The translations under genes and the position numbers were made by a program. This document shows positions 1 to 64,000 of a stretch of DNA of 64,000 bases, one piece after another. The DNA is from Pseudonocardia thermophila (lineage in GTDB: Bacteria > Actinomycetota > Actinomycetes > Mycobacteriales > Pseudonocardiaceae). The stretch lies in the NCBI RefSeq assembly GCF_900142365.1, contig NZ_FRAP01000010.1:124001-188000 (forward strand). Direction: 5' to 3'. The notes beneath the pieces are model-generated. The model was not told the origin of the DNA. It saw only the letters and a program-made list of their open reading frames with translations, and ran no database searches. How positions within the stretch are numbered: the stretch's first letter is position 1; the number at the start of each line of letters is the position of its first letter.

Positions 1-2
1 CC

Positions 3-182
3 GTCGCCCGCGGCGTGGTCGCCGCGGCCGCGGCCGTCGAGCTGGCCGGCCCGGCCGAGGCCCGTCGTTGGCGGCTCGGCGACGCCGTCGTGCTGCGCGG
101 GCGCACCGAGCCGACTCGCCTGGCCACGCCGGTCGCGGCTTACCCGGCCGCCGTCGAAGCGCGGCCGAACGTCGCCCGGTAG
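3..182 (+). CDS. C-terminal fragment, possible adenylate/guanylate cyclase
   Basis: An open frame enters from the left edge and stops at TAG 180-182, giving 59 residues. The ending contains LGDAVVLRGRTEPTRLATPV, the kind of tail (a short beta element VVLRGR followed by EPTRLA) that I associate with actinobacterial class III nucleotide cyclases just after the catalytic domain. No catalytic residue lies inside the window, so the assignment rests on tail resemblance only. Its last 43 bases overlap the end of the convergent AraC-type regulator gene, which is unusual but possible for convergent genes. It could equally be another signalling or regulatory protein with a similar tail. Confidence 0.4.
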   Translation, partial: VARGVVAAAAAVELAGPAEARRWRLGDAVVLRGRTEPTRLATPVAAYPAAVEARPNVAR

Positions 183-1099
183 GTCGTCGGGCTGACCCCG
201 ACGGCGGCGCGGAAGTGCCGGCGCAGCGTGGCCGCGGTGCCGAGCCCGCAGCGGGCGGCGACCTGCTCGATGCTCGCGTCGCTGGTCTCCAGCAGCTCCT
301 GGGCCAGCGCGACCCGCTGGCGGTGCAGCCACTCCAGCGGGCGGGCCCCGGTCTCGGCCTGCATGCGTCGGGCGAGCTGGCGGGTGGACAGGCCGGCGCG
401 CCGGGCGAGATCGGTGACGGTGATCGGCCGGTCCAGGTGCGCGCGGGCCCAGTCCAGCGCCGCGGCCAGCGCGTCGGCCGCCCGGGGCGTGCTCGGCGGC
501 GCGATGAACTGCGCCTGCCCGCCCGGCCGGTAGCCGGGCCCGACGAGCATGCGGACCAGCCCGTTCGCCGCCGCCGCACCGAAGTCGCGCCGCACGAGGT
601 GCACGCACAGGTCCAGGGCCGCCGTCTTGCCCGCTGAGGTCAGCACCTGCCCGTCGTCGACGTAGAGGACGTCCGGGCGCACGTCGATCCGCGGATAGCG
701 CCGGGCGAGCTCCTCCGCGTGCATCCAGTGGGTGGCCGCGGGGCGCCCGTCGAGCAACCCGGCTGCGGCCAGCACGAACGCGCCGGTGCACAGCGCGACG
801 ATGCGCGCTCCCCGCTCGTGCGCTGCCCGCAGCGCGGCGACCAGTTCGGGATCCACCGGGCCGACGAGGTCGTCGGTGGAGGGTACGACCACGGTGTCCG
901 CGGCCGGCAGGTCGGCGAGTGCGCACGGCGGCACACCGGGCAGCCACCGCTCCGGCGTGCCCACGGCGGCCCAGGCCGCGAGCGCGTACCACTCGCCGTT
1001 CGGGGCGAGCTCGGCGCGGTCCACCCCGAACACCTCGGCGGCGATGGCCAGCTCGAGCAGCATCGTGTGCTCGTGGACGGCGATCACCACGCGGTGCAT
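140..1099 (-). CDS. GlxA-family transcriptional regulator (DJ-1/PfpI + AraC HTH)
   Basis: Predicted 319-residue cytoplasmic regulator. Residues about 3-180 form a DJ-1/PfpI (class I glutamine amidotransferase-like) domain with the nucleophile-elbow segment CTGAFVLAAAGLL at 104-116; residues about 223-308 are an AraC/XylS double helix-turn-helix ending in RRHFRAAVGVSPTTYR. This is the normal order and length of the GlxA family, in which the amidotransferase-like domain is thought to sense a ligand rather than catalyse. I chose ATG at 1099 because TACAGT lies 7 bases upstream, a leaderless arrangement; a GTG at 1117 is the alternative and adds six residues. It diverges from the reductase gene at 1162 with a palindrome in between, so that gene is its likely target. 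The ligand is unknown. Confidence 0.85.
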   Translation of the reverse strand: MHRVVIAVHEHTMLLELAIAAEVFGVDRAELAPNGEWYALAAWAAVGTPERWLPGVPPCALADLPAADTVVVPSTDDLVGPVDPELVAALRAAHERGARIVALCTGAFVLAAAGLLDGRPAATHWMHAEELARRYPRIDVRPDVLYVDDGQVLTSAGKTAALDLCVHLVRRDFGAAAANGLVRMLVGPGYRPGGQAQFIAPPSTPRAADALAAALDWARAHLDRPITVTDLARRAGLSTRQLARRMQAETGARPLEWLHRQRVALAQELLETSDASIEQVAARCGLGTAATLRRHFRAAVGVSPTTYRATFGRASTAAG

Positions 1100-1117
1100 G
1101 TCCGAAACTGTACGCAC

Positions 1118-1135
1118 AGCGTCGGATCGGACGCT
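1118..1135. promoter_or_regulatory. palindromic operator candidate between divergent genes
   Basis: AGCGTCGGATCGGACGCT, arms AGCGTC/GACGCT, lies in the 62-base gap between the GlxA-type regulator and the reductase, just upstream of the regulator's putative -10. Position and symmetry suggest the regulator's own binding site; this is inference. Confidence 0.35.
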
Positions 1136-1161
1136 CGTGACGGCGGGGGAGCCCGAACACG

Positions 1162-2223
1162 ATGGCGGGCCTGCACAAGGTCGTCGTCTACGGCGCGTAC
1201 GGACACACGGGGCGGTTCGTCACCGCGGAGCTGGTCCGGCGCGGCCTGCTGCCCGTCCTGTCCGGCCGCGACCCGGTCAAGCTCGCCGCGCTGGGCGCGC
1301 GGTACCCCGATCTCGCGCAGCGGCCGGTCGCGCTGGACGACCCGGTCGCGCTCGCGGCCGTCCTGGCCGGGGCCGACGCGGTGATCAACACCGCCGGGCC
1401 GTTCCTCGACACGGCCACTCCGCTCGCGACTGCCGCCGTCCGTGCGGGCGTCCCCTACCTGGACGTCTCCGCCGAGCAGGCGTCCACCGCGGCCCTGCAC
1501 CGCGGACTCGCTGCGGCGGCGGAGGCAGCCGGGATCGCGGTCGTGCCCGCGACCGCGTTCTACGGCGGGCTGGCCGATCTCCTCGCCACCGCTGCGCTCG
1601 CCGGGGAACCGGCCGAGGAGATCACGATCGCGATCGCGCTCGATCGGTGGTGGCCCACCGAGGGCACCCGGGTGACCGGGCGGCGCAACACCGCACCTCG
1701 GCTCGTCGTCGACGGCGGCCGGCTCGTGCCGCTGGAATCCCCGCCGCCCACCCGGACCTGGGTGTTCCCCGCGCCGTTCGGCGCGCAGGACGTCGTGGCG
1801 CTGCCGTTCTCCGAGATCGTCACGATCGCCGCGCACCTGGAGGTCGAGGCGGTGCGCTCCTACCTCGCGACCCGGGCGCTGCAGGACCTTCGCGACCCGG
1901 CCACGCCGGCCCCGGTGGCCGTCGACGACACCGGTCGCTCCGGCCAGCGGTTCGCCGTCGACGTGCGCGTGCGCACCGCGACGGGTGAGCGGCGGATCAC
2001 CGCCTCGGGGCAGGACATCTACGCGGTGACCGCGCCGATCGTCGTCGAGGCGGTCACCCGGATCCTCGACGGGCGGGCGCCGCGGACCGGCGTGCTCGCG
2101 CCGGGCGCACTGCTCGACGCGGCCGACGTGCTCGCCGCGCTCTCCCCGGTGCCGCTGCAGGTGGCGGGATCTGGTGACGTGATGGCCGAAAACTGTGCGC
2201 GTGCGGCGGGACCGGCCGCATAA
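1162..2223 (+). CDS. saccharopine dehydrogenase-like NAD(P)-binding protein
   Basis: 353 residues. The N-terminus reads VVVYGAYGHTGRFV (7-20), a Rossmann dinucleotide-binding turn of the saccharopine dehydrogenase NADP-binding family (GxxGxxG variant GAYGHTG). An acidic strand end and VINTAGPF (about 74-81) continue the fold, as in actinobacterial proteins related to trans-acting enoyl reductases. Substrate not predictable: the family includes lysine-pathway enzymes and lipid reductases, and the C-terminal half has no motif I recognise. ATG 1162 follows GAACACG without a clear ribosome site. Transcribed away from the GlxA-type regulator; the DMT exporter follows after 9 bases, so the two may be co-transcribed, perhaps handling one metabolite. 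Confidence 0.7.
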   Translation: MAGLHKVVVYGAYGHTGRFVTAELVRRGLLPVLSGRDPVKLAALGARYPDLAQRPVALDDPVALAAVLAGADAVINTAGPFLDTATPLATAAVRAGVPYLDVSAEQASTAALHRGLAAAAEAAGIAVVPATAFYGGLADLLATAALAGEPAEEITIAIALDRWWPTEGTRVTGRRNTAPRLVVDGGRLVPLESPPPTRTWVFPAPFGAQDVVALPFSEIVTIAAHLEVEAVRSYLATRALQDLRDPATPAPVAVDDTGRSGQRFAVDVRVRTATGERRITASGQDIYAVTAPIVVEAVTRILDGRAPRTGVLAPGALLDAADVLAALSPVPLQVAGSGDVMAENCARAAGPAA

Positions 2224-2232
2224 CGTCGACCG

Positions 2233-3129
2233 GTGACCGCTCCTCCTGCACCCGCTCGAGCTGTCCGTCGCGTCGGTTGGGCGACCGTCGCCGCCATCGC
2301 CTTCACCGTCCTCGCCTGGTCGTCGGCCTTCGTCGGGATCCGCGCCGTGACCAGCACCTACGCGCCCGGCCCGATGGCGCTGGGGCGCCTGCTGGTCGGC
2401 GTGGTGGTGCTGGGCGTGCTGATGCTGCTGAGCCGGCAGCGCTGGGTGGCGCCGACCCGGCGCGAGTGGGGTTTCCTCGTGCTCTGCGGGCTGTCCTGGT
2501 TCGCCGTCTACAACGTCGTGCTCGCCGCCGCCGAGACCCGCATCGACGCGGGTACGACGTCGATCCTGGTCAACGTCGGTCCGGTGCTGATCGCGCTGAT
2601 GGCCGGGGTGCTGCTGGGCGAGGGTCTCCCGCGGTGGCTGATCGTCGGGGCGCTCGTCGCGTTCGCGGGCGCGGTGCTCGTCGGGCTGGCCACCAGCGAG
2701 GGCAGCGCGGACCTGCTCGGCGTGCTGTTCGGTCTCGCCTCGGCCGTCACGTACGCGATCGGGGTGCTCGCGCAGAAGCCCGCGCTGCGCCGCCTGCCGT
2801 TCCTGCAGGTGACGTTCATCGTGTGCGCGATCGGGGCGGTGGCCTGCCTGCCGTTCGCGCCCTCGCTCGTCGAGACCGCGGCGGCGGCACCGGCCTCCGC
2901 CACCGGGTGGCTGATCTACCTGGGGGTGGTGCCGACCGCGCTCGCCTACAGCACATGGGCGTACGCGCTGGCGCGCGTCGACGCCGGCCGGCTCGGCATG
3001 AGCACCTACCTCGTGCCGCCCGTGACGGTCGCGATGTCGGCCGTCCTGCTGGCCGAGCTGCCGCCGCTGCTGGCGATCGTCGGCGGCGTGGTCTGCCTGT
3101 CCGGGGTCGCCCTCTCCCGGCGCAGGTAG
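2233..3129 (+). CDS. EamA/DMT-family transporter
   Basis: 298-residue very hydrophobic protein with about ten predicted membrane helices arranged as two EamA repeats (roughly 15-145 and 155-295), the usual length for drug/metabolite transporters such as RhaT/YdcZ relatives. Repeat one has the family pattern of a charged loop after helix 2 and an ETRIDAGTTSILVNVGPVLI stretch (about 96-115), where the family normally has the conserved AL.y..A..a.l. helix. It starts with GTG at 2233, nine bases after the reductase stop. Expected to sit in the cytoplasmic membrane and export a small metabolite; substrate unknown. A strong inverted repeat follows the gene. Confidence 0.8.
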   Translation: MTAPPAPARAVRRVGWATVAAIAFTVLAWSSAFVGIRAVTSTYAPGPMALGRLLVGVVVLGVLMLLSRQRWVAPTRREWGFLVLCGLSWFAVYNVVLAAAETRIDAGTTSILVNVGPVLIALMAGVLLGEGLPRWLIVGALVAFAGAVLVGLATSEGSADLLGVLFGLASAVTYAIGVLAQKPALRRLPFLQVTFIVCAIGAVACLPFAPSLVETAAAAPASATGWLIYLGVVPTALAYSTWAYALARVDAGRLGMSTYLVPPVTVAMSAVLLAELPPLLAIVGGVVCLSGVALSRRR

Positions 3130-3195
3130 GGGCCGGGCCGAGCGGTGGCCCGAGGGCTGCTCGATCCGGTCCGATGCTCGGCCCCCGGATCTCCA

Positions 3196-3241
3196 CGAAC
3201 GGCCCTCTCGTGAGCACCACTGCTCGCGAGAGGGCCGTTCG
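3196..3241. terminator. long inverted repeat, bidirectional terminator-like (copy 1 of a repeat family)
   Basis: Arms of about 21 bases share the core CGAACGGCCCTCTCG and its complement CGAGAGGGCCGTTCG around a CCAC loop, with one T/G mismatch pair. It lies between the convergent exporter and phosphatase genes, the right place for a shared terminator. A near-identical core recurs at 44551-44597. Confidence 0.65.
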
Positions 3242-3272
3242 CGGAGGAACCGGGATCTGGGCGCGGGGCGGC

Positions 3273-4079
3273 TCAGGTCCCGGCCAGCACGGCCAGCAGT
3301 TCGTCGTGCACCGCCCCGTTGCTCGCCGCCACGTCAGTGACGTCGGCGCTGGTGATCCGCCGCCCGGACAGGTCCGTGACCCGCCCACCGGCCTCCTCGA
3401 TCAACAGCTGACCGGCGCTGATGTCCCACGGCGCCATCTCCCGCTCGACGTAGGCGCCGAAGTGCCCGGCCGCGATGTGCGCCATGATCAGCGCAGGCGC
3501 GCCGGGGGAGCGCACGCTGCGGGCGGCGTTCAGCAGCCGCTCCACGGTCCCGGCGTACCGGTGGATGCGGGCCGGGTCGGCCGACTGGATCTGCGTGGCC
3601 ACGACGACCGAGCGCAGCGGCGCGGTCGCCGAGCCGGGGAGCGGCTCGCCGTTCATCGTCGCGCCGAGCCCGCGGGCCGCGCAGAACAGCTGGTCGTGCA
3701 CCGGGTCGCACACCGCGCCCACGACCACCTCGTCGCCGCCGTGCTCCTGGCAGCGCAGCGCCACCGACACCGCGTACCAGGGGATCCCGTGCGCGTAGTT
3801 GCTGGTGCCATCGAGTCCGTCGACGTACCAGACGTGCCGGTCGTCGGTGCCGGCCACCGTGCCCTCCTCGCCGACGACGACGTGGTCGGGGAACGCGGTC
3901 CGCAGCTCAGCGACGACGGCGGCCTGTGAGGCGCGGTCGGCCGAGGTCGTCAGGTCGACGGCCGCGTCCTTGAGCGTCACGTCGAGTTCGGCGCGGTCCG
4001 TGCCGGCGAGCACGCAGCCGCCGGCGCGGGCCGCGGCGGCGCACACCGCGAGTGCGTCGTCGATCAGTCCGCAGCGCAT
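3273..4079 (-). CDS. inositol monophosphatase-family protein
   Basis: 268 residues, usual family length. The metal-binding motifs of the Mg-dependent, Li-sensitive phosphatase family are visible: GEEG at 70-73, VDGLDGT at 86-92 (family consensus DPLDGT; the proline is Gly here but both aspartates remain) and PWDISAGQLLIEEAGG at 217-232, the WD signature. It should hydrolyse a phosphomonoester such as inositol-1-phosphate, histidinol phosphate or a nucleotide phosphate (PAP) in the cytoplasm; the sequence does not tell which. The TetR gene upstream on the same strand ends 10 bases before the start, so they may share a transcript. Confidence 0.85.
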   Translation of the reverse strand: MRCGLIDDALAVCAAAARAGGCVLAGTDRAELDVTLKDAAVDLTTSADRASQAAVVAELRTAFPDHVVVGEEGTVAGTDDRHVWYVDGLDGTSNYAHGIPWYAVSVALRCQEHGGDEVVVGAVCDPVHDQLFCAARGLGATMNGEPLPGSATAPLRSVVVATQIQSADPARIHRYAGTVERLLNAARSVRSPGAPALIMAHIAAGHFGAYVEREMAPWDISAGQLLIEEAGGRVTDLSGRRITSADVTDVAASNGAVHDELLAVLAGT

Positions 4080-4089
4080 GGCCGCGAAC

Positions 4090-4635
4090 CTACGCGGCGT
4101 GCAGCGCCGCCAGTGCCATCCGCTTGAGCACCTCGGCGGCCGCGGCCGTGCGCCCGGCGTGCGGGGTCGAGTTGAGCAGGCCGAACGCTCCGTGCGCGGC
4201 GACGCGGCGCTGCGCGTCGTCGAGTTCGGGTCGGATGCTGCGCAGCACGTCCACCCAGATCTCGACGTAGGTGCGCTGCAGCTTGCGGACCTTGGCCCGC
4301 GCCGTGGGGTTGAGGTTGGCCAGGTCGCGGTCCTGCACGATGATCAGCTCCGGCTTGCGGGTGGCGAACCGGGCGTGGAAGTCGATCAGCTCGCGCAGGC
4401 GCTCAGCCGGGTCGGCGACCTCGGCGGCGATCTTCTCCCCGCCGGCGAGCAGGTACTCGCTGATGCCGACGAGCATCTCCTCCAGCAGGGCGTCCTTGCC
4501 CGGGAAGTGCCGGTAGAGCGCGGGTCCGCTGATCCCGACCGCGGCGCCCAGATCGGCGATGCTCACGCCGTGGAAGCCGTGCTTGGCGAACAGCTGCGCG
4601 GCGACGGTCAGGATCTGCTCGCGTCGACCGGACAT
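4090..4635 (-). CDS. TetR-family regulator of the acyl-CoA carboxylase operon
   Basis: 181 residues. The TetR N-terminal helix-turn-helix is clear at about 5-50 (GVSIADLGAAVGISGPALYRHFPGK); the rest is an all-helical ligand-binding region with RLRELIDFHARFATRKPELI. It diverges from accD1 across an 80-base gap holding two AT-rich palindromes. The layout (TetR divergent from accD1-accA1-acyl-CoA dehydrogenase) matches the Mycobacterium tuberculosis Rv2506 region, so the ligand is plausibly an acyl-CoA of branched-chain amino-acid breakdown. That ligand is inference from synteny. Confidence 0.85.
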   Translation of the reverse strand: MSGRREQILTVAAQLFAKHGFHGVSIADLGAAVGISGPALYRHFPGKDALLEEMLVGISEYLLAGGEKIAAEVADPAERLRELIDFHARFATRKPELIIVQDRDLANLNPTARAKVRKLQRTYVEIWVDVLRSIRPELDDAQRRVAAHGAFGLLNSTPHAGRTAAAAEVLKRMALAALHAA

Positions 4636-4639
4636 CCTG

Positions 4640-4707
4640 GCATGTTAACGAATGCTCACCCGGTCGTACCAGATGGGGGCTGGATCGCGGCGTTAACAAC
4701 TATTAAC
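4640..4707. promoter_or_regulatory. TetR operator candidates upstream of accD1
   Basis: Two AT-rich palindromes stand out in GC-rich DNA: GCATGTTAACGAATGC (4640-4655, arms GCAT/ATGC) and GTTAACAACTATTAAC (4692-4707, arms GTTAA/TTAAC). One lies beside each divergent start. Both share GTTAAC, which suggests two sites for the same dimer, one of them overlapping the accD1 promoter. Confidence 0.5.
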
Positions 4708-4715
4708 CTGTCGAC

Positions 4716-6284
4716 ATGCTCGCCACCACGGCCGCACCACCGCTCGCCGTCTCCGCGGCGCCCAACCCCGAGTACGAAGAGGCTCACCGCGCACTCGTCG
4801 CGGACCTGCGCGACAAGCTGGCCGAGGCAGCGCTCGGCGGCCCCGAGCGCGCCCGCGTCCGCCACGTCGAGCGCGGCAAGCTGCTCCCGCGCGAGCGGGT
4901 CGACACCCTGCTCGACCCCTCCTCGCCGTTCCTGGAGCTCTCCCCGCTCGCCGCGCACGACATGTACGGCGGCGACGCTCCCGGCGCCGGGATGATCACC
5001 GGCGTCGGTCGGGTCAGCGGGCGCGAGTGCGTGATCGTCGCGAACGACGCCACCGTCAAGGGCGGCACCTACTACCCGATGACGGTCAAGAAGCACCTGC
5101 GCGCCCAGGAGGTGGCGCTGCAGAACCGGCTGCCGTGCATCTACCTGGTCGACTCCGGTGGCGCGTTCCTGCCCGAGCAGGACAACGTGTTCCCGGACCG
5201 GGAGCACTTCGGCCGGATCTTCTACAACCAGGCCACGATGTCCGGCCTGGGCATCCCGCAGATCGCCGCCGTGCTCGGCTCGTGCACCGCCGGCGGCGCG
5301 TACGTGCCGGCGATGAGCGACGAGGCGGTCATCGTCCGCGACCAGGGCACGATCTTCCTGGGCGGCCCGCCGCTGGTGAAAGCCGCTACCGGCGAGGTCG
5401 TCACCGCCGAGGAGCTGGGCGGCGGGGAGCTGCACTCCAAGGTCTCCGGCGTCACCGACCACCTCGCCGAGGACGATGCGCACGCGCTCGCCATCGTCCG
5501 CTCGATCGTGGCGACGCTGGGCCCGCGCCCGCCGCGGCCGTGGGACGTCGCGCCCACCGAGGAGCCCCTCGTCGATCCCGACGAGCTGTACGGCGTGGTG
5601 CCCACCGACCCGCGCATCCCCTACGACGTGCGCGAGGTGATCGCCCGGATCGTCGACGGCTCGCGGCTGCACGAGTTCAAGGCCGAGTACGGCACCACGC
5701 TCGTCACCGGGTTCGCGCGCATCCACGGCCACCCGGTCGGGGTCGTGGCCAACAACGGGATCCTGTTCTCCGAGTCGGCCGTCAAGGGTGCGCACTTCAT
5801 CGAGCTGTGCGATCAGCGCGGTATCCCGCTGGTGTTCCTGCAGAACATCACCGGGTTCATGGTCGGGCGCGAGTACGAGGCAGGCGGCATCGCGAAGAAC
5901 GGCGCGAAGATGGTCACCGCCGTCGCGTCGACCCGGGTCCCGAAGTTCACCGTGATCATCGGGGGCTCCTTCGGCGCCGGGAACTACGCCATGTGCGGCC
6001 GGGCCTACTCGCCGCGCTTCCTGTTCATGTGGCCCAACGCGCGCATCTCCGTCATGGGCGGGGAGCAGGCCGCCACCGTGCTCGGCACCGTCGGCAGCGG
6101 GGTCGATCCCGATGCGGTCCGCGCCCAGTACGAGCGGCAGGGCCATCCCTACTACTCCACGGCCCGGCTGTGGGACGACGGCGTGATCGACCCGAAGGAC
6201 ACCCGCACCGTCCTCGGCCTCGCCCTGTCCGCGGCCGCCAACGCGCCGCTTCCCGATCCGGCGTTCGGCGTCTTCCGGATGTGA
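4716..6284 (+). CDS. accD1: acyl-CoA carboxylase carboxyltransferase subunit, methylcrotonyl-CoA type
   Basis: 522 residues. It transfers carboxyl from biotin to an acyl-CoA. The N-terminal half has [20 protein letters not shown] and [20 protein letters not shown]; the latter, with [11 protein letters not shown] and [17 protein letters not shown], is characteristic of the methylcrotonyl-CoA carboxylase beta subunit rather than acetyl/propionyl-CoA carboxylase. The C-terminal half has [20 protein letters not shown], the second crotonase-type oxyanion region. Start ATG 4716 is the first Met after the operator region. It is followed by the biotin subunit and an acyl-CoA dehydrogenase, so the operon probably serves leucine degradation (isovaleryl-CoA to methylglutaconyl-CoA). 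Regulation: the divergent TetR protein. Confidence 0.9.
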
Positions 6285-6336
6285 TCTCGATGCCGGCTGC
6301 CCACACTGCTCGTCACCTGCCCCGGGGAGGGTGCTG

Positions 6337-8286
6337 ATGTTCGCCACCGTGCTCGTCGCCAACCGCGGGGAGATCGCCGTGCGCGTGCTGCGCACGCTGC
6401 GCCGGCTCGGTGTCCGCGGCGTCGCCGTCCACACCGACGCCGACGCGGGCGCGCCGCACGTCGTCGCCGCCGACGTCGCCGTCCGCATCGGCAGCTACCT
6501 CTCGATCGACGACGTGCTCGACGCTGCCCGCGCCACCGGCGCCGAGGCGATCCACCCCGGATACGGCTTCCTCGCCGAGAACACCGCGTTCGCCGCAGCG
6601 TGCACCGCCGCGGGGATCGCGTTCGTCGGTCCGCCCGCCTCGGCCATCGAGGCCATGGGCGACAAGATCCGCGCCAAGCAGACCGTCGCCAAGGCCGGCG
6701 TGCCGGTCGTCCCCGGCTCCGACGGCGCCGGGCTCTCCGACGCCGAGCTGGTCGCGGCCGTCGCTGAGATCGGCTACCCGGTGCTGCTCAAGCCCAGCGC
6801 GGGCGGCGGCGGCAAGGGCATGCACGAGGTGCACCGGCCCGAGGACCTCGAGGCTGCCATCGCCACCGCTCGCCGCGAGGCGAGGAGCTCGTTCGGCGAT
6901 GACACGCTGCTCGTCGAGCGGCTGGTCACCAGCCCGCGGCACATCGAGATCCAGGTGCTGGCCGACGCCCACGGCAACGCCGTGCACCTCGGCGAGCGCG
7001 AGTGCTCGCTGCAGCGGCGCCACCAGAAGATCGTCGAGGAGGCGCCGTCGCCGCTGCTCACCCCTGAGCAGCGGGCGGCCATGGGCGCGGCCGCGGTCGA
7101 GGCGGCGAAGTCCGTCGGCTACACCGGCGCCGGCACGGTCGAGTTCATCGTCGGCGCCGATCGCCCCGACGAGTTCTTCTTCATGGAGATGAACACCCGG
7201 CTGCAGGTCGAGCACCCGGTCACCGAGGAGGTCTACGGGGTCGACCTCGTCGAGCTGCAGCTGCGCGTCGCGGCCGGCGAGGTGGCGCCGTGGCCCGCCG
7301 AGCTCGAACCGCGCGGCCACGCGATCGAGGCCCGCGTCTACGCCGAGGACCCGGCCGCCGGGTTCCTGCCCACCGGCGGCCGAATCCTCGCCCTCGACCT
7401 GCCCACAGGGGTGCGCGTCGACGCGGGCGTCGCAGCGGGCGGCACCGTCGGCAGCGACTACGACCCCATGCTCGCCAAGGTCATCGCGCACGGCCGCGAC
7501 CGCGCCGAGGCGCTGCGCCGCCTGGACGTCGCCCTGTCGCAGACCGTGCTGCTCGGGCTCGGCACCAACATCGGCTTCCTGCGTGCGATGCTCGCTGATC
7601 CCGACGTCGTCGCAGGCCGGCTCGACACCGGGCTCGTCGGCCGCAAGGTCGACGACTGGGTCTCCGCCTCCGTCCCCGACGACGTGCTCGCCGCGGCCGC
7701 CGCGCACCGCCTGCTGGCCCTCGAACCGGCCGGTCCGGTCGTCGACCCGTTCGAGATCCCGGGCGCCTGGCGGATCGGCGGACCCGCCTGGACCACGTTC
7801 CGGTTCACCGTCGACGAGCCCGTCGCGGTCAAGGTCCGCGGCCGGGCGGTCGCCGCCGAGGTCGTCGTCGGCGACGGGAAGCCGGCCACGCTGTCCGCGC
7901 GCCGCGCAGGCGATCGGATCGCGGTCACCCTCGCCGGCCGTACCCGCACCTACGCCGTCGCCGAGGACGGCCCCACCCTGTGGATCGGGCGCGACGGGGG
8001 CGCCTGGGCCGTCCGCGAGCAGGAGACCGCCGACGTCGCCGCGGCCGCGCACGCCGCCCACGGCGGCCCGGTCACCTCGCCCATGCCGGGCACCGTCACG
8101 ATCGTCGACGTCACCGACGGCCAGCGCGTCACCGCAGGTCAGCGCGTTGCCGTCGTTGAGGCCATGAAGATGGAGCACGCCCTCGTCGCCCCCGTCGACG
8201 GAGTCGTGCGGGACCTGCGCGCCCGCGCCGGGGCGACCGTCGCCCGCGGCGCCACCCTGATGATCGTCGAACCCGAGGAGGGCTGA
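6337..8286 (+). CDS. accA1: acyl-CoA carboxylase biotin carboxylase/BCCP subunit
   Basis: 649 residues. The biotin carboxylase part comes first ([10 protein letters not shown] at 8-17, ATP-grasp glycine loop GGGGKGM about 156-162, [16 protein letters not shown] further on), then a linker with a beta-rich region, then a biotinyl domain ending with EAMKMEH, the biotinylated lysine being Lys611. I start at ATG 6337 because GGGGAGG lies 7 bases upstream; a GTG at 6331 is too close to that site. The subunit makes carboxybiotin from ATP and bicarbonate and hands it to the AccD1 subunit encoded just upstream. Both should assemble as a cytoplasmic alpha6-beta6 complex, as known for methylcrotonyl-CoA carboxylases. 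Confidence 0.92.
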
Positions 8287-8289
8287 CCC

Positions 8290-9438
8290 ATGGACTTCGA
8301 GCTGAGCGAGGAACACGCGGCGCTGCGCGCGACCGTGGAGGACTTCGCCCGCAAGGAGGTCGCCCCCGTCATCGGGGACTACTACGAGCGCTGCGAGTTC
8401 CCGTACGAGATCGTCGCGAAGATGGGCGAGATGGGCCTGTTCGGCCTGCCCATCCCCGAGGAGTACGGGGGCATGGGCGGCGACTACTTCGCGCTCTGCC
8501 TCGCGCTGGAGGAGCTGGCCCGGGTCGACTCGTCCGTCGCGATCACCCTCGAGGCCGGGGTGTCGCTCGGCGAGATGCCGATCTACCGCTTCGGCACCGA
8601 GGAGCAGAAGCAGCAGTGGCTGCCCGATCTCGCGGCCGGCCGCAAGCTCGGCGCGTTCGGGCTCACCGAGCCGGGCGGCGGATCCGACGCCGGCGCCACC
8701 CGCACCACTGCTCGCCTCGAGGACGGCGACTGGGTGATCAACGGCAGCAAGGCGTTCATCACCAACTCCGGCACCGACATCACCGCGCTCGTCACCGTCA
8801 CCGCCGTCACCGGCGAGCACGACGGGCGCAAGGAGATCTCGGCGATCATCGTCCCGTCCGGCACCGCCGGCTTCACGGTCTCGGAGAAGTACTCGAAGGT
8901 GGGCTGGTCGGCGTCCGACACCCACGAGCTGTTCTTCGACGACTGCCGCGTGCCCGAGGCCAACCTCGTCGGCGAGCGCGGCCGCGGCTACGCCCAGTTC
9001 CTGTCGATCCTGGACGAGGGCCGCATCGCCATCGCGGCGCTGTCGGTCGGGCTGGCCCAGGGCTGCGTCGACGAGTCGATCCGCTACGCCCGCGAGCGGG
9101 AGGCGTTCGGCCAGGCCATCGGTCGCTACCAGGCCATCCAGTTCAAGATCGCCGACATGGAGGTGCGCGCGCACACCGCCCGCCTGGCCTACTACGCGGC
9201 CGCCGCGAAGATGCTGCGCGGTGAGCCGTTCAAGAAGGAGGCCGCGATCGCCAAGCTCGTCGCCTCCAACGCGGCCATGGACAACGCCCGCGACGCCACG
9301 CAGATCTTCGGCGGCTACGGGTTCATGAACGAGTACCCGGTCGCCCGCTTCTACCGCGACGCCAAGATCCTCGAGATCGGAGAGGGCACCTCCGAGGTGC
9401 AGCGCATGCTCATCGCGCGGCAGCTCGGGGTCGCGTAG
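8290..9438 (+). CDS. acyl-CoA dehydrogenase (FadE19-like)
   Basis: 382 residues, standard length for FAD-dependent acyl-CoA dehydrogenases. It has FGLTEPGGGSDAG (FAD and substrate loop), the middle beta domain, and YRDAKILEIGEGTSEVQR near the end with the catalytic-base glutamate at 365. That base position is of the short/branched-chain type rather than the isovaleryl-CoA dehydrogenase type, where the base lies on another helix. It starts 3 bases after accA1. Likely oxidises a branched short-chain acyl-CoA, feeding the carboxylase; M. tuberculosis fadE19 sits in the same place. Electrons would go to ETF. Confidence 0.9.
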   Translation: MDFELSEEHAALRATVEDFARKEVAPVIGDYYERCEFPYEIVAKMGEMGLFGLPIPEEYGGMGGDYFALCLALEELARVDSSVAITLEAGVSLGEMPIYRFGTEEQKQQWLPDLAAGRKLGAFGLTEPGGGSDAGATRTTARLEDGDWVINGSKAFITNSGTDITALVTVTAVTGEHDGRKEISAIIVPSGTAGFTVSEKYSKVGWSASDTHELFFDDCRVPEANLVGERGRGYAQFLSILDEGRIAIAALSVGLAQGCVDESIRYAREREAFGQAIGRYQAIQFKIADMEVRAHTARLAYYAAAAKMLRGEPFKKEAAIAKLVASNAAMDNARDATQIFGGYGFMNEYPVARFYRDAKILEIGEGTSEVQRMLIARQLGVA

Positions 9439-9449
9439 CGACACCCGAG

Positions 9450-9495
9450 CCGGAGACCGGACCCGTCGGGCCGAGCGGTACGGTCCGGTCTCCGG
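9450..9495 (+). terminator. terminator of the accD1 operon
   Basis: A perfect 14-base stem, CCGGAGACCGGACC paired with GGTCCGGTCTCCGG, with an 18-base loop begins 12 bases after the dehydrogenase stop. No U-tract follows, as is common in high-GC actinobacteria. Confidence 0.65.
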
Positions 9496-9518
9496 GATCA
9501 CGAACATCGGGAGGCGGC

Positions 9519-9908
9519 GTGGCCAGCTGGGACGACCTGGTGTCCTTCGTGCGTCTGCGCTACGAGATCATGCGGCAGGCCGACGGTGAGCTGTGGTTCA
9601 ACCTGCCCACCCCCGGCGACCGCACCCAGATCGTCAAGGTCCTCGCGGTGACCGGGGAGGACAGGCACCCGTGGGCCCAGATCACCTCACCCGTCGGGTA
9701 CCTGGCGGAGCTCGACCTCGCGACCCTCCTGCGGCGGGCCGGCGAGTCCGTCGTCGGCGGGGTGATCGCGGACGGCGACCTCGTCCTCTTCCGGCACTCC
9801 ATCCCGCTCGACGACACCGCCTTGGACGGGTTCGAGAAGCCGTTCCGGCTGGTGGTGGACTTCGCCGACCGGATGGAGGCCGAGCTGACGGGCAAGGATG
9901 TCCACTAG
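9519..9908 (+). CDS. conserved hypothetical protein, YbjN/Tir-chaperone-like
   Basis: 129 residues. It starts with GTG 9519 behind GGGAGGCG (spacing about 4). The sequence WDDLVSFVRLRYEIMRQADG, then mixed beta strands (LWFNLPTP, TQIVKVLAVTG, WAQITSPVG) and a C-terminal helix, resembles the alpha/beta fold of the YbjN/type III chaperone-like superfamily common in actinobacteria. No catalytic residue is evident. Its stop codon overlaps the end of convergent surE by 4 bases. Function unknown. Confidence 0.65.
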   Translation: MASWDDLVSFVRLRYEIMRQADGELWFNLPTPGDRTQIVKVLAVTGEDRHPWAQITSPVGYLAELDLATLLRRAGESVVGGVIADGDLVLFRHSIPLDDTALDGFEKPFRLVVDFADRMEAELTGKDVH

Positions 9909-10660
9909 AGACTGGTGAACAGGCCCGGCACCGCGGTGATCGCCGTCAGGCTGGTCACCGTGGGGTGCCCGGCCGCCAGGAGCGCGACGTCGGTGTCCTC
10001 CGCGACCGGTCCCGAGCCCGCGTACTCGGTGCGCAGCAGGCCGTCGCCCTCGGTGACCCGTACCTGCACGGCCCCCGCCGGGGCGAGAGCGGCCTCGCGC
10101 AGCGGGCCGAGCTCGTCGGCCGGCAGGTCCGGCACGTTCAGCGACAGCACCGTGCCCTCGGGGGCCGCGAGCAACGAGTCGAGCACGCCCGGCACCACCG
10201 ACGCGGCGGTGTCCCACCGCGGGTTCGGGGAGGGTGGCCAGCCGGTGGCCTGCGAGACCGCCAGCGCGCGGATCCCCGCGAGCCCGGCCGTCAGCGCGGC
10301 TCCGACAGTGCCCGAGTGCAGCACCGCGCGCCCGGTGTTCGTGCCCAGGTTGATGCCGGACAGCAGCACGTCCGGCGGGCCGAGCCAGCCGCGCGCCACC
10401 GACAGCGCGATGAACGCCGGGTGCCCCTCGACCGCGTAGCCGGTGATGCCGTCCCGGTCGCGCCGGTGCACCCGCACGTGCCCGTCGTCGTCGCGGACGG
10501 CGAGCACGGATGCCCCCGCGCCGCTGGTGTCGACGTGCGGGGCGGCGACGGTCACCTCGAACCCGGCATCGCGGGCGGCGGCCGCGAGCACCCACAGTCC
10601 GGGTGAGTCGATTCCGTCGTCGTTGGTGATCACGGCGCGCAGCCGGCGAGAGGAGGACAC
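9905..10660 (-). CDS. surE: 5'/3'-nucleotidase SurE
   Basis: 251 residues. The SurE signature is complete: ITNDDGIDSPGL (11-22) with the metal-binding Asp14-Asp15, Ser46 region, and SGINLGTNTG at 101-110 followed by SGTVGAA. SurE enzymes are metal-dependent phosphatases that remove phosphate from nucleoside 5'- or 3'-monophosphates and related molecules in the cytoplasm, and are linked to stationary-phase survival. The start is ATG 10660; the aldose-epimerase-like gene diverges from it. No operon partner on its strand. Confidence 0.93.
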   Translation of the reverse strand: MSSSRRLRAVITNDDGIDSPGLWVLAAAARDAGFEVTVAAPHVDTSGAGASVLAVRDDDGHVRVHRRDRDGITGYAVEGHPAFIALSVARGWLGPPDVLLSGINLGTNTGRAVLHSGTVGAALTAGLAGIRALAVSQATGWPPSPNPRWDTAASVVPGVLDSLLAAPEGTVLSLNVPDLPADELGPLREAALAPAGAVQVRVTEGDGLLRTEYAGSGPVAEDTDVALLAAGHPTVTSLTAITAVPGLFTSL

Positions 10661-10739
10661 CTCTTCACGGTAGGTGAGAACGGCGGACCCATCGCCGCCG
10701 CGCGACCACGATCACGGGTTTCCGCCGTACGCTCCGACT

Positions 10740-11648
10740 GTGCGCATCCCGATGCCCGCGACGGGCGAGCAGTTCGAGATCGTCTCCGGGGGCACGAGGG
10801 CCGTCGTCACCGAGGTGGGGGCGGGGTTGCGCGCCCTCAGCGCGGCCGGGCGGCCGCTCGTGGAGACCTTCGGCGAGCAGGACCGGCCGCCGAAGGGCGC
10901 CGGGACGGTGCTGGTGCCGTGGCCGAACCGGGTGGCAGGCGGCCGCTGGACGTGGCGGGGCGAGCCCCAGCAGCTGGCGCTGTCCGAACCCGACGCCGGC
11001 AACGCCATCCACGGGCTGCTCCGCTTCACCTTCTACGAGGTGGGTGAGCGGTCGGCGGACGCGATCACGCTGCACGCCACCGTCGCGCCGCAGCCGGGCT
11101 GGCCGGTGCCCCTGCGCACGAGCGTCCGCTACGCCGTCGACGAGCGCGGACTCACGGTCACCCACACCGTCACCAACGCCGGCACGGCTGAGGTCCCGTT
11201 CGGCGTCGGGGCGCACCCGTACGTGCGGGCCGGCGACAGCGCGACCGTCGACTGCACGATCACGATCGCGGCGACCACCGTGCTCCCGCTGGAGGGCGGC
11301 ATCCCCACCGGGCCCGCACTGCCGCTCGACGAGGTGCCGGAGGTGGACCTGCGCGGCCGGCCCATGGCCGGGATCGTCGTCGACCACGCCTTCGGCGGCT
11401 GCGCGCCCGCCGACGGCGACGACCTGGTGCGCCACCGCCTCGACGGGCCGGACGGGTCCGTCGAGGTGTGGGCCGAGCCGGTGTTCGGCTACGTGCAGGT
11501 CTACACGCCGCCCGAGTACCCCGGCCGCGGCCGGGCCGTGGCGATCGAGCCGATGACCTGCCCACCCGATGCGCTCAACTCCGGCGACGGGCTGATCACC
11601 CTCGAACCCGGCGAGACCTGGACCGGGAGCTGGGGGATCAGCGGATGA
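10740..11648 (+). CDS. aldose 1-epimerase-family protein
   Basis: 302 residues from GTG 10740; an open frame reaches back to 10674 but the extra residues look non-conserved. The galactose-mutarotase-like fold is indicated by the beta-rich sequence, VPWPNRVAGGRWTWRGE early on, the histidine segment AIHGLLRF, and GAHPYVRAGD in the centre, the positions where this family carries its substrate-binding histidines. It should interconvert alpha and beta anomers of a hexose or hexose phosphate. Which sugar is not visible. A short GC hairpin (ACCCCCGGCCGAGGGGGG, near 11668-11686) follows the stop and may terminate it. Confidence 0.8.
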   Translation: MRIPMPATGEQFEIVSGGTRAVVTEVGAGLRALSAAGRPLVETFGEQDRPPKGAGTVLVPWPNRVAGGRWTWRGEPQQLALSEPDAGNAIHGLLRFTFYEVGERSADAITLHATVAPQPGWPVPLRTSVRYAVDERGLTVTHTVTNAGTAEVPFGVGAHPYVRAGDSATVDCTITIAATTVLPLEGGIPTGPALPLDEVPEVDLRGRPMAGIVVDHAFGGCAPADGDDLVRHRLDGPDGSVEVWAEPVFGYVQVYTPPEYPGRGRAVAIEPMTCPPDALNSGDGLITLEPGETWTGSWGISG

Positions 11649-11736
11649 CGAACGCGGTGCCGAGGATCACCCCCGGCCGAGGGGGGCTTCTGTGTGAGAG
11701 TGTCAGGCGACCCGTACAGCTTCAGGAGCGAGGAAC

Positions 11737-12189
11737 ATGCAGGTCTTCAACGGAGCGGACGAGCTGAAGGCGGCGGCGAACACCAAGGTGGGCGCCGGTG
11801 AGTGGATCACCGTCGAGCAGAGCCAGATCGATCTGTTCGCCGACGCCACCGACGACCACCAGTGGATCCACGTCGACAAGGAGAAGGCGGCCGCGGGGCC
11901 GTTCGGCACCACGATCGCGCACGGCTTCCTGACCCTCTCCCTGCTCCCCTCCCTGATCAAGCAGGTCTACCGGGTCGAGGGGGTGAAGATGGGCATCAAC
12001 TACGGCCTGAACAAGGTCCGTTTCACCTCGCCCGTCCCGGTGGGCAGCAAGATCCGCGCGGTCGTCGAGTTCGGTGACATCACCGAGGCCGGCGGCGGCC
12101 TGCAGATCGTCAACAAGGTGACCGTCGAGCTGGAGGGGTCGGAGCGGCCCGCGCTGGTCGCCGAGTGGCTGACCCGCCAGTACTTCTGA
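11737..12189 (+). CDS. MaoC-like (R)-enoyl-CoA hydratase
   Basis: 150 residues with a single hot-dog domain. The hydratase-2 motif is present: FADATDDHQWIHVD (34-47) carries the catalytic Asp and His, then GPFGTTIAHGFLTLSLLP. The family hydrates trans-2-enoyl-CoA to (R)-3-hydroxyacyl-CoA. Length and sequence match the stand-alone mycobacterial-type MaoC hydratases. ATG 11737 is preceded by GGAGCGAGGA. It is monocistronic as far as can be seen. Confidence 0.88.
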   Translation: MQVFNGADELKAAANTKVGAGEWITVEQSQIDLFADATDDHQWIHVDKEKAAAGPFGTTIAHGFLTLSLLPSLIKQVYRVEGVKMGINYGLNKVRFTSPVPVGSKIRAVVEFGDITEAGGGLQIVNKVTVELEGSERPALVAEWLTRQYF

Positions 12190-12262
12190 CGCCCGGAACT
12201 ACTCCGATCGGGTGCACGTCGGTCACCATCGTTCGACATCCGCTTGTCTGGTTCCGAAACAT

Positions 12263-12281
12263 CTCGTGCCTCAGGTACGAG
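12263..12281. promoter_or_regulatory. palindrome upstream of the 87-residue gene
   Basis: CTCGTGCCTCAGGTACGAG has arms CTCGT/ACGAG around a CCTCAGG core that is itself symmetric. TTGACT (12282-12287) abuts it, a possible -35 element, although I see no good -10. It could be an operator for the small gene downstream. Confidence 0.3.
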
Positions 12282-12326
12282 TTGACTATCGGGACGCGAA
12301 TGTGACCTGAGGAGTGCGGTCGAACG

Positions 12327-12590
12327 ATGGCAGCAACCGACGCCTACAGGATGACCGGCCGGGACCGCGCACTGCTGCGCGCGGTCGCCGACGGGCGGTG
12401 CCAGCTCAGCACCGGTCCGGAACCGGTACTCCTGGTGGACGGCCTGCTGTGCGCCGATCCCGGCGCAGGACACCGCCTCGTCGCGGCCGGCTTGCTGGTC
12501 GCGCCCGACCCGTCGTTCGATCTCGTCCCGGCGGTGCTGACCCCGGCCGGGCGGAAGCTGCTCGACGACGGCACGGCCAAGGCGAGCTGA
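12327..12590 (+). CDS. small hypothetical protein
   Basis: 87 residues starting at ATG 12327, with GAGGAGTG 17 to 10 bases upstream. The sequence MTGRDRALLRAVADGRC, then AGHRLVAAGLLVAP and AVLTPAGRKLLDDG, looks like a compact winged-helix or MarR-like wing (LTPAGRKLL is the typical strand-turn-helix of such folds), so DNA binding is possible. I do not recognise a family. It is followed by a strong terminator and is probably a single-gene transcript. Confidence 0.6.
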   Translation: MAATDAYRMTGRDRALLRAVADGRCQLSTGPEPVLLVDGLLCADPGAGHRLVAAGLLVAPDPSFDLVPAVLTPAGRKLLDDGTAKAS

Positions 12591-12615
12591 GCCGTCCGTG
12601 TGACGAGGAACGCAC

Positions 12616-12650
12616 GATCGCCGTTCGGGTGATCACCCCGAACGGCGATC
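12616..12650 (+). terminator. rho-independent-like hairpin
   Basis: GATCGCCGTTCGGG pairs with CCCGAACGGCGATC around a 7-base loop, 25 bases after the 87-residue gene. It isolates that gene from the MarR operon. Confidence 0.7.
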
Positions 12651-12675
12651 ATGCTTGTCGGGCCGCTCCTCGCCG

Positions 12676-12707
12676 TGCATGCTTGCGGCTCGCAAGTCGA
12701 TGCATGC
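12676..12707. promoter_or_regulatory. MarR operator candidate
   Basis: The perfect palindrome CTTGCGGCTCGCAAG (12682-12696) is bracketed by two copies of TGCATGC (12676-12682 and 12701-12707), all within 65 bases of the MarR start. MarR proteins usually repress their own operon from such sites, so this is the likely control point for the efflux pump. Confidence 0.5.
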
Positions 12708-12738
12708 CGCACGCAAACCAGTCGAGGGGACGACCGCC

Positions 12739-13227
12739 GTGCCGGACCCGGCCGCGCTCGCCGTCGCCGACCAGGTGGGCGCCCAGCTGACCAGGCTGGT
12801 GCGCCTGGTCGAACGCGTCCACGGCCGTGCCCAGGGCCCCGACGCGATCGAACGCGCCACCTACCTCCTGCTCGTCCACCTCGTGCAGGACGGGCCGCAG
12901 CGCGCCAGCACGCTCGCCGAGGCCGTGCACTCCGATCCGTCCACGGTCAGCCGCCAGGTCGGCCATCTGGTCCGGCTCGGCTACGTGGAGCGGGTCGCCG
13001 ATCCCGATGACGGCCGCGCCACCCTGCTCGTCCCCACCGAGGAGGGCCGGCGTGTCCTGGAGGCCAACCGGGCCCGCCGCACGGCGACCATCGCGCAGTT
13101 GCTCGACGCCTGGCCCGCCGCCGATCGCGAGGCGCTGGCCGAGCTGCTCACCCGCTTCGTGAGCGACCTGGAAGAGCTCAAGGGCCGCACCGCCCCGGCT
13201 GTCGCAGCCCGGGGGAGCGGCGCATGA
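12739..13227 (+). CDS. MarR-family transcriptional regulator
   Basis: 162 residues from GTG 12739, chosen because GAGGGGA lies 8 bases upstream; in-frame ATGs further upstream fall in the operator region. A winged helix is visible: RASTLAEAVHSDPSTVSRQVGHLVRLGYVERV followed by the wing DPDDGRATLLVPTEEG, with the DxxDxR pattern of MarR proteins. Its stop overlaps the start of the DHA2 exporter by 4 bases (ATGA), the classic MarR-pump operon. Expected to repress the operon until a small, probably toxic, ligand binds. Confidence 0.9.
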   Translation: MPDPAALAVADQVGAQLTRLVRLVERVHGRAQGPDAIERATYLLLVHLVQDGPQRASTLAEAVHSDPSTVSRQVGHLVRLGYVERVADPDDGRATLLVPTEEGRRVLEANRARRTATIAQLLDAWPAADREALAELLTRFVSDLEELKGRTAPAVAARGSGA

Positions 13228-15269
13228 CGACCCCCGGAGCGCCACCGGCGCTCTCGCTCACCCATCGGCAGATCCTCACGATCTTCGCCGGGCTGATGAT
13301 CGGCATGTTCCTCGCCGCGCTGGACCAGACCATCGTGGCGACGGCCATCCGCACCATCGCCGACGACCTGCACGGGCTCCCGATGCAGGCGTGGGCCACG
13401 ACCGCCTACCTGATCACCGCGACGGTCACGACCCCGCTCTACGGCAAACTGTCCGATCTCTTCGGCCGCAAGCCGCTGTTCCTCACCGCGATCACGCTGT
13501 TCGTGCTCGGCTCGGCGGCGTGCGCGTTCGCGCGCGACATGTACGAGCTTGCGGCGTTCCGCGGTCTGCAGGGGCTGGGCGCCGGCGGGCTGTTCGCGCT
13601 CGCCATGACGATCGTGGGCGATCTCGTGGCACCTCGCGAACGCGCCCGCTACCAGGGCTACTTCCTCGCCGTCTTCGGCACGTCCAGCGTCGCCGGGCCG
13701 CTGCTCGGCGGCTTGTTCGCCGGAACTCCGGAGATCCTGGGCATCACCGGGTGGCGCTGGGTCTTCCTGATCAACGTGCCGCTCGGGGTGCTCGCCCTCG
13801 CCGTCGTGGTGAAGGTCCTGGACGTCCCGCACGCCCGCCGTTCGCCGCGCATCGACTGGTTCGGCGCGCTCACCCTCGTCGTCGGCCTCGTGCCGCTGCT
13901 CATCGTCGCCGAGCTGGGCCGCGACTGGGGCTGGACCTCGCCCGAGGCGCTCGGCTGCTTCGGGATCGGCGCGGCCGGGATCCTCGCGTTCCTGCTGGCC
14001 GAGCACCTGATGAAGGACGACGCGCTGCTGCCCCTGCGGTTCTTCCGCCGCGGCGTGTTCGCCTGGGGCTCGATCGCCGCGTTCGTCACCGGCGCGGGCA
14101 TGTTCGGCGCGATCGCCCTGCTGCCGCTGTACCTGCAGATCGTCAAGGGGGCGACGCCCACCGAGGCCGGCCTGCAGTCGTTGCCGCTCGTGCTCGGCAT
14201 CATGAGCATGTCGATCACGTCCGGGCGGATGATCTCCCGAACCGGTCGCTACAAGGTCTGGCCGGTCCTCGGCGGCACCTTGATGATCATCGGGATCGCG
14301 CTGCTGTCGCGGATCGGCGTCGACACCCCGTACTGGCAGGTCGCGCTGATCATGGTGCTGGTCGGCTGGGGACTGGGCGGCATCATGCAGCCGCTCGTGC
14401 TCGCCGTGCAGAACGCCCTGCCCGCCCGCGACATGGGCGTGGCCACCGCGTCGGCCACGTTCTTCCGGCAGATGGGCGGCACCGCCGGCACCGCCGTGTT
14501 CCTCACCCTGCTGTTCTCGATCGTCGGTGAGCGCATCGCCGACGCGTTCCGCACGGCCGCCGCCGACCCGGCGTTCCAGGCCCGCCTCGCCGATCCCGCG
14601 GTGCGCGCCGATCCGGCCAACGCGCCGATCCTCGCCGCCGCCGGGAGCGCCCCGGACCTCGACGACTCATCGTTCCTCGCGCACGCCGACCCGGTGCTCG
14701 CCCGGCCGATCCTGGAGGGGTTCGCCCAGTCGCTGTCCGCGGTGTTCCTCGCTGCCGCCGGCGTGCTGGTGCTCGCGCTCGTCGCCGTCCTCGCGATGGA
14801 GGAGGTCCCCCTGCGCGCCGCCTCGGGGATCGACGCCCGGGCCGCCGACGAGGCCGCGGCCGGGCGGTCCCCGCAGCGGCCGGCCGGCGCGCTCGACGCC
14901 ACCGCGGCCCAGGTCGCAGTGCCCGCCGAGGCCGTCCAACCGGCGAACCCGGGCGGGCCGGAGGCGGCCGAACCGGCCCGGGTGGCGGTGCTGGACCGGA
15001 CCGGGCCGGATCGGGCAGCGGTTGCCGAGCGGGTGCCCGACGTCCGCGACCGGCTGCTCGCCATGCTGCTGCCGGACGCCGAGCGCGCGCTGGCCGTCGT
15101 CGAGACCGCGGAACAGGCGCGCGACGCGGTGCGGGCGGCCCGCCGCGAGCTGGCCGGCAAGGAGGCCGCGCTCGCCGCCGCCGTGGAGGAGCTGATCGCG
15201 CAGGGGCTCACCCCGGCACAGGTGCGTCAGCTGCTCGGCCTCACCGACGACGAGAGCCCTGCCGGCTGA
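13224..15269 (+). CDS. DHA2-family (EmrB/QacA) multidrug exporter with long C-terminal tail
   Basis: 681 residues. Residues up to about 530 form a 14-helix major-facilitator transporter: MFLAALDQTIVATAIRTIAD (motif D1 type) in helix 1, GKLSDLFGRKPLF (motif A) in loop 2-3, and FGTSSVAGPLLGGLFAG (antiporter motif C). It is a proton-coupled drug exporter in the plasma membrane. A tail of about 140 residues follows the last helix: an Ala/Pro-rich linker, then a charged helical segment (about 600-660) with heptad-like Ala/Leu/Glu content and LTPAQVRQLLGL near the end. Such a tail is longer than in most QacA-type pumps. Controlled by the overlapping MarR gene. Confidence 0.9.
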   Translation: MTTPGAPPALSLTHRQILTIFAGLMIGMFLAALDQTIVATAIRTIADDLHGLPMQAWATTAYLITATVTTPLYGKLSDLFGRKPLFLTAITLFVLGSAACAFARDMYELAAFRGLQGLGAGGLFALAMTIVGDLVAPRERARYQGYFLAVFGTSSVAGPLLGGLFAGTPEILGITGWRWVFLINVPLGVLALAVVVKVLDVPHARRSPRIDWFGALTLVVGLVPLLIVAELGRDWGWTSPEALGCFGIGAAGILAFLLAEHLMKDDALLPLRFFRRGVFAWGSIAAFVTGAGMFGAIALLPLYLQIVKGATPTEAGLQSLPLVLGIMSMSITSGRMISRTGRYKVWPVLGGTLMIIGIALLSRIGVDTPYWQVALIMVLVGWGLGGIMQPLVLAVQNALPARDMGVATASATFFRQMGGTAGTAVFLTLLFSIVGERIADAFRTAAADPAFQARLADPAVRADPANAPILAAAGSAPDLDDSSFLAHADPVLARPILEGFAQSLSAVFLAAAGVLVLALVAVLAMEEVPLRAASGIDARAADEAAAGRSPQRPAGALDATAAQVAVPAEAVQPANPGGPEAAEPARVAVLDRTGPDRAAVAERVPDVRDRLLAMLLPDAERALAVVETAEQARDAVRAARRELAGKEAALAAAVEELIAQGLTPAQVRQLLGLTDDESPAG

Positions 15270-15785
15270 TCAGTGCTGGGTGCCCTCGTCGGCTTCCCGG
15301 GCCTTGGCTGCCTTGGCCCGCTCCCAGGACGCGCGGATCTCCCGCTCGGCGTCCGCCCGGCCCACCCACGTGGCGCCCTCGACGCTCTTGCCCGGCTCCA
15401 GCGTCTTGTAGATCTCGAAGAAGTGCTGGATCTCGGCGCGGTCGAACTCCGGCAGGTGGTGGATGTCGCGCAGGTGCTCCAGGCGCGGGTCGTCGGCGGG
15501 GACGCAGAGGACCTTGTCGTCGCCGCCCTTCTCGTCCTTCATGCGGAACATGCCGATCGCGCGCGAGCGGATCAGGCAGCCCGGGAAGGTCGGCTCCTGC
15601 ACCAGCACGAGCGCGTCCAGCGGGTCTCCGTCCTCACCGAGGGTGTCCTCGATGAACCCGTAGTCGGCGGGGTACTGGGTGGCGGTGAACAGGGTCCGGT
15701 CGAGCCGGATCCGCCCCGTCTTGTGGTCCACCTCGTACTTGTTGCGACCCCCCTTGGGGATCTCGATCAAGACGTCGAAGTCCAC
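15270..15785 (-). CDS. ppa: inorganic pyrophosphatase
   Basis: 171 residues, the length of family I bacterial enzymes. It hydrolyses pyrophosphate to two phosphates, pulling biosynthetic reactions forward. The active-site block [16 protein letters not shown] contains the DGDPLD metal-binding signature, and the N-terminus [18 protein letters not shown] is typical. I start at GTG 15785, with AGGAGAG 8 bases upstream; the open frame runs much farther but only as a shadow of dacB. Divergent from dacB and convergent with the exporter gene, as ppa and dacB are in M. tuberculosis. Confidence 0.95.
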
Positions 15786-15921
15786 GGCTACGGCTCTCCT
15801 GACTCGTCGGTGTGGCGTACATCCGGCGGACCACCGGTCGCCAGTGACCGGATCCGGGGCTGCCCTATTCTGGGCCACCGGGCCGCTGCGGGAGGCATCG
15901 GCTGCGAGGCGGAGGCGACGC

Positions 15922-17343
15922 GTGGGGCTGGGCCGGACCATCGGTGACACGGCACGAGTGCCTGGTCGCGGGCTTCGCCGGCTGGCCATCGTGCTGGTCG
16001 TGCTCATCGGAGCCGCCGCGCTGGGCGGCACCGTCGCCCTGGGCGCGCCCACCGTCGTGGCGAAGCTCACCGGCTCGTCGACGATCGAGGCCCCGCCGCC
16101 GCCGAAGCTCACGCTCGTCGGGCTGCCCGAGACCGCGCCCATGCCGTCGGCGGCGGCACTGGCGAAACAGCTGGAGAAGCCGCTCGACGCGATCCCGGGC
16201 AAGGTGACCGGAATCGTGCGCGACGCCGTCACCGGCGAGGTCTTGTGGGACCACACCTCCGACCGGGCCCTGGTCCCCGGCTCGACCGGCAAACTGCTCA
16301 CCGCCGCGGCCGCGCTGCTCACGCTCGACTCGACCCGCGGGCTCGTCACCAAGGTCGTCGCCGGCAAGCAACCCGGCACCGTCGTGCTCGTCGGCGGCGG
16401 CGACCCGACCCTCACCGCGCTGCCCGAGGGCAAGGAGACCGTCTACCCGCAGCCCACCCGACTCGTCGAGCTCGCCCGCAAGGTCAAAGCCACCGTCAAG
16501 GAGCCCATCACGCGGGTGCAGATCGACGTCAGCCGCTACCAGGGCGACCGCATGGCACCCGGCTGGGACCCCGCCGACATCCAGGGCGGCTACATCGCCC
16601 CCATCCAGCCGCTCATGCTCGACGGCGGCCGCCTCGACCCGACCGAGCAGGACGGCGCCCGCACCCCCGCCCCCGCCCGCGCCGCCGGCCAGGCGTTCGC
16701 CGAGCTGCTCGGCGTGGACGGGCGCCAGATCACCGAGACCGTCGCCGAACCCGGCGCGAAGGTGCTGGCCGCCGTCACCTCCGCGCCGATCAGCGAGCTG
16801 GTCGAGCACACCCTGCGGGTGTCCGACAACGTGCTCGCGGAGGTCCTCGCCCACGAGGTCGCCAGGGCCCGCGGCGCCACCCCCGACTTCCCCAGCGCAT
16901 CCCGCGAGATCCTCGCCGCGCTCAACCAGGCCGGCATCGACACCACCGGCACCCAGCTCTACGACGGCAGCGGCCTGTCCACCAAGGACCGGGTCTCCTC
17001 GCGGGTGCTCGGCGCCGTCCTCGCCGCCGCGGCCGCGCCCACCGAGAACCCGAACGATCCCCAGTTCCTCCGGCCGCTCATCACCGGCCTCCCCGTCGCG
17101 GGCGGCGACGGCACCCTGGCCACCCGGTTCGGCCCCGGCGAGCGCTCGGCGGACGGCCGCGGCGTGGTGCGGGCCAAGACCGGCACGCTGACCGACGTCA
17201 GCTCCCTCGCCGGCGTCGTCACGGACGCGGACGGGCGGCTGCTCGTCTTCGCGCTGATGTCGAACGGGGGCTCACCCGCCGCGGTGCGGCCGAGGCTGGA
17301 CGACCTGGCGGCGGCGCTGGCGGAGTGCGGCTGCCGGGCCTGA
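15922..17343 (+). CDS. dacB: D-alanyl-D-alanine carboxypeptidase, PBP4 type
   Basis: 473 residues. An N-terminal basic stretch and hydrophobic helix ([20 protein letters not shown], about 20-39) serve as signal peptide or anchor. The penicillin-binding motifs of family S13 are present: STGK with Ser121 and Lys124, SDN at 301-303 and KTG at 419-421. It trims the terminal D-Ala of peptidoglycan stem peptides, and some members cleave cross-links, outside the membrane. GTG 15922 has GGAGG 6 bases upstream. TATTCT at 15866-15871 may be its -10. The neighbours ppa, Zn protease and tilS match the mycobacterial order. Confidence 0.92.
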
Positions 17344-17788
17344 GCGGCAGGAAGCCGCGGTGTTGATCGCGCTCTGCTCCTTCGTCGCCGAGCGCGGCTC
17401 GCGCGCCTCGGTGTCGACGACGGCTCTGCGCCGGGATCGGTGCTCGCGGCCTGGTGAGTCGTCGCTCGCGCGGTGCTCGCGGCCCCCGGGTCGTTCCTCC
17501 GAGGGGCCGCTGCGCGCCTCCCCCGCCGTCGTCGACGCGCGCGAGCCTCGTGGTCGCCGTCCGATGGTGCTCGGCCGCAGCGGTGGACGGTCGGGGTACG
17601 AGGGCGGGCGCTGTTGAGGGGGGGCTGCGTCCACCGAGCTTCTTTCCTGCCGCTTCTCGCCCGGGAGCCGGTGGCCGCCGTCGGCGCGATCATCCCGGCC
17701 GACCTCGGCAGGAGAAGCGGGTCTCCTCCCGAGGTCGGTACTGCTCGCTTCAACGCGGATCGTGCCCGCTGCACGTACGTTGGTAGTC
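17344..17788. other. 445-base gap without a supportable gene
   Basis: No frame here shows recognisable protein features, and the longest open stretches are Arg/Ser-rich in the way of random GC-rich DNA. Near its right end lies an inverted repeat (17699-17738). The sequence may be a decayed gene, but nothing identifies it. Confidence 0.5.
17699..17738 (+). terminator. terminator-like hairpin upstream of the Zn protease
   Basis: CCGACCTCGG and AGGAG pair with CTCCT and CCGAGGTCGG across one C/C mismatch and an 8-base loop. It would stop readthrough from dacB before the leaderless promoter at 17776. Confidence 0.55.
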
Positions 17789-18865
17789 GTGACGGTCGAC
17801 AACACGATCGCCGGGCCGCCGCCCGGCACCACCCGGGGCCTGCCGATCGACTGGGACCTGGCCCGCCGGACCGCGGGCAGGCTCGTGGGGCAGGGACCCG
17901 ACGCCTCCCGGGACGAGGCGATCGAGCTGGTGCACCGGCTGCGCGCGGACGCGGCGGTGGCCGAGCGGCACGTGCGCGAGGTCACCGGCCTCGGCGAGGG
18001 GCTGCCGCTGCTGCCGGCGGACGTGGTCGACCGGAAGGACTGGTCCGCGGCCGCGATCGACGGCATGGCGACGCTGACCGCGGGCGCGACGATCCCCGAG
18101 GTGCCCGCGATCGCCCGCGCGGTCACCAGCCGCACCGCGGGCCTGCAGATCGGCGGGCTCGTCGCGTACCTGGGCGGACGGGTGCTGGGCCAGTACGACC
18201 CGTTCGGCGGCCCGGACGGCAACGGGCGGCTGCTGCTCGTCGCCCCCAACGTGCACGCCGCGCGCACCGCGCTGGACGTGCCGGCCGCCGACTTCGGCCT
18301 CTGGGTGTGCCTGCACGAGGCCACGCACCGGCTGCAGTTCACCGCCGTCCCGTGGCTGCGCGACCACTTCGCGGGCGAGGTGGCGAAGCTGCTGTCGCTG
18401 GCCGACGCCCAGCGCGGCCTGACCGTCGAGAAGCTCCCGGAGCTGATCAAGGCGCTGCGCGAGGCGAAGGGTGACTCGCTCGCCGTCGTGGAGGCCCTGC
18501 AGGGGCCCGAGCAGCGAGCGGTCCTCGACCGGCTGCTCGCCGTGACGACGCTGCTGGAGGGCCACGCCGACCACGTGATGGACGCTGTGGGCCCCGAGGT
18601 GGTGCCCGCGGTCGCGACGATCCGGGCCCGGTTCACCCAGCGCCGCCGCGGCGGTGGGCTCGTCGACCGGCTGTTGCGCGCCCTGCTCGGGGTGGAGGCG
18701 AAGGTGCGCCAGTACGCGGTCGGCAAGGCGTTCACCGACCACGTCGTCCTGGCCGCCGGCATGGCCGGGTTCAACCGGGTGTGGGAGAGCCCGGAGACGC
18801 TGCCCACGCGCGCCGAGCTGCTCGATCCGGGCGCCTGGCTGCGCCGCGTGCTCGACTTGAGGTGA
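17789..18865 (+). CDS. zinc-dependent metalloprotease-like protein (DUF2342)
   Basis: 358 residues. It contains HEATHRLQF with the zincin signature HExxH at 176-180. The whole sequence (LQIGGLVAYLGGRVLGQYDP ahead of the motif) matches the actinobacterial DUF2342 family, once annotated as F420-biosynthesis-associated; M. tuberculosis Rv3626c is the syntenic member. No signal peptide, so it acts in the cytoplasm; substrate unknown. I start at GTG 17789 because TACGTT (17776-17781) lies 7 bases upstream, the pattern of a leaderless mRNA; GTG 17762 is the alternative. tilS begins one base after its stop. Confidence 0.88.
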   Translation: MTVDNTIAGPPPGTTRGLPIDWDLARRTAGRLVGQGPDASRDEAIELVHRLRADAAVAERHVREVTGLGEGLPLLPADVVDRKDWSAAAIDGMATLTAGATIPEVPAIARAVTSRTAGLQIGGLVAYLGGRVLGQYDPFGGPDGNGRLLLVAPNVHAARTALDVPAADFGLWVCLHEATHRLQFTAVPWLRDHFAGEVAKLLSLADAQRGLTVEKLPELIKALREAKGDSLAVVEALQGPEQRAVLDRLLAVTTLLEGHADHVMDAVGPEVVPAVATIRARFTQRRRGGGLVDRLLRALLGVEAKVRQYAVGKAFTDHVVLAAGMAGFNRVWESPETLPTRAELLDPGAWLRRVLDLR

Positions 18866-18866
18866 C

Positions 18867-19871
18867 ATGACGCTCCGGGTCGTCACGCGCGCCGTGCGGG
18901 ACGCGCTGGCCGCACTGCCGCCCGCCGTGCGGGCGGCCCCACCGCTGGTGGCCTGCTCCGGCGGGCCCGACTCGCTCGCGCTCGCGGCGGCCACGCGGGA
19001 GGTGCGCTCCGACGTCCGCGCGGCCGTCGTCGACCACGGCCTGCAGGACGGCTCCGCGGCCCAGGCCGACGCCACCGTCGAGCTGCTGGCCGGGTTGGGG
19101 GTGCCCGCGACCGTGCACCCGGTCCGCGTGGAGGGCTCGGGCGGGCTGGAGGCGGCCGCCCGGCGGGCTCGCTACGCCGCGCTCACCGCCGCCCGCCCGC
19201 ACCCGGACTCGCCGGTGCTGCTCGGCCACACCCTCGACGACCAGGCCGAGACCGTGCTGCTCGGGCTCGGCCGCGGCTCCGGGGCCCGCTCCCTCGCCGG
19301 GATGCGGCCATGGCGGCCCCCGTGGCTGCGGCCGCTGCTCGGGGTGCGCCGGACGGCCACCGCGGCCGCGTGCGCCGAGCTGGGCGTCACGCCGTGGAGC
19401 GATCCGCACAACGCCGACCCCCGCTTCACCCGGGTCCGGCTGCGCCGCGAGGTGCTGCCGCTGCTGGAGGAGGTCCTGGCGGGCGGGGTCGCGGAGGCGC
19501 TGGCCCGCACCGCCGCTCAGCTGCAGGAGGACGCCGACGTCCTCGATGAGCTGGCCGCCGAGCTGCTCGCCGAGGCCCGCGACGGCGACCTGCTCGACTG
19601 CGCGGTGCTGGCGGCCCGGCCGCCCGCGCTGCGCCGCCGTGCGCTGCGCGCCTGGCTGGGCGATCGCGGGGTGTCCGGGCTCACCGCCGAGCACCTCGCC
19701 GCGGCCGATCGGCTGGTCACCGCTCGCCGGGACGGCTCCGGCGCGGCCCTGCCGGGTGGCTGCGAGCTCGCGCGGACGCATGGCAGGCTCGACGTGCTCC
19801 CCATCGGCTGGCCGGCCGGTGGCCAAGTCCTACGACGACCCCGGGAGGTCCGCCACCGTGTACGACGGTGA
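18867..19871 (+). CDS. tilS: tRNA(Ile)-lysidine synthase
   Basis: 334 residues. The PP-loop SGGPDS (31-36) binds ATP, and [19 protein letters not shown] follows as in TilS. The enzyme ligates lysine to C34 of the CAU-anticodon isoleucine tRNA, changing codon reading from AUG to AUA; it is essential. The short C-terminal part fits the actinobacterial form, which lacks the larger C-terminal domains of the E. coli enzyme. ATG 18867 sits one base after the Zn protease stop, with GAGGTGAC overlapping that stop; its 3' end overlaps hpt by 14 bases. Confidence 0.93.
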
Positions 19872-20409
19872 CATCGCCACGACGCTCGTCACCGAGGAGG
19901 CGATCCGCGCCAAGACCGCTGAGCTCGCGAAGCAGGTCGGGGCCGACTACGCCGATCGCTGCGCCACCAGCGACCTGCTGCTCGTGGGGGTGCTCAAGGG
20001 CGCGGTCATGTTCATGACCGACTTCGCGAGGGCACTGCCGCTGCCGGTGCAGCTGGAGTTCATGGCGGTCAGTTCGTACGGCTCGTCGACCTCGTCGTCC
20101 GGCGTGGTGCGGATCCTGAAGGACCTCGACCGGGACATCGCTGACCGGCACGTCCTCATCGTGGAGGACATCATCGACTCGGGCCTGACCCTGTCGTGGC
20201 TGCTGAAGAACCTGGAGACCCGGCGTCCGGCGTCGCTGGAGGTGTGCACGCTGCTGCGCAAGCCCGACGCGGTCAAGGTCGACGTGCCCGTGAAGTACGT
20301 CGGCTTCGACATCCCCAACGAGTTCGTCGTCGGCTACGGCCTCGACTACGCCGAGCGCTACCGGGACCTGCCGTTCATCGGCACCCTGGATCCCTCGGTG
20401 TACCGCTGA
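19858..20409 (+). CDS. hpt: hypoxanthine phosphoribosyltransferase
   Basis: 183 residues. The PRPP-binding motif [14 protein letters not shown] is intact, and [20 protein letters not shown] is the first substrate loop of the hypoxanthine/guanine enzymes. It salvages hypoxanthine and guanine to IMP and GMP. Start GTG 19858 has GGGAGG about 10 bases upstream and gives the expected N-terminus [15 protein letters not shown]; the gene overlaps tilS by 14 bases, implying coupled translation. A strong terminator follows. Confidence 0.95.
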
Positions 20410-20430
20410 GCACGGCCTGTCGCCCGACGA

Positions 20431-20460
20431 GGGCCCCGGTCCGCATCCGGACCGGGGCCC
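20431..20460. terminator. terminator after hpt
   Basis: GGGCCCCGGTCCG pairs with CGGACCGGGGCCC around a 4-base loop, followed by TCTCCTC. It lies between the convergent hpt and serine-protease genes and can serve both. Confidence 0.8.
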
Positions 20461-20486
20461 TCTCCTCGGGGTGGGGTCAGGCAGGG

Positions 20487-21407
20487 TCAGGCGTCGCCGA
20501 GCGCGGGGCCGGCCGGGGTGGCCAGCGCCATGGGCGACACGCCCTCCGGCGAGGTGGTGAACGGACCACCCGGCACGAGCGAGATCGTGCCGACGCCCCC
20601 GTAGGCGTTGGCGTAGGCGAGCGCCTTCGCGAGGTCGGTCAGCCCGTTGCTGGCCGGCAGCGGCGCCAGGTTGAGCGTGGACAGCACGCCGAACGCGCGG
20701 CCGTCGCCGTCCAGGAAGGCGCTGCCGGAGTCGCCGGGCACGCCGGGGGAGAGCGTGTAGACGGTGTGCGAGAAGCCACCGCCCTCGTCGCCCGCCGCGA
20801 CACCGACCTTCGGGCTGAGCAGCTCGATGCCCAGCCGCAGCGGCGAGTTGCCGTACGTGTAGACCTGCTCGCCGAGGGTCAGCCCGGTGGTGCGCAGCCC
20901 GGTCGGGCCACCGAAGAACGGCACCGTCGGGCTGACGTCGGCCGCGTCCGTGTCGGCGATCTTCACCAGCGCGAAGTCGTTGTAGGCGCAGGCGGCCGGA
21001 TCGGTCTCCCCGCGGTCCTGCATCGTGACCCACGAGCTGTAGGCCAGGGTGCCGCTGCGCTTGCTGCCGTCGGCGGCCGCGATGATCACCTCGGTGCCCA
21101 GCGGGAGGGTTCCGGAGTCGCAGCCGTCGGTCTCGGTGGCGTCACCCGTGCCGGCGCAGTGCGCGGCCTGGCCGATGAACAGGTCGGAGCCGTTGGTGAA
21201 GACGAAGTTGCTGGTGCAGGTGCCCGCGCCCGCAGTGTCGAGCGTCACGCCGGGGCGGATCGGCGCCTCCTCCGCCGGCGCCGCGGGCGCTGCGGGGGCG
21301 GCTGGGGTGGCTGGAGCGGCCGTCGCGGCCGGGGTGGCCAGCGCGGTGAGGGCGATCACCCCGATCGCCGCCGCAGCCGCCGCCAGCCCGCGCGAGCCGA
21401 TCGCCAT
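20487..21407 (-). CDS. secreted trypsin-like serine protease (S1)
   Basis: 306 residues. The signal peptide runs through AAAAAIGVIALTALATPAATA, followed by an Ala/Pro linker. The catalytic triad is visible in order: AAHC (His), NDFALV (Asp) and GVPGDSGSAFL (Ser), with Cys residues that could form disulfides, so it acts outside the cell. I start at ATG 21407, 9 bases after GAGGGGGG; another ATG at 21416 abuts that site and is unlikely to be used. Substrate unknown. It interrupts the otherwise mycobacterial-like order between hpt and ftsH and is on the opposite strand, so it is probably an insertion specific to this lineage. Confidence 0.88.
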   Translation of the reverse strand: MAIGSRGLAAAAAAIGVIALTALATPAATAAPATPAAPAAPAAPAEEAPIRPGVTLDTAGAGTCTSNFVFTNGSDLFIGQAAHCAGTGDATETDGCDSGTLPLGTEVIIAAADGSKRSGTLAYSSWVTMQDRGETDPAACAYNDFALVKIADTDAADVSPTVPFFGGPTGLRTTGLTLGEQVYTYGNSPLRLGIELLSPKVGVAAGDEGGGFSHTVYTLSPGVPGDSGSAFLDGDGRAFGVLSTLNLAPLPASNGLTDLAKALAYANAYGGVGTISLVPGGPFTTSPEGVSPMALATPAGPALGDA

Positions 21408-21707
21408 CAGGTACATCCCCCCTCGTCAACGGCGCCGGCCCGCTGCCGGCTCGACTCGCGGTGCCCAACGAGCACCGGCGGCCCCGGATATGGGCCATTG
21501 TGGGCCGTCCCCCGTGGGGAACACCGGCCGTCCCCCGATCGTTGCCCAGTTACGCACGGTGGGCTGCAGGAACGTCCGCACCGGAGCGGCAGCGCGGCGG
21601 GACTGATGGACCGCTATCCTGACGAACTCAGGGCCGGTCCGTTTGCGCCGTTCCGCGCCGTATGAGAGATCAGCCAGGGAGGGTGAAGGCCTCACGGCCG
21701 CTGCCGC
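21408..21707. other. 300-base divergent intergenic region, protease/ftsH
   Basis: Holds the promoters of the two divergent genes. GGCCGTCCCCCG occurs twice 24 bases apart (about 21503 and 21527). TATCCT (21615-21620) is a plausible -10 for ftsH, without a convincing -35, giving a leader of about 85 bases that contains GGGAGGGTG and a small GGCCTCACGGCC inverted repeat. I see no small gene. Confidence 0.4.
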
Positions 21708-24038
21708 ATGGACCGCAAGCGCATTCTCCGCAACCCACTGGTCTGGATCCTGGCCGCGATCCTCGTCTACTTCACGTTCAGCGTGCTGTTCGACGACACC
21801 CGCGGCTACACGCCGGTGCCCACCTCCGTGGCGCTCACCGAGATCGAGCAGGGCCATGTCGCCAAGGCGCTCGTCGAGGACCGCGAGCAGCGGCTGCGGC
21901 TCGACCTGACCACGCCGCTGAACGGCTCCGAAAAGATCATCACCCAGTACCCGGCCCAGACCGGCGGCGAGATCGTCCAGCTCCTGCAGGACGCCCCGAA
22001 CAGGCCGGAGTTCAACACGGCCGTGCGCCAGGACTCGTTCCTGGTCACGATGCTGATCTACCTGATCCCGCTGGGCGTGGTGCTGCTCATCCTGTTCTGG
22101 ATGATGAACAACGCCCAGGGCGGCAACCGGGTGATGTCGTTCGGCAAGTCCCGGGCGAAGCAGCTCAACAAGGACATGCCGAAGACGACGTTCGCCGACG
22201 TCGCGGGCGCCGACGAGGCCGTCGAGGAGCTGCGGGAGATCAAGGACTTCCTGCAGAACCCCGGCCGCTACCAGGCGCTGGGCGCGAAGATCCCGAAGGG
22301 TGTGCTGCTCTACGGCCCGCCCGGCACCGGTAAGACCCTGCTGGCCCGGGCGGTCGCCGGTGAGGCGGGCGTGCCGTTCTACACGATCTCCGGCTCCGAC
22401 TTCGTCGAGATGTTCGTCGGTGTCGGTGCCAGCCGGGTGCGCGACCTGTTCGAGCAGGCCAAGCAGAACAGCCCCTGCATCATCTTCGTCGATGAGATCG
22501 ACGCGGTCGGCCGCCAGCGCGGCGCCGGCCTGGGCGGCGGCCACGACGAGCGCGAGCAGACGCTGAACCAGCTGCTCGTGGAGATGGACGGGTTCGACCC
22601 GCGCGGCGGCATCATCCTGATCGCGGCCACCAACCGGCCCGACATCCTGGACCCGGCGCTGCTGCGCCCCGGCCGCTTCGACCGCCAGATCCCGGTGAGC
22701 GCGCCGGACCTGGCCGGGCGGCGCGCGGTGCTGGCGGTCCACGCCAAGGGCAAGCCGTTCGCCCCGGACGTCGACTTCGACGCGCTCGCCAAGCGCACCG
22801 TCGGGATGTCGGGCGCCGACCTGGCGAACGTCATCAACGAGGCGGCGCTGCTCACCGCCCGCGAGAACGGCACCGTGATCACGGCGGCCGCGCTGGAGGA
22901 GTCGGTCGACCGGGTCATCGGCGGCCCGCGGCGCAAAGGCAAGATCATCTCCGAGCTGGAGAAGAAGATCACCGCCTACCACGAGGGCGGGCACGCGCTC
23001 GCCGCGTGGGCGATGCCCGATCTGGAGCCGGTCTACAAGCTGACGATCCTGCCGCGCGGGCGCACCGGCGGGCACGCCCTCGTCGTCCCCGAGGACGACA
23101 AGGGCCTGATGACCCGGTCGGAGATGATCGCCCGCCTGGTGTTCGCGATGGGCGGCCGATCGGCCGAGGAGCTGGTCTTCCACGAGCCCACCACCGGCGC
23201 GTCCTCCGACATCGACCAGGCCACCAAGATCGCCAGGGCGATGGTCACCGAGTACGGCATGAGCGCGCGGCTGGGTGCCGTCCGCTACGGCCGCGAGCAG
23301 GGCGACCCGTTCCTGGGCCGCTCGATGGGCAACCAGCCCGACTACTCGCTCGAGGTCGCCCACGAGATCGACGAGGAGGTGCGCGCGCTCATCGAGGCCG
23401 CGCACACCGAGGCGTGGGAGATCCTCAACACCTACCGCGACGTGCTCGACGACCTGGTGTTCGAGCTCCTGGAGAAGGAGACGCTCAACCGCAAGGACCT
23501 CGAGCGCATCTTCGGCTCGGTGAAGAAGCGGCCGCGCATCACCGCGTTCAACGACTTCGGCGGGCGCACCCCGTCGGACAAGCCGCCGATCCTCACCCCG
23601 GCGGAGCGGGCGAAGGAGCGCGGCGAGCCGTGGCCGCCGCCGAAGAAGATCGAGCCGAAGCCCGAGCCCACACCGGTCGGCTCCTACCCGGGTGGGAACG
23701 GCTCGGTCCCGCCTCCCGGCCCCAACGGGCACGGTCCCGTGCCGGGCCCGGTGGTGGATCCGCGGCCCAGCGCGGTCCCGCACAACTACGGCGCGCCGCC
23801 GGACTGGCGGCCCGCGACCACCCCGGCGGGCCAGACCTGGCCGCCCGCCGAGGGGCCGTGGAGCCCTGCCTCGGCTCCCGCGGGTTCCCCGCAGCAGCCG
23901 CAGCAGACCCAGCAGTCGAGCACGCAGCCGCTGACCGGCCCGGGCTCGCCGTGGGCTGCTCCGGCACAATCCGGGCAGCAGGAGCACCGTGACGGCAACG
24001 GTGCCGGTGACAACTCCGACGAGGGTGGCGCGCGCTGA
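21708..24038 (+). CDS. ftsH: ATP-dependent zinc metalloprotease FtsH
   Basis: 776 residues. Two N-terminal membrane helices (about 10-28 and 107-126) flank a small extracytoplasmic domain. Then come the AAA+ module with Walker A GPPGTGKT (203-210), [11 protein letters not shown] (Walker B), the pore-loop region [16 protein letters not shown] and the second region of homology [20 protein letters not shown]. The M41 protease domain carries HEGGH (425-429). FtsH hexamers pull misfolded membrane and short-lived cytosolic proteins through the pore for degradation. About 120 C-terminal residues are Pro/Gly/Gln-rich and disordered, as in other Pseudonocardiales. folE starts 21 bases after the stop. 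Confidence 0.96.
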
Positions 24039-24058
24039 GCGAGAGCACGTACGCCGAC

Positions 24059-24676
24059 GTGGACGGCGAGCTGAACGGTGACGTACCCGGCCTGCGCCCG
24101 GGGGCCCGCGGGGTCGACCGCGCCCGGGCGGAGGCCGCGGTCCGCGAGCTGCTGATCGCGATCGGCGAGGACCCGGACCGCGAGGGGCTGCGCGACACCC
24201 CGGCGCGGGTCGCCCGGGCCTACGAGGAGATCTTCGCCGGGCTCTACGTGGAGCCCGACGAGGTGCTGGAGCGCACCTTCGACGAGCACCACCAGGAGCT
24301 GATCCTGGTGCGGGACATCCCGCTGTTCTCGACCTGCGAGCACCACCTGGTGCCGTTCCACGGGTTCGCGCACGTCGGGTACATCCCCAACGCCGAGGGC
24401 AAGGTCACGGGGCTGTCGAAGATCGCCCGCGTGGTGGACCTGTACGCCCGCAGGCCGCAGGTGCAGGAGCGGCTGACCGCGCAGGTCGCCGACGCGCTGG
24501 TGCGCAAGCTCGATCCGCGCGGCGTGATCGTCGTGATGGAGGCCGAGCACCTCTGCATGGGCATGCGCGGCATCCGCAAGCCCGGGTCCACCACCACGAC
24601 GTCGGCGGTGCGGGGCCTCTTCCAGAGCTCCCCCTCGTCGCGTGCCGAGGCGCTGGCGCTGATCAGGCGGGGGTGA
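24059..24676 (+). CDS. folE: GTP cyclohydrolase I
   Basis: 205 residues. Zinc-site motifs [10 protein letters not shown] and [10 protein letters not shown] are both present, with the GTP-binding helix [20 protein letters not shown] near residues 37-56. It converts GTP to 7,8-dihydroneopterin triphosphate, the entry to folate. GTG 24059 is the first usable start in frame; the true start could be a few codons upstream at a rarer codon because the ribosome site is poor. Its stop overlaps the folP start by 4 bases, opening the coupled folEPBK run. Confidence 0.95.
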
Positions 24677-25509
24677 TCGTGGAGCTGCCCCGGCCCGGAC
24701 GGTGCGTCGTGATGGGGATCCTCAACGTCACTCCCGACTCGTTCTCCGACGGCGGCCGCTACTTCGACCACGACGCCGCGGTGGCCCACGGGCTCGCCAT
24801 GCACCGCGCCGGCGCCGACTACGTCGACGTCGGCGGGGAGTCGACGCGGCCGGGTGCGCAGCGCGTCGATCTCGAGGAGGAGGCGGCCCGGGTGCTGCCG
24901 GTCGTCACCGACCTCGCGGCGGAGGGGGTGGCGGTCAGCATCGACACGATGCGGGCCTCGGTCGCCGAGGCCGCCGTCCGCGCGGGTGCGGTGCTGGTCA
25001 ACGACGTCTCGGCCGGGCAGGCCGACCCGGACATGGCCCGCTGCGTGGCCGACCTGGGCGTGCCGTGGGTGCTCATGCACGGCCGCGGGCCCAGCGCGAC
25101 CATGAACGAGCGGGCCGTCTACCAGGACGTCGTGGCGGAGGTGCGCGCCGAGCTGCAGCAGCGCGTGGACGCGGCCCTCGCCGCCGGGGTCGACCCGAGC
25201 CGGATCGTGGTCGATCCGGGGCTCGGGTTCGCCAAGCACGGCGAGCACAACTGGGCGCTGCTGCGCAACCTGGACCGGTTCACCGAGCTGGGCTTCCCGG
25301 TTCTGATCGGCGCCTCCCGCAAGCGGTTCCTCGGCGAGCTGCTCGCGGACGCCGAGGGCAACCACCGCCCGACGGAGGGCCGGGGCCTGGCCACCGCGGT
25401 GATCAGCGGGTTGGCCGCCCTCGCCGGTGCGTGGGGCGTGCGGGTGCACGACGTCGGCCAGTCCCTCGACGCCGTCGCCGTCGCAGCCGCGTGGAGCGGG
25501 CAGCGGTGA
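24673..25509 (+). CDS. folP: dihydropteroate synthase
   Basis: 278 residues. It has the TIM-barrel signatures [18 protein letters not shown] and [13 protein letters not shown], the pterin and phosphate loops, and [12 protein letters not shown] near the end. It condenses 6-hydroxymethyl-dihydropterin pyrophosphate with p-aminobenzoate and is the sulfonamide target. GTGA overlaps join it to folE and folB. Confidence 0.96.
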
Positions 25510-25871
25510 CCGGCGACCGCATCGAGCTGCGCGGGCTGACCGTGCGCGGCCACCACGGCGTGTTCGACTTCGAGAAGCGCGACGGGCAGGACTTCGTCGT
25601 CGACGTCGTCGCCTGGCTGGACCTCGCCCCGGCGGCGGCGAGCGACGACCTGACCGAGACCCTGCACTACGGCGAGCTGGCCGAGCGGGTGGCCGCGATC
25701 GTCGCGGGTGAGCCGCGCGACCTCATCGAGACGGTGGCGAGCGAGATCGCCGACGAGGTGCTGCGCGATCCGCGCGTGACCGCCACCGAGGTCACCGTGC
25801 ACAAGCCGCACGCGCCGATCCCGCTGCAGTTCTCCGACGTCGCCGTCGTGGTGCACCGGAGCCGGACGTGA
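25506..25871 (+). CDS. folB: dihydroneopterin aldolase
   Basis: 121 residues from GTG 25506 (overlapping the folP stop). [20 protein letters not shown] is the typical N-terminus, with the active-site Glu/Lys pair region at [12 protein letters not shown] and [10 protein letters not shown]. It cleaves 7,8-dihydroneopterin to 6-hydroxymethyl-dihydropterin and glycolaldehyde, working as an octamer. Middle member of the coupled folate operon. Confidence 0.95.
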
Positions 25872-26359
25872 GCCGCGCGGTGCTCTCGCTGGGTTCCAAC
25901 CTCGGCGACCGGGAGGCGCACCTGCGCTCGGCCGTCCGGGGGTTCGCCGCCGCGCTCGTGGCCGTGTCGCCGGTGTACGAGACCGCGCCGTGGGGCGGGG
26001 TCGAGCAGCCGGACTTCCTCAACGCCGTGCTGATCGTCGACGACCCGGACACCGACGCGTGGGGATGGCTGCGCCGCGGCCAGGCGCTGGAGAACGCCGC
26101 TGGCCGGGTGCGGGAGATCCGGTGGGGCCCGCGCACACTGGACGTGGACGTGGTGCACGTCGAGGGCGTGACCAGCGACGATCCCGAGCTGCTGCTGCCG
26201 CACCCGGGCACCCCGGAGCGGGCGACCGTGCTGCGGCCGTGGCTCGACATCGACCCGGACGCCGTGCTGCCCGGGCACGGTCGGGTGGCCGACCTGCTCG
26301 CCGCGCTGGGCCCGGACGCCGAGGCGGGCATGCGCCGCACGGCGGTGACGCTGAAGTGA
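25868..26359 (+). CDS. folK: 6-hydroxymethyl-dihydropterin pyrophosphokinase (HPPK)
   Basis: 163 residues. [18 protein letters not shown] opens the enzyme, and [15 protein letters not shown] carries the RxxRxxDxD-type ATP/Mg-binding signature ([14 protein letters not shown]). It pyrophosphorylates 6-hydroxymethyl-dihydropterin for FolP. The GTG start overlaps folB and the stop overlaps the DUF3180 gene, each by 4 bases. Confidence 0.95.
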
Positions 26360-26820
26360 CCGCGACCCGACCGCGCGACCTGCTCGCGATCGGGCTCGTC
26401 GCCGTGCTGGTCGCGAACCTGATCGTGCGGCTGTCCTACGGCTCGCTGCCGGGGTTCCCCCTGTTCGCGGGCGCCACGCTGGGCGTGCTCGCGATCGCTG
26501 AGGCGATCGCCGGGTTCAACTTCCGCAGCCGCATCCGCCGTGAGCCCGGCACCCGGCCCGTCCAGCCGCTCGTGGCGGCCCGGGCGGTGATGCTGGCGAA
26601 GGCGTCCTCGGTGGCGGGGGCCGTCGTGGCGGGCTGGTGGGCCGGCCTGCTCGCCTACACGGTGCCCCGGGCCGGCGAGGTCACCGCCGCGGCGAGCGAC
26701 ACCGCGTCGGGCGCGGTGGGCCTGATCTGCGCCCTCGGGCTGATCGGTGCGGCCCTGTGGCTGGAGCACGGCCTACGCACACCGGATGATCCTGACGACG
26801 CCGAGGAGACCGCCCCGTAG
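26356..26820 (+). CDS. DUF3180 membrane protein
   Basis: 154 residues from GTG 26356 overlapping the folK stop. Four membrane helices are predictable (about 8-28, 35-53, 76-98, 112-133). This small integral protein follows folK across actinobacteria (Rv3605c position in M. tuberculosis) and is classed as DUF3180. The function is unknown; the constant coupling to folK suggests a role near the folate or cell-envelope genes but nothing more can be read from the sequence. Confidence 0.88.
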   Translation: MTATRPRDLLAIGLVAVLVANLIVRLSYGSLPGFPLFAGATLGVLAIAEAIAGFNFRSRIRREPGTRPVQPLVAARAVMLAKASSVAGAVVAGWWAGLLAYTVPRAGEVTAAASDTASGAVGLICALGLIGAALWLEHGLRTPDDPDDAEETAP

Positions 26821-26830
26821 GCTCCCCCAC

Positions 26831-28141
26831 ATGTCGCAGGTCATGACCGGCATCACTCGGCTGACGCAGCAGATGCCGACGCAGACCCGGCAGCGGCGGT
26901 TCGTGCTCGGGCCGGTCGTCGTGCTGGTCGTGCTCGCGTTCTTCGTCCTGATCGCGATCGGCATCGTGCAGAGCGAGGTCGGAGCGGGCGGTGTGCTGCT
27001 CGGTGCCCTGCTCGCACTGCTGCCCGTCGGACCGGTGGTGGCGGCGTTCCTGTGGATCGACCGGTGGGAGCCCGAGCCGCCGCACCTGCTGCTGGCGGCG
27101 TTCGTCTGGGGCGCGGGCGTGGCGGCCTGCATCGCGATCGTGCTCAACTCGGTCGCCGGGATCCTGCTCGACGCCGAGCTGGGCGCCGAGGAGGGTGGGC
27201 TGATCACGGTCGCGGTCGTCGCCCCGATCGTCGAGGAGGCGGTCAAGGGCCTGTTCGTCGTCGGGATGCTGGTGTTCAAGCGCCGCGAGTTCGACGGCAT
27301 CACCGACGGCATCGTCTACGCCGGCATCACCGCGGCCGGCTTCGCGTTCACCGAGAACATCCTCTACATCGGCCGCACCTTCGACGAGGACGGTTCGGGC
27401 GCCGCCACGCTCACCGTGGTCATCCTGCGGTGCGTGTTCTCCCCGTTCGCCCACCCGCTGTTCACCGCCATGACCGGCATCGGCGCCGGCATCGCGGCGG
27501 CGAGCAGGCGCGGCTCCGGCGCGTGGCTGGCCATCCCGGCCGGCTACGTGGTCGCGGTCCTGCTGCACGGGCTGTGGAACGCCTCCGGCACGCTCGGCGG
27601 CGGCACGGGGTTCGTCGGCGTCTACGCCGTGGTCATGGTGCCGGTGTTCATCTCGCTGATCGTGCTCTCGGTCTGGCAGCGCAAGCGCGAGCAGCGGATC
27701 GTCGTCGAGCAGCTGCCCGGGTTCGCGCGGGCCGGCTGGATCGCGCCGAGCGAGATCACGCTGCTGTCCAGCCTCGCGGGCCGGCGCAACTGGCGGGCCG
27801 CGGTGCGCCGGCAGTCCGGCCGGCAGGTGGAGCAGGCGGTGGCGCGCTACCAGGCCGCGGTCACCGAGATGGCGTTCCTGCGGGCCCGCATGGCCCGCGG
27901 GTCGGTCGGCAGGCTGGCGCAGAAGTGGCACCAGGAGGCGCTGGCCGAGCTGCTGTCGGCGCGGCTGGCCGCCGTCGGGCACCCGCAGGCGCTGACGGTC
28001 GCGCTGCGCCACGGTGGCCCGCGCGGCGGGCGCCCGCCCCAGAACTGGACTCCGCCGCCGCCCGGCCCGGCGCCCGGCCAGCGCCAGCAGTACGGGCCCC
28101 TGCCGCCCGGTCTCCCGCCCCAGAGCTGGCCGTACGGCTGA
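26831..28141 (+). CDS. PrsW-family intramembrane metalloprotease-like protein
   Basis: 436 residues. Eight or so helices occupy residues 25-285. The PrsW motifs are readable: EEAVKG (about 137-142), FAFTENILYIG, HPLFTAMTGIGAG and HGLWNAS, the Glu and His residues proposed to hold the metal in this CAAX-protease-like superfamily. PrsW in Bacillus cleaves an anti-sigma factor within the membrane; whether this one does so is unknown. The C-terminal 150 residues are a charged helical segment followed by a Pro/Gln-rich tail. ATG 26831 has TAGGCT 7 bases upstream, so the transcript may be leaderless. Confidence 0.85.
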   Translation: MSQVMTGITRLTQQMPTQTRQRRFVLGPVVVLVVLAFFVLIAIGIVQSEVGAGGVLLGALLALLPVGPVVAAFLWIDRWEPEPPHLLLAAFVWGAGVAACIAIVLNSVAGILLDAELGAEEGGLITVAVVAPIVEEAVKGLFVVGMLVFKRREFDGITDGIVYAGITAAGFAFTENILYIGRTFDEDGSGAATLTVVILRCVFSPFAHPLFTAMTGIGAGIAAASRRGSGAWLAIPAGYVVAVLLHGLWNASGTLGGGTGFVGVYAVVMVPVFISLIVLSVWQRKREQRIVVEQLPGFARAGWIAPSEITLLSSLAGRRNWRAAVRRQSGRQVEQAVARYQAAVTEMAFLRARMARGSVGRLAQKWHQEALAELLSARLAAVGHPQALTVALRHGGPRGGRPPQNWTPPPPGPAPGQRQQYGPLPPGLPPQSWPYG

Positions 28142-28280
28142 GCCGTCCCGGCCCGGGTGAAGCCTGTCACCCGACGTCGCAAGAGCCCGACATGCGCGTC
28201 TAGCCTGGGCTCGCCGCTCCGATGGCGGTGCGGCATCGTCCGGTACCCGGATCGCGGGACTGGAACGAAGGAGTACGCGC

Positions 28281-29174
28281 ATGGCTGCAGACCGACCTGC
28301 CCGGCTCGGGGTGGGTGTCGTGTCGGCCGGCCGGGTCGGGGCTGTGCTGGGGGCGGCCTGGGCGGCCGCCGGCCACCACGTGATCGGCGCGTCCGGGGTG
28401 TCCCGGGATTCGGTGCGCCGCGCCGAGCTGCTGCTGCCGAGTGTGCCGCTGCTGCCGCCCGACGAGGTCGCGGCCAAAGCGGATCTGGTGCTGCTGGCCG
28501 TCCCCGACGACGTCCTGCCGGGCCTGGTGAAGGGGCTCGCGGCCGCCGGTTGCTTCCGGCCCGGTCAGATCGTCGTGCACACGTCGGGGGCGAGCGGGGT
28601 GGCCCCGCTGGCTCCGGCGACCGAGCACGGGGTCCTGCCGCTCGCACTGCACCCGGCGATGACGTTCACCGGCCGCACCGAGGACGTGGCCCGGTTGACG
28701 GGCTGCTGCGTCGCCGTCACGGCGGCACCGGGCGACGAGGCCGCCTGGCACGTCGGTGAGGCGCTGGCGGTGGAGCTGGGCGCCGAGCCGGTGCGCGTCC
28801 CCGAGGACGTGCGGCCGCTCTACCACGCCGCGCTGGCGCACGGCGCCAACCACCTCGTCACGCTCGTGCGCGACGCCGTCGGCCTGCTGGAGCGGGCCGG
28901 GGTGACCCCGGCGGAACGGGTGGTCGCCCCGCTGCTGTCTGCGGCGCTGGACAACGCGCTGCGCCACGGCGACCGGGCGCTGACCGGCCCGGTGGCGCGC
29001 GGCGACGTCGAGACGGTGCGGACCCACCTGCGCGTGCTGTCCGACGCCGATGCCGATCTCGCCCGGACCTACCGGGCGCTGGCCACGCGCACGGTGCACC
29101 TCGCGGAGCGGGGCGGGCTGCTGCCCGGCCACGCTGCCGCCGACGTGCGGACCATCCTGGAGGAGGGGTCGTGA
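28281..29174 (+). CDS. Rossmann-like / DUF2520 domain protein
   Basis: 297 residues. The N-terminal Rossmann fold reads [20 protein letters not shown]; the C-terminal half (after [15 protein letters not shown]) is the all-helical DUF2520 domain. The overall shape is that of ketopantoate- and pyrroline-carboxylate-reductase-like NAD(P) enzymes. It sits directly before panC in many actinobacteria and overlaps panC by 4 bases here, so it has been suspected of a ketopantoate reductase-type role (the missing step before PanC), but this is unproven. ATG 28281 has GAAGGAG 7-13 bases upstream. Confidence 0.85.
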
Positions 29175-30043
29175 CCACTGCACGGACCGGCTACAGCGCC
29201 GGAGAGCTGACCGTGCACCGCTCACCCGCCGAGCTGAACAAGATCACCAAGGCGCTGCGCAACGCGGGCCGCAGGATCGTGTTCGTGCCGACGATGGGCG
29301 CGCTGCACGAGGGGCACCGCGAGCTGATCCGGCACGCGCGGCGCGCGCCGGGTTCCGTCGTCCCGGTCGTGTCGATTTTCGTGAACCCGCTGCAGTTCGG
29401 CCCGAACGAAGACCTGGACCGCTATCCCCGCCCGCTGGAGGCCGATCTCACCGCCTGCCGCGAGGAGGGCGTCGAACTGGCGTTCGTCCCCGGCGTCGAG
29501 GACATGTACCCGCAGGGCGCGCAGGTCACGGTGCAGCCGGGGGAGCTGGGCTCGAAGCTGGAGGGCGCGGTCCGCGAGGGGCACTTCGGCGGGGTGCTGA
29601 CGGTCGTCGCGAAGCTGTTCCACATCGTCGCGCCGGATGTGGCGTTCTTCGGCGAGAAGGACTACCAGCAGCTCGTGCTGATCAAGCGGATGGTGCGCGA
29701 CCTGGACTTCCCGGTGCACGTCGTCGGCGTGCCGACCGTCCGCGAGCCCGACGGGCTGGCGCTCTCCTCGCGCAACGCCTACCTGTCACCCGAGCAGCGG
29801 GCGAAGGCGCCCGTGCTGTACCGGGCGCTGCAGGCCGGTGCCTCCGTGTCGGCGCAGGGCCCGGAGGCCGTCCTCGCCGCGGCCCGCGCCGTGCTCGACC
29901 AGGAGCCCGCGCTCGAGGTCGAGTACCTCGAGCTGACCGACAGCGATCTCGGCCCGCCGCGCGTCGGCGAACCCGGCCGGCTGCTCGTCGCCGCCCGGCT
30001 GGGCACCACCCGGCTGATCGACAACGTCCCCGTCGCACTGTAG
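29171..30043 (+). CDS. panC: pantothenate synthetase
   Basis: 290 residues. [19 protein letters not shown] is the nucleotide-binding HxGH region, with [18 protein letters not shown] and [17 protein letters not shown] following as in all PanC proteins. It joins pantoate and beta-alanine with ATP. GTG start overlaps the DUF2520 gene; panD follows after 19 bases, supplying the beta-alanine. Confidence 0.96.
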
Positions 30044-30062
30044 AAGCAGTAGGGAGTACCGA

Positions 30063-30473
30063 ATGCTCCGCACGATGATGACCTCCAAGATCCACCGCGC
30101 GACGGTGACGCAGGCCGACCTGCACTACGTCGGTTCGGTCACCATCGACCGCGACCTGATGGACGCGGCCGGGTTGTTGGAGGGCGAGCAGGTCGCGATC
30201 GTCGACATCACCAACGGCAACCGCCTGGAGACCTACGTCATCGAGGGGCCGCGCGGCTCCGGCGTCATCGGCATCAACGGCGCCGCCGCGCACCTCGTGC
30301 AACCGGGCGACCTGGTGATCATCATCGCTTATGGTCAGTTCGACGAGAAGGAGCTGGAGAACTACCGGCCGCGCGTCGTGTTCGTCGACGAGGCCAACCG
30401 GATCGTCGAGCAGGGTTCCGACCCGGCGCACGCCCCCGAGGGATCCGGGCTGCGCTCCGGCGCGCTCGTGTAG
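30063..30473 (+). CDS. panD: aspartate 1-decarboxylase proenzyme
   Basis: 136 residues. It self-cleaves between Gly24 and Ser25 in [12 protein letters not shown] to create the pyruvoyl cofactor; the N-terminus [20 protein letters not shown] is canonical. It makes beta-alanine from aspartate for PanC. GTAGGGAG precedes ATG 30063. The about 20-residue C-terminal tail ([20 protein letters not shown]) is longer than in E. coli and matches the flexible tail that links PanD to ClpC1 degradation in mycobacteria, a relevant point since clpC lies downstream. Confidence 0.95.
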
Positions 30474-30479
30474 TCAGCC

Positions 30480-31259
30480 GTGCTGCTCTGCGTCGACGTC
30501 GGCAACACCCAGATCGCGCTGGGGGTCTACGACGACCACGCCGACGGTCCGCGCCCGCCCGTCGTGCGGGACTGGCGGATGCGCACCGACCCGCGGATGA
30601 CCTCCGACGAGCTGGACGTCGCGTTCACCGCCCTGCTCGGCCCGTACGCCCCGCGCATCACGGGCATCGCGGCCCTCTCGACCGTGCCGAGCCTGCTGCG
30701 CGAGCTGCGCATGATGCTGGCCCGGCGCGGCGACCCGCACGTCATCGTGGGCCCCGGCGTGCGCACCGGCGTGCCGCTGCTGGTCGACAACCCGCGGGAG
30801 GTCGGCGCCGACCGCGTGATGAACACCCTCGCCGCGCACGCCATCCACAACACGGCCTGCGTGGTCGTCGACTTCGGCACGTCGACCAACATCGACGTCG
30901 TCTCCGCCAAGGGCGAGTTCCTCGGTGGCGTGATCGCTCCCGGCATCGAGATCTCGATGGAGGCGCTCGCCACCAGGGCGGCAGCGCTGCGCACCGTCGA
31001 GCTGGTGCAGCCGCGGTCGGTGATCGGCAAGAACACCGTGGAGGCCCTCCAGTCCGGGGTGCTCTACGGCTTCGCCGGGCAGGTCGACGGGCTGGTGCGG
31101 CGGATCGTCGCCGAGCTGGGGCGCAGAGCCGGGCCGGTCACCGTCATCGGCACCGGTGGGCTCGCGCCGCTCATGCAGGGCATCTCCGAGACCATCACCG
31201 AGTACGTGCCCGACCTCACGCTGGCCGGCCTCCGGCTGACCTACCTCCGCAACTGTTGA
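30480..31259 (+). CDS. coaX: type III pantothenate kinase
   Basis: 259 residues. LLCVDVGNTQIALGVYDD is the phosphate-1 motif, and VVVDFGTSTNIDVVSAKGEF (family consensus DxGTAxT) is phosphate-2. It phosphorylates pantothenate, the first step of CoA synthesis, and is insensitive to CoA feedback. GTG 30480 lies 6 bases after panD, so panC-panD-coaX form one operon from pantoate to phosphopantothenate. Confidence 0.95.
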   Translation: MLLCVDVGNTQIALGVYDDHADGPRPPVVRDWRMRTDPRMTSDELDVAFTALLGPYAPRITGIAALSTVPSLLRELRMMLARRGDPHVIVGPGVRTGVPLLVDNPREVGADRVMNTLAAHAIHNTACVVVDFGTSTNIDVVSAKGEFLGGVIAPGIEISMEALATRAAALRTVELVQPRSVIGKNTVEALQSGVLYGFAGQVDGLVRRIVAELGRRAGPVTVIGTGGLAPLMQGISETITEYVPDLTLAGLRLTYLRNC

Positions 31260-31314
31260 CCGGGGGGCGGCACCACGTGCGAGCCGCCCGCCGGGGCATT
31301 ACTACCCTGCGGAC

Positions 31315-32817
31315 GTGGACAGCAACGCGCCAGCACCGACCGAATCCGAACTGCCGGAGCAGATGCGGATCCGGCGGCAGAAGCGCGCGGCCCTGCTCGA
31401 GTCGGGCATCGAGGCCTACCCCGTCGAGGTGCCCCGCAGCCACACCCTGCGCCAGATCCGCGAGGCCTACCCGGACCTGCCGCCCGACACCACCACCGGT
31501 GACGTCGTCGATGTCGTCGGCCGGGTGATCTTCCTGCGCAACACCGGCAAGCTCTGCTTCGCCACCCTCCGCGAGGGCGACGGCACCGAGCTGCAGGCGA
31601 TGCTCAGCCTCGCGAACGTGGGCGCCGACGAGCTGGCGCGGTGGAAGTCCATGGTCGACATCGGCGACTTCGTGGCGGTCCACGGTGAGGTGATCACCTC
31701 CCGGCGCGGTGAGCTGTCGGTGCTCGCTGACCGCTGGACGATGGCGGCCAAGGCGCTGCGGCCCCTACCCACCGCGCACAACGAGCTGTCCGAGGAGAAC
31801 CGCACCCGCCAGCGCTACGTCGACCTCATCGTGCGGCCGGCGGCCCGCGACATGGTCCGGGCTCGCTCGGCCGTCGTGCGCACCCTGCGCCGGGTGCTCG
31901 ACTCGAAGTCCTACATCGAGATCGAGACCCCGATCCTGCAGCTGCTGCACGGCGGTGCGGCCGCTCGTCCGTTCGTGACACATGCGAATGCGCTCGGCCA
32001 GGATCTGTACCTGCGGATCGCGCTCGAGCTTTTCCTGAAGCGCGCGGTCGTCGGCGGGATCGAACGCGTCTACGAGATCAATCGCGTGTTCCGCAACGAG
32101 GGTATCGACTCCACGCACTCGCCGGAGTTCACGATGCTCGAGGCCTACCAGGCGTACGCGACGTACGACACGATGGCCGAGCTCACCCGTGAGCTGGTCC
32201 AGGAGAGCGCCCGGGCCGTGTTCGGTTCGACACAGGTCGAGCACGCCGACGGATCCGTTCACGAGCTCGGCGGCGAGTGGCGTTCGGTCACGTTCTTCCA
32301 GGCACTGTCGGAAGTGGTCGGGAAGGAGGTCGGCCCGGACACGTCGGTGGTGGACCTCAAGGCGCTCGCGGCGGCGCACGACGTCGCGCTCAAGCCCGAC
32401 TGGGGCGCCGACGAGATCGCGCTGGAGCTGTTCGAGAAGCTCGTCGAGCACACCCTCGTCGAGCCCACGTTCGTGCGTGACTACCCCATCGGGGTGCGTC
32501 CGCTCAGCCGGCGCCACCGCGATGACCCGCGCCTGGCCGAGGCCTGGGACCTGTTCATCTTCGGCGCCGAGGTCGCCACCGCGTACTCCGAGCTGGTCGA
32601 CCCCGTCGACCAGCGGGAACGCCTCGAAGCCCAGTCCCTGCGCGCCGCCGCGGGCGATCCCGATGCCATGCAGCTCGACGAGGACTTCCTCCGCGCGCTC
32701 GAGTACGGAATGCCGCCGACCGGTGGGATGGGAATGGGTGTGGACCGGCTCCTGATGACGCTGACCGGAGTCGGGATCCGGGAAACGATTCTCTATCCGC
32801 TGGTGCGATCCGAGTAA
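31315..32817 (+). CDS. lysS: lysyl-tRNA synthetase (class II)
   Basis: 500 residues. After an OB-fold anticodon-binding domain (about 55-150) comes the class II catalytic core, with motif 2 in RVYEINRVFRNEGIDSTHSP and motif 3 in GMGMGVDRLLMTLTG near the C-terminus. It charges tRNA(Lys). GTG 31315 is preceded by TACCCT at a distance of about 6 bases, a leaderless-type start without a Shine-Dalgarno sequence. The position between coaX and lsr2 matches M. tuberculosis. Confidence 0.95.
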   Translation: MDSNAPAPTESELPEQMRIRRQKRAALLESGIEAYPVEVPRSHTLRQIREAYPDLPPDTTTGDVVDVVGRVIFLRNTGKLCFATLREGDGTELQAMLSLANVGADELARWKSMVDIGDFVAVHGEVITSRRGELSVLADRWTMAAKALRPLPTAHNELSEENRTRQRYVDLIVRPAARDMVRARSAVVRTLRRVLDSKSYIEIETPILQLLHGGAAARPFVTHANALGQDLYLRIALELFLKRAVVGGIERVYEINRVFRNEGIDSTHSPEFTMLEAYQAYATYDTMAELTRELVQESARAVFGSTQVEHADGSVHELGGEWRSVTFFQALSEVVGKEVGPDTSVVDLKALAAAHDVALKPDWGADEIALELFEKLVEHTLVEPTFVRDYPIGVRPLSRRHRDDPRLAEAWDLFIFGAEVATAYSELVDPVDQRERLEAQSLRAAAGDPDAMQLDEDFLRALEYGMPPTGGMGMGVDRLLMTLTGVGIRETILYPLVRSE

Positions 32818-32854
32818 CCGCTTGTCGGGTGGTGTGGATCAGGCCGGATCCAAC

Positions 32855-32884
32855 TCGACACTATCCGCGTAATAGCACTATCTT
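32855..32884 (+). promoter_or_regulatory. lsr2 promoter candidate
   Basis: TCGACA (32855-32860) and TATCTT (32879-32884) are separated by 18 bases in an AT-richer patch upstream of lsr2, giving a leader of about 55 bases. Confidence 0.4.
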
Positions 32885-32944
32885 GGTTGCAGGACCCCGA
32901 ACGGGGGGGGTCGGGATTCGAACGAAGAAGTGTTGGAGGCTGCT

Positions 32945-33274
32945 GTGGCGGAGATCCGCGAGGTCCGGTTGATCGACGACATCGACGGAGAACCGGCCGA
33001 CGAGACCGTCACCTTCGGGATCGACGGGCGCACGTACGAGATCGACCTCTCCGCTGCCAACGCCCAGAAGCTGCGCAACGGCCTCGCCGAATTCATCGCA
33101 TCCGCCCGCCGTTTGGGCGGCCGCCGCGGATCCGCGCCGAACGCGCGCAAGCCGGTCGTCGACCGTGAGCAGAACCAGGCCATCCGCGAGTGGGCGCGCA
33201 AGCGCGGGGAGAAGATCTCCGACCGCGGCCGCATCCCCGCCCGTCTGGTCGAGGCTTACCACCGCGAGAATTAG
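32945..33274 (+). CDS. lsr2: Lsr2 nucleoid-associated protein
   Basis: 109 residues. The N-terminal dimerisation domain contains [20 protein letters not shown]; the C-terminal DNA-binding domain has [20 protein letters not shown] with the RGR AT-hook-like tripeptide that enters the minor groove. Lsr2 silences AT-rich and acquired DNA and shapes the nucleoid. I start at GTG 32945, with GGAGG 5 bases upstream; an upstream GTG at 32930 lies before that site. It is followed by a 697-base gene-free stretch with an unusual repeat array. Confidence 0.95.
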
Positions 33275-33280
33275 GGAACA

Positions 33281-33444
33281 GCGCGAGTCGCGCGTTTCGC
33301 CCGGCGAGTCCCGTGTTTGGTCGCGCGAGTCCTGCCTTCCATCGGCTGAGTCGTGCGTCCGGTGGGGTGTGGTGTCGCCCCCGTCGAACGCACGACTCGC
33401 CTGGACCCGGTGCGCGACTCGCCGCGCCGGACGCGCGACTCGCG
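33281..33444. repeat. phased 21-base array of GCGCGAGTC repeats, inverted about its centre
   Basis: Seven degenerate copies of a 15-base unit (best form GCGCGAGTCGCGCGT). Four read forward, starting at 33281, 33302, 33322 and 33344; three read as the complement, starting at 33388, 33409 and 33430. Start-to-start spacing is 20-22 bases, and the central step is 44, so all copies fall on one face of the helix. Confidence 0.7.
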
Positions 33445-33751
33445 AGCCCGAACGCGCCGGACCGGTCGGACGGAACGGCCTTCAGCGCCGGCCTTCAGCG
33501 CCGACCTTCAGGGGTTGACCCCGCCCGCTCCGGGCACTGGGCTCGCCCTCCAGCTAGGCTGGATCTCGCCCTCGCCGCTGTTCCTCCGGTGCAGTGCCCT
33601 GGCCACGCGATGAGCCCGCGGGCCGGCGCGGCGCGCATGAGCGCGTCGCCGCTGACCGCATCGCTGCCGACCGCGCTGCCACCTGACCGTCGCAGCGCCG
33701 TCGCGGAGCGCCCCGTGACCGAGGTGCGGACACCGTCCGGTCGGGGTACGC

Positions 33752-33769
33752 GTTCCGCGCACAGCGAAC
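33752..33769. promoter_or_regulatory. ClgR-like operator upstream of clpC
   Basis: GTTCCGCGCACAGCGAAC has arms GTTC/GAAC and contains CGCnnAnRGCGWWS-like spacing (CGC, GCACA, GCG, AAC), close to the ClgR boxes of corynebacteria and streptomycetes, where ClgR activates clp genes. It lies 10 bases upstream of the putative -35. Confidence 0.4.
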
Positions 33770-33778
33770 ACCGACGGG

Positions 33779-33805
33779 GGAACAACCGGCGCCGTGCAGC
33801 GTGTT
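33779..33805 (+). promoter_or_regulatory. SigR/SigH-type stress promoter candidate for clpC
   Basis: GGAAC (33779-33783), then 19 bases, then GTT (33803-33805) fits the GGAAY-N18/19-GTT consensus of actinobacterial thiol-stress sigma factors. clpC belongs to the SigR regulon in Streptomyces, which supports the reading. Confidence 0.45.
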
Positions 33806-33971
33806 CTTGCAATGTAATCGGCAAGTCGCGGTCGCCGACGAGGGCGGCCGAGCCGCCTGTGCCGATAGAGTGGTATCGGGCGTTCGCGGCGCAGCGTGCG
33901 CCGCTCGACAAGACGGCACGGGTCGCGGACGTTCCAGCGGCGCGATACGGCGCAGTAGGCGAGGAGTAACG

Positions 33972-36500
<2,529 letters not shown>

Positions 36501-36522
36501 TCTGCCGGACCTGACCGACACT

Positions 36523-36564
36523 GCGCCGACGGCCCGTCCCGCTGATGCGGGACGGGCCGTCGGC
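36523..36564 (+). terminator. clpC terminator
   Basis: An 18-base perfect stem (core GACGGCCCGTCCCG and complement), a 6-base loop CTGATG and a trailing TTT, 23 bases after the clpC stop: a classical intrinsic terminator. It also precedes the end of the small convergent membrane-protein gene. Confidence 0.9.
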
Positions 36565-36591
36565 GTTTCAGGGTCCGTCCGTGCCAGGTCG

Positions 36592-36795
36592 TCAGACCAC
36601 CGTGGGCGGCTGGGTGACCACTGCCGGACTGGTGAAGCCCGGTTGTCCGACAGCCTCGGCGTTGTTCGGCCGGAGGGCGCCGGTGCCGAGGACCACCAGG
36701 GCGATGAGCACCGCCAGGAGGACGACCAGCACCACGCGCCAGTTGACCAGGAGGATCGCTGCTACGAGGGTCAGCAGCAGGAACGTGCCGCTCAT
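36592..36795 (-). CDS. small membrane protein, unknown
   Basis: 67 residues. Two hydrophobic segments (LLLTLVAAILLV at 6-17 and VVLVVLLAVLIALVVLGTGA at 21-40) are followed by a polar, Pro-rich tail. GGAGGTGGGAC directly precedes ATG 36795, a good ribosome site, so it is probably translated. No family recognised. It is divergent from the FadR-type regulator and may fall under the same operator region. Confidence 0.65.
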   Translation of the reverse strand: MSGTFLLLTLVAAILLVNWRVVLVVLLAVLIALVVLGTGALRPNNAEAVGQPGFTSPAVVTQPPTVV

Positions 36796-36847
36796 GTCCC
36801 ACCTCCGGTCCCGTGTGCTGGTTGATGAGGAATATTGAAGACGGATA

Positions 36848-36916
36848 TCAGTTGTCAGTCAACTGAGAAGTGTCATCAGACGACTGACGTCAGAATCCGT
36901 GTTGACTGATGTCCGG
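36848..36916. promoter_or_regulatory. operator cluster for the FadR-type regulator
   Basis: A perfect palindrome TCAGTTGTCAGTCAACTGA (36848-36866) is followed by CTGACGTCAG (36884-36893) and a half-site TTGACTGATGTC (36902-36913). All share TGAC/GTCA cores and are AT-rich against background. GntR/FadR proteins bind such sites, so autoregulation is likely. Confidence 0.5.
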
Positions 36917-37005
36917 GGCTGGGCTACGGTCGCGGAGGATGTTTGCCGTGGGCCGGACCACCGGCCGGAGGACGCAGCGCACCCGGCCGGGTGCGCGAGG
37001 GAGTC

Positions 37006-37782
37006 ATGAGTGTCGACCGAGACCGCAGGTTCGAACTGACCCTCGACGCCGGTCGGCCCCTGCCCGAGGTGATCGCGGACAAGATCCGCGAGCTCATCGA
37101 GAGCGGCCACTACCGGCCCGGCGGCCGGCTCGACAACGAGACCGAGCTGGCTCGCAACATGCGCGTCGCGCGCAGCTCCATCCGCACCGCCCTGCAGCGG
37201 CTGGAGACCCTCGGCGTGCTCGAGGTGAAGCGCGGCATCGGCTGGTACGTCCGCCGCTCGGCGCCGACCAGCCGGACCGGTGCCCTGTTCGAGGTCGACG
37301 GCTACAGCGCCGCCGAGCTGTTCGAGCTGCGCATCGGACTGGAGGGCCTCGCGGCCAGCCTGGCCGCGGTGCGGGCGACCGACGGTGAGCTCGACGAGAT
37401 CCGCAAGTGGAACACCCGCTTCCGGGAGGCGGGCGACGACCGCGACCTGCTGCTGGAGGCCGACGAGGGCTTCCACATGGAGATCGTGCGGGCCAGCCAC
37501 AACCGCCTGCTCGCCGAGGCGTACGGTCCGATCGTGGCCAGCATCCGCGACTGGCGCTACGAGAGCTACGCCGGGCGCGGGGTCCCGCTGCGGGCCGCGC
37601 GCGAGCACGACAAGGTCGTCCGCTACCTCGCCAACAACGATCCGGGGGGCGCTCGCGCCGCGATGAACGGGCACCTGCAGCGGCTCTACGACGAGCTGCC
37701 CGACATCGCCGACGAGCCGCTCGACACCACCGGCAGCTGGACCGACGCCGAGCCGCGCTGGCGCGACCGCCCTGACGACTGA
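37006..37782 (+). CDS. FadR-subfamily GntR transcriptional regulator
   Basis: 258 residues from ATG 37006 (GAGGGAG just upstream). The winged helix is at about 17-85: LPEVIADKIRELIESGHYRPGGRLDNETELARNMRVARSSIRTALQRLETLGVLEVKRGIGWYV in overlapping form. The FCD ligand domain follows (about 100-230) with the conserved Asp and His residues of its metal site (DEGFHMEIVRASHN, REHDKVV). Such regulators sense small carboxylic acids. The targets are presumably its own promoter and the genes downstream or the divergent small membrane protein; ligand unknown. Confidence 0.88.
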   Translation: MSVDRDRRFELTLDAGRPLPEVIADKIRELIESGHYRPGGRLDNETELARNMRVARSSIRTALQRLETLGVLEVKRGIGWYVRRSAPTSRTGALFEVDGYSAAELFELRIGLEGLAASLAAVRATDGELDEIRKWNTRFREAGDDRDLLLEADEGFHMEIVRASHNRLLAEAYGPIVASIRDWRYESYAGRGVPLRAAREHDKVVRYLANNDPGGARAAMNGHLQRLYDELPDIADEPLDTTGSWTDAEPRWRDRPDD

Positions 37783-37864
37783 CCCCGCCGCGCCCCGACT
37801 GGCGCATCACCCGGTGGAGTGGTGATGATGCTGCCGGCGGTAGTCGGCGCGATGAGGTGGGGGC

Positions 37865-38938
37865 ATGGCGGTCGGACTCGCGGTGGCGGCCGCTGTGTGC
37901 TTCGGGGTCGCCGCCGTGATGGGGCCGGACGGGCCCTCGTTCTGGCTGCGGCTCGGCTACCTCGTCGCGGCGTGCGCAGGCGTGGTCCTCCTGATCGCGG
38001 CGGTGGCCTGGGCCGCGAGGCGTCCGTTGGAGCGCCTCCTCGTCGATCGCCTCACCGAGCTGGCCGGCCCCTCGTTGATCCAGGCGATGCCGCCGCGGAC
38101 GGTGCTCGCCTCCCTCCTGCCCTGGATCTACGGCGAGACCGATCACGAGGACGTGCTCACCGGCGTGCTCGGCGGTGCCGGGCGCGACCTCGACGGCAGC
38201 GACACCGCGGTCAGCCGCAGCACCACCGCGCACTTCCGCATCTGGACGGTCGAGGACGGGGTGTGCGCGAGCGAGGCGGAGTGGACCCACGAGCTGTCCG
38301 GGGTGCGGAAGAGCCACAAGTTCGTCGTGTTCGCCACCCACGACGAGCAGATCGGCGCGCTCGTGGCCCAGCAGCGGCGGTTCCCGCTGTTCGAGTACTT
38401 CAGGGTGCTCGACGAGGACGATCTCGGCGACTTCATCCGCCGGGTGCGCGACCAGATCGAGCTCGGCATCACCTACACCGACACCTCGGGCCGGGTGCAC
38501 GTGGTCCCACCCCGCCCGTTCGCCGGTGAGGTGGTGCCGCTGCGCCGGTTCAGGGACTACGTGACGTTGTCCGACGACGTCTCCCCCGACGACCTGTGCA
38601 TCCTGCAGTTCGATCTGTGGGAGCTCGCCGACGACGACCACGTCGTGCAGACGATCGACAGCCTCACGATCCGCGCCACCGGTACGCCGGGCGCCGACCT
38701 GGGCTTCTACACCTGGTCGGCGCCCCATCCCTGCTTCGTCCGGACGATCACCTTCGACGTGCGGGACCTGTTCCCGCCGCAGGGCGCCTACGAGTTCCTC
38801 GTCGTGCCGTTCACGCTCACCCAGCAGGCGCTCAACTCCGGGGACTGGACCCCGGTGCACGAGCCGATCGTCCTCCAGCTGGACTCCTGGCTGCTGCCGG
38901 GGCACGGCGTGACACTCTTGTGGCGCTCCGCCGCCTGA
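37865..38938 (+). CDS. membrane-anchored protein of unknown function
   Basis: 357 residues. Two N-terminal hydrophobic helices (about 2-20 and 28-50) and a large soluble part rich in beta strands and acidic residues follow. I recognise no domain. The soluble part includes FFIRRVRDQI-like helix (DFIRRVRDQIELG) and late WSAPHPCFVRTITFDVRDLF. ATG 37865 has GAGGTGGGG upstream. It lies 82 bases after the FadR-type regulator and 22 bases before the HExxH gene, so the two unknowns are probably co-transcribed. Confidence 0.7.
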   Translation: MAVGLAVAAAVCFGVAAVMGPDGPSFWLRLGYLVAACAGVVLLIAAVAWAARRPLERLLVDRLTELAGPSLIQAMPPRTVLASLLPWIYGETDHEDVLTGVLGGAGRDLDGSDTAVSRSTTAHFRIWTVEDGVCASEAEWTHELSGVRKSHKFVVFATHDEQIGALVAQQRRFPLFEYFRVLDEDDLGDFIRRVRDQIELGITYTDTSGRVHVVPPRPFAGEVVPLRRFRDYVTLSDDVSPDDLCILQFDLWELADDDHVVQTIDSLTIRATGTPGADLGFYTWSAPHPCFVRTITFDVRDLFPPQGAYEFLVVPFTLTQQALNSGDWTPVHEPIVLQLDSWLLPGHGVTLLWRSAA

Positions 38939-38960
38939 GCTCGCGCGAGAGGAGGGCCCG

Positions 38961-40040
38961 ATGTCGCCGACCGCGGCCGGGCTGCGCGCTGCGCACGCTC
39001 GGTTCGGCAGCCCCGAGGACGTGCTGCGCGATCGCCGGGTGCTCTACCGGGCACTCGCCGCACACCTGGGCTCCGCCGTGCCCGACGCCGACGCCGCCGC
39101 GCTCGACGATCCCCTGCTGAGGGGCCGGCTGGGGGAGGCGTTCGCATCGGGCCGCGGCGGCCTCGCCGCGGCGCCCGCCGGAGGGTTGGGTGCCCTCGTC
39201 GATCCCCGCTGCACCGCGGACGTCGCCGGCTGGCCCGTGCGGGTCGCGTCGACCCCGGCGGCCCCGCAGCTGCTCCGGCCGGCCCTCGCCCGGGTCCACG
39301 GGGTCCTGCGCGCACAGGGGGACCACTGCGCCGATCCGCTGGTGCTCTGCGGCACCGCGGCGCAGGACGCCTTCGCCACCGTCCTCGCCGGTGTCCGGCT
39401 GGCCGTCGAGCGGGTACCGGAGCTCGCCACCGACCTGCTGCCGCACGTGGCTCTGTTCGTGGTCTTGGACCGCGACCGGGCCGGCCGGCTGGGCTCGGCC
39501 TCCGACCGGGACCATCCCGGCATGGTCGTGCTGCCGGCCCCGGCGAGTGCCGTGGAGGCGGCTGAGGCCTTCGTGCACGAGGGCGCTCACCAGAAGTTCT
39601 TCGACCTCGCGCTGACCCACGAGGTGCTCGGTGACGGGCATTGGACGGCCCCGGCCTTCCGGGCCCCGTGGGCGGCGCCGGACGCCCCGGAGTGGCCCCT
39701 GGAGCAGCTGTTCGCGGCCTGGCACGCCTACACCTGTCTGACCGTCCTGGCGGCCGCACTGACCGCCGAGGAGACCGCGCCGGGCTCGCTCCTGCCGCAC
39801 GCCGCTGAGCGGGCCGCCGTGCTCGCGGGCGCGTTGGCCGACCGCAGCCGCCATCTCGGTCGCGACGGCGCCGCCCTGCTGGCGGAGTTCACCGGCTGCG
39901 CCACAGCGCCGTGCGGGCCGGTGCCGGAGCCCGTCGGGGGGCCCGTGCTCGCGGTGCACCGCTCCGGCGATCGCGCGCTCGTCCTGCGCGCCGGCAGCCC
40001 GCCCGAGCTGGTGTGGCGGCGGTTGGACGAGGACGGGTGA
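38961..40040 (+). CDS. HExxH-motif protein, possible peptide-modifying oxygenase or metallopeptidase
   Basis: 359 residues. The one clear motif is AEAFVHEGAHQKFFDLAL with HExxH at 206-210, and a second conserved-looking block PLEQLFAAWHAYTCLTVL with His255. That pairing (HExxH on a helix, then a helix ending in a His-aromatic pair about 45 residues later) resembles the HEXXH-domain proteins found in actinobacterial RiPP loci, some of which are now described as 2-oxoglutarate-dependent peptide hydroxylases. A plain zinc peptidase is the alternative. No signal peptide. A 59-residue ORF with a good ribosome site follows 86 bases later. Confidence 0.55.
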   Translation: MSPTAAGLRAAHARFGSPEDVLRDRRVLYRALAAHLGSAVPDADAAALDDPLLRGRLGEAFASGRGGLAAAPAGGLGALVDPRCTADVAGWPVRVASTPAAPQLLRPALARVHGVLRAQGDHCADPLVLCGTAAQDAFATVLAGVRLAVERVPELATDLLPHVALFVVLDRDRAGRLGSASDRDHPGMVVLPAPASAVEAAEAFVHEGAHQKFFDLALTHEVLGDGHWTAPAFRAPWAAPDAPEWPLEQLFAAWHAYTCLTVLAAALTAEETAPGSLLPHAAERAAVLAGALADRSRHLGRDGAALLAEFTGCATAPCGPVPEPVGGPVLAVHRSGDRALVLRAGSPPELVWRRLDEDG

Positions 40041-40126
40041 ACACGCGGGGAGTCCTGTGCTCCCGCCGGCGTCGCCGGTTGTAAGGTGCGCCAATCCGTC
40101 AACCGGTGCACACCCGGAGAGGCCCC

Positions 40127-40306
40127 ATGTCGACCGATCAGCAGCTCGTCCGTCCCGCTCCGGAGTCGGAGCGGCGCGTCGTCTGGTTCCGCGGTGGCGA
40201 CCGCCCGGTGGGCGGTGGTGGGAACACGGTCTTCGTCCGGCCGGCTCACGACGACCCCGCCCGCGCGTCCGGCGCCGATCCCCGACCTGCCCGATCGCAG
40301 GGGTGA
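40127..40306 (+). CDS. 59-residue small protein, possible peptide substrate
   Basis: Starts at ATG 40127 with GGAGAGG just upstream; TAAGGT at 40082-40087 could be its -10. The sequence is Arg/Pro/Gly-rich with a glycine run and two related segments, LVRPAPESE (7-15) and FVRPAHDDP (36-44), flanking VVWFRGGDRPVGGGGNTV. No cysteine, no hydrophobic core, so not an obvious globular protein. Its place next to an HExxH protein makes a modified-peptide precursor possible. It could instead be a small regulatory or spurious ORF. Confidence 0.45.
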   Translation: MSTDQQLVRPAPESERRVVWFRGGDRPVGGGGNTVFVRPAHDDPARASGADPRPARSQG

Positions 40307-40436
40307 GTCACCCCTCCGTCGAGACGCCCCTGCCGACCGCACCGACCGGTTCTGGCGTCCAATCCCTGGCCCTGTGTGACGCGGCGCTCATAGCGTCCGG
40401 CGCGACCGATCCGATCGCGCTGAAAGGGCATGACCA
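40307..40436 (+). promoter_or_regulatory. mdo promoter region
   Basis: 130 bases upstream of mdo. It contains an inverted repeat GACGC-N10-GCGTC (40379-40398), directly overlapping a -10-like TAGCGT (40392-40397), and GGCGTCC a few turns upstream. This is a candidate site for the response regulator encoded at 45680. GAAAGGG (40421-40427) is the mdo ribosome site. Confidence 0.35.
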
Positions 40437-41729
40437 ATGCAGGTCGAAGAACTGCTCCCACAGTTCCCCATCAAGGAGTTCCACCCCTTCCCCCGCGCCC
40501 TCCTCGGTCCGGGTTCGCACGAGCTGATCGGTCCGGAGGCGCTCAAGCTGGGGTTCAAGCGGACCCTGGTCATGACGTCGGGTCTGCGCGGCTCGAACAT
40601 CGTGCACAAGATCGTTGAGTCCATGAAGTACCACGGGCTCGAGGTCGTCGTGTACGACAAGGTCGAGTCCAACCCCAAGGACTACAACGTCATGGAAGCC
40701 GTGGCGATGTACCAGGAGAACGAGTGCGACTCGTTCGTCTCCATCGGCGGCGGTAGCTCCCACGACGCCTGCAAGGGCGCGCGCATCTCCGTGGCCCACG
40801 ACGGCCGCAACGTGAACGAGTTCGAGGGCTTCAACAAGTCCGAGAACCCGAAGAACCCGCCGCACATCGCGGTCTCCACCACGGCCGGTACCGGTTCGGA
40901 GACCTCGTGGGCGTACGTCATCACCGACACCACGACCGACCCGGACAACCCGCACAAGTACGTCGCGTTCGACGACGCCTCGGTCACCACCCTGGCGATC
41001 GACGATCCGGTGCTCTACTACAGCTGCCCGGTCGACTACACCGCGCAGTGCGGGTTCGACGTGCTCGCGCACGCCTCGGAGCCCTACGTCTCCCGGATCG
41101 ACTTCCAGCCGTCGCTGGGCAACGCACTGCACGCGATCAAGCTCACCGCGGAGAACCTGCGCGAGGCCACGTGGAACCCGCAGAGCCTCGCCGGCCGCCA
41201 GGGCATGATGTACGCCCAGTACATCGCCGCCCAGGCGTTCAACTCCGGCGGCTTGGGGATCATCCACTCGATCTCGCACGCGGTGTCGGCGTTCTACGAC
41301 ACCCACCACGGCCTGAACAACGCCATCGCGCTGCCGCGCGTGTGGGCGTTCAACATGCCGGTGCACTACAAGCGGTTCGCCGACATCGCGCGGGCCATGG
41401 GTGTGGACACCCACGGCATGAACGACGTCAAGGCGGCCGAGGCGGCGCTCGCCGCTGCGATCCGGCTGCTGCGCGACGTGGGCATCCCGGAGCGGTTCGT
41501 CGACGTCAAGCAGGACACCTACTCGAAGAACCGGCTGGGCCAGGGCCCGACCAAGTTCTACGAGAACGCCAAGACGATCGTCGGTGACGCGGCGGACGTC
41601 GACCGCATCACCAACCACGTCCTCGGTGACGCCTGCACCCCGGGCAACCCGAAGGAGTGCACGTTCGAGACCGTCCGGCCCGTCGTCGAGCACTGCATGA
41701 CCGGCGACCTGGACGACCTGCTCTCCTGA
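40437..41729 (+). CDS. mdo: NDMA-dependent methanol/alcohol dehydrogenase
   Basis: 430 residues. It belongs to the group III metal-dependent alcohol dehydrogenases, decameric enzymes with non-exchangeable NAD(P)H, assayed with the artificial acceptor NDMA. GGGSSHDACKGARI (nucleotide loop), TTAGTGSETSWAYVI, CGFDVLAHASEPY and HSISHAVSAFYDTHHGLNNA supply the metal-binding Asp/His set. In mycobacteria the homologue (mno/mdo) oxidises methanol and other primary alcohols or diols and needs mycofactocin as electron carrier. It starts a run with a MoxR/VWA pair and an MftM-like gene, as I recall for the M. smegmatis mno locus. A strong hairpin follows. Confidence 0.93.
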   Translation: MQVEELLPQFPIKEFHPFPRALLGPGSHELIGPEALKLGFKRTLVMTSGLRGSNIVHKIVESMKYHGLEVVVYDKVESNPKDYNVMEAVAMYQENECDSFVSIGGGSSHDACKGARISVAHDGRNVNEFEGFNKSENPKNPPHIAVSTTAGTGSETSWAYVITDTTTDPDNPHKYVAFDDASVTTLAIDDPVLYYSCPVDYTAQCGFDVLAHASEPYVSRIDFQPSLGNALHAIKLTAENLREATWNPQSLAGRQGMMYAQYIAAQAFNSGGLGIIHSISHAVSAFYDTHHGLNNAIALPRVWAFNMPVHYKRFADIARAMGVDTHGMNDVKAAEAALAAAIRLLRDVGIPERFVDVKQDTYSKNRLGQGPTKFYENAKTIVGDAADVDRITNHVLGDACTPGNPKECTFETVRPVVEHCMTGDLDDLLS

Positions 41730-41743
41730 GCGATCCCGTTTCG

Positions 41744-41782
41744 CCCCGTGGGGTGCCGGCCGCGGGCCGGCACCCCACGGGG
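41744..41782 (+). terminator. strong hairpin between mdo and the MoxR gene
   Basis: An 18-base perfect stem (core GTGGGGTGCCGGCC with its complement) and a 3-base loop starts 14 bases after mdo and ends 30 bases before the MoxR start. It probably terminates most mdo transcripts, so the downstream genes are made in smaller amounts or from readthrough. Confidence 0.8.
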
Positions 41783-41812
41783 GCGTCTTCCTCCCCGATC
41801 GGAGCACATGCC

Positions 41813-42982
41813 TTGCCGCAGTTCGAATCAGTGGACCAGGTCATCGACGAGCTGGCCGCGGTGGGCTACATCGCCGACACCCGCCTGGCCACCACCGTCT
41901 TCCTCGTGACGCGGCTGGACAAGCCGCTGCTCATCGAGGGCCCCGCCGGTGTCGGGAAGACCGAGCTGGCGAAGGCGCTGGCCGCCGTCTCCGGGCGGCA
42001 GCTGCTGCGCTTGCAGTGCTACGAGGGCCAGGACGAGACCAAGGCCCTCTACGAGTGGGACTACGGCAAGCAGCTGCTCTACACCCAGATCCTGCGGGAG
42101 AAGATCGGCCAGGTCGTCGCGGACGCCCCCGACCTGGCGACCGCCGTCGACCGGATCGGCGCGCAGGAGAGCGTGTTCTTCTCCGAGCGGTTCCTCGCGC
42201 CGCGCCCGCTGCTCGAGGCGATCCGCTCCGAGGAGCCGGTCGTCCTGCTCATCGACGAGGTCGACCGGGCCGACGAGGCACTGGAGGCGGTGCTGCTGGA
42301 GACGCTCGCCGAGTACCAGGTCTCGGTGCCGGAGGTGGGCACGTTCACCGCGAAGCAGCCGCCGTGGGTGATCCTCACCAGCAACAACACCCGCGATCTC
42401 TCCGCGGCGCTCAAGCGGCGCTGCCTGCACCTGTTCCTCGACTACCCCTCGGCCGAGCGTGAGCTGGAGATCGTCCGCAGCAAGCAGACCGGGCTGCCGG
42501 ACGCGCTCGCCGAGCAGCTGGTCGGCATCGTGCGCGGGCTGCGGGAGCTGGACCTGCGCAAGTCCCCGTCGATCTCGGAGACGATCGACTGGGCCCGCAC
42601 GCTGGCCGTGCTCGGCGTGCAGGAGCTGTCGTCGGCGATCCTGTCCGACACCGCGTCCGTCGTCGTCAAGTACGACAAGGACGTCCGCAAGGCGCTCGGT
42701 GCGCTGCCACGGCTGGTCGATCCGAACGCCGTCGTGCCGGAGCCGGGGCACGGTCACGGGCACGGCCACGGTCATGGGCACGGTCATGGGCACGACCACG
42801 ACCACGGCGAGCCCGACGGACGCGCGATCCGCGCGGCCAAGGACACCCCCGGCCGGCACGGCAACACCTACGGCAGCGACCCGCTGAACGGGGGTCCGAA
42901 GCCGGTCACGCCGGCGAAGGTGTCGGCCGACCGCGGCTCGCGCAGCTTCACCGCCGGCCTGGGACGTAAGCGGGCCCTGTAG
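41813..42982 (+). CDS. MoxR-family AAA+ ATPase with C-terminal His-rich tail
   Basis: 389 residues from TTG 41813, chosen for GGAG 8 bases upstream; the upstream frame overlaps the hairpin. Walker A GPAGVGKT (43-50), Walker B VVLLIDEVDRAD and sensor region ILTSNNTRDLSAALKRRC make it a MoxR/RavA-type ATPase, a class that works with VWA proteins to remodel or load metals into partner enzymes. After the ATPase lid comes a run of alternating Gly-His then Asp-His (312-331, ten histidines), a metal-binding stretch like those of HypB or UreE. The VWA gene overlaps by one base. The likely client is Mdo or the second alcohol dehydrogenase. Confidence 0.88.
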   Translation: MPQFESVDQVIDELAAVGYIADTRLATTVFLVTRLDKPLLIEGPAGVGKTELAKALAAVSGRQLLRLQCYEGQDETKALYEWDYGKQLLYTQILREKIGQVVADAPDLATAVDRIGAQESVFFSERFLAPRPLLEAIRSEEPVVLLIDEVDRADEALEAVLLETLAEYQVSVPEVGTFTAKQPPWVILTSNNTRDLSAALKRRCLHLFLDYPSAERELEIVRSKQTGLPDALAEQLVGIVRGLRELDLRKSPSISETIDWARTLAVLGVQELSSAILSDTASVVVKYDKDVRKALGALPRLVDPNAVVPEPGHGHGHGHGHGHGHGHDHDHGEPDGRAIRAAKDTPGRHGNTYGSDPLNGGPKPVTPAKVSADRGSRSFTAGLGRKRAL

Positions 42983-44514
42983 TGGAAGCCGCGCTGCACC
43001 GCTTCGTCCGGCTCCTGCGCCTGCGCGGCGTGCGCATCTCGACGCCCGAGGCGCTCGACGCGATGATCTGCGCGCGGGAGCCGGGCATGCTGCGCGACAA
43101 GGAGACGCTGCGCGCTGCCCTGCGCGTCGCGCTGGTGAAGGACCGGCGCGACGAGGAGGCCTTCGACGAGGTCTTCGACCAGTTCTTCGCGCTGGTGAGG
43201 GTGGGCCCCGCCGAGGTCGGGCACGGTCACGGCCACGGCCACGAGGACCTCACCGACGAGGGCGCGCTGCAGGACTTCACGCTCTCGGAGGACCCGGGCG
43301 AGACCCCGCAGCAGGGGCACAGCCACGGCAAGCCCGTCGACATCCGCGAGTTCTTCAACCCCGAGGACCTCGCTCAGCAGTACAACCTGCACCAGGAGGC
43401 CAACAAGATCGATCTCGCGTCGATGACGGACGAGATCGTGCTGTCCAAGGACAACCAGGGCCTGCTCGGCGAGGGCAACCGCGTGCAGATCGAGACCGAC
43501 TCGCTGCACGACGCCGGCGTCCCCGGCCAGATCAGCCAGCAGCAGGGCACGAAGGTCGACGCCGATCTGTCGGTGTCGCAGCAGGAGGCGCTGCTGGCGT
43601 GGCTGAACCAGGTCGACCCGGACCCCGCCGACCAGGAGGGCACCGAGGAGGACGCCGCGGCGCTGCGCCGGCGGCTCGACGGCCTGCTCGCCGGCTTGCC
43701 GGAGGCCATCAAGCACCACCTCGAGAAGTTGATGGCACTGGAGAACCTGGTCATCGAGGGGCACGAGAAGTCCGTCGCCGAGGTCGACCGGGTCGCGGAA
43801 CAGGAGCGCATGCAGCTGGAGGAGTCGATCCGCAGGTTGGCGCGGACGCTGCGCGGCGGGCTCACCCACAAGCGGAAGGTGGCCGCGCGCGGGCGCATCG
43901 ACCCCGGCCGCACGATGCGCCGCAACATGCGCTTCGACGGGGTGCCGTTCGCGCCGATCACCGTCCAGCGGGCGGAGGACAAGCCGCGGCTGGTCGTGCT
44001 CACCGATGTGTCGCTGTCGGTGCGCGCCACCGCCCGGTTCACCCTGCACCTCGTCCACGGGCTGCAGAACCTGTTCGGCCAGGTGCGCACGTTCGCGTTC
44101 GTGAAGGACGTCGTCGAGGTCACCGACCTGTTCGAGGACCACCCGATCGAGCAGGCGCTGATGCGGATCTTCGGCGGCGAGCTGCTCGACGTCGACGCGA
44201 ACTCTGACTACGGCGCCGTCTTCGGCTCGTTCATCGAGGACTTCGGGTCGGCGGTCACCCGCCGCTCGACCGTGATCGTGCTCGGCGACGGGCGCGGCAA
44301 CGGGAACGACCCGAACCTGGAGGCGTTCGCCGAGATCACCCGTCGGGCCCGGGAGACGATCTGGCTGACCCCCGAACCGCGCTACTCGTGGGGGCTGGGC
44401 CGCTGCGACCTGCCGCTCTACGCGGAGCACTGCTCGCGGGTGCGGGTCGTGCGGGACCTGACGGGGCTGGAGAGCGCGGCGAACGAGATGGCCGTGGACC
44501 GGGTGGGCCGATGA
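42982..44514 (+). CDS. VWA (CoxE-like) protein with His-rich segments
   Basis: 510 residues starting at GTG 42982 (stop-start overlap with the ATPase gene). The N-terminal region has the helix RGVRISTPEALDAMICAREP seen in CoxE-like partners of MoxR. GHGHGHGHE (80-88) and GHSHGK (112-117) add metal-binding histidines. Residues 225-300 are strongly helical and acidic, probably coiled coil. The C-terminal von Willebrand A domain has the MIDAS motif DVSLS at 342-346. VWA/MoxR pairs act as ATP-driven chaperones for metalloenzymes (CoxD/CoxE, NorQ/NorD, CbbQ/CbbO). Here the neighbour is a metal-dependent alcohol dehydrogenase. Confidence 0.88.
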   Translation: MEAALHRFVRLLRLRGVRISTPEALDAMICAREPGMLRDKETLRAALRVALVKDRRDEEAFDEVFDQFFALVRVGPAEVGHGHGHGHEDLTDEGALQDFTLSEDPGETPQQGHSHGKPVDIREFFNPEDLAQQYNLHQEANKIDLASMTDEIVLSKDNQGLLGEGNRVQIETDSLHDAGVPGQISQQQGTKVDADLSVSQQEALLAWLNQVDPDPADQEGTEEDAAALRRRLDGLLAGLPEAIKHHLEKLMALENLVIEGHEKSVAEVDRVAEQERMQLEESIRRLARTLRGGLTHKRKVAARGRIDPGRTMRRNMRFDGVPFAPITVQRAEDKPRLVVLTDVSLSVRATARFTLHLVHGLQNLFGQVRTFAFVKDVVEVTDLFEDHPIEQALMRIFGGELLDVDANSDYGAVFGSFIEDFGSAVTRRSTVIVLGDGRGNGNDPNLEAFAEITRRARETIWLTPEPRYSWGLGRCDLPLYAEHCSRVRVVRDLTGLESAANEMAVDRVGR

Positions 44515-45383
44515 GCCCCGCCGGGTCCGCGACCGCTGCCGCGATCGGTGACGAACGGCCCTTTCGTCCACTCCAGGTGGACGAAAGGGCCGTTCGTCGC
44601 CCATCGGAGGGGGCCGGGAACCGGGGCAACGAGCCCACCCGCACGGGGGGTGGTGGGCTCGCCCGTCCCGGCGGCCCGATCCCGCTGGACCGGCTCGACA
44701 ACGACCTCGCCGGCTGGCTGGAGCGCACGCTGGTCCGACCAGGGCTGCTGGCGCCGGAGGCGTTCGAGCGGGTGTTCGTGGCGCTCGTGGAGTCCGCGGC
44801 GGCCGATCCCGACGCCGCGTGGGAGGCGTTCTACCGCAACACCCTCGACCGCCTCGCCGCCGGTGGCGGCGTCCCCGGCGGCACGATCGCCGAGTTCGCG
44901 CCGGTGCACGACACAGCGGCGGCGCTGGTCCGCGGCCGGCGCGTGGTCGAGCTGGGCAGCTGCTTCGGGTTCCTGTCGCTGCGACTGGCCCGCGCCCGGC
45001 ACGAGGTCATCGCCGTCGACCTCGTGCCCGGCACCGCGGCCCTGCTGCGGCGGATCGCCACCCGGCTCGGCCTCGCCGTGACGGCGGTGGCGGGGGACGC
45101 CGTGCACCCCCCGCTCGCCGCGTCGAGCGCCGACACCGTGCTGGCCGTGCACTTGCTGGAGCACCTGCCGCCCGAAGCTGGGGACCGGGTGATCGCGCAG
45201 ATGCAGCGGATCGCGCGGCGGCGGGCCGTCGTCGCGGTGCCGTTCGAGGACGAGCCGAACCCCGCGTGGGGCCACGTCCGCACCTTCGACCTGGCGGCGC
45301 TGCAGGAGCTGGGGGCGCGCACCGGCTGGCCGTTCCGGGTGTTCGAGCACCACGGTGGCTGGCTGGTGCTCGACAAGCCCTGA
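44511..45383 (+). CDS. mftM: SAM-dependent methyltransferase, MftM-like
   Basis: 290 residues. ATG 44511 overlaps the VWA stop (ATGA). The first 55 residues are low-complexity and partly encoded by a 47-base inverted repeat (44551-44597), then LDRLDNDLAGWLERTLVRPG opens the conserved part. SAM motif I is VVELGSCFGFL (145-155), with AVHLLEHLPPE later. The sequence around LDNDLAGWLERTL and IAEFAPVHDTAAALVRGR is what I recall for the mycofactocin-associated methyltransferase MftM, which methylates the oligoglucosyl chain of mycofactocin. The gene context with mdo and the MnoSR-like pair supports this; the specific assignment is from memory. Confidence 0.78.
   Translation: MSPAGSATAAAIGDERPFRPLQVDERAVRRPSEGAGNRGNEPTRTGGGGLARPGGPIPLDRLDNDLAGWLERTLVRPGLLAPEAFERVFVALVESAAADPDAAWEAFYRNTLDRLAAGGGVPGGTIAEFAPVHDTAAALVRGRRVVELGSCFGFLSLRLARARHEVIAVDLVPGTAALLRRIATRLGLAVTAVAGDAVHPPLAASSADTVLAVHLLEHLPPEAGDRVIAQMQRIARRRAVVAVPFEDEPNPAWGHVRTFDLAALQELGARTGWPFRVFEHHGGWLVLDKP
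44551..44597. repeat. perfect inverted repeat (copy 2 of the family) inside the mftM 5' coding region
   Basis: Two perfect 21-base arms flank a 5-base loop. The core CGAACGGCCCTTTCG matches the copy at 3196-3241 (CGAACGGCCCTCTCG). Here it falls in frame in the N-terminal codons of the methyltransferase (GDERPFRPLQVDERAVRRP). Confidence 0.75.
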
Positions 45384-45679
45384 CCCAGCGGGGTCGCGTC
45401 GACACCGGCGTTCTCGCGGTCACCTCAGCGGAGCGGTCGACCCGGATGCGATGTCGAGGTGTTCCTCGTCGAGGAAGGCCCGGACCACGATCTCGGGTGT
45501 GAGTGAGTCGCCCGGCTGGTGCCCGGCCGGCCCTGACCCCACCGACCGGGACGACCCGGAGCGAGCCCGCGGGGCCGCAACAGCGGCGTCGGACGACCTG
45601 CAGATCAGGACGCGTCCGGTCTGCGGGCCGCCCCCCCGCAAGGCGCGGACCGTGGATCGTCGACGCGATCACGAACGCT
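45384..45679. other. 296-base gap between convergent mftM-like and mnoR-like genes
   Basis: A 73-codon minus-strand frame (45420-45641) ends in DSLTPEIVVRAFLDEEHLDI, which looks protein-like, but its first half is Arg/Ser/Pro-rich and no start signal is convincing. It may be the remnant of a gene. Nothing else seen. Confidence 0.3.
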
Positions 45680-46348
45680 TCAGAGCAGGCCCAGCTTGCT
45701 CGCCGCGTACACCGCCTCCGCCCGCCGGCCCACCAGCAGCTTGCGCATCACGTTCGAGACGTGGAACTTCACCGTCGTCTCGGAGATGAACAGCTCCTTG
45801 CCGATCGCGCGGTTGGACAGGCCGCGGGCGAGCAGGCGAAGCACCTCGAGCTCGCGGTCGGTGAGCCGTTCCCGGTCCGGCGACGGGCTGTTGAGGCTGC
45901 GCACCATCGCGGATGCGCTGCGGGCGTCGAACGCGCTCTCACCGCGCGAGACCGCGCGGATCGCGCGCACCAGCTCGGTGGTGTCGACGTCCTTCACGAC
46001 GTAGCCGCGGGCGCCGGCCTGCACCGCCTCGACGACGAGCCGGTCCTCCGCGAACGTGGTCAGCACCAGCACGCCGAGGCCCGGGTGCTCCTGGGTGAGG
46101 CGCTTGCACAGATCGAGCCCGTCGGCCTGCGGCCCCGTGGTGAGCTTCAGGTCGAGCAGCACGACGTTCGGGCGGGTCTTCGCCACGGCGGCCGCGGCGG
46201 CCTCAGCGGACCCGGCCTCGCCCACGACGGCCAGGTCCTCCTCGCGGTCGAGCACGGCCCGCAACCCCTGGCGCATGATCGCGTGGTCGTCGACGAGCAC
46301 GATCCGGGTGGGCGCCTGCCGGGGGCGGGCGGCGACGGGAGCGGTCAT
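45680..46348 (-). CDS. mnoR: NarL/LuxR-family response regulator, MnoR-like
   Basis: 222 residues. The receiver domain (15-130) has the acidic pair Asp20-Asp21, phosphoacceptor Asp66 in VVLLDLKL and Lys in YVVKDVD. The C-terminal LuxR helix-turn-helix (about 158-215) reads LTDRELEVLRLLARGLSNRAIGKELFISETTVKFHVSNV in overlapping form. Translationally coupled to the kinase by a 4-base overlap. In M. smegmatis MnoSR is needed to express the mno alcohol dehydrogenase on methanol or 1,3-propanediol, so mdo is the expected target here. Confidence 0.85.
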   Translation of the reverse strand: MTAPVAARPRQAPTRIVLVDDHAIMRQGLRAVLDREEDLAVVGEAGSAEAAAAAVAKTRPNVVLLDLKLTTGPQADGLDLCKRLTQEHPGLGVLVLTTFAEDRLVVEAVQAGARGYVVKDVDTTELVRAIRAVSRGESAFDARSASAMVRSLNSPSPDRERLTDRELEVLRLLARGLSNRAIGKELFISETTVKFHVSNVMRKLLVGRRAEAVYAASKLGLL

Positions 46349-47685
46349 GAGGGGTCCTCCACGGGCAGCGGCACGCTGACCTGCACCTGCAGGCCACCCA
46401 ACCGCGACTTCGACAGCGTCAAGGTGCCGCCCAGTTCACGGGCGCGCGCCTGGATGTTGGCCATGCCGCGGTGCTCGCCGGACGGGGCGCGGGCGGCGGC
46501 CCGCATCGACCGCCGCACGTCCTCGGGGCGGCCGCGGCCGTCGTCGGCGATGGTGAGCACCACGCGGTCGCGCCGGTAGACCAGCCGGACCTCCGCGCGC
46601 GTGGCCTCCGCGTGCACGGCCGTGTTGAACAGCGCCTCCCCGGCGACGCGGAACAGCGACTGCTCGGCCTGCGCGGGTAGCGGGACGGGATTGCCGCCGA
46701 TCCGCACGTCGACGCGCAGGTCCTCGGGCATGTGGACGTCCGGCAACCGCTCCAGCATGGCCGGGAGGGTCTTCTCGCCGTGCTCGTCGTCGGACAGCGC
46801 GTAGATCGCCGACCGCAGCTGCTCGACGGCCCGGCGGGTCAGTTCCTTGGCGGTGTCCAGCCGCTCGATCAGCGCGGGATCGGTGAGCTCGGTGCGGCAC
46901 AGCTCGATCTGCATGCCGGCGGACAGCACGAACTGGGTGACCGAGTCGTGCAGCTCCCGTGCGATGCGGTGCCGCTCGTCGACGAGCACCTGGTGCTGGC
47001 GCGCCGCGAACAGCTCCTCTTGGGCCGCCTGCAGCTGGCTGTTGCGTTCGGCCAAGTCCTCCGCCTGCTTGCGAGCTTGTTCACGCAGCCGCTCCGAGCG
47101 TCGCAGCAGTGCCTCCCCGCGCTGGTAGAGCGCGCAGTTCTGCAGCGCGGCCGCGGTCTGGCCGGCGAGGATGCGCAGCACCGACTCGTCGGTCGCGTCG
47201 ATCTCCCGCTCGGTGCCGGTCCACACCGCGAAGCTGCCGACGACCGTGCACCCGGACGTGATCGGGACGTGCACGTGCTGGTCCCGCGAGCCGTGCACGT
47301 GGTCGGCGGCGGTGAACTCGGCCGCCCGGATCCGCTCGACGTGCGACCAGACCTCCTCGGGGATGCGGTCGCGGTCAGTGATCTCCACCCCGCCGGGGCC
47401 GAGCACGAGGTGGCGCGGGTGGGCGTCCGGCATCTGCCCGTCGACCAGCGCGAACACCACCCAGCGGGCGGTCAGGTGGTCCGCGGCGGCGGCCACGACG
47501 GCGCGCACCAGCGCTTCGGAGCCCTCGTGGGTGCGCACGAGCGCCGCCGAGATCCGGTCCAGCGCGTGGATGACCCGCCGCAGACCCTCCGCTGAGTGCC
47601 GGTACTCGGGGTAGAACGACGGCTTGCCGGACCGGATGCCGGTCAGCGCGTGCAGGTCCGGCGTGACCCGGGCGACCTCGGTCAC
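46345..47685 (-). CDS. mnoS: cytoplasmic sensor histidine kinase, MnoS-like
   Basis: 446 residues with no membrane helix. A GAF domain spans about 45-185; it is followed by a coiled coil (190-235), the HisKA_3 dimerisation helix with His246 in RIARELHDSVTQ, and a HATPase domain with TIADDGRGRP and MANIQARARELGG. The sensor therefore reads an intracellular signal, possibly an alcohol or aldehyde bound by GAF. The histidines in DHVHGSRDQHVHVP (128-141) might bind a ligand or metal. It follows the iron-type dehydrogenase gene after 22 bases and overlaps the regulator. Confidence 0.87.
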   Translation of the reverse strand: MTEVARVTPDLHALTGIRSGKPSFYPEYRHSAEGLRRVIHALDRISAALVRTHEGSEALVRAVVAAAADHLTARWVVFALVDGQMPDAHPRHLVLGPGGVEITDRDRIPEEVWSHVERIRAAEFTAADHVHGSRDQHVHVPITSGCTVVGSFAVWTGTEREIDATDESVLRILAGQTAAALQNCALYQRGEALLRRSERLREQARKQAEDLAERNSQLQAAQEELFAARQHQVLVDERHRIARELHDSVTQFVLSAGMQIELCRTELTDPALIERLDTAKELTRRAVEQLRSAIYALSDDEHGEKTLPAMLERLPDVHMPEDLRVDVRIGGNPVPLPAQAEQSLFRVAGEALFNTAVHAEATRAEVRLVYRRDRVVLTIADDGRGRPEDVRRSMRAAARAPSGEHRGMANIQARARELGGTLTLSKSRLGGLQVQVSVPLPVEDPS

Positions 47686-47707
47686 GGCACGGCCCCTTCC
47701 CGGCCGG

Positions 47708-48952
47708 TCACAGCGCCGCCCGCAGCATCGTCTCGATGTCGGCCACCGACGCCGGGCGCGGGTTCGTGGTGAGGCAGGCGTCCTGCAGCGTCAGCTCCGC
47801 CAGCCGCGGCACGTCCGCCTCGGACACCCCCAGCTCGGCCAGCCCCCGCGGCACGCCGACGTCGTCGGCGAGCTTGCGCACCCGCTCGGCCACCAGCTCC
47901 GCCGCGTCCGCCCCGGGTGTGTCGGGGTGCAGGCCGAGGTCCATGGCCTGCGCGATCGCGCGGAACCGCTCCGGCTCCGCCTCCCCGTTGAACCGGATGA
48001 CGTGCGGCAGCAGCACCCCGTTGACGACCCCGTGCGGGAGGTCGAGCAGGCCGCCGACCTGGTGGCTCATGGCGTGCGTGGCGCCGAGGATCGCGTTGGT
48101 GAACGCGAGCCCGGCCTCCAGCGCCGCGTGCGCCATGCACTGGCGGGCCGCGGCGTCGTCGGGCTCCTCCATCGTGTGCGCGAGGTTGCCGACGACCAGC
48201 GACACCGCCTGCAGCGCGTGCGTGTCGGTGAGCGGGTTGTGCGCCAGCGACACGTACGCCTCGATCGCGTGGGTGAGCGCGTCGAGCCCGGTGGCGGCGT
48301 TGAGGTCGTCGGGCATCGTGGTGAGCAGCCGCGGATCGATCACCGACACGTCCGGGACGAGCGCCCGCCCCATGATGGTGATCTTGTTGCGGCGCTTCGT
48401 GTCGGTGACGATGCAGAACTGCGAGACGTCCGCCCCCGTCCCCGACGTCGACGGGATCATCACCATCGGCGGGATCGGGAAGACGATCTTGTCGATGCCT
48501 TCGTAGTCGAGGATCCGCCCGCCGTTGGACGACAGCAGCGCGATGCCCTTCGCCGCGTCCATCACCGAGCCGCCGCCGATGCCGAGCACCACGTCGCAGC
48601 CTGCGGCGACGTACTGCTCGTAGCCGGCCTCGATCTCGTGGTCCTTCGGGTTGGGCGTGACGTCGTACCAGACGTGCGGGGTCAGGCCGGCCTCGTGCAG
48701 GTGGCCGAGCAGCTCATCCGGCCAGCCCGCGGCGAGCAGCCCCGGGTCGGTGGCCAGGAACGGCCGGCGCGCGCCGAGCCGCAGCGCTGCGTGCGCCGCC
48801 TCGGACAGCGAACCGGGGCCGAACACGACCTCCGGGGCGTGGAACTTCGCCAGCTGAGGCCGTGGCCGGTCGCCTGGATCGTCGCCGGGAGCACTGCGCC
48901 GGGCGAGCAGGACGGAGTCCCCTGCTCGGATTGCGGTGGCGACGAGGGTCAC
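47708..48952 (-). CDS. iron-containing (group III) alcohol dehydrogenase
   Basis: 414 residues from GTG 48952, with GAGGAGGG 5 bases upstream. It has GIGGGSVMDAAKGIALL (nucleotide loop), PSTSGTGADVSQFCIV, and the metal site in TGLDALTHAIEAYVS and ATHAMSHQVGGLLDLPHGVVNG, the Asp-His-His-His set. It likely oxidises or reduces a small alcohol or diol such as 1,3-propanediol, lactaldehyde or ethanol. Unlike Mdo it has the general Fe-ADH signature and may use free NAD. It heads the operon with the sensor kinase and regulator, on the opposite strand to mdo. Confidence 0.9.
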   Translation of the reverse strand: MTLVATAIRAGDSVLLARRSAPGDDPGDRPRPQLAKFHAPEVVFGPGSLSEAAHAALRLGARRPFLATDPGLLAAGWPDELLGHLHEAGLTPHVWYDVTPNPKDHEIEAGYEQYVAAGCDVVLGIGGGSVMDAAKGIALLSSNGGRILDYEGIDKIVFPIPPMVMIPSTSGTGADVSQFCIVTDTKRRNKITIMGRALVPDVSVIDPRLLTTMPDDLNAATGLDALTHAIEAYVSLAHNPLTDTHALQAVSLVVGNLAHTMEEPDDAAARQCMAHAALEAGLAFTNAILGATHAMSHQVGGLLDLPHGVVNGVLLPHVIRFNGEAEPERFRAIAQAMDLGLHPDTPGADAAELVAERVRKLADDVGVPRGLAELGVSEADVPRLAELTLQDACLTTNPRPASVADIETMLRAAL

Positions 48953-49027
48953 GGCTGCCCTCCTCACTGAAGACGGTGGCCGGTGTTCGAGGCTACAAGC
49001 CAATTGCGCATGGTGGCCCTGTACGTA

Positions 49028-49068
49028 CGGAGGGTTGGCCCTCCGAACGGTTAGGGACGCGAACCCTA
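49028..49068 (-). terminator. tandem hairpins after the GAF regulator gene
   Basis: CGGAGGG-TTGG-CCCTCCG (49028-49045) and TAGGG-N7-CCCTA (49052-49068) lie in the 121-base gap between the GAF regulator stop and the dehydrogenase start. They could end the regulator transcript or regulate the next gene. Confidence 0.5.
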
Positions 49069-49073
49069 CGGCG

Positions 49074-50516
49074 TCACCCGTCGTCCGCCGGCCGAGCTGC
49101 GAGGATCGCCCGGCGCGGGTCGGGATCGGGCAGCCTGGCGCGCAGCCGGTGCAGCAGCTCGGGATCGGTGTCGCCGCCCGCGCGCAGCAGCGCCCACATC
49201 GCGTCGACGTCGCCGCTGCGCAGCACCGCCGCTCGGACGGCGCCGGTGAGCAACTCCCGTTCCTCGCGGATCGCGGGCGCATCCGAGCAGGGCAGGAGCG
49301 GGCCCCGGTAGGCCAGCGCGGCGTCGCGCACCCGCCCGCTCATCAGCGCCTCGCGGACCTCGCGGAAGTCGGCGTCGACGCGGGCGGTGAGCCGGTACGG
49401 CTGAGTGCGCAGGATCGCTGGGCCGAGCACCCCGCGCAGCCGGTGCACCTCCGCGCGGATCGTGACGGTCTTGCCGTGGTCGCCGTGCAGCATCGTGGCC
49501 AGCGCGTCCGCGGTGAGGCCCTCCGGGTGCAGGACGAGCAGCGCCAGTAGCTCGGCGTGCCGGCGGGACAGCTGCACCGGGCGGCCGTCGACGTGCACGA
49601 CGGGCCGGTGCGCGCCCAGGAACGAGACGGTGAGCACGGGCAGCGTCCGGGCGCCGCGGTCGACCGGGCGGGCGAGCCAGCCCTCGGCCAGCGGTTCGAG
49701 CACCGCCTCGCCGCCCTCGAACCGCACTCGGTCGCCGCTGTGCGGCAGGTGGACCCGCGCCGGCAGCCAACCGGCCGGCTGCGCGGCGAGCACCCGCCCG
49801 CTCGGGGCGAGCAGCGCACCCGGGCCGCCGCGCAGGGCGGTCAGGTGCGGCAGGCCCTTGGCGAGCAGGCGTTCGTCGCGCACGGCGATCTGCGCGGCGA
49901 GGTGGCTCTCGGCGAGCTTGGCGGCGGCGACCACCAGCGCGAGCGTCGTCGGGTGGAAGGTGCGCGCTGCCCCGGTGACGTCGACGGCGCCGATGAGCTC
50001 ACCGGTGTCCGGGTCGTGGATCGGTGCGGCCGCGCAGGTCCACGAGTGGTAGGTGCGCACCAGGTGCTCGGCGGAGTGGATGGTGACCGGCTCGTCGGCG
50101 GCCAGCGCGGTGCCCATCGCGTTGGTGCCGATCGCGTCCTCCGACCAGCGCGTGCCCTCGACGAGGCCGACCGGCTCGGCCCGGCGCAGCACGTCGCGAT
50201 CGCCCTCGCGCCACATGATCAGGCCGCGCTCGTCGGTCACGATCATCATGTGCTTGGCCTGGTCGGCGATCTCCACCAGCGTCTGGCGCAGCAGCGGCAG
50301 CACCGGCGCGAGCGGGTGCGACCGGCGGATCCGCTCCAGCTCGGCCGGTTCGTGCTCGTAGGGCGGGGTGTCGTGCTCGGGATCGACGTGTGCGGCGAGC
50401 GATCGCTCCCACGACCGTGAGACGACCTCCCGCGGCGGCAGCGCAGGCGTGCCGCCGGACAGGACGGCCTCACGGGTGCGCTCGAGCGCGTCCCGCACGG
50501 GATCGGTGGCGCTCAT
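49074..50516 (-). CDS. GAF-domain transcriptional regulator without sigma54 module
   Basis: 480 residues from ATG 50516. Residues about 15-190 look like the sensory half of AcoR/acetoin-type activators ([17 protein letters not shown], then [20 protein letters not shown] and [20 protein letters not shown]). The AAA+ sigma54-contact domain expected next is absent; instead there is a beta-rich region and a winged helix around 335-400 ([20 protein letters not shown], then [24 protein letters not shown]). It is thus a direct DNA binder for sigma70-type promoters. It diverges from the aldehyde dehydrogenase gene, its obvious target. Confidence 0.85.
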
Positions 50517-50612
50517 CACAGGCCAGCATTCGCGCGGTCGGGCACCGGGGCAAGGGGTACCTGACCCGAAGGCGCGGCCGCCTCTGTCCGGAAGGTGAGC
50601 TACCTCCCACGA

Positions 50613-50648
50613 GCTGCAACCCGGCTGCAACCCCGGTCTTCCTAGCGT
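50613..50648. promoter_or_regulatory. aldehyde dehydrogenase promoter with tandem direct repeat
   Basis: GCTGCAACCC occurs twice (50613-50622 and 50624-50633), exactly 11 bases apart, one helical turn, and TAGCGT (50643-50648) is a -10 candidate. Direct repeats in phase just upstream of the -10 suit an activator such as the divergent GAF regulator. Confidence 0.45.
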
Positions 50649-50686
50649 TCGCGGCGCTTCGTCCGCGAGCCGAGGAAGGACCGCAG

Positions 50687-52210
50687 ATGACCGTCTACGC
50701 CGCCCCGAACAGCGAGGGCAGCATCGTCTCCTTCAAGTCCCGGTACGACAACTTCATCGGTGGCGAGTACCTCAAGCCGGTCAAGGGGCAGTACTTCGAG
50801 AACCCCACCCCGCAGACCGGGGAGATCTTCACCGAGGTCGCGCGCAGCACCGCCGAGGACGTCGAGCTCGCCCTCGACGCCGCGCACGCCGCCGCACCCG
50901 CGTGGGGCAAGACCTCCCCGGCCGAGCGCGCTGAGGTCCTGAACAAGATGGCCGACCGCATCGAGGAGCACCTCGAGCCGATCGCCATCGCGGAGAGCTG
51001 GGAGAACGGCAAGGCCTGCCGGGAGACCCTGGCCGCCGACATCCCGCTCGCGATTGACCACCTGCGCTACTTCGCCGGCGCGATCCGCGCGCAGGAGGGC
51101 GGCATCTCGCAGATCGACGACGACACCGTCGCCTACCACTTCCACGAGCCGCTGGGCGTCGTCGGCCAGATCATCCCGTGGAACTTCCCGATCCTGATGG
51201 CGATCTGGAAGCTCGCGCCCGCGCTCGCGGCGGGCAACGCGGTCGTGCTGAAGCCTGCCGAGCAGACCCCGGCGTCCATCCACGTGCTGATGGAGCTGGT
51301 GGCCGATCTGCTCCCGCCGGGCGTGGTGAACATCGTCAACGGCTTCGGGCTGGAGGCGGGCAAGCCGCTCGCGTCGAGCAACCGCATCCGCAAGATCGCC
51401 TTCACCGGTGAGACCACCACCGGCCGGCTGATCATGCAGTACGCGTCCGAGAACATCATCCCGGTCACGCTGGAGCTGGGCGGCAAGAGCCCGAACATCT
51501 TCTTCAACGACGTCGCGGCGGCGGACGACGCCTTCTACGACAAGGCGCTCGAGGGCTTCACGATGTTCGCGCTCAACCAGGGCGAGGTGTGCACCTGCCC
51601 GTCCCGCGCGCTGATCCAGCAGGACATCTACCACGACTTCCTCGCGGCGGCGGTCAAGCGGACCGAGCAGATCAAGCAGGGCAACCCGCTCGACACCGAG
51701 ACGATGATCGGCGCCCAGGCGTCGAACGACCAGCTCGAGAAGATCCTCTCCTACATCGAGATCGGCCGGCAGGAGGGCGCGAAGATCCTCACCGGCGGGG
51801 AGCGCGTCGAGCTCGGCGGCAACCTGTCCGGCGGCTACTTCGTCCAGCCGACGATCTTCGAGGGCACCAACTCGATGCGGATCTTCCAGGAGGAGATCTT
51901 CGGCCCGGTCGTGTCGGTCACCCGGTTCACCGACTACGCCGACGCCATCGCGATCGCCAACGACACCCTCTACGGGCTCGGCGCCGGCGTGTGGTCGCGC
52001 GACGGCAACACCGCCTACCGCGTGGGCCGCGACATCCAGGCCGGCCGGGTGTGGGTGAACAACTACCACGCCTACCCTGCGCACGCGGCGTTCGGCGGCT
52101 ACAAGCAGTCGGGCATCGGGCGGGAGACCCACAAGATGATGCTGGAGCACTACCAGCAGACCAAGAACCTGCTGGTCAGCTACTCGCAGAACGCCCTGGG
52201 CTTCTTCTGA
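50687..52210 (+). CDS. NAD-dependent aldehyde dehydrogenase (acetaldehyde type)
   Basis: 507 residues. It has [20 protein letters not shown], the general-base Glu in LELGGKSPN, and the nucleophile in [14 protein letters not shown], plus [20 protein letters not shown] at the end, features of the ExaC/AcoD/ThcA group that oxidises acetaldehyde and related short aldehydes to acids. The RBS GAGGAAGGA precedes ATG 50687. It would take the aldehydes made by the two alcohol dehydrogenases in this region. Followed by DUF779 with a one-base overlap. Confidence 0.92.
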
Positions 52211-52599
52211 TGCCCCGGGTCGCGCTCACGCAGGCGGCCGCTGACCTGCTGGTGCAGCTCACGGAGGTCCACGGGCCGCTGATGTTCCACCAGTCCGGCG
52301 GATGCTGCGACGGGAGCGCGCCGATGTGCTACCCCGAGGGGGAGTTCGAGCTCGGTGGATCAGATGTCCACCTCGGTGATCTCGTCGTCGAGGGGCTGGT
52401 GAAGCCGATCGGGTTCTCCATGTCGGCGGCGCAGTACGAGTACTGGAAGCACACCCACCTCACCGTCGACGTGGTGCCCGGGCGGGGCAGCGGGTTCTCC
52501 GTCGAGGCGCCGGAGGGGGTACGGTTCGTCGTCCGCTCGCGGCTGCTGACCGACGAGGAACGGGCGGAGGGTCCGGCGTCGAGCACGACGATGTGGTGA
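52210..52599 (+). CDS. DUF779 protein
   Basis: 129 residues, starting at ATG 52210 within the stop of the aldehyde dehydrogenase (TGATG). The conserved segment FHQSGGCCDGSAPMCY (27-42) with three Cys suggests metal binding or redox chemistry. DUF779 genes follow acetaldehyde dehydrogenases in many bacteria, often as a translationally coupled pair, but their role is unknown. The pairing here is therefore typical. Confidence 0.88.
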   Translation: MPRVALTQAAADLLVQLTEVHGPLMFHQSGGCCDGSAPMCYPEGEFELGGSDVHLGDLVVEGLVKPIGFSMSAAQYEYWKHTHLTVDVVPGRGSGFSVEAPEGVRFVVRSRLLTDEERAEGPASSTTMW

Positions 52600-52656
52600 T
52601 CAACAAGGCTCTTCGATCACCGCAGGTTCGTTCTCGACGCGGCGAAGATCCCCGGG

Positions 52657-52689
52657 CGGGACCCGGACCGGCGTACCGTCCGGGTCCCG
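52657..52689 (+). terminator. terminator after DUF779
   Basis: CGGGACCCGGAC pairs with GTCCGGGTCCCG around a 9-base loop, followed by TTCCCTTCTCC. It separates the aldehyde dehydrogenase operon from the isochorismatase-like gene. Confidence 0.7.
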
Positions 52690-52714
52690 TTCCCTTCTCC
52701 CGGGAGGACCAGAC

Positions 52715-53308
52715 GTGCCGTCGACGACGCTACGGACGCTGTCCGGGCTGCCTGCCGAGCCGCCCCGGCTCGCGGAGTCCACGCTGATCATGATCGACTG
52801 CCAGAACACCTACACCCGCGGCACGATGCAGCTGGAGGGCGTCGAGACGGCGCTCGACCACGCCGCGGAGCTGCTCGACCGCGCCCGCTCCACCGGCATC
52901 CCCATCGTCCACATCCAGCACGACGCAGGTCCCGGCTCGCCCTACGACGTCCGCGACGAGATCGGGGCGATCGTCGACCGCGTCGCCCCGCGCGGCGACG
53001 AGCCGGTGATCGTGAAGAACTTCCCGAACGCGTTCGTGCGGACCGATCTGGCGGAACGGCTCGGGCCGGGGCCGCGGAACCTGGTGCTGGCCGGGTTCAT
53101 GACGCACATGTGCGTCAACTCGACGGCGCGCGGGGCGTTCAACCTCGGGTACTCGCCCACCGTGGTCGCCGCGGCGACCGCGACCCGTGCGCTCCCGGGC
53201 CCGGACGGTTCGGCCGTCGACGCAGCCGCGCTGCAGACCGCGAGCCTCGCCGCGGTCGCCGACCTGTTCGCCGTGGTCGTGCCGGACGTACGGGCGATCC
53301 CGGACTGA
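52715..53308 (+). CDS. isochorismatase-family cysteine hydrolase
   Basis: 197 residues. The Asp-Lys-Cys triad of the superfamily is visible: MIDCQNTY (Asp), VIVKNFPNAF (Lys), and AGFMTHMCVNSTARGA (Cys). Enzymes of this fold hydrolyse amides or vinyl ethers (nicotinamide, N-carbamoylsarcosine, isochorismate, ureidoacrylate); the substrate here is unknown. GTG 52715 has GGGAGGACC about 8 bases upstream. Placed between the alcohol-oxidation and IclR-controlled regions, not clearly part of either. Confidence 0.85.
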   Translation: MPSTTLRTLSGLPAEPPRLAESTLIMIDCQNTYTRGTMQLEGVETALDHAAELLDRARSTGIPIVHIQHDAGPGSPYDVRDEIGAIVDRVAPRGDEPVIVKNFPNAFVRTDLAERLGPGPRNLVLAGFMTHMCVNSTARGAFNLGYSPTVVAAATATRALPGPDGSAVDAAALQTASLAAVADLFAVVVPDVRAIPD

Positions 53309-53325
53309 CCCTCGCAACCGCACCT

Positions 53326-54309
53326 TCACAGGGCCAGCAGCACCTTTCCCCGCGCCTGCCGCCGGGCGAGGATCTGCAACCCCTCCGCACACCGCTCGAG
53401 CGGCAGCACCGCGTGCACGTGCGGGACGAGCCGGCCGTTACCGGCCCAGTCGAGGACGTCGGCGACGTTCGCCCGGTGCGCCTCCGGCTCGCGCCGGGTG
53501 AACTCGCCGAGGAACACCCCGAGCACGGCGGCCCCCTTCACCAGCGGCAGGTTCAGCGGGAGCCGGGGGATCGTGCCCGAGGCGAACCCGACGACGAGGT
53601 GCCGCCCGCGCCAGGCCAGCGCGCGGAAGGCCGCCTCCGCGTGCGCCCCGCCCACCGGGTCCAGCACGACGTCCACGCCGTGCCCGTCGGTGAGCCGGCG
53701 CAGTTCAGCCTTGAGGTCCTGCACGGAGTAGTCGATCACGGCGTGGGCCCGCGGGCGCAGGAACTCCGTCCGCTCCGCCGACGACGCGCACGCGATCACC
53801 CGCGCCCCGAGCGCCCGCCCGACGTCGACGGCGGCCAGTCCCACCCCGCCCGACGCGCCGAGCACGGCCAGCGTCTCCCCGGGAACGAGACCCGCGCGCT
53901 GCCGCAGCCCGTGCACCGCGGTCGCGGCCCCCACCAGCACGGCTGCGGCCGTCGCGTCGGGCACCGACGGTGGCAGGACGGTGACCCGGTCGGCCCGTAC
54001 GACGATCCGTTCCCGGGCCACGCCGTACTCCTCGTTGCCCGCCACCCGGTCACCGACGTGGACGCCGGCCACCCCGGGCCCGACCGCGCTCACCGTGCCC
54101 GCGTACTCACTGCCCGGCGAGAACGGCGGCTCGGGTCGCACGACGTGCCGCCCGGCGACCAGCAGCGTCTCGTGGAAGTTCAGCCCGATGCAGGAGACGT
54201 CGACCGCGACCTCGCCCGGCCCGGGCACCGGCGGCGGCAGCTCGACGATCTCCAGCACGTCGGGGAGCGCGTCGGCCTCGCCGAACTCCCGGCACACCAC
54301 CGCCCTCAC
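53326..54309 (-). CDS. NADPH:quinone oxidoreductase-like, zinc-independent MDR
   Basis: 327 residues from GTG 54309, which overlaps the CaiB gene stop by 4 bases. The medium-chain dehydrogenase fold is clear: PFSPGSEYAGTVSAVGPGV, then VLGASGGVGLAAVDVGRALG for the NADP-binding turn. The zinc-ligand cysteines are absent, as in the QOR and enoyl-reductase subgroup. LEFTRREPEAH late in the protein is typical of the acyl-CoA-reductase-like members. It may reduce an enoyl-CoA made by the CaiB-dependent path; coupled translation supports a joint role. Confidence 0.87.
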   Translation of the reverse strand: MRAVVCREFGEADALPDVLEIVELPPPVPGPGEVAVDVSCIGLNFHETLLVAGRHVVRPEPPFSPGSEYAGTVSAVGPGVAGVHVGDRVAGNEEYGVARERIVVRADRVTVLPPSVPDATAAAVLVGAATAVHGLRQRAGLVPGETLAVLGASGGVGLAAVDVGRALGARVIACASSAERTEFLRPRAHAVIDYSVQDLKAELRRLTDGHGVDVVLDPVGGAHAEAAFRALAWRGRHLVVGFASGTIPRLPLNLPLVKGAAVLGVFLGEFTRREPEAHRANVADVLDWAGNGRLVPHVHAVLPLERCAEGLQILARRQARGKVLLAL

Positions 54310-55475
54310 GCGACCGCTCCGGCCGCGAACCACGCATCGATGCGTTCGGCGTCGACCCCGGACTCCGCGAGCACCTCCCGCGTGTGCTCGCCCAGCTCGG
54401 GCGGCATCCGGCGCACCGGCGGCAGCTCGCCGTCGTAGCGGACGGGATGGCGCACCAGCGTCACGGGCTCGTCGCGGAGGCGCACCTCGGTGAGCAGCCC
54501 TTCCGCCTGAACTTGCGGGTCGGCGGGCAGATCGGCGTAGTCGGCGACCCGCTCGTACCAGAACCCGCGCGGGCCCAGTGCCGCATCCAGCCGCTCCCAC
54601 GTCCAGCCGGCCAGCTCCGCCGCGAGCGCGGCGGTGAACGCATCCCGGTCGGTCAGCCGGCCCTCGTCCCCCAACGCGACGAGCGCAGGCGCGCCGATCG
54701 CGGAGACGAACCCCGCCATGTCTCCGCTCAGCGCGATCACCGCGACCGCGTCGGCCAGCCGGTACACCCCGTACGGGGCATCGATGAACCAGGCCGCGAG
54801 ATGCCGGTCCCGCCGCAGGTCAGCGCGGGTGCGCCGGCCGCCGTGGAACAGTGCGATCGCCTCGGCCTGCAGGTCCAGCCCGGCCCCGAGCAGGCTCGCC
54901 TCCACCCGGGCGCCCTCCCCGGTGCGCGCTCGCCGGACGAGCGCGGCCAGCACCCCGAGCGCGAGCAGCGCGGCCCCGTGGTGGTCGACGACGGGCGATC
55001 CCGCCGCCGTCGTCCCGTCCCCGGTCGCCGCGATCAGCCCGCTGCGCGCCTGCACGAGCACGTCGACCCCGGGCCGCTCGCCCATCGGGCCGCGCCCGCC
55101 CCAGCCGGTCGCCGAGGCGTACACGATGTCCGGCCGGATCGCCCGCACGGCCTCGTAGCCGAATCCGAGCTTGTCCAGCGCGCCCGGCCGGTAGTTCTCC
55201 AGCACGACGTCGGCCCCGGCGATCAGCGGTGCGAGCACCTCGGCCGCCATCGGGTGCTTGAGGTCGACGGCGATCGCCCGGCAGTTCCGGTTGACCGCGA
55301 GGAACGTGACGCTGGTGCCGGCGACGCGGATGCCGCCGCTGCCCGTGCGCCGCTCCCACGCACCGCCCGGCGGTTCGATCTTCACCACGTCCGCGCCGAG
55401 GTCGGCGAGGTGCTGCGCGGCCGCGGGGCCCTGCACGAAGTGGGTGAAGCTCAGCACCCTGATCCGGTCCAGCAT
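54306..55475 (-). CDS. CaiB/BaiF-family CoA-transferase
   Basis: 389 residues. Family III CoA-transferase features: LSFTHFVQGPAAAQHLADLG (with the usual PxxAxxLAxLG helix), ADVVKIEPPGG, NRNCRAIAVDLKHP and ADVVLENYRPGALDKLG. The catalytic aspartate should lie in the GERPGVDVLVQARSGL segment or just after (PVVDHHGA). It moves CoA between carboxylic acids. ATG 55475 is favoured although its ribosome site is weak. The divergent hydrolase operon starts at 55599, with the shared palindrome at 55522 between them. Confidence 0.9.
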   Translation of the reverse strand: MLDRIRVLSFTHFVQGPAAAQHLADLGADVVKIEPPGGAWERRTGSGGIRVAGTSVTFLAVNRNCRAIAVDLKHPMAAEVLAPLIAGADVVLENYRPGALDKLGFGYEAVRAIRPDIVYASATGWGGRGPMGERPGVDVLVQARSGLIAATGDGTTAAGSPVVDHHGAALLALGVLAALVRRARTGEGARVEASLLGAGLDLQAEAIALFHGGRRTRADLRRDRHLAAWFIDAPYGVYRLADAVAVIALSGDMAGFVSAIGAPALVALGDEGRLTDRDAFTAALAAELAGWTWERLDAALGPRGFWYERVADYADLPADPQVQAEGLLTEVRLRDEPVTLVRHPVRYDGELPPVRRMPPELGEHTREVLAESGVDAERIDAWFAAGAVA

Positions 55476-55521
55476 GGCGCCGGATTCTTCGGGCGCCGCC
55501 GAAACTGCGGCAAGATCGCGT

Positions 55522-55536
55522 TTCCGGCTGTCGGAA
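55522..55536. promoter_or_regulatory. IclR-type operator, copy 1
   Basis: TTCCGGCTGTCGGAA, a 15-base palindrome with one imperfect base pair, in the 123-base gap between the divergent CaiB and alpha/beta-hydrolase genes. Two further copies are at 59958 and 63940. Confidence 0.6.
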
Positions 55537-55598
55537 GGCGGTCGTTGTCCGCGGCCCGACGCGCGGGTGAGCATCGTGGCCCGCAGAAGGGAGCAGCG

Positions 55599-56450
55599 AT
55601 GATCCGAGTCCGGGCGGGCGAGCTGGTCTTCGCCGTCACCACGGCCGGGGCCGGCGAGCCGGTCCTGCTGCTGCACGGCTGGCCGCAGACGGCGTACGCC
55701 TGGCGGCACGTGGTTCCGCTGCTCGCCGACGGGTTCGCGCTGGTCGCGCCGGACCTGCCCGGGTTCGGTGACAGCTCGATCCCAGCGGACGGCTACGACA
55801 AGCGCACTGTCGCGCGCCGCGTGCGGGCGCTGATGCACGAGCTGGGGCACGATCGCTACGCCGTCGTCGGCCACGATCTCGGCGGGCAGGTCGGCTACGC
55901 GCTGGCTGCGCAGTGGCCGGACGAGGTGACCCGGCTGGTGTTCGTCGAGGCGGGGATACCCGGGCTGGGCCGCTCGATCGACGCGGCGAACCCGCTGCGC
56001 GGTGGGTCGTGGCACTTCGGCTTCAACATGGTCCCCGACCTGCCGGAAGCACTCGTCTCCGGCCGCGAGCGCACATACCTGCGGTTCCTGTTCCTGCGCG
56101 ATGAGATCGGGCTGGTCGAGACCGCCGCGATCGGGCCCGCCGATCTCGGTGTCTACGCCGACGCGCTCGCCCGTCCCGGGGCCCTGCGCGGCAGCTTCGG
56201 CCACTACCGCGCACTGCCGCAGGACATCGCCGACAACCGTCGGCTGGCCGCCACCGCGCAGCTGCCGATGCCGGTGCTCGTCGTCGGGGCCGCGGGCGGG
56301 GTGGGTCTGTCCTGGCTCGACACGGTCACCGAGGCCGCCCAGCACGTCACGCCGGTGCTCGTCGACGGCAGCGGCCACTACCTGCCCGAGGAACGGCCGG
56401 CCGAGCTCGCCGGGCTGATCCGCGAGTTCCTGTCGAAGGAGAACACATGA
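55599..56450 (+). CDS. alpha/beta hydrolase, epoxide-hydrolase/dehalogenase type
   Basis: 283 residues. LLLHGWPQTAYAWRHV (oxyanion HGWP), DLPGFGDSSIP, and nucleophile elbow GHDLGGQ with Asp instead of Ser mark the epoxide hydrolase/haloacetate dehalogenase branch; His in GSGHYLPEERP is the triad base. It hydrolyses an epoxide or a carbon-halogen bond, or acts as an atypical esterase. ATG 55599 has AGAAGGGAG 6-14 bases upstream. The stop overlaps the cupin dioxygenase by 4 bases, so the pair is coupled. Confidence 0.9.
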   Translation: MIRVRAGELVFAVTTAGAGEPVLLLHGWPQTAYAWRHVVPLLADGFALVAPDLPGFGDSSIPADGYDKRTVARRVRALMHELGHDRYAVVGHDLGGQVGYALAAQWPDEVTRLVFVEAGIPGLGRSIDAANPLRGGSWHFGFNMVPDLPEALVSGRERTYLRFLFLRDEIGLVETAAIGPADLGVYADALARPGALRGSFGHYRALPQDIADNRRLAATAQLPMPVLVVGAAGGVGLSWLDTVTEAAQHVTPVLVDGSGHYLPEERPAELAGLIREFLSKENT

Positions 56451-56968
56451 CCGAACTGAAGATCTCGATGCCGATCGTCGATCTCGACGGCATCGCGCAC
56501 GAGCTGGGTGAGGCCGGCCGGCGCGTCCGCGTGCTGTGGCAGGAGGGGGAGTCGCTCGCGTTCGTCGCCCGCGGCCGGGAGTACCGCAGCGAGTTCCACA
56601 TCAACCCCAGCGACGAGGTCATGTTCATGATCCGGGGGCAGATGAATCTGCACTACCGCAACCCGGACGGCACCGAGGACGTCGCGGTCATCCCACAGGG
56701 CTCGTCGATCTACACCCGATCCGGCATCCCGCACTCCCCCCGCTTCCCTCCGGACGCGTTCGTTCTGGTCATCGAGCGGCTGCGGCGCCCAGGCGAGCTC
56801 GACCGGTTCCACTGGTTCTGCCGGAAGTGCGACAACTTCCTGCACGAGGAGGCCGTGCACGTCGACGACTACCGCACCGACCCGGTCGGCAAGGCGTACC
56901 AGCGCTTCTTCGCCGACGTCGACGCCCGGACCTGTGGCGAGTGCGGCGACGTGATGCCCGCCGGATGA
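56447..56968 (+). CDS. 3-hydroxyanthranilate 3,4-dioxygenase-like cupin
   Basis: 173 residues, as in bacterial HAO (NbaC). The cupin metal site and substrate residues are in place: Arg and His in REYRSEFHINPSDEV, Glu in DEVMF, His in GIPHSPRF, Glu in VIERLRRPGELD. The C-terminal rubredoxin-like zinc site is also present (FCRKC and CGECG, four cysteines). The enzyme opens 3-hydroxyanthranilate to 2-amino-3-carboxymuconate semialdehyde with Fe(II) and O2. A relative acting on another o-aminophenol-type ring is possible. Overlaps both neighbours by 4 bases. Confidence 0.85.
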   Translation: MTELKISMPIVDLDGIAHELGEAGRRVRVLWQEGESLAFVARGREYRSEFHINPSDEVMFMIRGQMNLHYRNPDGTEDVAVIPQGSSIYTRSGIPHSPRFPPDAFVLVIERLRRPGELDRFHWFCRKCDNFLHEEAVHVDDYRTDPVGKAYQRFFADVDARTCGECGDVMPAG

Positions 56969-58089
56969 CCGGACCGTTCAACGGGCCCGGGCTCGGCGAA
57001 CTCGTCGTGCGGGCGCTGCGCCGCCATCCCGGCCGTCTCGCGTTCGTGGCGGGTGACCGGTGCGTGACCTACGCCGAGACCGCGGGCCTGATCGGGCGCG
57101 CGCTCGCCGCGTTCGACGCCCGCGGGCTGCGGCCGGGGGACCTGGTGCTGCAGGTGGTCGGCAACCGGCCCGAGCAGTGGGCTGTACAAGCGGCGTGCGC
57201 GCTCGCCGGCCTGCGCTCGGCCGGGCTGCCGCCCGGGGCGGACACCGCTGCGGCCGCGGCGTGGTGCGGGGCCCGGCTGGTGATCACCGAGGCCGGGCTG
57301 GCCGGGTTCTGGGCGAGCACGCCGTCGGCCGCGCCCCTGGTCGCCCGCGCCGATGCCGCCGACGTCGCGCGCGTGGCGTTCACCCGCGGCACCACCGGCC
57401 CGCGCAAGCGGGTGCTGCTGTCCGGGCGCGCCCTGGCCGCCGCCGGTCTGTTCCAGCTCACGGCGGCCGAGTGGCCCGCCGAGGTGCGGCTGCTGTGCGC
57501 GGAGCCGGTGTCCGGCGGCTTCGGCACGATGGTGCTACCCGCCCTGCTGCGCGGCGGCACCGTCGTGCTCACCGACGACACCGCCCCCGAGACGGTCGCG
57601 GAAGCGATCGACCGGCACCGCCCGACCGTGGCCTACCTGCTCACCGTGAACCTGGCCCGCCTCGCCCACGAGCTGCCCGTCCCGTCGACGTTCGAGACCC
57701 TCGTCTACAGCGGCGGTCCGCTCGCCCCCGGCGATCTCGACGCGGCGCTGGCCCGGTTCGGCCCGATCCTCGTGCAGGCCACGGGGCAGACCGAGGCGCC
57801 GAAGTCGTTCGCCGTGCTCGGCAAGGCCGATCACCACCCGGGCCTGGCCGCTACCGACATCGGGATGCCGCTGCCGGGCATGCGCGTGGCGGTGCTGGGC
57901 CCGGACGGCGCCCCCGTCCCGGACGGCGAACCGGGCGAGCTGTGCCTGCGCGGGCCCGCGGTCATGAGCGGCTACGCCGACGATCCCGCCGCGACGGCGC
58001 ACGCCTTCCGCGGCGGCTGGCACCACACCGGAGACCTGGCCCGCCTCGATGAGCGCGGCCACCTCCACCTGATCGGCCGGCTGGGCTGA
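56965..58089 (+). CDS. acyl-adenylate-forming enzyme, truncated
   Basis: 374 residues, against about 500 for the family. The N-terminal ANL domain is nearly complete: FTRGTTGPRKRVLLSGRAL is the P-loop (normally TSGTTGxPKGV; here with Arg at the Lys/Gly positions), QATGQTEAP the adenine motif, GWHHTGDLARLD the Asp motif. The protein stops at HLIGRLG, exactly where GRxKD begins the C-terminal lid domain. So the catalytic lysine domain is missing. It could be a non-CoA adenylase, a binding protein, or a degenerating gene. It follows the HAO gene with 4 bases overlap. Confidence 0.8.
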   Translation: MTGPFNGPGLGELVVRALRRHPGRLAFVAGDRCVTYAETAGLIGRALAAFDARGLRPGDLVLQVVGNRPEQWAVQAACALAGLRSAGLPPGADTAAAAAWCGARLVITEAGLAGFWASTPSAAPLVARADAADVARVAFTRGTTGPRKRVLLSGRALAAAGLFQLTAAEWPAEVRLLCAEPVSGGFGTMVLPALLRGGTVVLTDDTAPETVAEAIDRHRPTVAYLLTVNLARLAHELPVPSTFETLVYSGGPLAPGDLDAALARFGPILVQATGQTEAPKSFAVLGKADHHPGLAATDIGMPLPGMRVAVLGPDGAPVPDGEPGELCLRGPAVMSGYADDPAATAHAFRGGWHHTGDLARLDERGHLHLIGRLG

Positions 58090-58101
58090 TCAGGCACCTG
58101 A

Positions 58102-58911
58102 TCAAGCGCCGATGTCCAGATCAGGTGTCTGCGCGAGCATGCGCGAGATGCCGTGCGCGGCTGTGCGGACCGCGGGCCCCATCCGGTCCGGCGCGTTCGG
58201 CGACGAGCGCACCACCAGCGACAGCGCCGCGATCGTGCGGCCCTCTCCGTCGACGATCGGGGCGGCGATGGAGAACGCGCCCATCGTGAGCTCCTCGACG
58301 GCGGTGGCGATGCCGGTGCGGCGCACCTCCGTGAGGATCTGCCCGAGCGTGCCGGGCCGGGTGATCGTGCGCGGCGTGAACCGCTGCAGCCGCGACCGCA
58401 GCACCTGGTCCTGCACCGCCGGCGGGGAGAACGCGAGCAGCACCTTGCCCGCGCTCGTCGGGTGCAGCGGCAGCCGCTCCCCGATGTGCGTGGGGATGCG
58501 GATCGAGCGGCGCCCGAAGAACTTCTCGACGTAGAGGACCTGTGAATCGCGCAGGACCGCGAGGTGCACGTTCTCCCGCGTGGCCTCGTAGAGGTCCTGC
58601 ATGAACGGCCGGGCGATCTCGCGCAGCGTCCGCGAGCGGGGCGACAGCGAACCGATCTCCCACAGCCGCAGCCCGATCCGGTACTGCCCGTCGGCGAGCT
58701 TCTCCAGCGCGCCCCACTCCACCAGCTCGCCCAGCAGCCGGTGCGCGGTGGGCGCCTTCAGGCCGGTGGCCCGGCAGATCTCCATGAGCCGCAGCTTCGG
58801 CTTCTGCGGCGTGAACGCGCCCAGGATGGCCAACGCCTTGCTGGTCACCGACGGCCCCGGCCCGCCCTCGCGCACGACCGTACGTTCGCAGGGCGGCGCG
58901 GCAGGTGTCAA
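58102..58911 (-). CDS. IclR-family transcriptional regulator
   Basis: 269 residues. The winged helix spans about 25-85 (RLMEICRATGLKAPTAHRLLGELVEWGALEK); the GAF-like effector domain follows, with RIPTHIGERLPLHPTSAGKVLLA and AAPIVDGEGRTIAALSLV. It senses a small aromatic or organic acid. TTG 58911 (GAGG 7 bases upstream, 4-base overlap with the esterase stop) is my start; GTG 58875 is possible. It lies in an operon with the esterase, whose promoter carries a copy of the shared palindrome, so autoregulation is likely. The three palindromes are its probable sites. Confidence 0.88.
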   Translation of the reverse strand: MTPAAPPCERTVVREGGPGPSVTSKALAILGAFTPQKPKLRLMEICRATGLKAPTAHRLLGELVEWGALEKLADGQYRIGLRLWEIGSLSPRSRTLREIARPFMQDLYEATRENVHLAVLRDSQVLYVEKFFGRRSIRIPTHIGERLPLHPTSAGKVLLAFSPPAVQDQVLRSRLQRFTPRTITRPGTLGQILTEVRRTGIATAVEELTMGAFSIAAPIVDGEGRTIAALSLVVRSSPNAPDRMGPAVRTAAHGISRMLAQTPDLDIGA

Positions 58912-59882
58912 CGGTCGACCTCGGCGAGCACCGCGGCCAGCTCGGCGGGCCGCGACGCGAACGGCGAGTGGCCGGTGGGCAGGGTGACCTGCCGGAAGCG
59001 GTTCGCGGGCGTCAGCTCGTCAGCGTCGCGGATCAGCACGTCCTGCAGCGCGATCGGCAGCGCGCGGTCCTCGGTGCACCGCACGTACGTCCGCGGCACC
59101 GAGCCCCACCGCTCGGCGGTCGCGCCCACCTCTGTCGCCAGGAACGACACCGGCTGGTCCGGGGTCAGCGCGAGCGCGAACGGCAGGAACGCCTCGGTCG
59201 TCACATCGGTGTAGTAGGCGGCGCGCAGCTCCTCCAGGTACGTCGGATCGGTCGAGCGCGGGTTGATCCGCACCGCGCCGATCGCTGCGGGATCACCCAG
59301 GTAGAGCCCTCCGCCGAGGGCGGTCTTCGCCTCCGGCAGCGACAGGTAGGCGAACGCCGAACCGAGCTTCGTCGGGACGAACGCCGTCACGTACACGAGG
59401 TGGTCGACCAGCTCGGGGGCGCGCTCGACGGCGGCCGTCGCCACCGCGCCGCCCATGCTGTGCGCGACCAGCACGATCCGCCGCCCTTCGCGCAGGCCAC
59501 GCAGCGCCTCGACCACGGCGTCCGCGGCGACGTCGAGGGTGACGTCCGCGATCGGCGACGGCTCGGTCGAGAGGCCCGCAGCGTCGCCGGTGAGGTACGC
59601 CCGTGGGAAGCGGGCGACGACCCCGTGCCCGGGCAGGTCCACGGCGAGCGCCCGGTGCCCGCGGGCGACGAGCTCGGCAGCGACCGGGGCCCAGTGCGCA
59701 CTACCGTGCCACGCGCCGTGGACCAGCACGAAGTCGGTCGGCGCGGCATCAGTGGGGGCAGCGGTGCTCGCGGTGCCGGGCACGCGGTCTCCTTCCTGGA
59801 CGGGGCTCGCGGCGCAGGCCGCGGCCAGCGGCAGCGCACCGAACGCGGCCAGCACGGTGCGTCGGGGAACGGTACGGGACAC
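58908..59882 (-). CDS. exported alpha/beta hydrolase (esterase)
   Basis: 324 residues from GTG 59882, which has AGGAGG 6 bases upstream and gives SRTVPRRTVLAAFGALPLAA as N-terminus, a twin-arginine-type signal ending in a lipobox-like AAAC. So the enzyme may be a Tat-exported lipoprotein. The catalytic domain has LVHGAWHGSAHWAPVAAEL, nucleophile GHSMGG and His in TGHSPFA, as in plant salicylate esterase/hydroxynitrile lyase relatives and bacterial EstC. It probably releases a substrate from an ester outside the membrane for the cluster. Coupled to the iclR gene by overlap. Confidence 0.85.
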   Translation of the reverse strand: MSRTVPRRTVLAAFGALPLAAACAASPVQEGDRVPGTASTAAPTDAAPTDFVLVHGAWHGSAHWAPVAAELVARGHRALAVDLPGHGVVARFPRAYLTGDAAGLSTEPSPIADVTLDVAADAVVEALRGLREGRRIVLVAHSMGGAVATAAVERAPELVDHLVYVTAFVPTKLGSAFAYLSLPEAKTALGGGLYLGDPAAIGAVRINPRSTDPTYLEELRAAYYTDVTTEAFLPFALALTPDQPVSFLATEVGATAERWGSVPRTYVRCTEDRALPIALQDVLIRDADELTPANRFRQVTLPTGHSPFASRPAELAAVLAEVDR

Positions 59883-59957
59883 GGGGGACCTCCTGGGCCC
59901 GGCGTTCAGGGTGCGGAGCATGCTGCGGCGCGCCCGTCCCGAGCTCCAAGACCGGTC

Positions 59958-59972
59958 TTCCGGCTGCCGGAA
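59958..59972. promoter_or_regulatory. IclR-type operator, copy 2
   Basis: TTCCGGCTGCCGGAA, a perfect palindrome (6-3-6), between the divergent esterase-iclR operon (start 59882) and the RidA-amidohydrolase-SDR operon (start 60041). Confidence 0.65.
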
Positions 59973-60040
59973 AGTCGTTCTTCCGCGCCCGTCCGCGGGC
60001 CGGTTACCGTCCGCCGCACAGCCACGACCGGAGGTGCAGG

Positions 60041-60466
60041 ATGTCAGAACGCGCAGCAGTGGAGACGGCCGCGGCGCCGTTGGTGGGGTTCTCCGCGGGA
60101 ACGGCGGCACCGCTGTCCCAGGCGGTGGTGCACGGCGATCTCGTGTACTGCTCCGGGACCGGGCCGCTCGACCCGAAGACGCACACGATCGTCTCCGCGG
60201 AGTTCGTGCCTCAGGTTCGTCAGACCCTCGCGAACCTGCTGGCGGTCGTCGAGGCCGCGGGCGGCACGAAGGACTCGATCCTCAAGGTCAACTGCTACCT
60301 GCGCAACATCGAGGACTTCCCCGAGTTCAACCGGGAGTACCGGGCGTTCTTCGCCGACTGCCCGACGTTCCCCGCGCGCACGACCATCCACGCCGCTCCT
60401 CCCCGGGCGGGCGTGGACGTCGAGATCGAGTGCACTGCGGCGCTGGTGCGGGACCCGCAGGCGTGA
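60041..60466 (+). CDS. RidA-family (YjgF) enamine/imine deaminase
   Basis: 141 residues. It has the RidA fold pattern: PLSQAVVHGDLVYCSGTGPLDP, then TLANLLAVVEAAGG, LKVNCYLRNIEDFPEFNREY and PARTTIHAAPPRAGVDVEIE. The conserved Arg in PARTT (consensus xARxxV) and the final Glu are present. Family members hydrolyse 2-aminoacrylate-type enamines; some act as 2-aminomuconate deaminase in 3-hydroxyanthranilate or aminophenol catabolism, a good fit with the cupin at 56447 and the ACMSD-like gene at 62893. ATG 60041 has GGAGGTG 6 bases upstream. Confidence 0.87.
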   Translation: MSERAAVETAAAPLVGFSAGTAAPLSQAVVHGDLVYCSGTGPLDPKTHTIVSAEFVPQVRQTLANLLAVVEAAGGTKDSILKVNCYLRNIEDFPEFNREYRAFFADCPTFPARTTIHAAPPRAGVDVEIECTAALVRDPQA

Positions 60467-62091
60467 GAGCGGACCTGTTGCTGCGCGGCGGCCGGGTCCG
60501 CGTGCTCGACGAGGCGGGCACGGTCGGGCAGTCAGTGGCGATCCGGGCCGGCCGGATCGTCGCCGTCGGTGCCGACGCCGAGATCGAAGAGCTGGCCGGT
60601 CCGGGGACGCGGGTGATCGACCTGGCCGGGCGCACGGTGCTGCCCGGGTTCGTCGACACGCACTGCCACATCGAGGACATCGGCACCGTCGAGGACACGG
60701 TGTCGTTCGCGGGAGCGCGCACGATCGCCGAGGTCGTCGAGCGGGTGCGGGAGGCCGCGGCGCGGACCCCGGCCGGCGAGTGGATCCGCGGCCGGATCTT
60801 CCATCCCGTGTCGCAGCTGGTCGAGGCCCGCAGGCCCACCCGTGCCGAGCTGGACGCCGCGACCCGCGACCATCCGGTCCATCTGCCCTTCGGGCACTCC
60901 TGCGCGGTCAACTCGGCCGCGCTCGCGCGGGCCGGGATCGACCGGCACACCCCCGATCCACCCGGCGGGGTGATCGAGCGCGACCCCGACGGCGAGCCGA
61001 CCGGCATCCTGGAGGAGGGTGCCGAACGGCTCGTCACCGACGTCGTGCCGCCGTGGCCCGCCGAGCAGCGCGCCCGCCAGTTCGAGCGCGCGATGCAGCG
61101 GCTGACTGAGCTGGGCATCACCGGCGTCGTCGGCGGGGCTACCGCGCCGTCCGACGTCGCGGCGTTGCGGGCGCTGCGCGACGCGGGCCGCGCCACCGTC
61201 CGCTACGGCGCCGTCGTCGCCCCGACCGGCGAGTTGAACCCGAGCGTCGATCTGGCCGAGTGGGCGGCCTGGTTCGCCGGTCACCCGGCGCCCGACGAGA
61301 CCGACCCGTGGGTCCGGGAGGTCGGGATCAAGCTGCAGGCCGACGGCGGGATGACCCTCGGCACCGCCGCCCTGCGCGAGCCCTACCCCGGCACGGACCA
61401 CCGCGGTGAACAGGCCGTGGACGCCGATCGGCTCGCCGCCCTCGCGGGCGTCGCGGCCCGGGCGGGCTGGCGGGTGGCGGTGCACGCCGTCGGGGACGCG
61501 GGCATCGATCTCGTCCTCGACGCGTACGACGCGGTGCACCGCAGCGCGCCGATCGACCACCGGCGGTTCGTGCTCGTGCACGCCAGCCTGATGACCCGCG
61601 ACCAGGCCGCCCGCGCCCGTGCGCTCGGGCTGCACGTGGCCGTGCAGGTCGGGTTCCTGTGGGACAAGGCGGCCGTTATCCGGCGGAACCTGGGCGCGGA
61701 CCGCGCGGCGCGCGCCGTCCCGATCCGGATGCTGATCGACGAGATGGGGTTGCAGAACGTGAGTGCCGGCACCGACCACCCGATCAACCCGCTCGAACCG
61801 CTGATCAACCTGCAGCTGATGACGACGCGGCGGGACGCGCACGGCACCGACGTCGGGGCGGGCGAGGCCGTGACCCGCGAGGAGGCGCTGCGGCTGCTCA
61901 CGTCGTCGGCTGCCTGGTACACGTTCGACGAGCACGATCGCGGCACGCTCGAACCCGGCCGCCTGGCCGATCTCGTGGTGTTCTCCGGCGACCCCCTCAC
62001 CGTGCCCGCCGACGAGCTGACCGCGCTGCGCACCGATCTCACCGTCGTCGACGGCCGGGTCGTCTTCGAGCGGGCGGGGGTGGCTGCGTGA
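60463..62091 (+). CDS. amidohydrolase, YtcJ-like
   Basis: 542 residues from GTG 60463 (overlap with RidA stop). Composite structure of amidohydrolase family 3: a small beta domain at both ends (LLRGGRVRVLDEAG at the start, GRLADLVVFSGDPL and VVDGRVVFERAG at the end) around a metal-dependent barrel with DTHCHIED, KLQADGGM, AVHAVGD and LVHASLM. It cleaves a C-N bond of an amide, formamide or cyclic amide; substrate unknown. Its position after RidA and before an SDR suggests hydrolysis of a nitrogenous intermediate. Confidence 0.87.
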   Translation: MRADLLLRGGRVRVLDEAGTVGQSVAIRAGRIVAVGADAEIEELAGPGTRVIDLAGRTVLPGFVDTHCHIEDIGTVEDTVSFAGARTIAEVVERVREAAARTPAGEWIRGRIFHPVSQLVEARRPTRAELDAATRDHPVHLPFGHSCAVNSAALARAGIDRHTPDPPGGVIERDPDGEPTGILEEGAERLVTDVVPPWPAEQRARQFERAMQRLTELGITGVVGGATAPSDVAALRALRDAGRATVRYGAVVAPTGELNPSVDLAEWAAWFAGHPAPDETDPWVREVGIKLQADGGMTLGTAALREPYPGTDHRGEQAVDADRLAALAGVAARAGWRVAVHAVGDAGIDLVLDAYDAVHRSAPIDHRRFVLVHASLMTRDQAARARALGLHVAVQVGFLWDKAAVIRRNLGADRAARAVPIRMLIDEMGLQNVSAGTDHPINPLEPLINLQLMTTRRDAHGTDVGAGEAVTREEALRLLTSSAAWYTFDEHDRGTLEPGRLADLVVFSGDPLTVPADELTALRTDLTVVDGRVVFERAGVAA

Positions 62092-62837
62092 CCGGCCGCC
62101 TGGCGGGCCGCACCGCGATCGTCACCGGAGCGGCGTCGGGGATCGGCCGGGAGACCGCGCTCGTGTTCGCCCGCGAGGGCGCCGCCGTGCTCGCCGTGGA
62201 CCGCGACGCCGACGGGCTCGCGGAGACCGTCGCGCAGGGCGAGGAGCTCGCGGTGTTCGCGATCGACCTCACCGAGCGCGGGGCGGCGGCCGCGGTGTTC
62301 GCGGCGTGCGCCGCCGAGCTGGGCCCGCCCGACACCGTCGCCAACATCGCGGGCGCGGCGGGCGACCGCGGCATCGAGCACAGCACCGACGAGGACCTCG
62401 ATCGCTACGTCGAGCTGAACCTCGGCATCACGTTCCGCATGTGCCGGGAGGCGGTCGCCGTGCTCGGCGAGGGCGGCTCGATCGTCAACACGTCCTCGGC
62501 CGTCGCGCTCACCGGCATGCGCGGCACCGCCCCGTACAGCGCGGCGAAGGCAGCGATCTCCGGGCTGGCCCGCCAGCTCGCGGCCGACCACGGGCGGCGC
62601 GGCATCCGGGTCAACGCGGTCGCGCCCGGCCTGATCCGCACCCCGGCCACGGCGGAGCGGATCGACGCGGGTGTGTTCGACGAGACCGTGACCCGGTCCC
62701 GTCCGCTGGCGCGGGTCGGCACGCCGCGCGACGTCGCCAACGCGTTCGCGTTCCTCGCCTCCGACGACGCCGCGTTCATCACCGGCGTGACCCTCCCGGT
62801 GTGCGGCGGCTGGACCACCACCCGGTTCCGCGGGTAG
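62088..62837 (+). CDS. short-chain dehydrogenase/reductase
   Basis: 249 residues from GTG 62088 (overlap). TGAASGIG is the cofactor-binding TGxxxGxG, NIAG follows, and the catalytic Ser and YxxxK are in NTSSAVALTGMRGTAPYSAAK. The Asp after beta-2 (AVDRDADG) favours NAD. A GTTLPVCGGW-type ending (GVTLPVCGGW) is standard for the classical family. It should oxidise a hydroxyl group of a pathway intermediate. Last gene of the RidA operon. Confidence 0.9.
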   Translation: MTGRLAGRTAIVTGAASGIGRETALVFAREGAAVLAVDRDADGLAETVAQGEELAVFAIDLTERGAAAAVFAACAAELGPPDTVANIAGAAGDRGIEHSTDEDLDRYVELNLGITFRMCREAVAVLGEGGSIVNTSSAVALTGMRGTAPYSAAKAAISGLARQLAADHGRRGIRVNAVAPGLIRTPATAERIDAGVFDETVTRSRPLARVGTPRDVANAFAFLASDDAAFITGVTLPVCGGWTTTRFRG

Positions 62838-62892
62838 CGCCCGCTCCCCGCGACGGCGGTGCACGAGGTCGTGCACCGCCGTTCCGTCGTGC

Positions 62893-63894
62893 TCACCGCA
62901 CGGTGGCGCCGAGCAGCCGGATCGCGGTCGCCCCGAGCACGGCCGCGCGATCGGCGGGGGAGAGGCCGAGCGCGTCGACGGTGCCGACGGGATCGCGATC
63001 GGCCAGGTCGAACGGGAAGTCGGTGCCCAGCAGCACCCGATCCGCTCCGGCGTCGGCGACGAGCCTGTGCAGCGCCACCGCGTCGAACACGGCGGTGTCG
63101 AGGAAGAACCGGCGCAGGTAGCGCGACGGCGGTGCGGCCGAGGTGCGCGCGACGGGCTTGCGCTCCCAGCCCAGATCGAGCCGGGGCAGCGCGGCGGGCA
63201 GGCAGCCGCCGCCGTGCACGAGGCACAGGACGAGATCGTGCCGGTCCAGCACCCCGCCCAGCACGAGCCGGGTCGCCGCCAGCGCGGTCTCGGCGGGGTA
63301 GCCGAGCAGCTGCACGAGGTGGAAGCCGGCGAGCCGCTCGGGCGCCGACGCCCGGCTGGGGTGCAGCAGCGTGAAGCAGCGGCGGGCCGCGAGCGTCGCC
63401 CACAGCTCCTCGTTGACCGGGTCGTCGAGCTCCCGCCCACCGCCGAACGTGCCGATGGCGGCTCCGGCGAGCCGCAGCTCGTCGAGGCAGCGGGTCAGCT
63501 CGTCGGCCGCGCCGGGCAGCCCGACGGGGACCGTACCCAGCCCGAGCAGCGCCCCACCGGAGCCGGCGACGTGCGCGGCGAGCGCGTCGTTGCTGCGCCG
63601 CGTCACCTCCAGGACGAGGGCATCGTCAGGGCAGAGGGAGCCGAACACGAACGGTGGGGCCGACACGAGCTGGCGGGTCACGCCGGTGGCTGCCATCGCC
63701 GCGCGCCGTGCGCTCACCTCGTACTGCTCCGGCGGGAGCGGGATCGGCGCACCTGCGGCGAGGCCGGACAGCTGCGGTGCGAGGCGCAGCACGCCGCGCG
63801 GTAGGTCGGACAGATCGGCGAGCCCGTCGCGCTCCAACCCCTCCAGCAGGGGCAGCGGGAGCGCATGGGCGTGCACGTCGACGACGGGATCCAC
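62893..63894 (-). CDS. amidohydrolase-2 family, ACMS decarboxylase-like
   Basis: 333 residues. VDVHAHALP (metal ligands), RRAAMAATGVTRQLVS, LGLGTVPVGLPGAADELTRC, a region IGTFGGGRELDDPVNEELW and LLGTDFPFDLADRDPV follow the pattern of 2-amino-3-carboxymuconate-6-semialdehyde decarboxylase (ACMSD) and gamma-resorcylate decarboxylases. ACMSD acts directly after 3-hydroxyanthranilate dioxygenase. The enzyme is a zinc-dependent non-oxidative decarboxylase. It starts at ATG 63894, 46 bases from the third palindrome. Confidence 0.85.
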   Translation of the reverse strand: MDPVVDVHAHALPLPLLEGLERDGLADLSDLPRGVLRLAPQLSGLAAGAPIPLPPEQYEVSARRAAMAATGVTRQLVSAPPFVFGSLCPDDALVLEVTRRSNDALAAHVAGSGGALLGLGTVPVGLPGAADELTRCLDELRLAGAAIGTFGGGRELDDPVNEELWATLAARRCFTLLHPSRASAPERLAGFHLVQLLGYPAETALAATRLVLGGVLDRHDLVLCLVHGGGCLPAALPRLDLGWERKPVARTSAAPPSRYLRRFFLDTAVFDAVALHRLVADAGADRVLLGTDFPFDLADRDPVGTVDALGLSPADRAAVLGATAIRLLGATVR

Positions 63895-63939
63895 GGTGCA
63901 GCAGGGTCGCCCGTGCCGGCGCCGGGCGGAACGGTCCGC

Positions 63940-63954
63940 TTCCGGTGACCGGAA
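63940..63954. promoter_or_regulatory. IclR-type operator, copy 3
   Basis: TTCCGGTGACCGGAA, a perfect palindrome (6-3-6), upstream of the ACMSD-like gene and just after the stop of the next minus-strand gene. Confidence 0.65.
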
Positions 63955-63956
63955 GA

Positions 63957-64000
63957 TCAGGCCGACAGCAGCGCGTCCAGCTCCAGCAGCGTGGCCTCAG
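63957..64000 (-). CDS. C-terminal end of a minus-strand gene, unknown
   Basis: Reading leftward from the window edge, a frame ends with EATLLELDALLSA and TGA (63957-63959). Too short to identify. It is in line with the ACMSD-like gene and likely another member of the catabolic cluster. Confidence 0.35.
   Translation of the reverse strand, partial: EATLLELDALLSA

Follow-up and report, generated by a model that had tools for sequence, protein, structure and literature searches.

A two-gene AAA+/VWA motor beside mdo in Pseudonocardia thermophila suggests metal loading, or another way of switching on, for a mycofactocin-type alcohol dehydrogenase

The window analysed here, a 64,000-nucleotide stretch of the Pseudonocardia thermophila genome, carries genes for a MoxR AAA+ ATPase and a VWA protein downstream of mdo, in the following arrangement.

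40437..41729, + strand: mdo, NDMA/mycofactocin-type methanol (primary alcohol) dehydrogenase, 430 aa (TIGR04266, 680.8 bits, above the cut-off of 625)
41813..42982, + strand: madB-like MoxR AAA+ ATPase, 389 aa, TTG start
42982..44514, + strand: madC-like VWA protein of the CoxE/NorD kind, 510 aa, GTG start (VWA_CoxE, 7.9e-34)
44511..45383, + strand: mftM, mycofactocin oligosaccharide methyltransferase (NF041255, 286.4 bits, above the cut-off of 200)
44550..44598, no strand: strong, terminator-like palindromic hairpin just 3' of madC
45680..46348, - strand: MadR response regulator, MnoR-like (NF047785, 349.7 bits, above the cut-off of 300)
46345..47685, - strand: MadS sensor kinase, MnoS-like (NF047786, 561.4 bits, above the cut-off of 500)
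47708..49282, - strand: match to the ErcA model below its cut-off (475.5 bits vs 550)

The TAG stop of madB and the GTG start of madC have one base in common (42982), the overlap already read in the earlier note, which had also placed the pair between mdo and an MftM-like gene. The scores for TIGR04266 and NF041255 bear this placement out, with the qualification that the hairpin at 44550-44598 separates the madC stop from the conserved portion of mftM, whose uncertain start forms an ATGA overlap with that stop. Homology of the 47708..49282 product begins at about residue 143, so that the real start lies further in. MftM, MadRS and a second Fe-ADH are frequent neighbours of the module. The names MadB and MadC come only from the NCBIfam equivalog models NF047784 and NF047783, for which we found no source paper; these are the best families of the two window proteins, which miss the cut-offs (394.7 bits against 475, and 277.9 against 600), and MadR and MadS pass theirs in the same locus. 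Because these models exist, the earlier description of the pair as an 'undescribed' machine was too strong. Among the matches listed in the open-access literature we found neither a published function for the pair nor a biochemical study or deletion of its genes, and the available portions of three M. smegmatis papers (PMC11303327, PMC6529628, PMC11778925) do not name MSMEG_6240 or MSMEG_6241, which are at most covered by ranges such as 6236-6242.

Mdo itself has the type III Fe-ADH fold. Its probable metal ligands are D208, H212, H277 and H291, as placed by FucO spacing, and these positions read DHHH in 153/153 other Mdo sequences. The principal features of its two partners are listed below, those of MadB first.

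41939..41962, + strand: Walker A, GPAGVGKT, residues 43-50, invariant in a 35-row alignment
42245..42259, + strand: Walker B, LLIDE, residues 145-149, with L145, L146, D148 and E149 invariant in the 35-row alignment
42746..42805, + strand: MadB His run, (GH)8(DH)2, residues 312-331, in the disordered C-terminal tail
42935..42979, + strand: C-terminal end of the MadB tail, GSRSFTAGLGRKRAL, with R-S/A-F and then basic residues, behind the His run
43195..43569, + strand: MadC linker predicted to be disordered, residues 72-196 (model pLDDT <50), housing both His motifs
43219..43242, + strand: MadC His motif 1, GHGHGHGH, residues 80-87, followed by E
43315..43326, + strand: MadC His motif 2, GHSH, residues 112-115, followed by GK
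43852..44502, + strand: MadC VWA domain, approximately residues 291-507 (span of structural matches)

MadB matches Pfam AAA_5 and possesses Walker A, Walker B and an arginine finger; the GPAGVGKT, DE and N-R-R-R positions agree with the window protein in 151/153 relatives. Its predicted fold is nearest to NorQ and CbbQ, which tie, and belongs to the MoxR branch rather than to other AAA+ clades. A GKQLL sequence at residues 85-89 resembles the GRxLL/I motif of the NorQ helix-2 insert, in a region where model residues 71-86 have pLDDT <50, as do residues 313-322 and 324-333 of the tail. The predicted architecture of MadC is NorD-like, with an N-terminal domain, a disordered linker and a MIDAS-bearing VWA domain, and the VWA domain of NorD aligns with it across 218 residues in a structural match. 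The MIDAS (D342-x-S344-x-S346, T381, D436) reads DSSTD in 142 of 153 other sequences, DSSSD in nine and DSSDD in one, with one unaligned. Pfam, motif and fold matches agree with the first assignment, which placed the genes among MoxR/VWA pairs such as NorQD and CbbQO.

Likeness to these systems has clear limits. With NorQ/NorD the pair shares its type, the predicted fold of MadB and the build of MadC, at 19-22% identity in the structural matches; NorQ/NorD, however, inserts metal into nitric oxide reductase, a membrane oxidase, whereas the enzyme linked to MadBC is a type III alcohol dehydrogenase. Both MadB and MadC often carry His motifs, a feature that sets NorQ/NorD apart only by the wording of PMC9976466, where the text available uses 'His-rich' 0 times and 'histidine' once. 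CbbQ/CbbO acts on Rubisco and is described, in the portions consulted of a literature that includes PMC4660213, as an activase of the inhibited enzyme, not as a metal inserter. CoxD/CoxE, of CO dehydrogenase cofactor assembly, has the VWA_CoxE domain in common with MadC, but MadC scores 117.5 bits against 173.6-181.9 bits for the CoxE-type proteins of its own genome. That genome encodes five AAA paralogues of MadB (43-48% identity), Mo-hydroxylase subunits or XdhC adjoin three of the paralogue loci tested (L022, L023, L024), and no run of at least three consecutive [GDSE]H pairs occurs in the four called paralogues of the five. We rejected the pair as the CoxD/CoxE of a Mo hydroxylase, as the genome has such pairs elsewhere. 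The nearest paralogue is the Rv2426c-type pair at obg-proB-proA-nadD, whose AAA protein in the same genome stands at 57% to MadB and which, unlike MadBC, is without mdo; 14 such or similar loci (L094-L107) have C-terminal tails of 0-21 residues and a sole HxH, in one VWA protein. The part of PMC7174638 consulted gives Rv2426c as the counterpart of MSMEG_6241, with 45.9% similarity.

The tie to Mdo proposed in the earlier note is upheld by genomic context. Among 397 genomes sampled from the order, the pair is present with the same gene order at 55/55 mdo loci that pass the cut-off. It is also present at 78/79 assessable named loci, a set biased to close relatives of the window because the best 80 of 387 were taken, and in which L133 and L180 duplicate sampled loci and L124 another named locus. 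(L055 and L162, recovered by tblastn, lie outside the ORF geometry filter.) In the reverse direction, the first draw of 200 genomes, whose 23 mdo genomes are all within the 397, gave 24/24 MadB matches of at least 361 bits (at most 11 candidates scored per genome) and 24/24 MadC matches of at least 244 bits (at most seven) adjoining mdo. This two-way linkage in the order opposes a general MoxR pair lying near mdo by chance. The finding named beforehand as fatal, a pair mostly in genomes lacking mdo, did not appear at strong scores in the 200 genomes. Weaker relatives of MadB and MadC without mdo are common, and a phylum-wide draw, with at most five candidates scored per genome, yielded one clear exception, a MadB of 368.9 bits (genome G545, locus L091) without nearby mdo or His motif. 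Conversely, one Mdo copy (L158) is without the pair in a genome that has a complete module (L141), and at L087 MadB is present and MadC was not found in the stretch read. Such a near-strict three-gene module means that Mdo probably does not act unaided inside the cell. This is relevant to efforts to produce active Mdo in a foreign host and to assays of its mycofactocin reaction, in a field, mycofactocin-dependent alcohol oxidation, that is actively studied.

The pair could instead serve another enzyme of the locus, such as the second Fe-ADH or the mycofactocin pathway, with the adjacency to mdo a matter of operon history. The frequency of MftM, MadRS and the second Fe-ADH as neighbours would fit; these neighbours, however, are inconstant, and within the 25 kb read none of MftM, MadR, MadS and the second Fe-ADH was found in 3/4 plasmid modules (L108, L109, L111). 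In the 200-genome draw, mftC is present in 23/23 mdo genomes vs 101/200 overall, but the two genes are 15 kb or less apart in just 10/23, and no MadB of at least 361 bits occurs in genomes that have mftC and lack mdo. We regard this explanation as very improbable.

The histidine runs are genuine protein features. The earlier note had counted eight Gly-His and two Asp-His pairs at residues 312-331 of the ATPase, and GHGHGHGHE and GHSHGK in its partner, and all are read at the positions listed above. The densest 20-residue stretch of the ATPase holds 10 His, compared with at most six in 20,000 shuffles of its own residues. We rejected both a microsatellite at the DNA level and an artefact of reading frame: Gly and His are each encoded by more than one codon along the run (GGG/GGT/GGC, CAC/CAT), and 34 related tails bearing the motif differ in the residue that separates the His (G 110, D 68, S 51, T 20, P 13, A 10, others 14), so that the run is not a recent microsatellite. 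HxHxH spacing is kept although the intervening residue varies, and 124/127 HxH motifs of 55 MadC proteins fall inside the linker.

The survey of mdo loci that the earlier note had called for found the motifs in both partners of 34/55 mdo-linked pairs, in neither of 21/55 and in one alone of none, under a post hoc rule (at least two HxH motifs in each partner) adopted after mixed cases had been seen. The earlier density rule, which asked for at least 4 His/20 residues of the MadB tail and 3/20 or more of MadC 60-130, gave 33 pairs with both, two with MadB alone, one with MadC alone and 19 with neither. These counts exclude L074, L077 and L150, which lie at contig ends, L087, where MadC was not found, and L158, which has no pair. 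A Fisher p of 1e-15 ignores relatedness and is not to be quoted. In a tree-aware test the motif rule gave four agreeing pairs, none opposing and two that do not differ (p 0.125), and the density rule a median p of 0.25, usually with three agreeing pairs; a previous 63-row tree had given two to three agreeing pairs and none opposing. The test cannot reach 0.05, co-occurrence rests on few independent events, and the tree does not separate gain of the motifs from loss. Only the five loci of the other lineage pass the MadB and MadC cut-offs in the order draw, all five without His motifs. Among 16 more distant loci, where Mdo at L089 and L093 is by BLAST only, MadC alone satisfies the motif rule in 3/16; L088, a weak MadB whose tail has no His, was excluded from this count and from the second tree. 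L090 and L092, counted nowhere, have motifs in both partners on contigs ending at the expected mdo, with a partial Mdo match at L090. We also rejected an Mdo residue switching with His state: nine columns show a difference in three or more of the five lineages without His motifs, no column does so in all five, and several track older branches.

Since 21/55 pairs are without His motifs in both partners, the runs are accessory and not the core of the machine, and metal borne by them is not essential. They could be no more than zinc-storage or solubility tails on an assembly or stability chaperone of the Mdo oligomer. The tails are disordered and fast-varying, as such a role would allow, and the part of PMC3893208 consulted presents MoxR proteins as chaperones in the maturation of dedicated complexes. 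Against this stand the conserved HxHxH spacing and the joint presence or absence of the motifs in the two proteins, as a storage tail would need no partner, and we consider it improbable.

At the level of sequence, the comparisons establish a module of mdo, madB and madC, its linkage, intact ATPase and MIDAS motifs, and co-occurring His motifs. The whole suggests that the two-gene motor beside Mdo loads metal or otherwise switches the enzyme on. The earlier note is thereby borne out in part: its tie to Mdo holds, and the metal transfer, the opening of the decamer and the access of mycofactocin to the bound nucleotide that it proposed would be candidate functions. Taken together, linkage to mdo, likeness to NorQ, CbbQ and NorD, and the paired His motifs make MadBC very probably a dedicated chaperone/activase of Mdo, with metal loading its likeliest task. 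Our preferred reading, towards which we lean with restrained confidence, is that mdo, madB and madC are a single functional module in which MadBC loads or resets the metal of Mdo and the His segments help but are dispensable. By analogy with NorQD, MadB would form a hexamer and act as the MoxR AAA+ motor, with MadC as VWA adaptor, the MadC MIDAS would dock to an acidic patch on immature or idle Mdo, and ATP hydrolysis by MadB would twist MadC and strain the enzyme. In strained Mdo the active-site metal (D208/H212/H277/H291), beside tightly held NAD(P), could then be put in place or reset. Among most members of the lineage to which the window belongs, the His-rich MadB tail and the two MadC linker motifs may collect a divalent metal, most likely zinc, and hand it on in the manner of the metallochaperones UreE and HypB. 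This passing of metal would be helpful and dispensable. Metal by itself may be too little to account for the need for the pair, because other type III Fe-ADHs have no adjoining pair, among them the second one of the window.

A different possibility is that MadBC is a repair activase without metal work, which pries Mdo open to expel a tightly bound inhibitor or dead-end nucleotide, or lets bound NAD(P)H reach mycofactocin, as CbbQO frees inhibited Rubisco; the His runs would then buffer metal or be incidental. We judge it rather unlikely, and several observations are in its favour. Of the solved structures, those closest to Mdo in sequence include 8zwd and 8zrl, both NAD-dependent methanol dehydrogenases, and 3bfj, a 1,3-propanediol oxidoreductase, and the methanol dehydrogenases of Bacillus methanolicus have a dedicated activator, ACT, described in the portion consulted of PMC12926040 as a Nudix hydrolase that clears the inhibitor ADP-ribose; ACT is likewise dedicated to a type III methanol dehydrogenase, but unrelated to the AAA+/VWA proteins of MadBC. 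CbbQ ties with NorQ as nearest predicted MadB fold, and the AAA and MIDAS motifs are retained although 21/55 modules are without His motifs. Moreover, actinobacterial nicotinoproteins of the Fe-ADH family hold non-exchangeable NAD, with an electron partner then unknown (PMC3023750, as far as consulted), and we infer that Mdo is one of them. What a repair activase leaves without account is the joint occurrence of the His motifs, lacking in the 14 related mdo-free pairs examined, and the response to zinc that is shared in M. smegmatis. According to the data consulted in PMC7174638, expression of the M. smegmatis operon is lower in zinc excess and in the zur mutant; with no zinc-starvation value listed there for the three genes, zinc enters the argument as a correlation only.

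Within the preferred reading of metal loading, a more specific idea, which we put forward tentatively as having somewhat less than an even chance, is that motor and adaptor form a histidine relay, the flexible tails around the MadB ring and the motifs in the stretching linker of MadC taking up metal and, as ATP drives the twisting, feeding it to a nicotinoprotein alcohol dehydrogenase under strain. If true, a metallochaperone and a remodelling motor would be fused in one complex, and the mycofactocin system would gain a missing enzyme-maturation step. A real relay would also offer a simple system for how MoxR/VWA machines deliver metal, with the His-free lineages as natural controls. Behind the His run, R[SA]F stands close to the end of 37/42 second-lineage MadB tails (counted by eye).

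The position of the genes argues that a MoxR/VWA pair very probably serves Mdo, the NDMA/mycofactocin-type methanol dehydrogenase, as a dedicated chaperone or activase. The three genes concerned are:

40437-41729, same strand as the AAA+ and VWA genes and upstream of both: mdo
41813-42982, mdo strand, downstream of mdo: MoxR-type AAA+ ATPase gene
42982-44514, mdo strand, overlapping the AAA+ gene by one base: VWA protein gene

The histidine runs attributed to both proteins in the earlier note proved exact on re-reading the sequence. The top NCBIfam family is MadB for the ATPase (394.7 bits, under the curated cut-off of 475) and MadC for the VWA protein (277.9 bits, under the cut-off of 600), while MadR and MadS, on the opposite strand, and the downstream MftM pass theirs. 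The host genome comprises 6.1 Mb in 47 contigs, and the nearest Mdo sequences among the matches listed, at 93%, are those of a Pseudonocardiales bacterium and Pseudonocardia oceani. Upstream of mdo lies a gene for an aKG-HExxH-type peptide beta-hydroxylase (38961-40040; TIGR04267, 53.9 bits, above the cut-off of 40).

In 200 genomes of the order, mdo scored over the cut-off at 24 loci in 23 genomes. Among the candidates scored there, 24 matches to the MadB model reached at least 361 bits (next best, 329) and 24 to the MadC model at least 244 bits (next best, 162); a pair occurring mostly without mdo was sought as the refuting case, and all of these strong matches adjoin mdo. The order Mdo-MadB-MadC on one strand recurs at 55 of 55 mdo loci in a larger draw (54 of 397 genomes of the order). 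Among 80 named loci, the best 80 of 387, one stops at a contig edge and the pair is present at 78 of the 79 that can be assessed, the sole locus lacking it (L158) being an additional mdo copy in Pseudonocardia acidicola, which has a complete module at L141. Across the phylum (386 genomes), a MadB match lies within 500 bases of 20 of 23 mdo-like matches; two of the others are at contig ends, one of them with a cut MadB, and the third has a weak MadB neighbour. Four MadB matches of at least 361 bits in this draw do not adjoin a listed mdo match: L089 has an Mdo found by BLAST, L090 and L092 are at contig ends, and the clear exception is L091 (genome G545), with no mdo in the stretch read. In the first draw mftC is found in all 23 mdo genomes versus 101 of 200 overall (P = 4e-8, kinship disregarded), and within 15 kb of mdo in 10 of the 23. 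Three of four plasmid modules adjoin methane/ammonia-monooxygenase-like genes, a hint that some members may oxidise alcohols formed from small alkanes; plasmid mdo-madB-madC genes near monooxygenase subunits A, B and C were read in Mycolicibacterium chubuense NBB4 and two Rhodococcus strains (L108, L109, L110).

Mdo scores fall into two groups, above 830 bits and 645-693 bits, and MadB and MadC scores divide likewise in the first draw, where the curated Mad cut-offs pass the first lineage only. The window module belongs to the second lineage, and one genome (G081) carries modules of both. A third, remoter mdo lineage (L075-L093, mostly group f32 of the same phylum) scores about 450-540 bits, below the cut-off; its MadB often bears a short terminal motif like HRSTHKHAH, its MadC DHDHDH, and at some loci about 0.65-1.5 kb separate madB and madC.

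The survey of histidine runs in both partners that the earlier note called for found HxH motifs in both proteins at 34 of 55 loci, in neither at 21 and in one only at none, under a rule set after an earlier density-based rule had given 3 mixed loci of 55. The motif-free loci comprise 13 of the first lineage and 8 of the second (L053, L067, L068, L069, L202, L220-L222). Both proteins carry the motifs at 78 of 78 named loci; of another 16 loci from the phylum draw, 13 have motifs in both and 3 in MadC only. A MadB tree built without the tail yields four independent pairs in agreement, none in opposition and two alike (p = 0.125), so that joint change in the two partners is consistent with these sequences, with few events behind it. 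The histidine runs are accessory, occurring in many members but not in every one. Fourteen related pairs that lack mdo (L094-L107) have MadB tails of 0-21 residues, and among them HxH occurs just once, in one VWA protein. Column 200 of Mdo (D200 in the window, eight residues before the presumed metal ligand D208) is His in the His-free type 1 lineage, in L067 and in the L068 clade, Asp or Ala in 34 of 34 His-rich loci, and Asp also in the His-free L053 and L202.

The predicted MadB structure (mean pLDDT 78, pTM 0.66) has a mostly confident AAA+ domain that ends near residue 302, the disordered tail beyond it bearing the histidine run, and its ten best structural matches among those listed are all NorQ or CbbQ. 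In MadC (mean pLDDT 66, pTM 0.45) a helical N-terminal domain (1-70), modelled with confidence, is joined by a low-confidence linker (72-196) to a VWA domain, which is also the domain plan of NorD; of the 127 HxH motifs counted in 55 MadC proteins, 124 lie within the linker. Deletions in the NorD linker left the oxidase without its iron (PMC13036017). Mainly because of this parallel and the position of the MadC motifs, metal loading is favoured as the best single mechanism, and we consider it somewhat probable by analogy. Integrin-type VWA domains match MadC at equal or higher Z, so that NorD is not singled out by fold alone. The main rival, in which the pair would remodel an inhibitor or nucleotide, seems less likely to us than metal loading. 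For the counterpart in Mycobacterium smegmatis, growth on ethanol requires MSMEG_6242 (Mdo) and MSMEG_6236-6242 are co-induced (PMC6529628); MSMEG_6240 and 6241, annotated as hypothetical and AAA, drop along with MSMEG_6242 in a zur mutant and in zinc excess, and no value is listed for the three under zinc chelation (PMC7174638). The downward direction and the lack of a chelation value point to co-regulation and a zinc connection, not to zinc supply.

To call the machine undescribed, as the earlier note does, goes too far. We found no published function for the pair in the open-access papers listed, a set beyond which one may exist, but the families are known to curators, since NCBIfam names them MadB and MadC, and the kind of machine is already known; what is new is the target and the paired histidine motifs.

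Past madC, positions 44550-44598 form a perfect palindrome (arms of 22 bases, loop of 5) with a folding energy of -67 kcal/mol over the surrounding 81 bases (z -9.45). The sequence has four exact copies in the genome, and the other three sit 4-20 bases past ORF ends by our own ORF caller, which argues for a dispersed terminator-like element. The window copy falls inside the mftM frame (44511-45383), towards its 5' end. Read by eye, that frame has no ATG, GTG or TTG at the start point of several Pseudonocardia relatives (M-I-x-L...LDNDLAGW); further upstream, an ATG overlapping the madC stop and a GTG within the hairpin arm are in-frame candidates.

Other MoxR/VWA pairs were also read. L107 (4540-12000) holds an mdo-less pair amid obg, proB, proA-like, nadD-like and rsfS genes, and L019 a similar pair whose genes are about 5.6 kb apart. 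In the host genome, CoxD/CoxE-type pairs (L022, L023, L024) have Mo-hydroxylase subunits or XdhC as neighbours. Mdo-less MadB/MadC-like pairs in L091, L095, L096 and L098 each follow an ORF of 251-270 aa; these ORFs look alike by eye, and the three compared (L095, L096, L098) have no Pfam match. Genes for a pyridine-nucleotide disulphide oxidoreductase and a thioredoxin lie downstream of the pair in L095 and, judged by inspection, also in L091.
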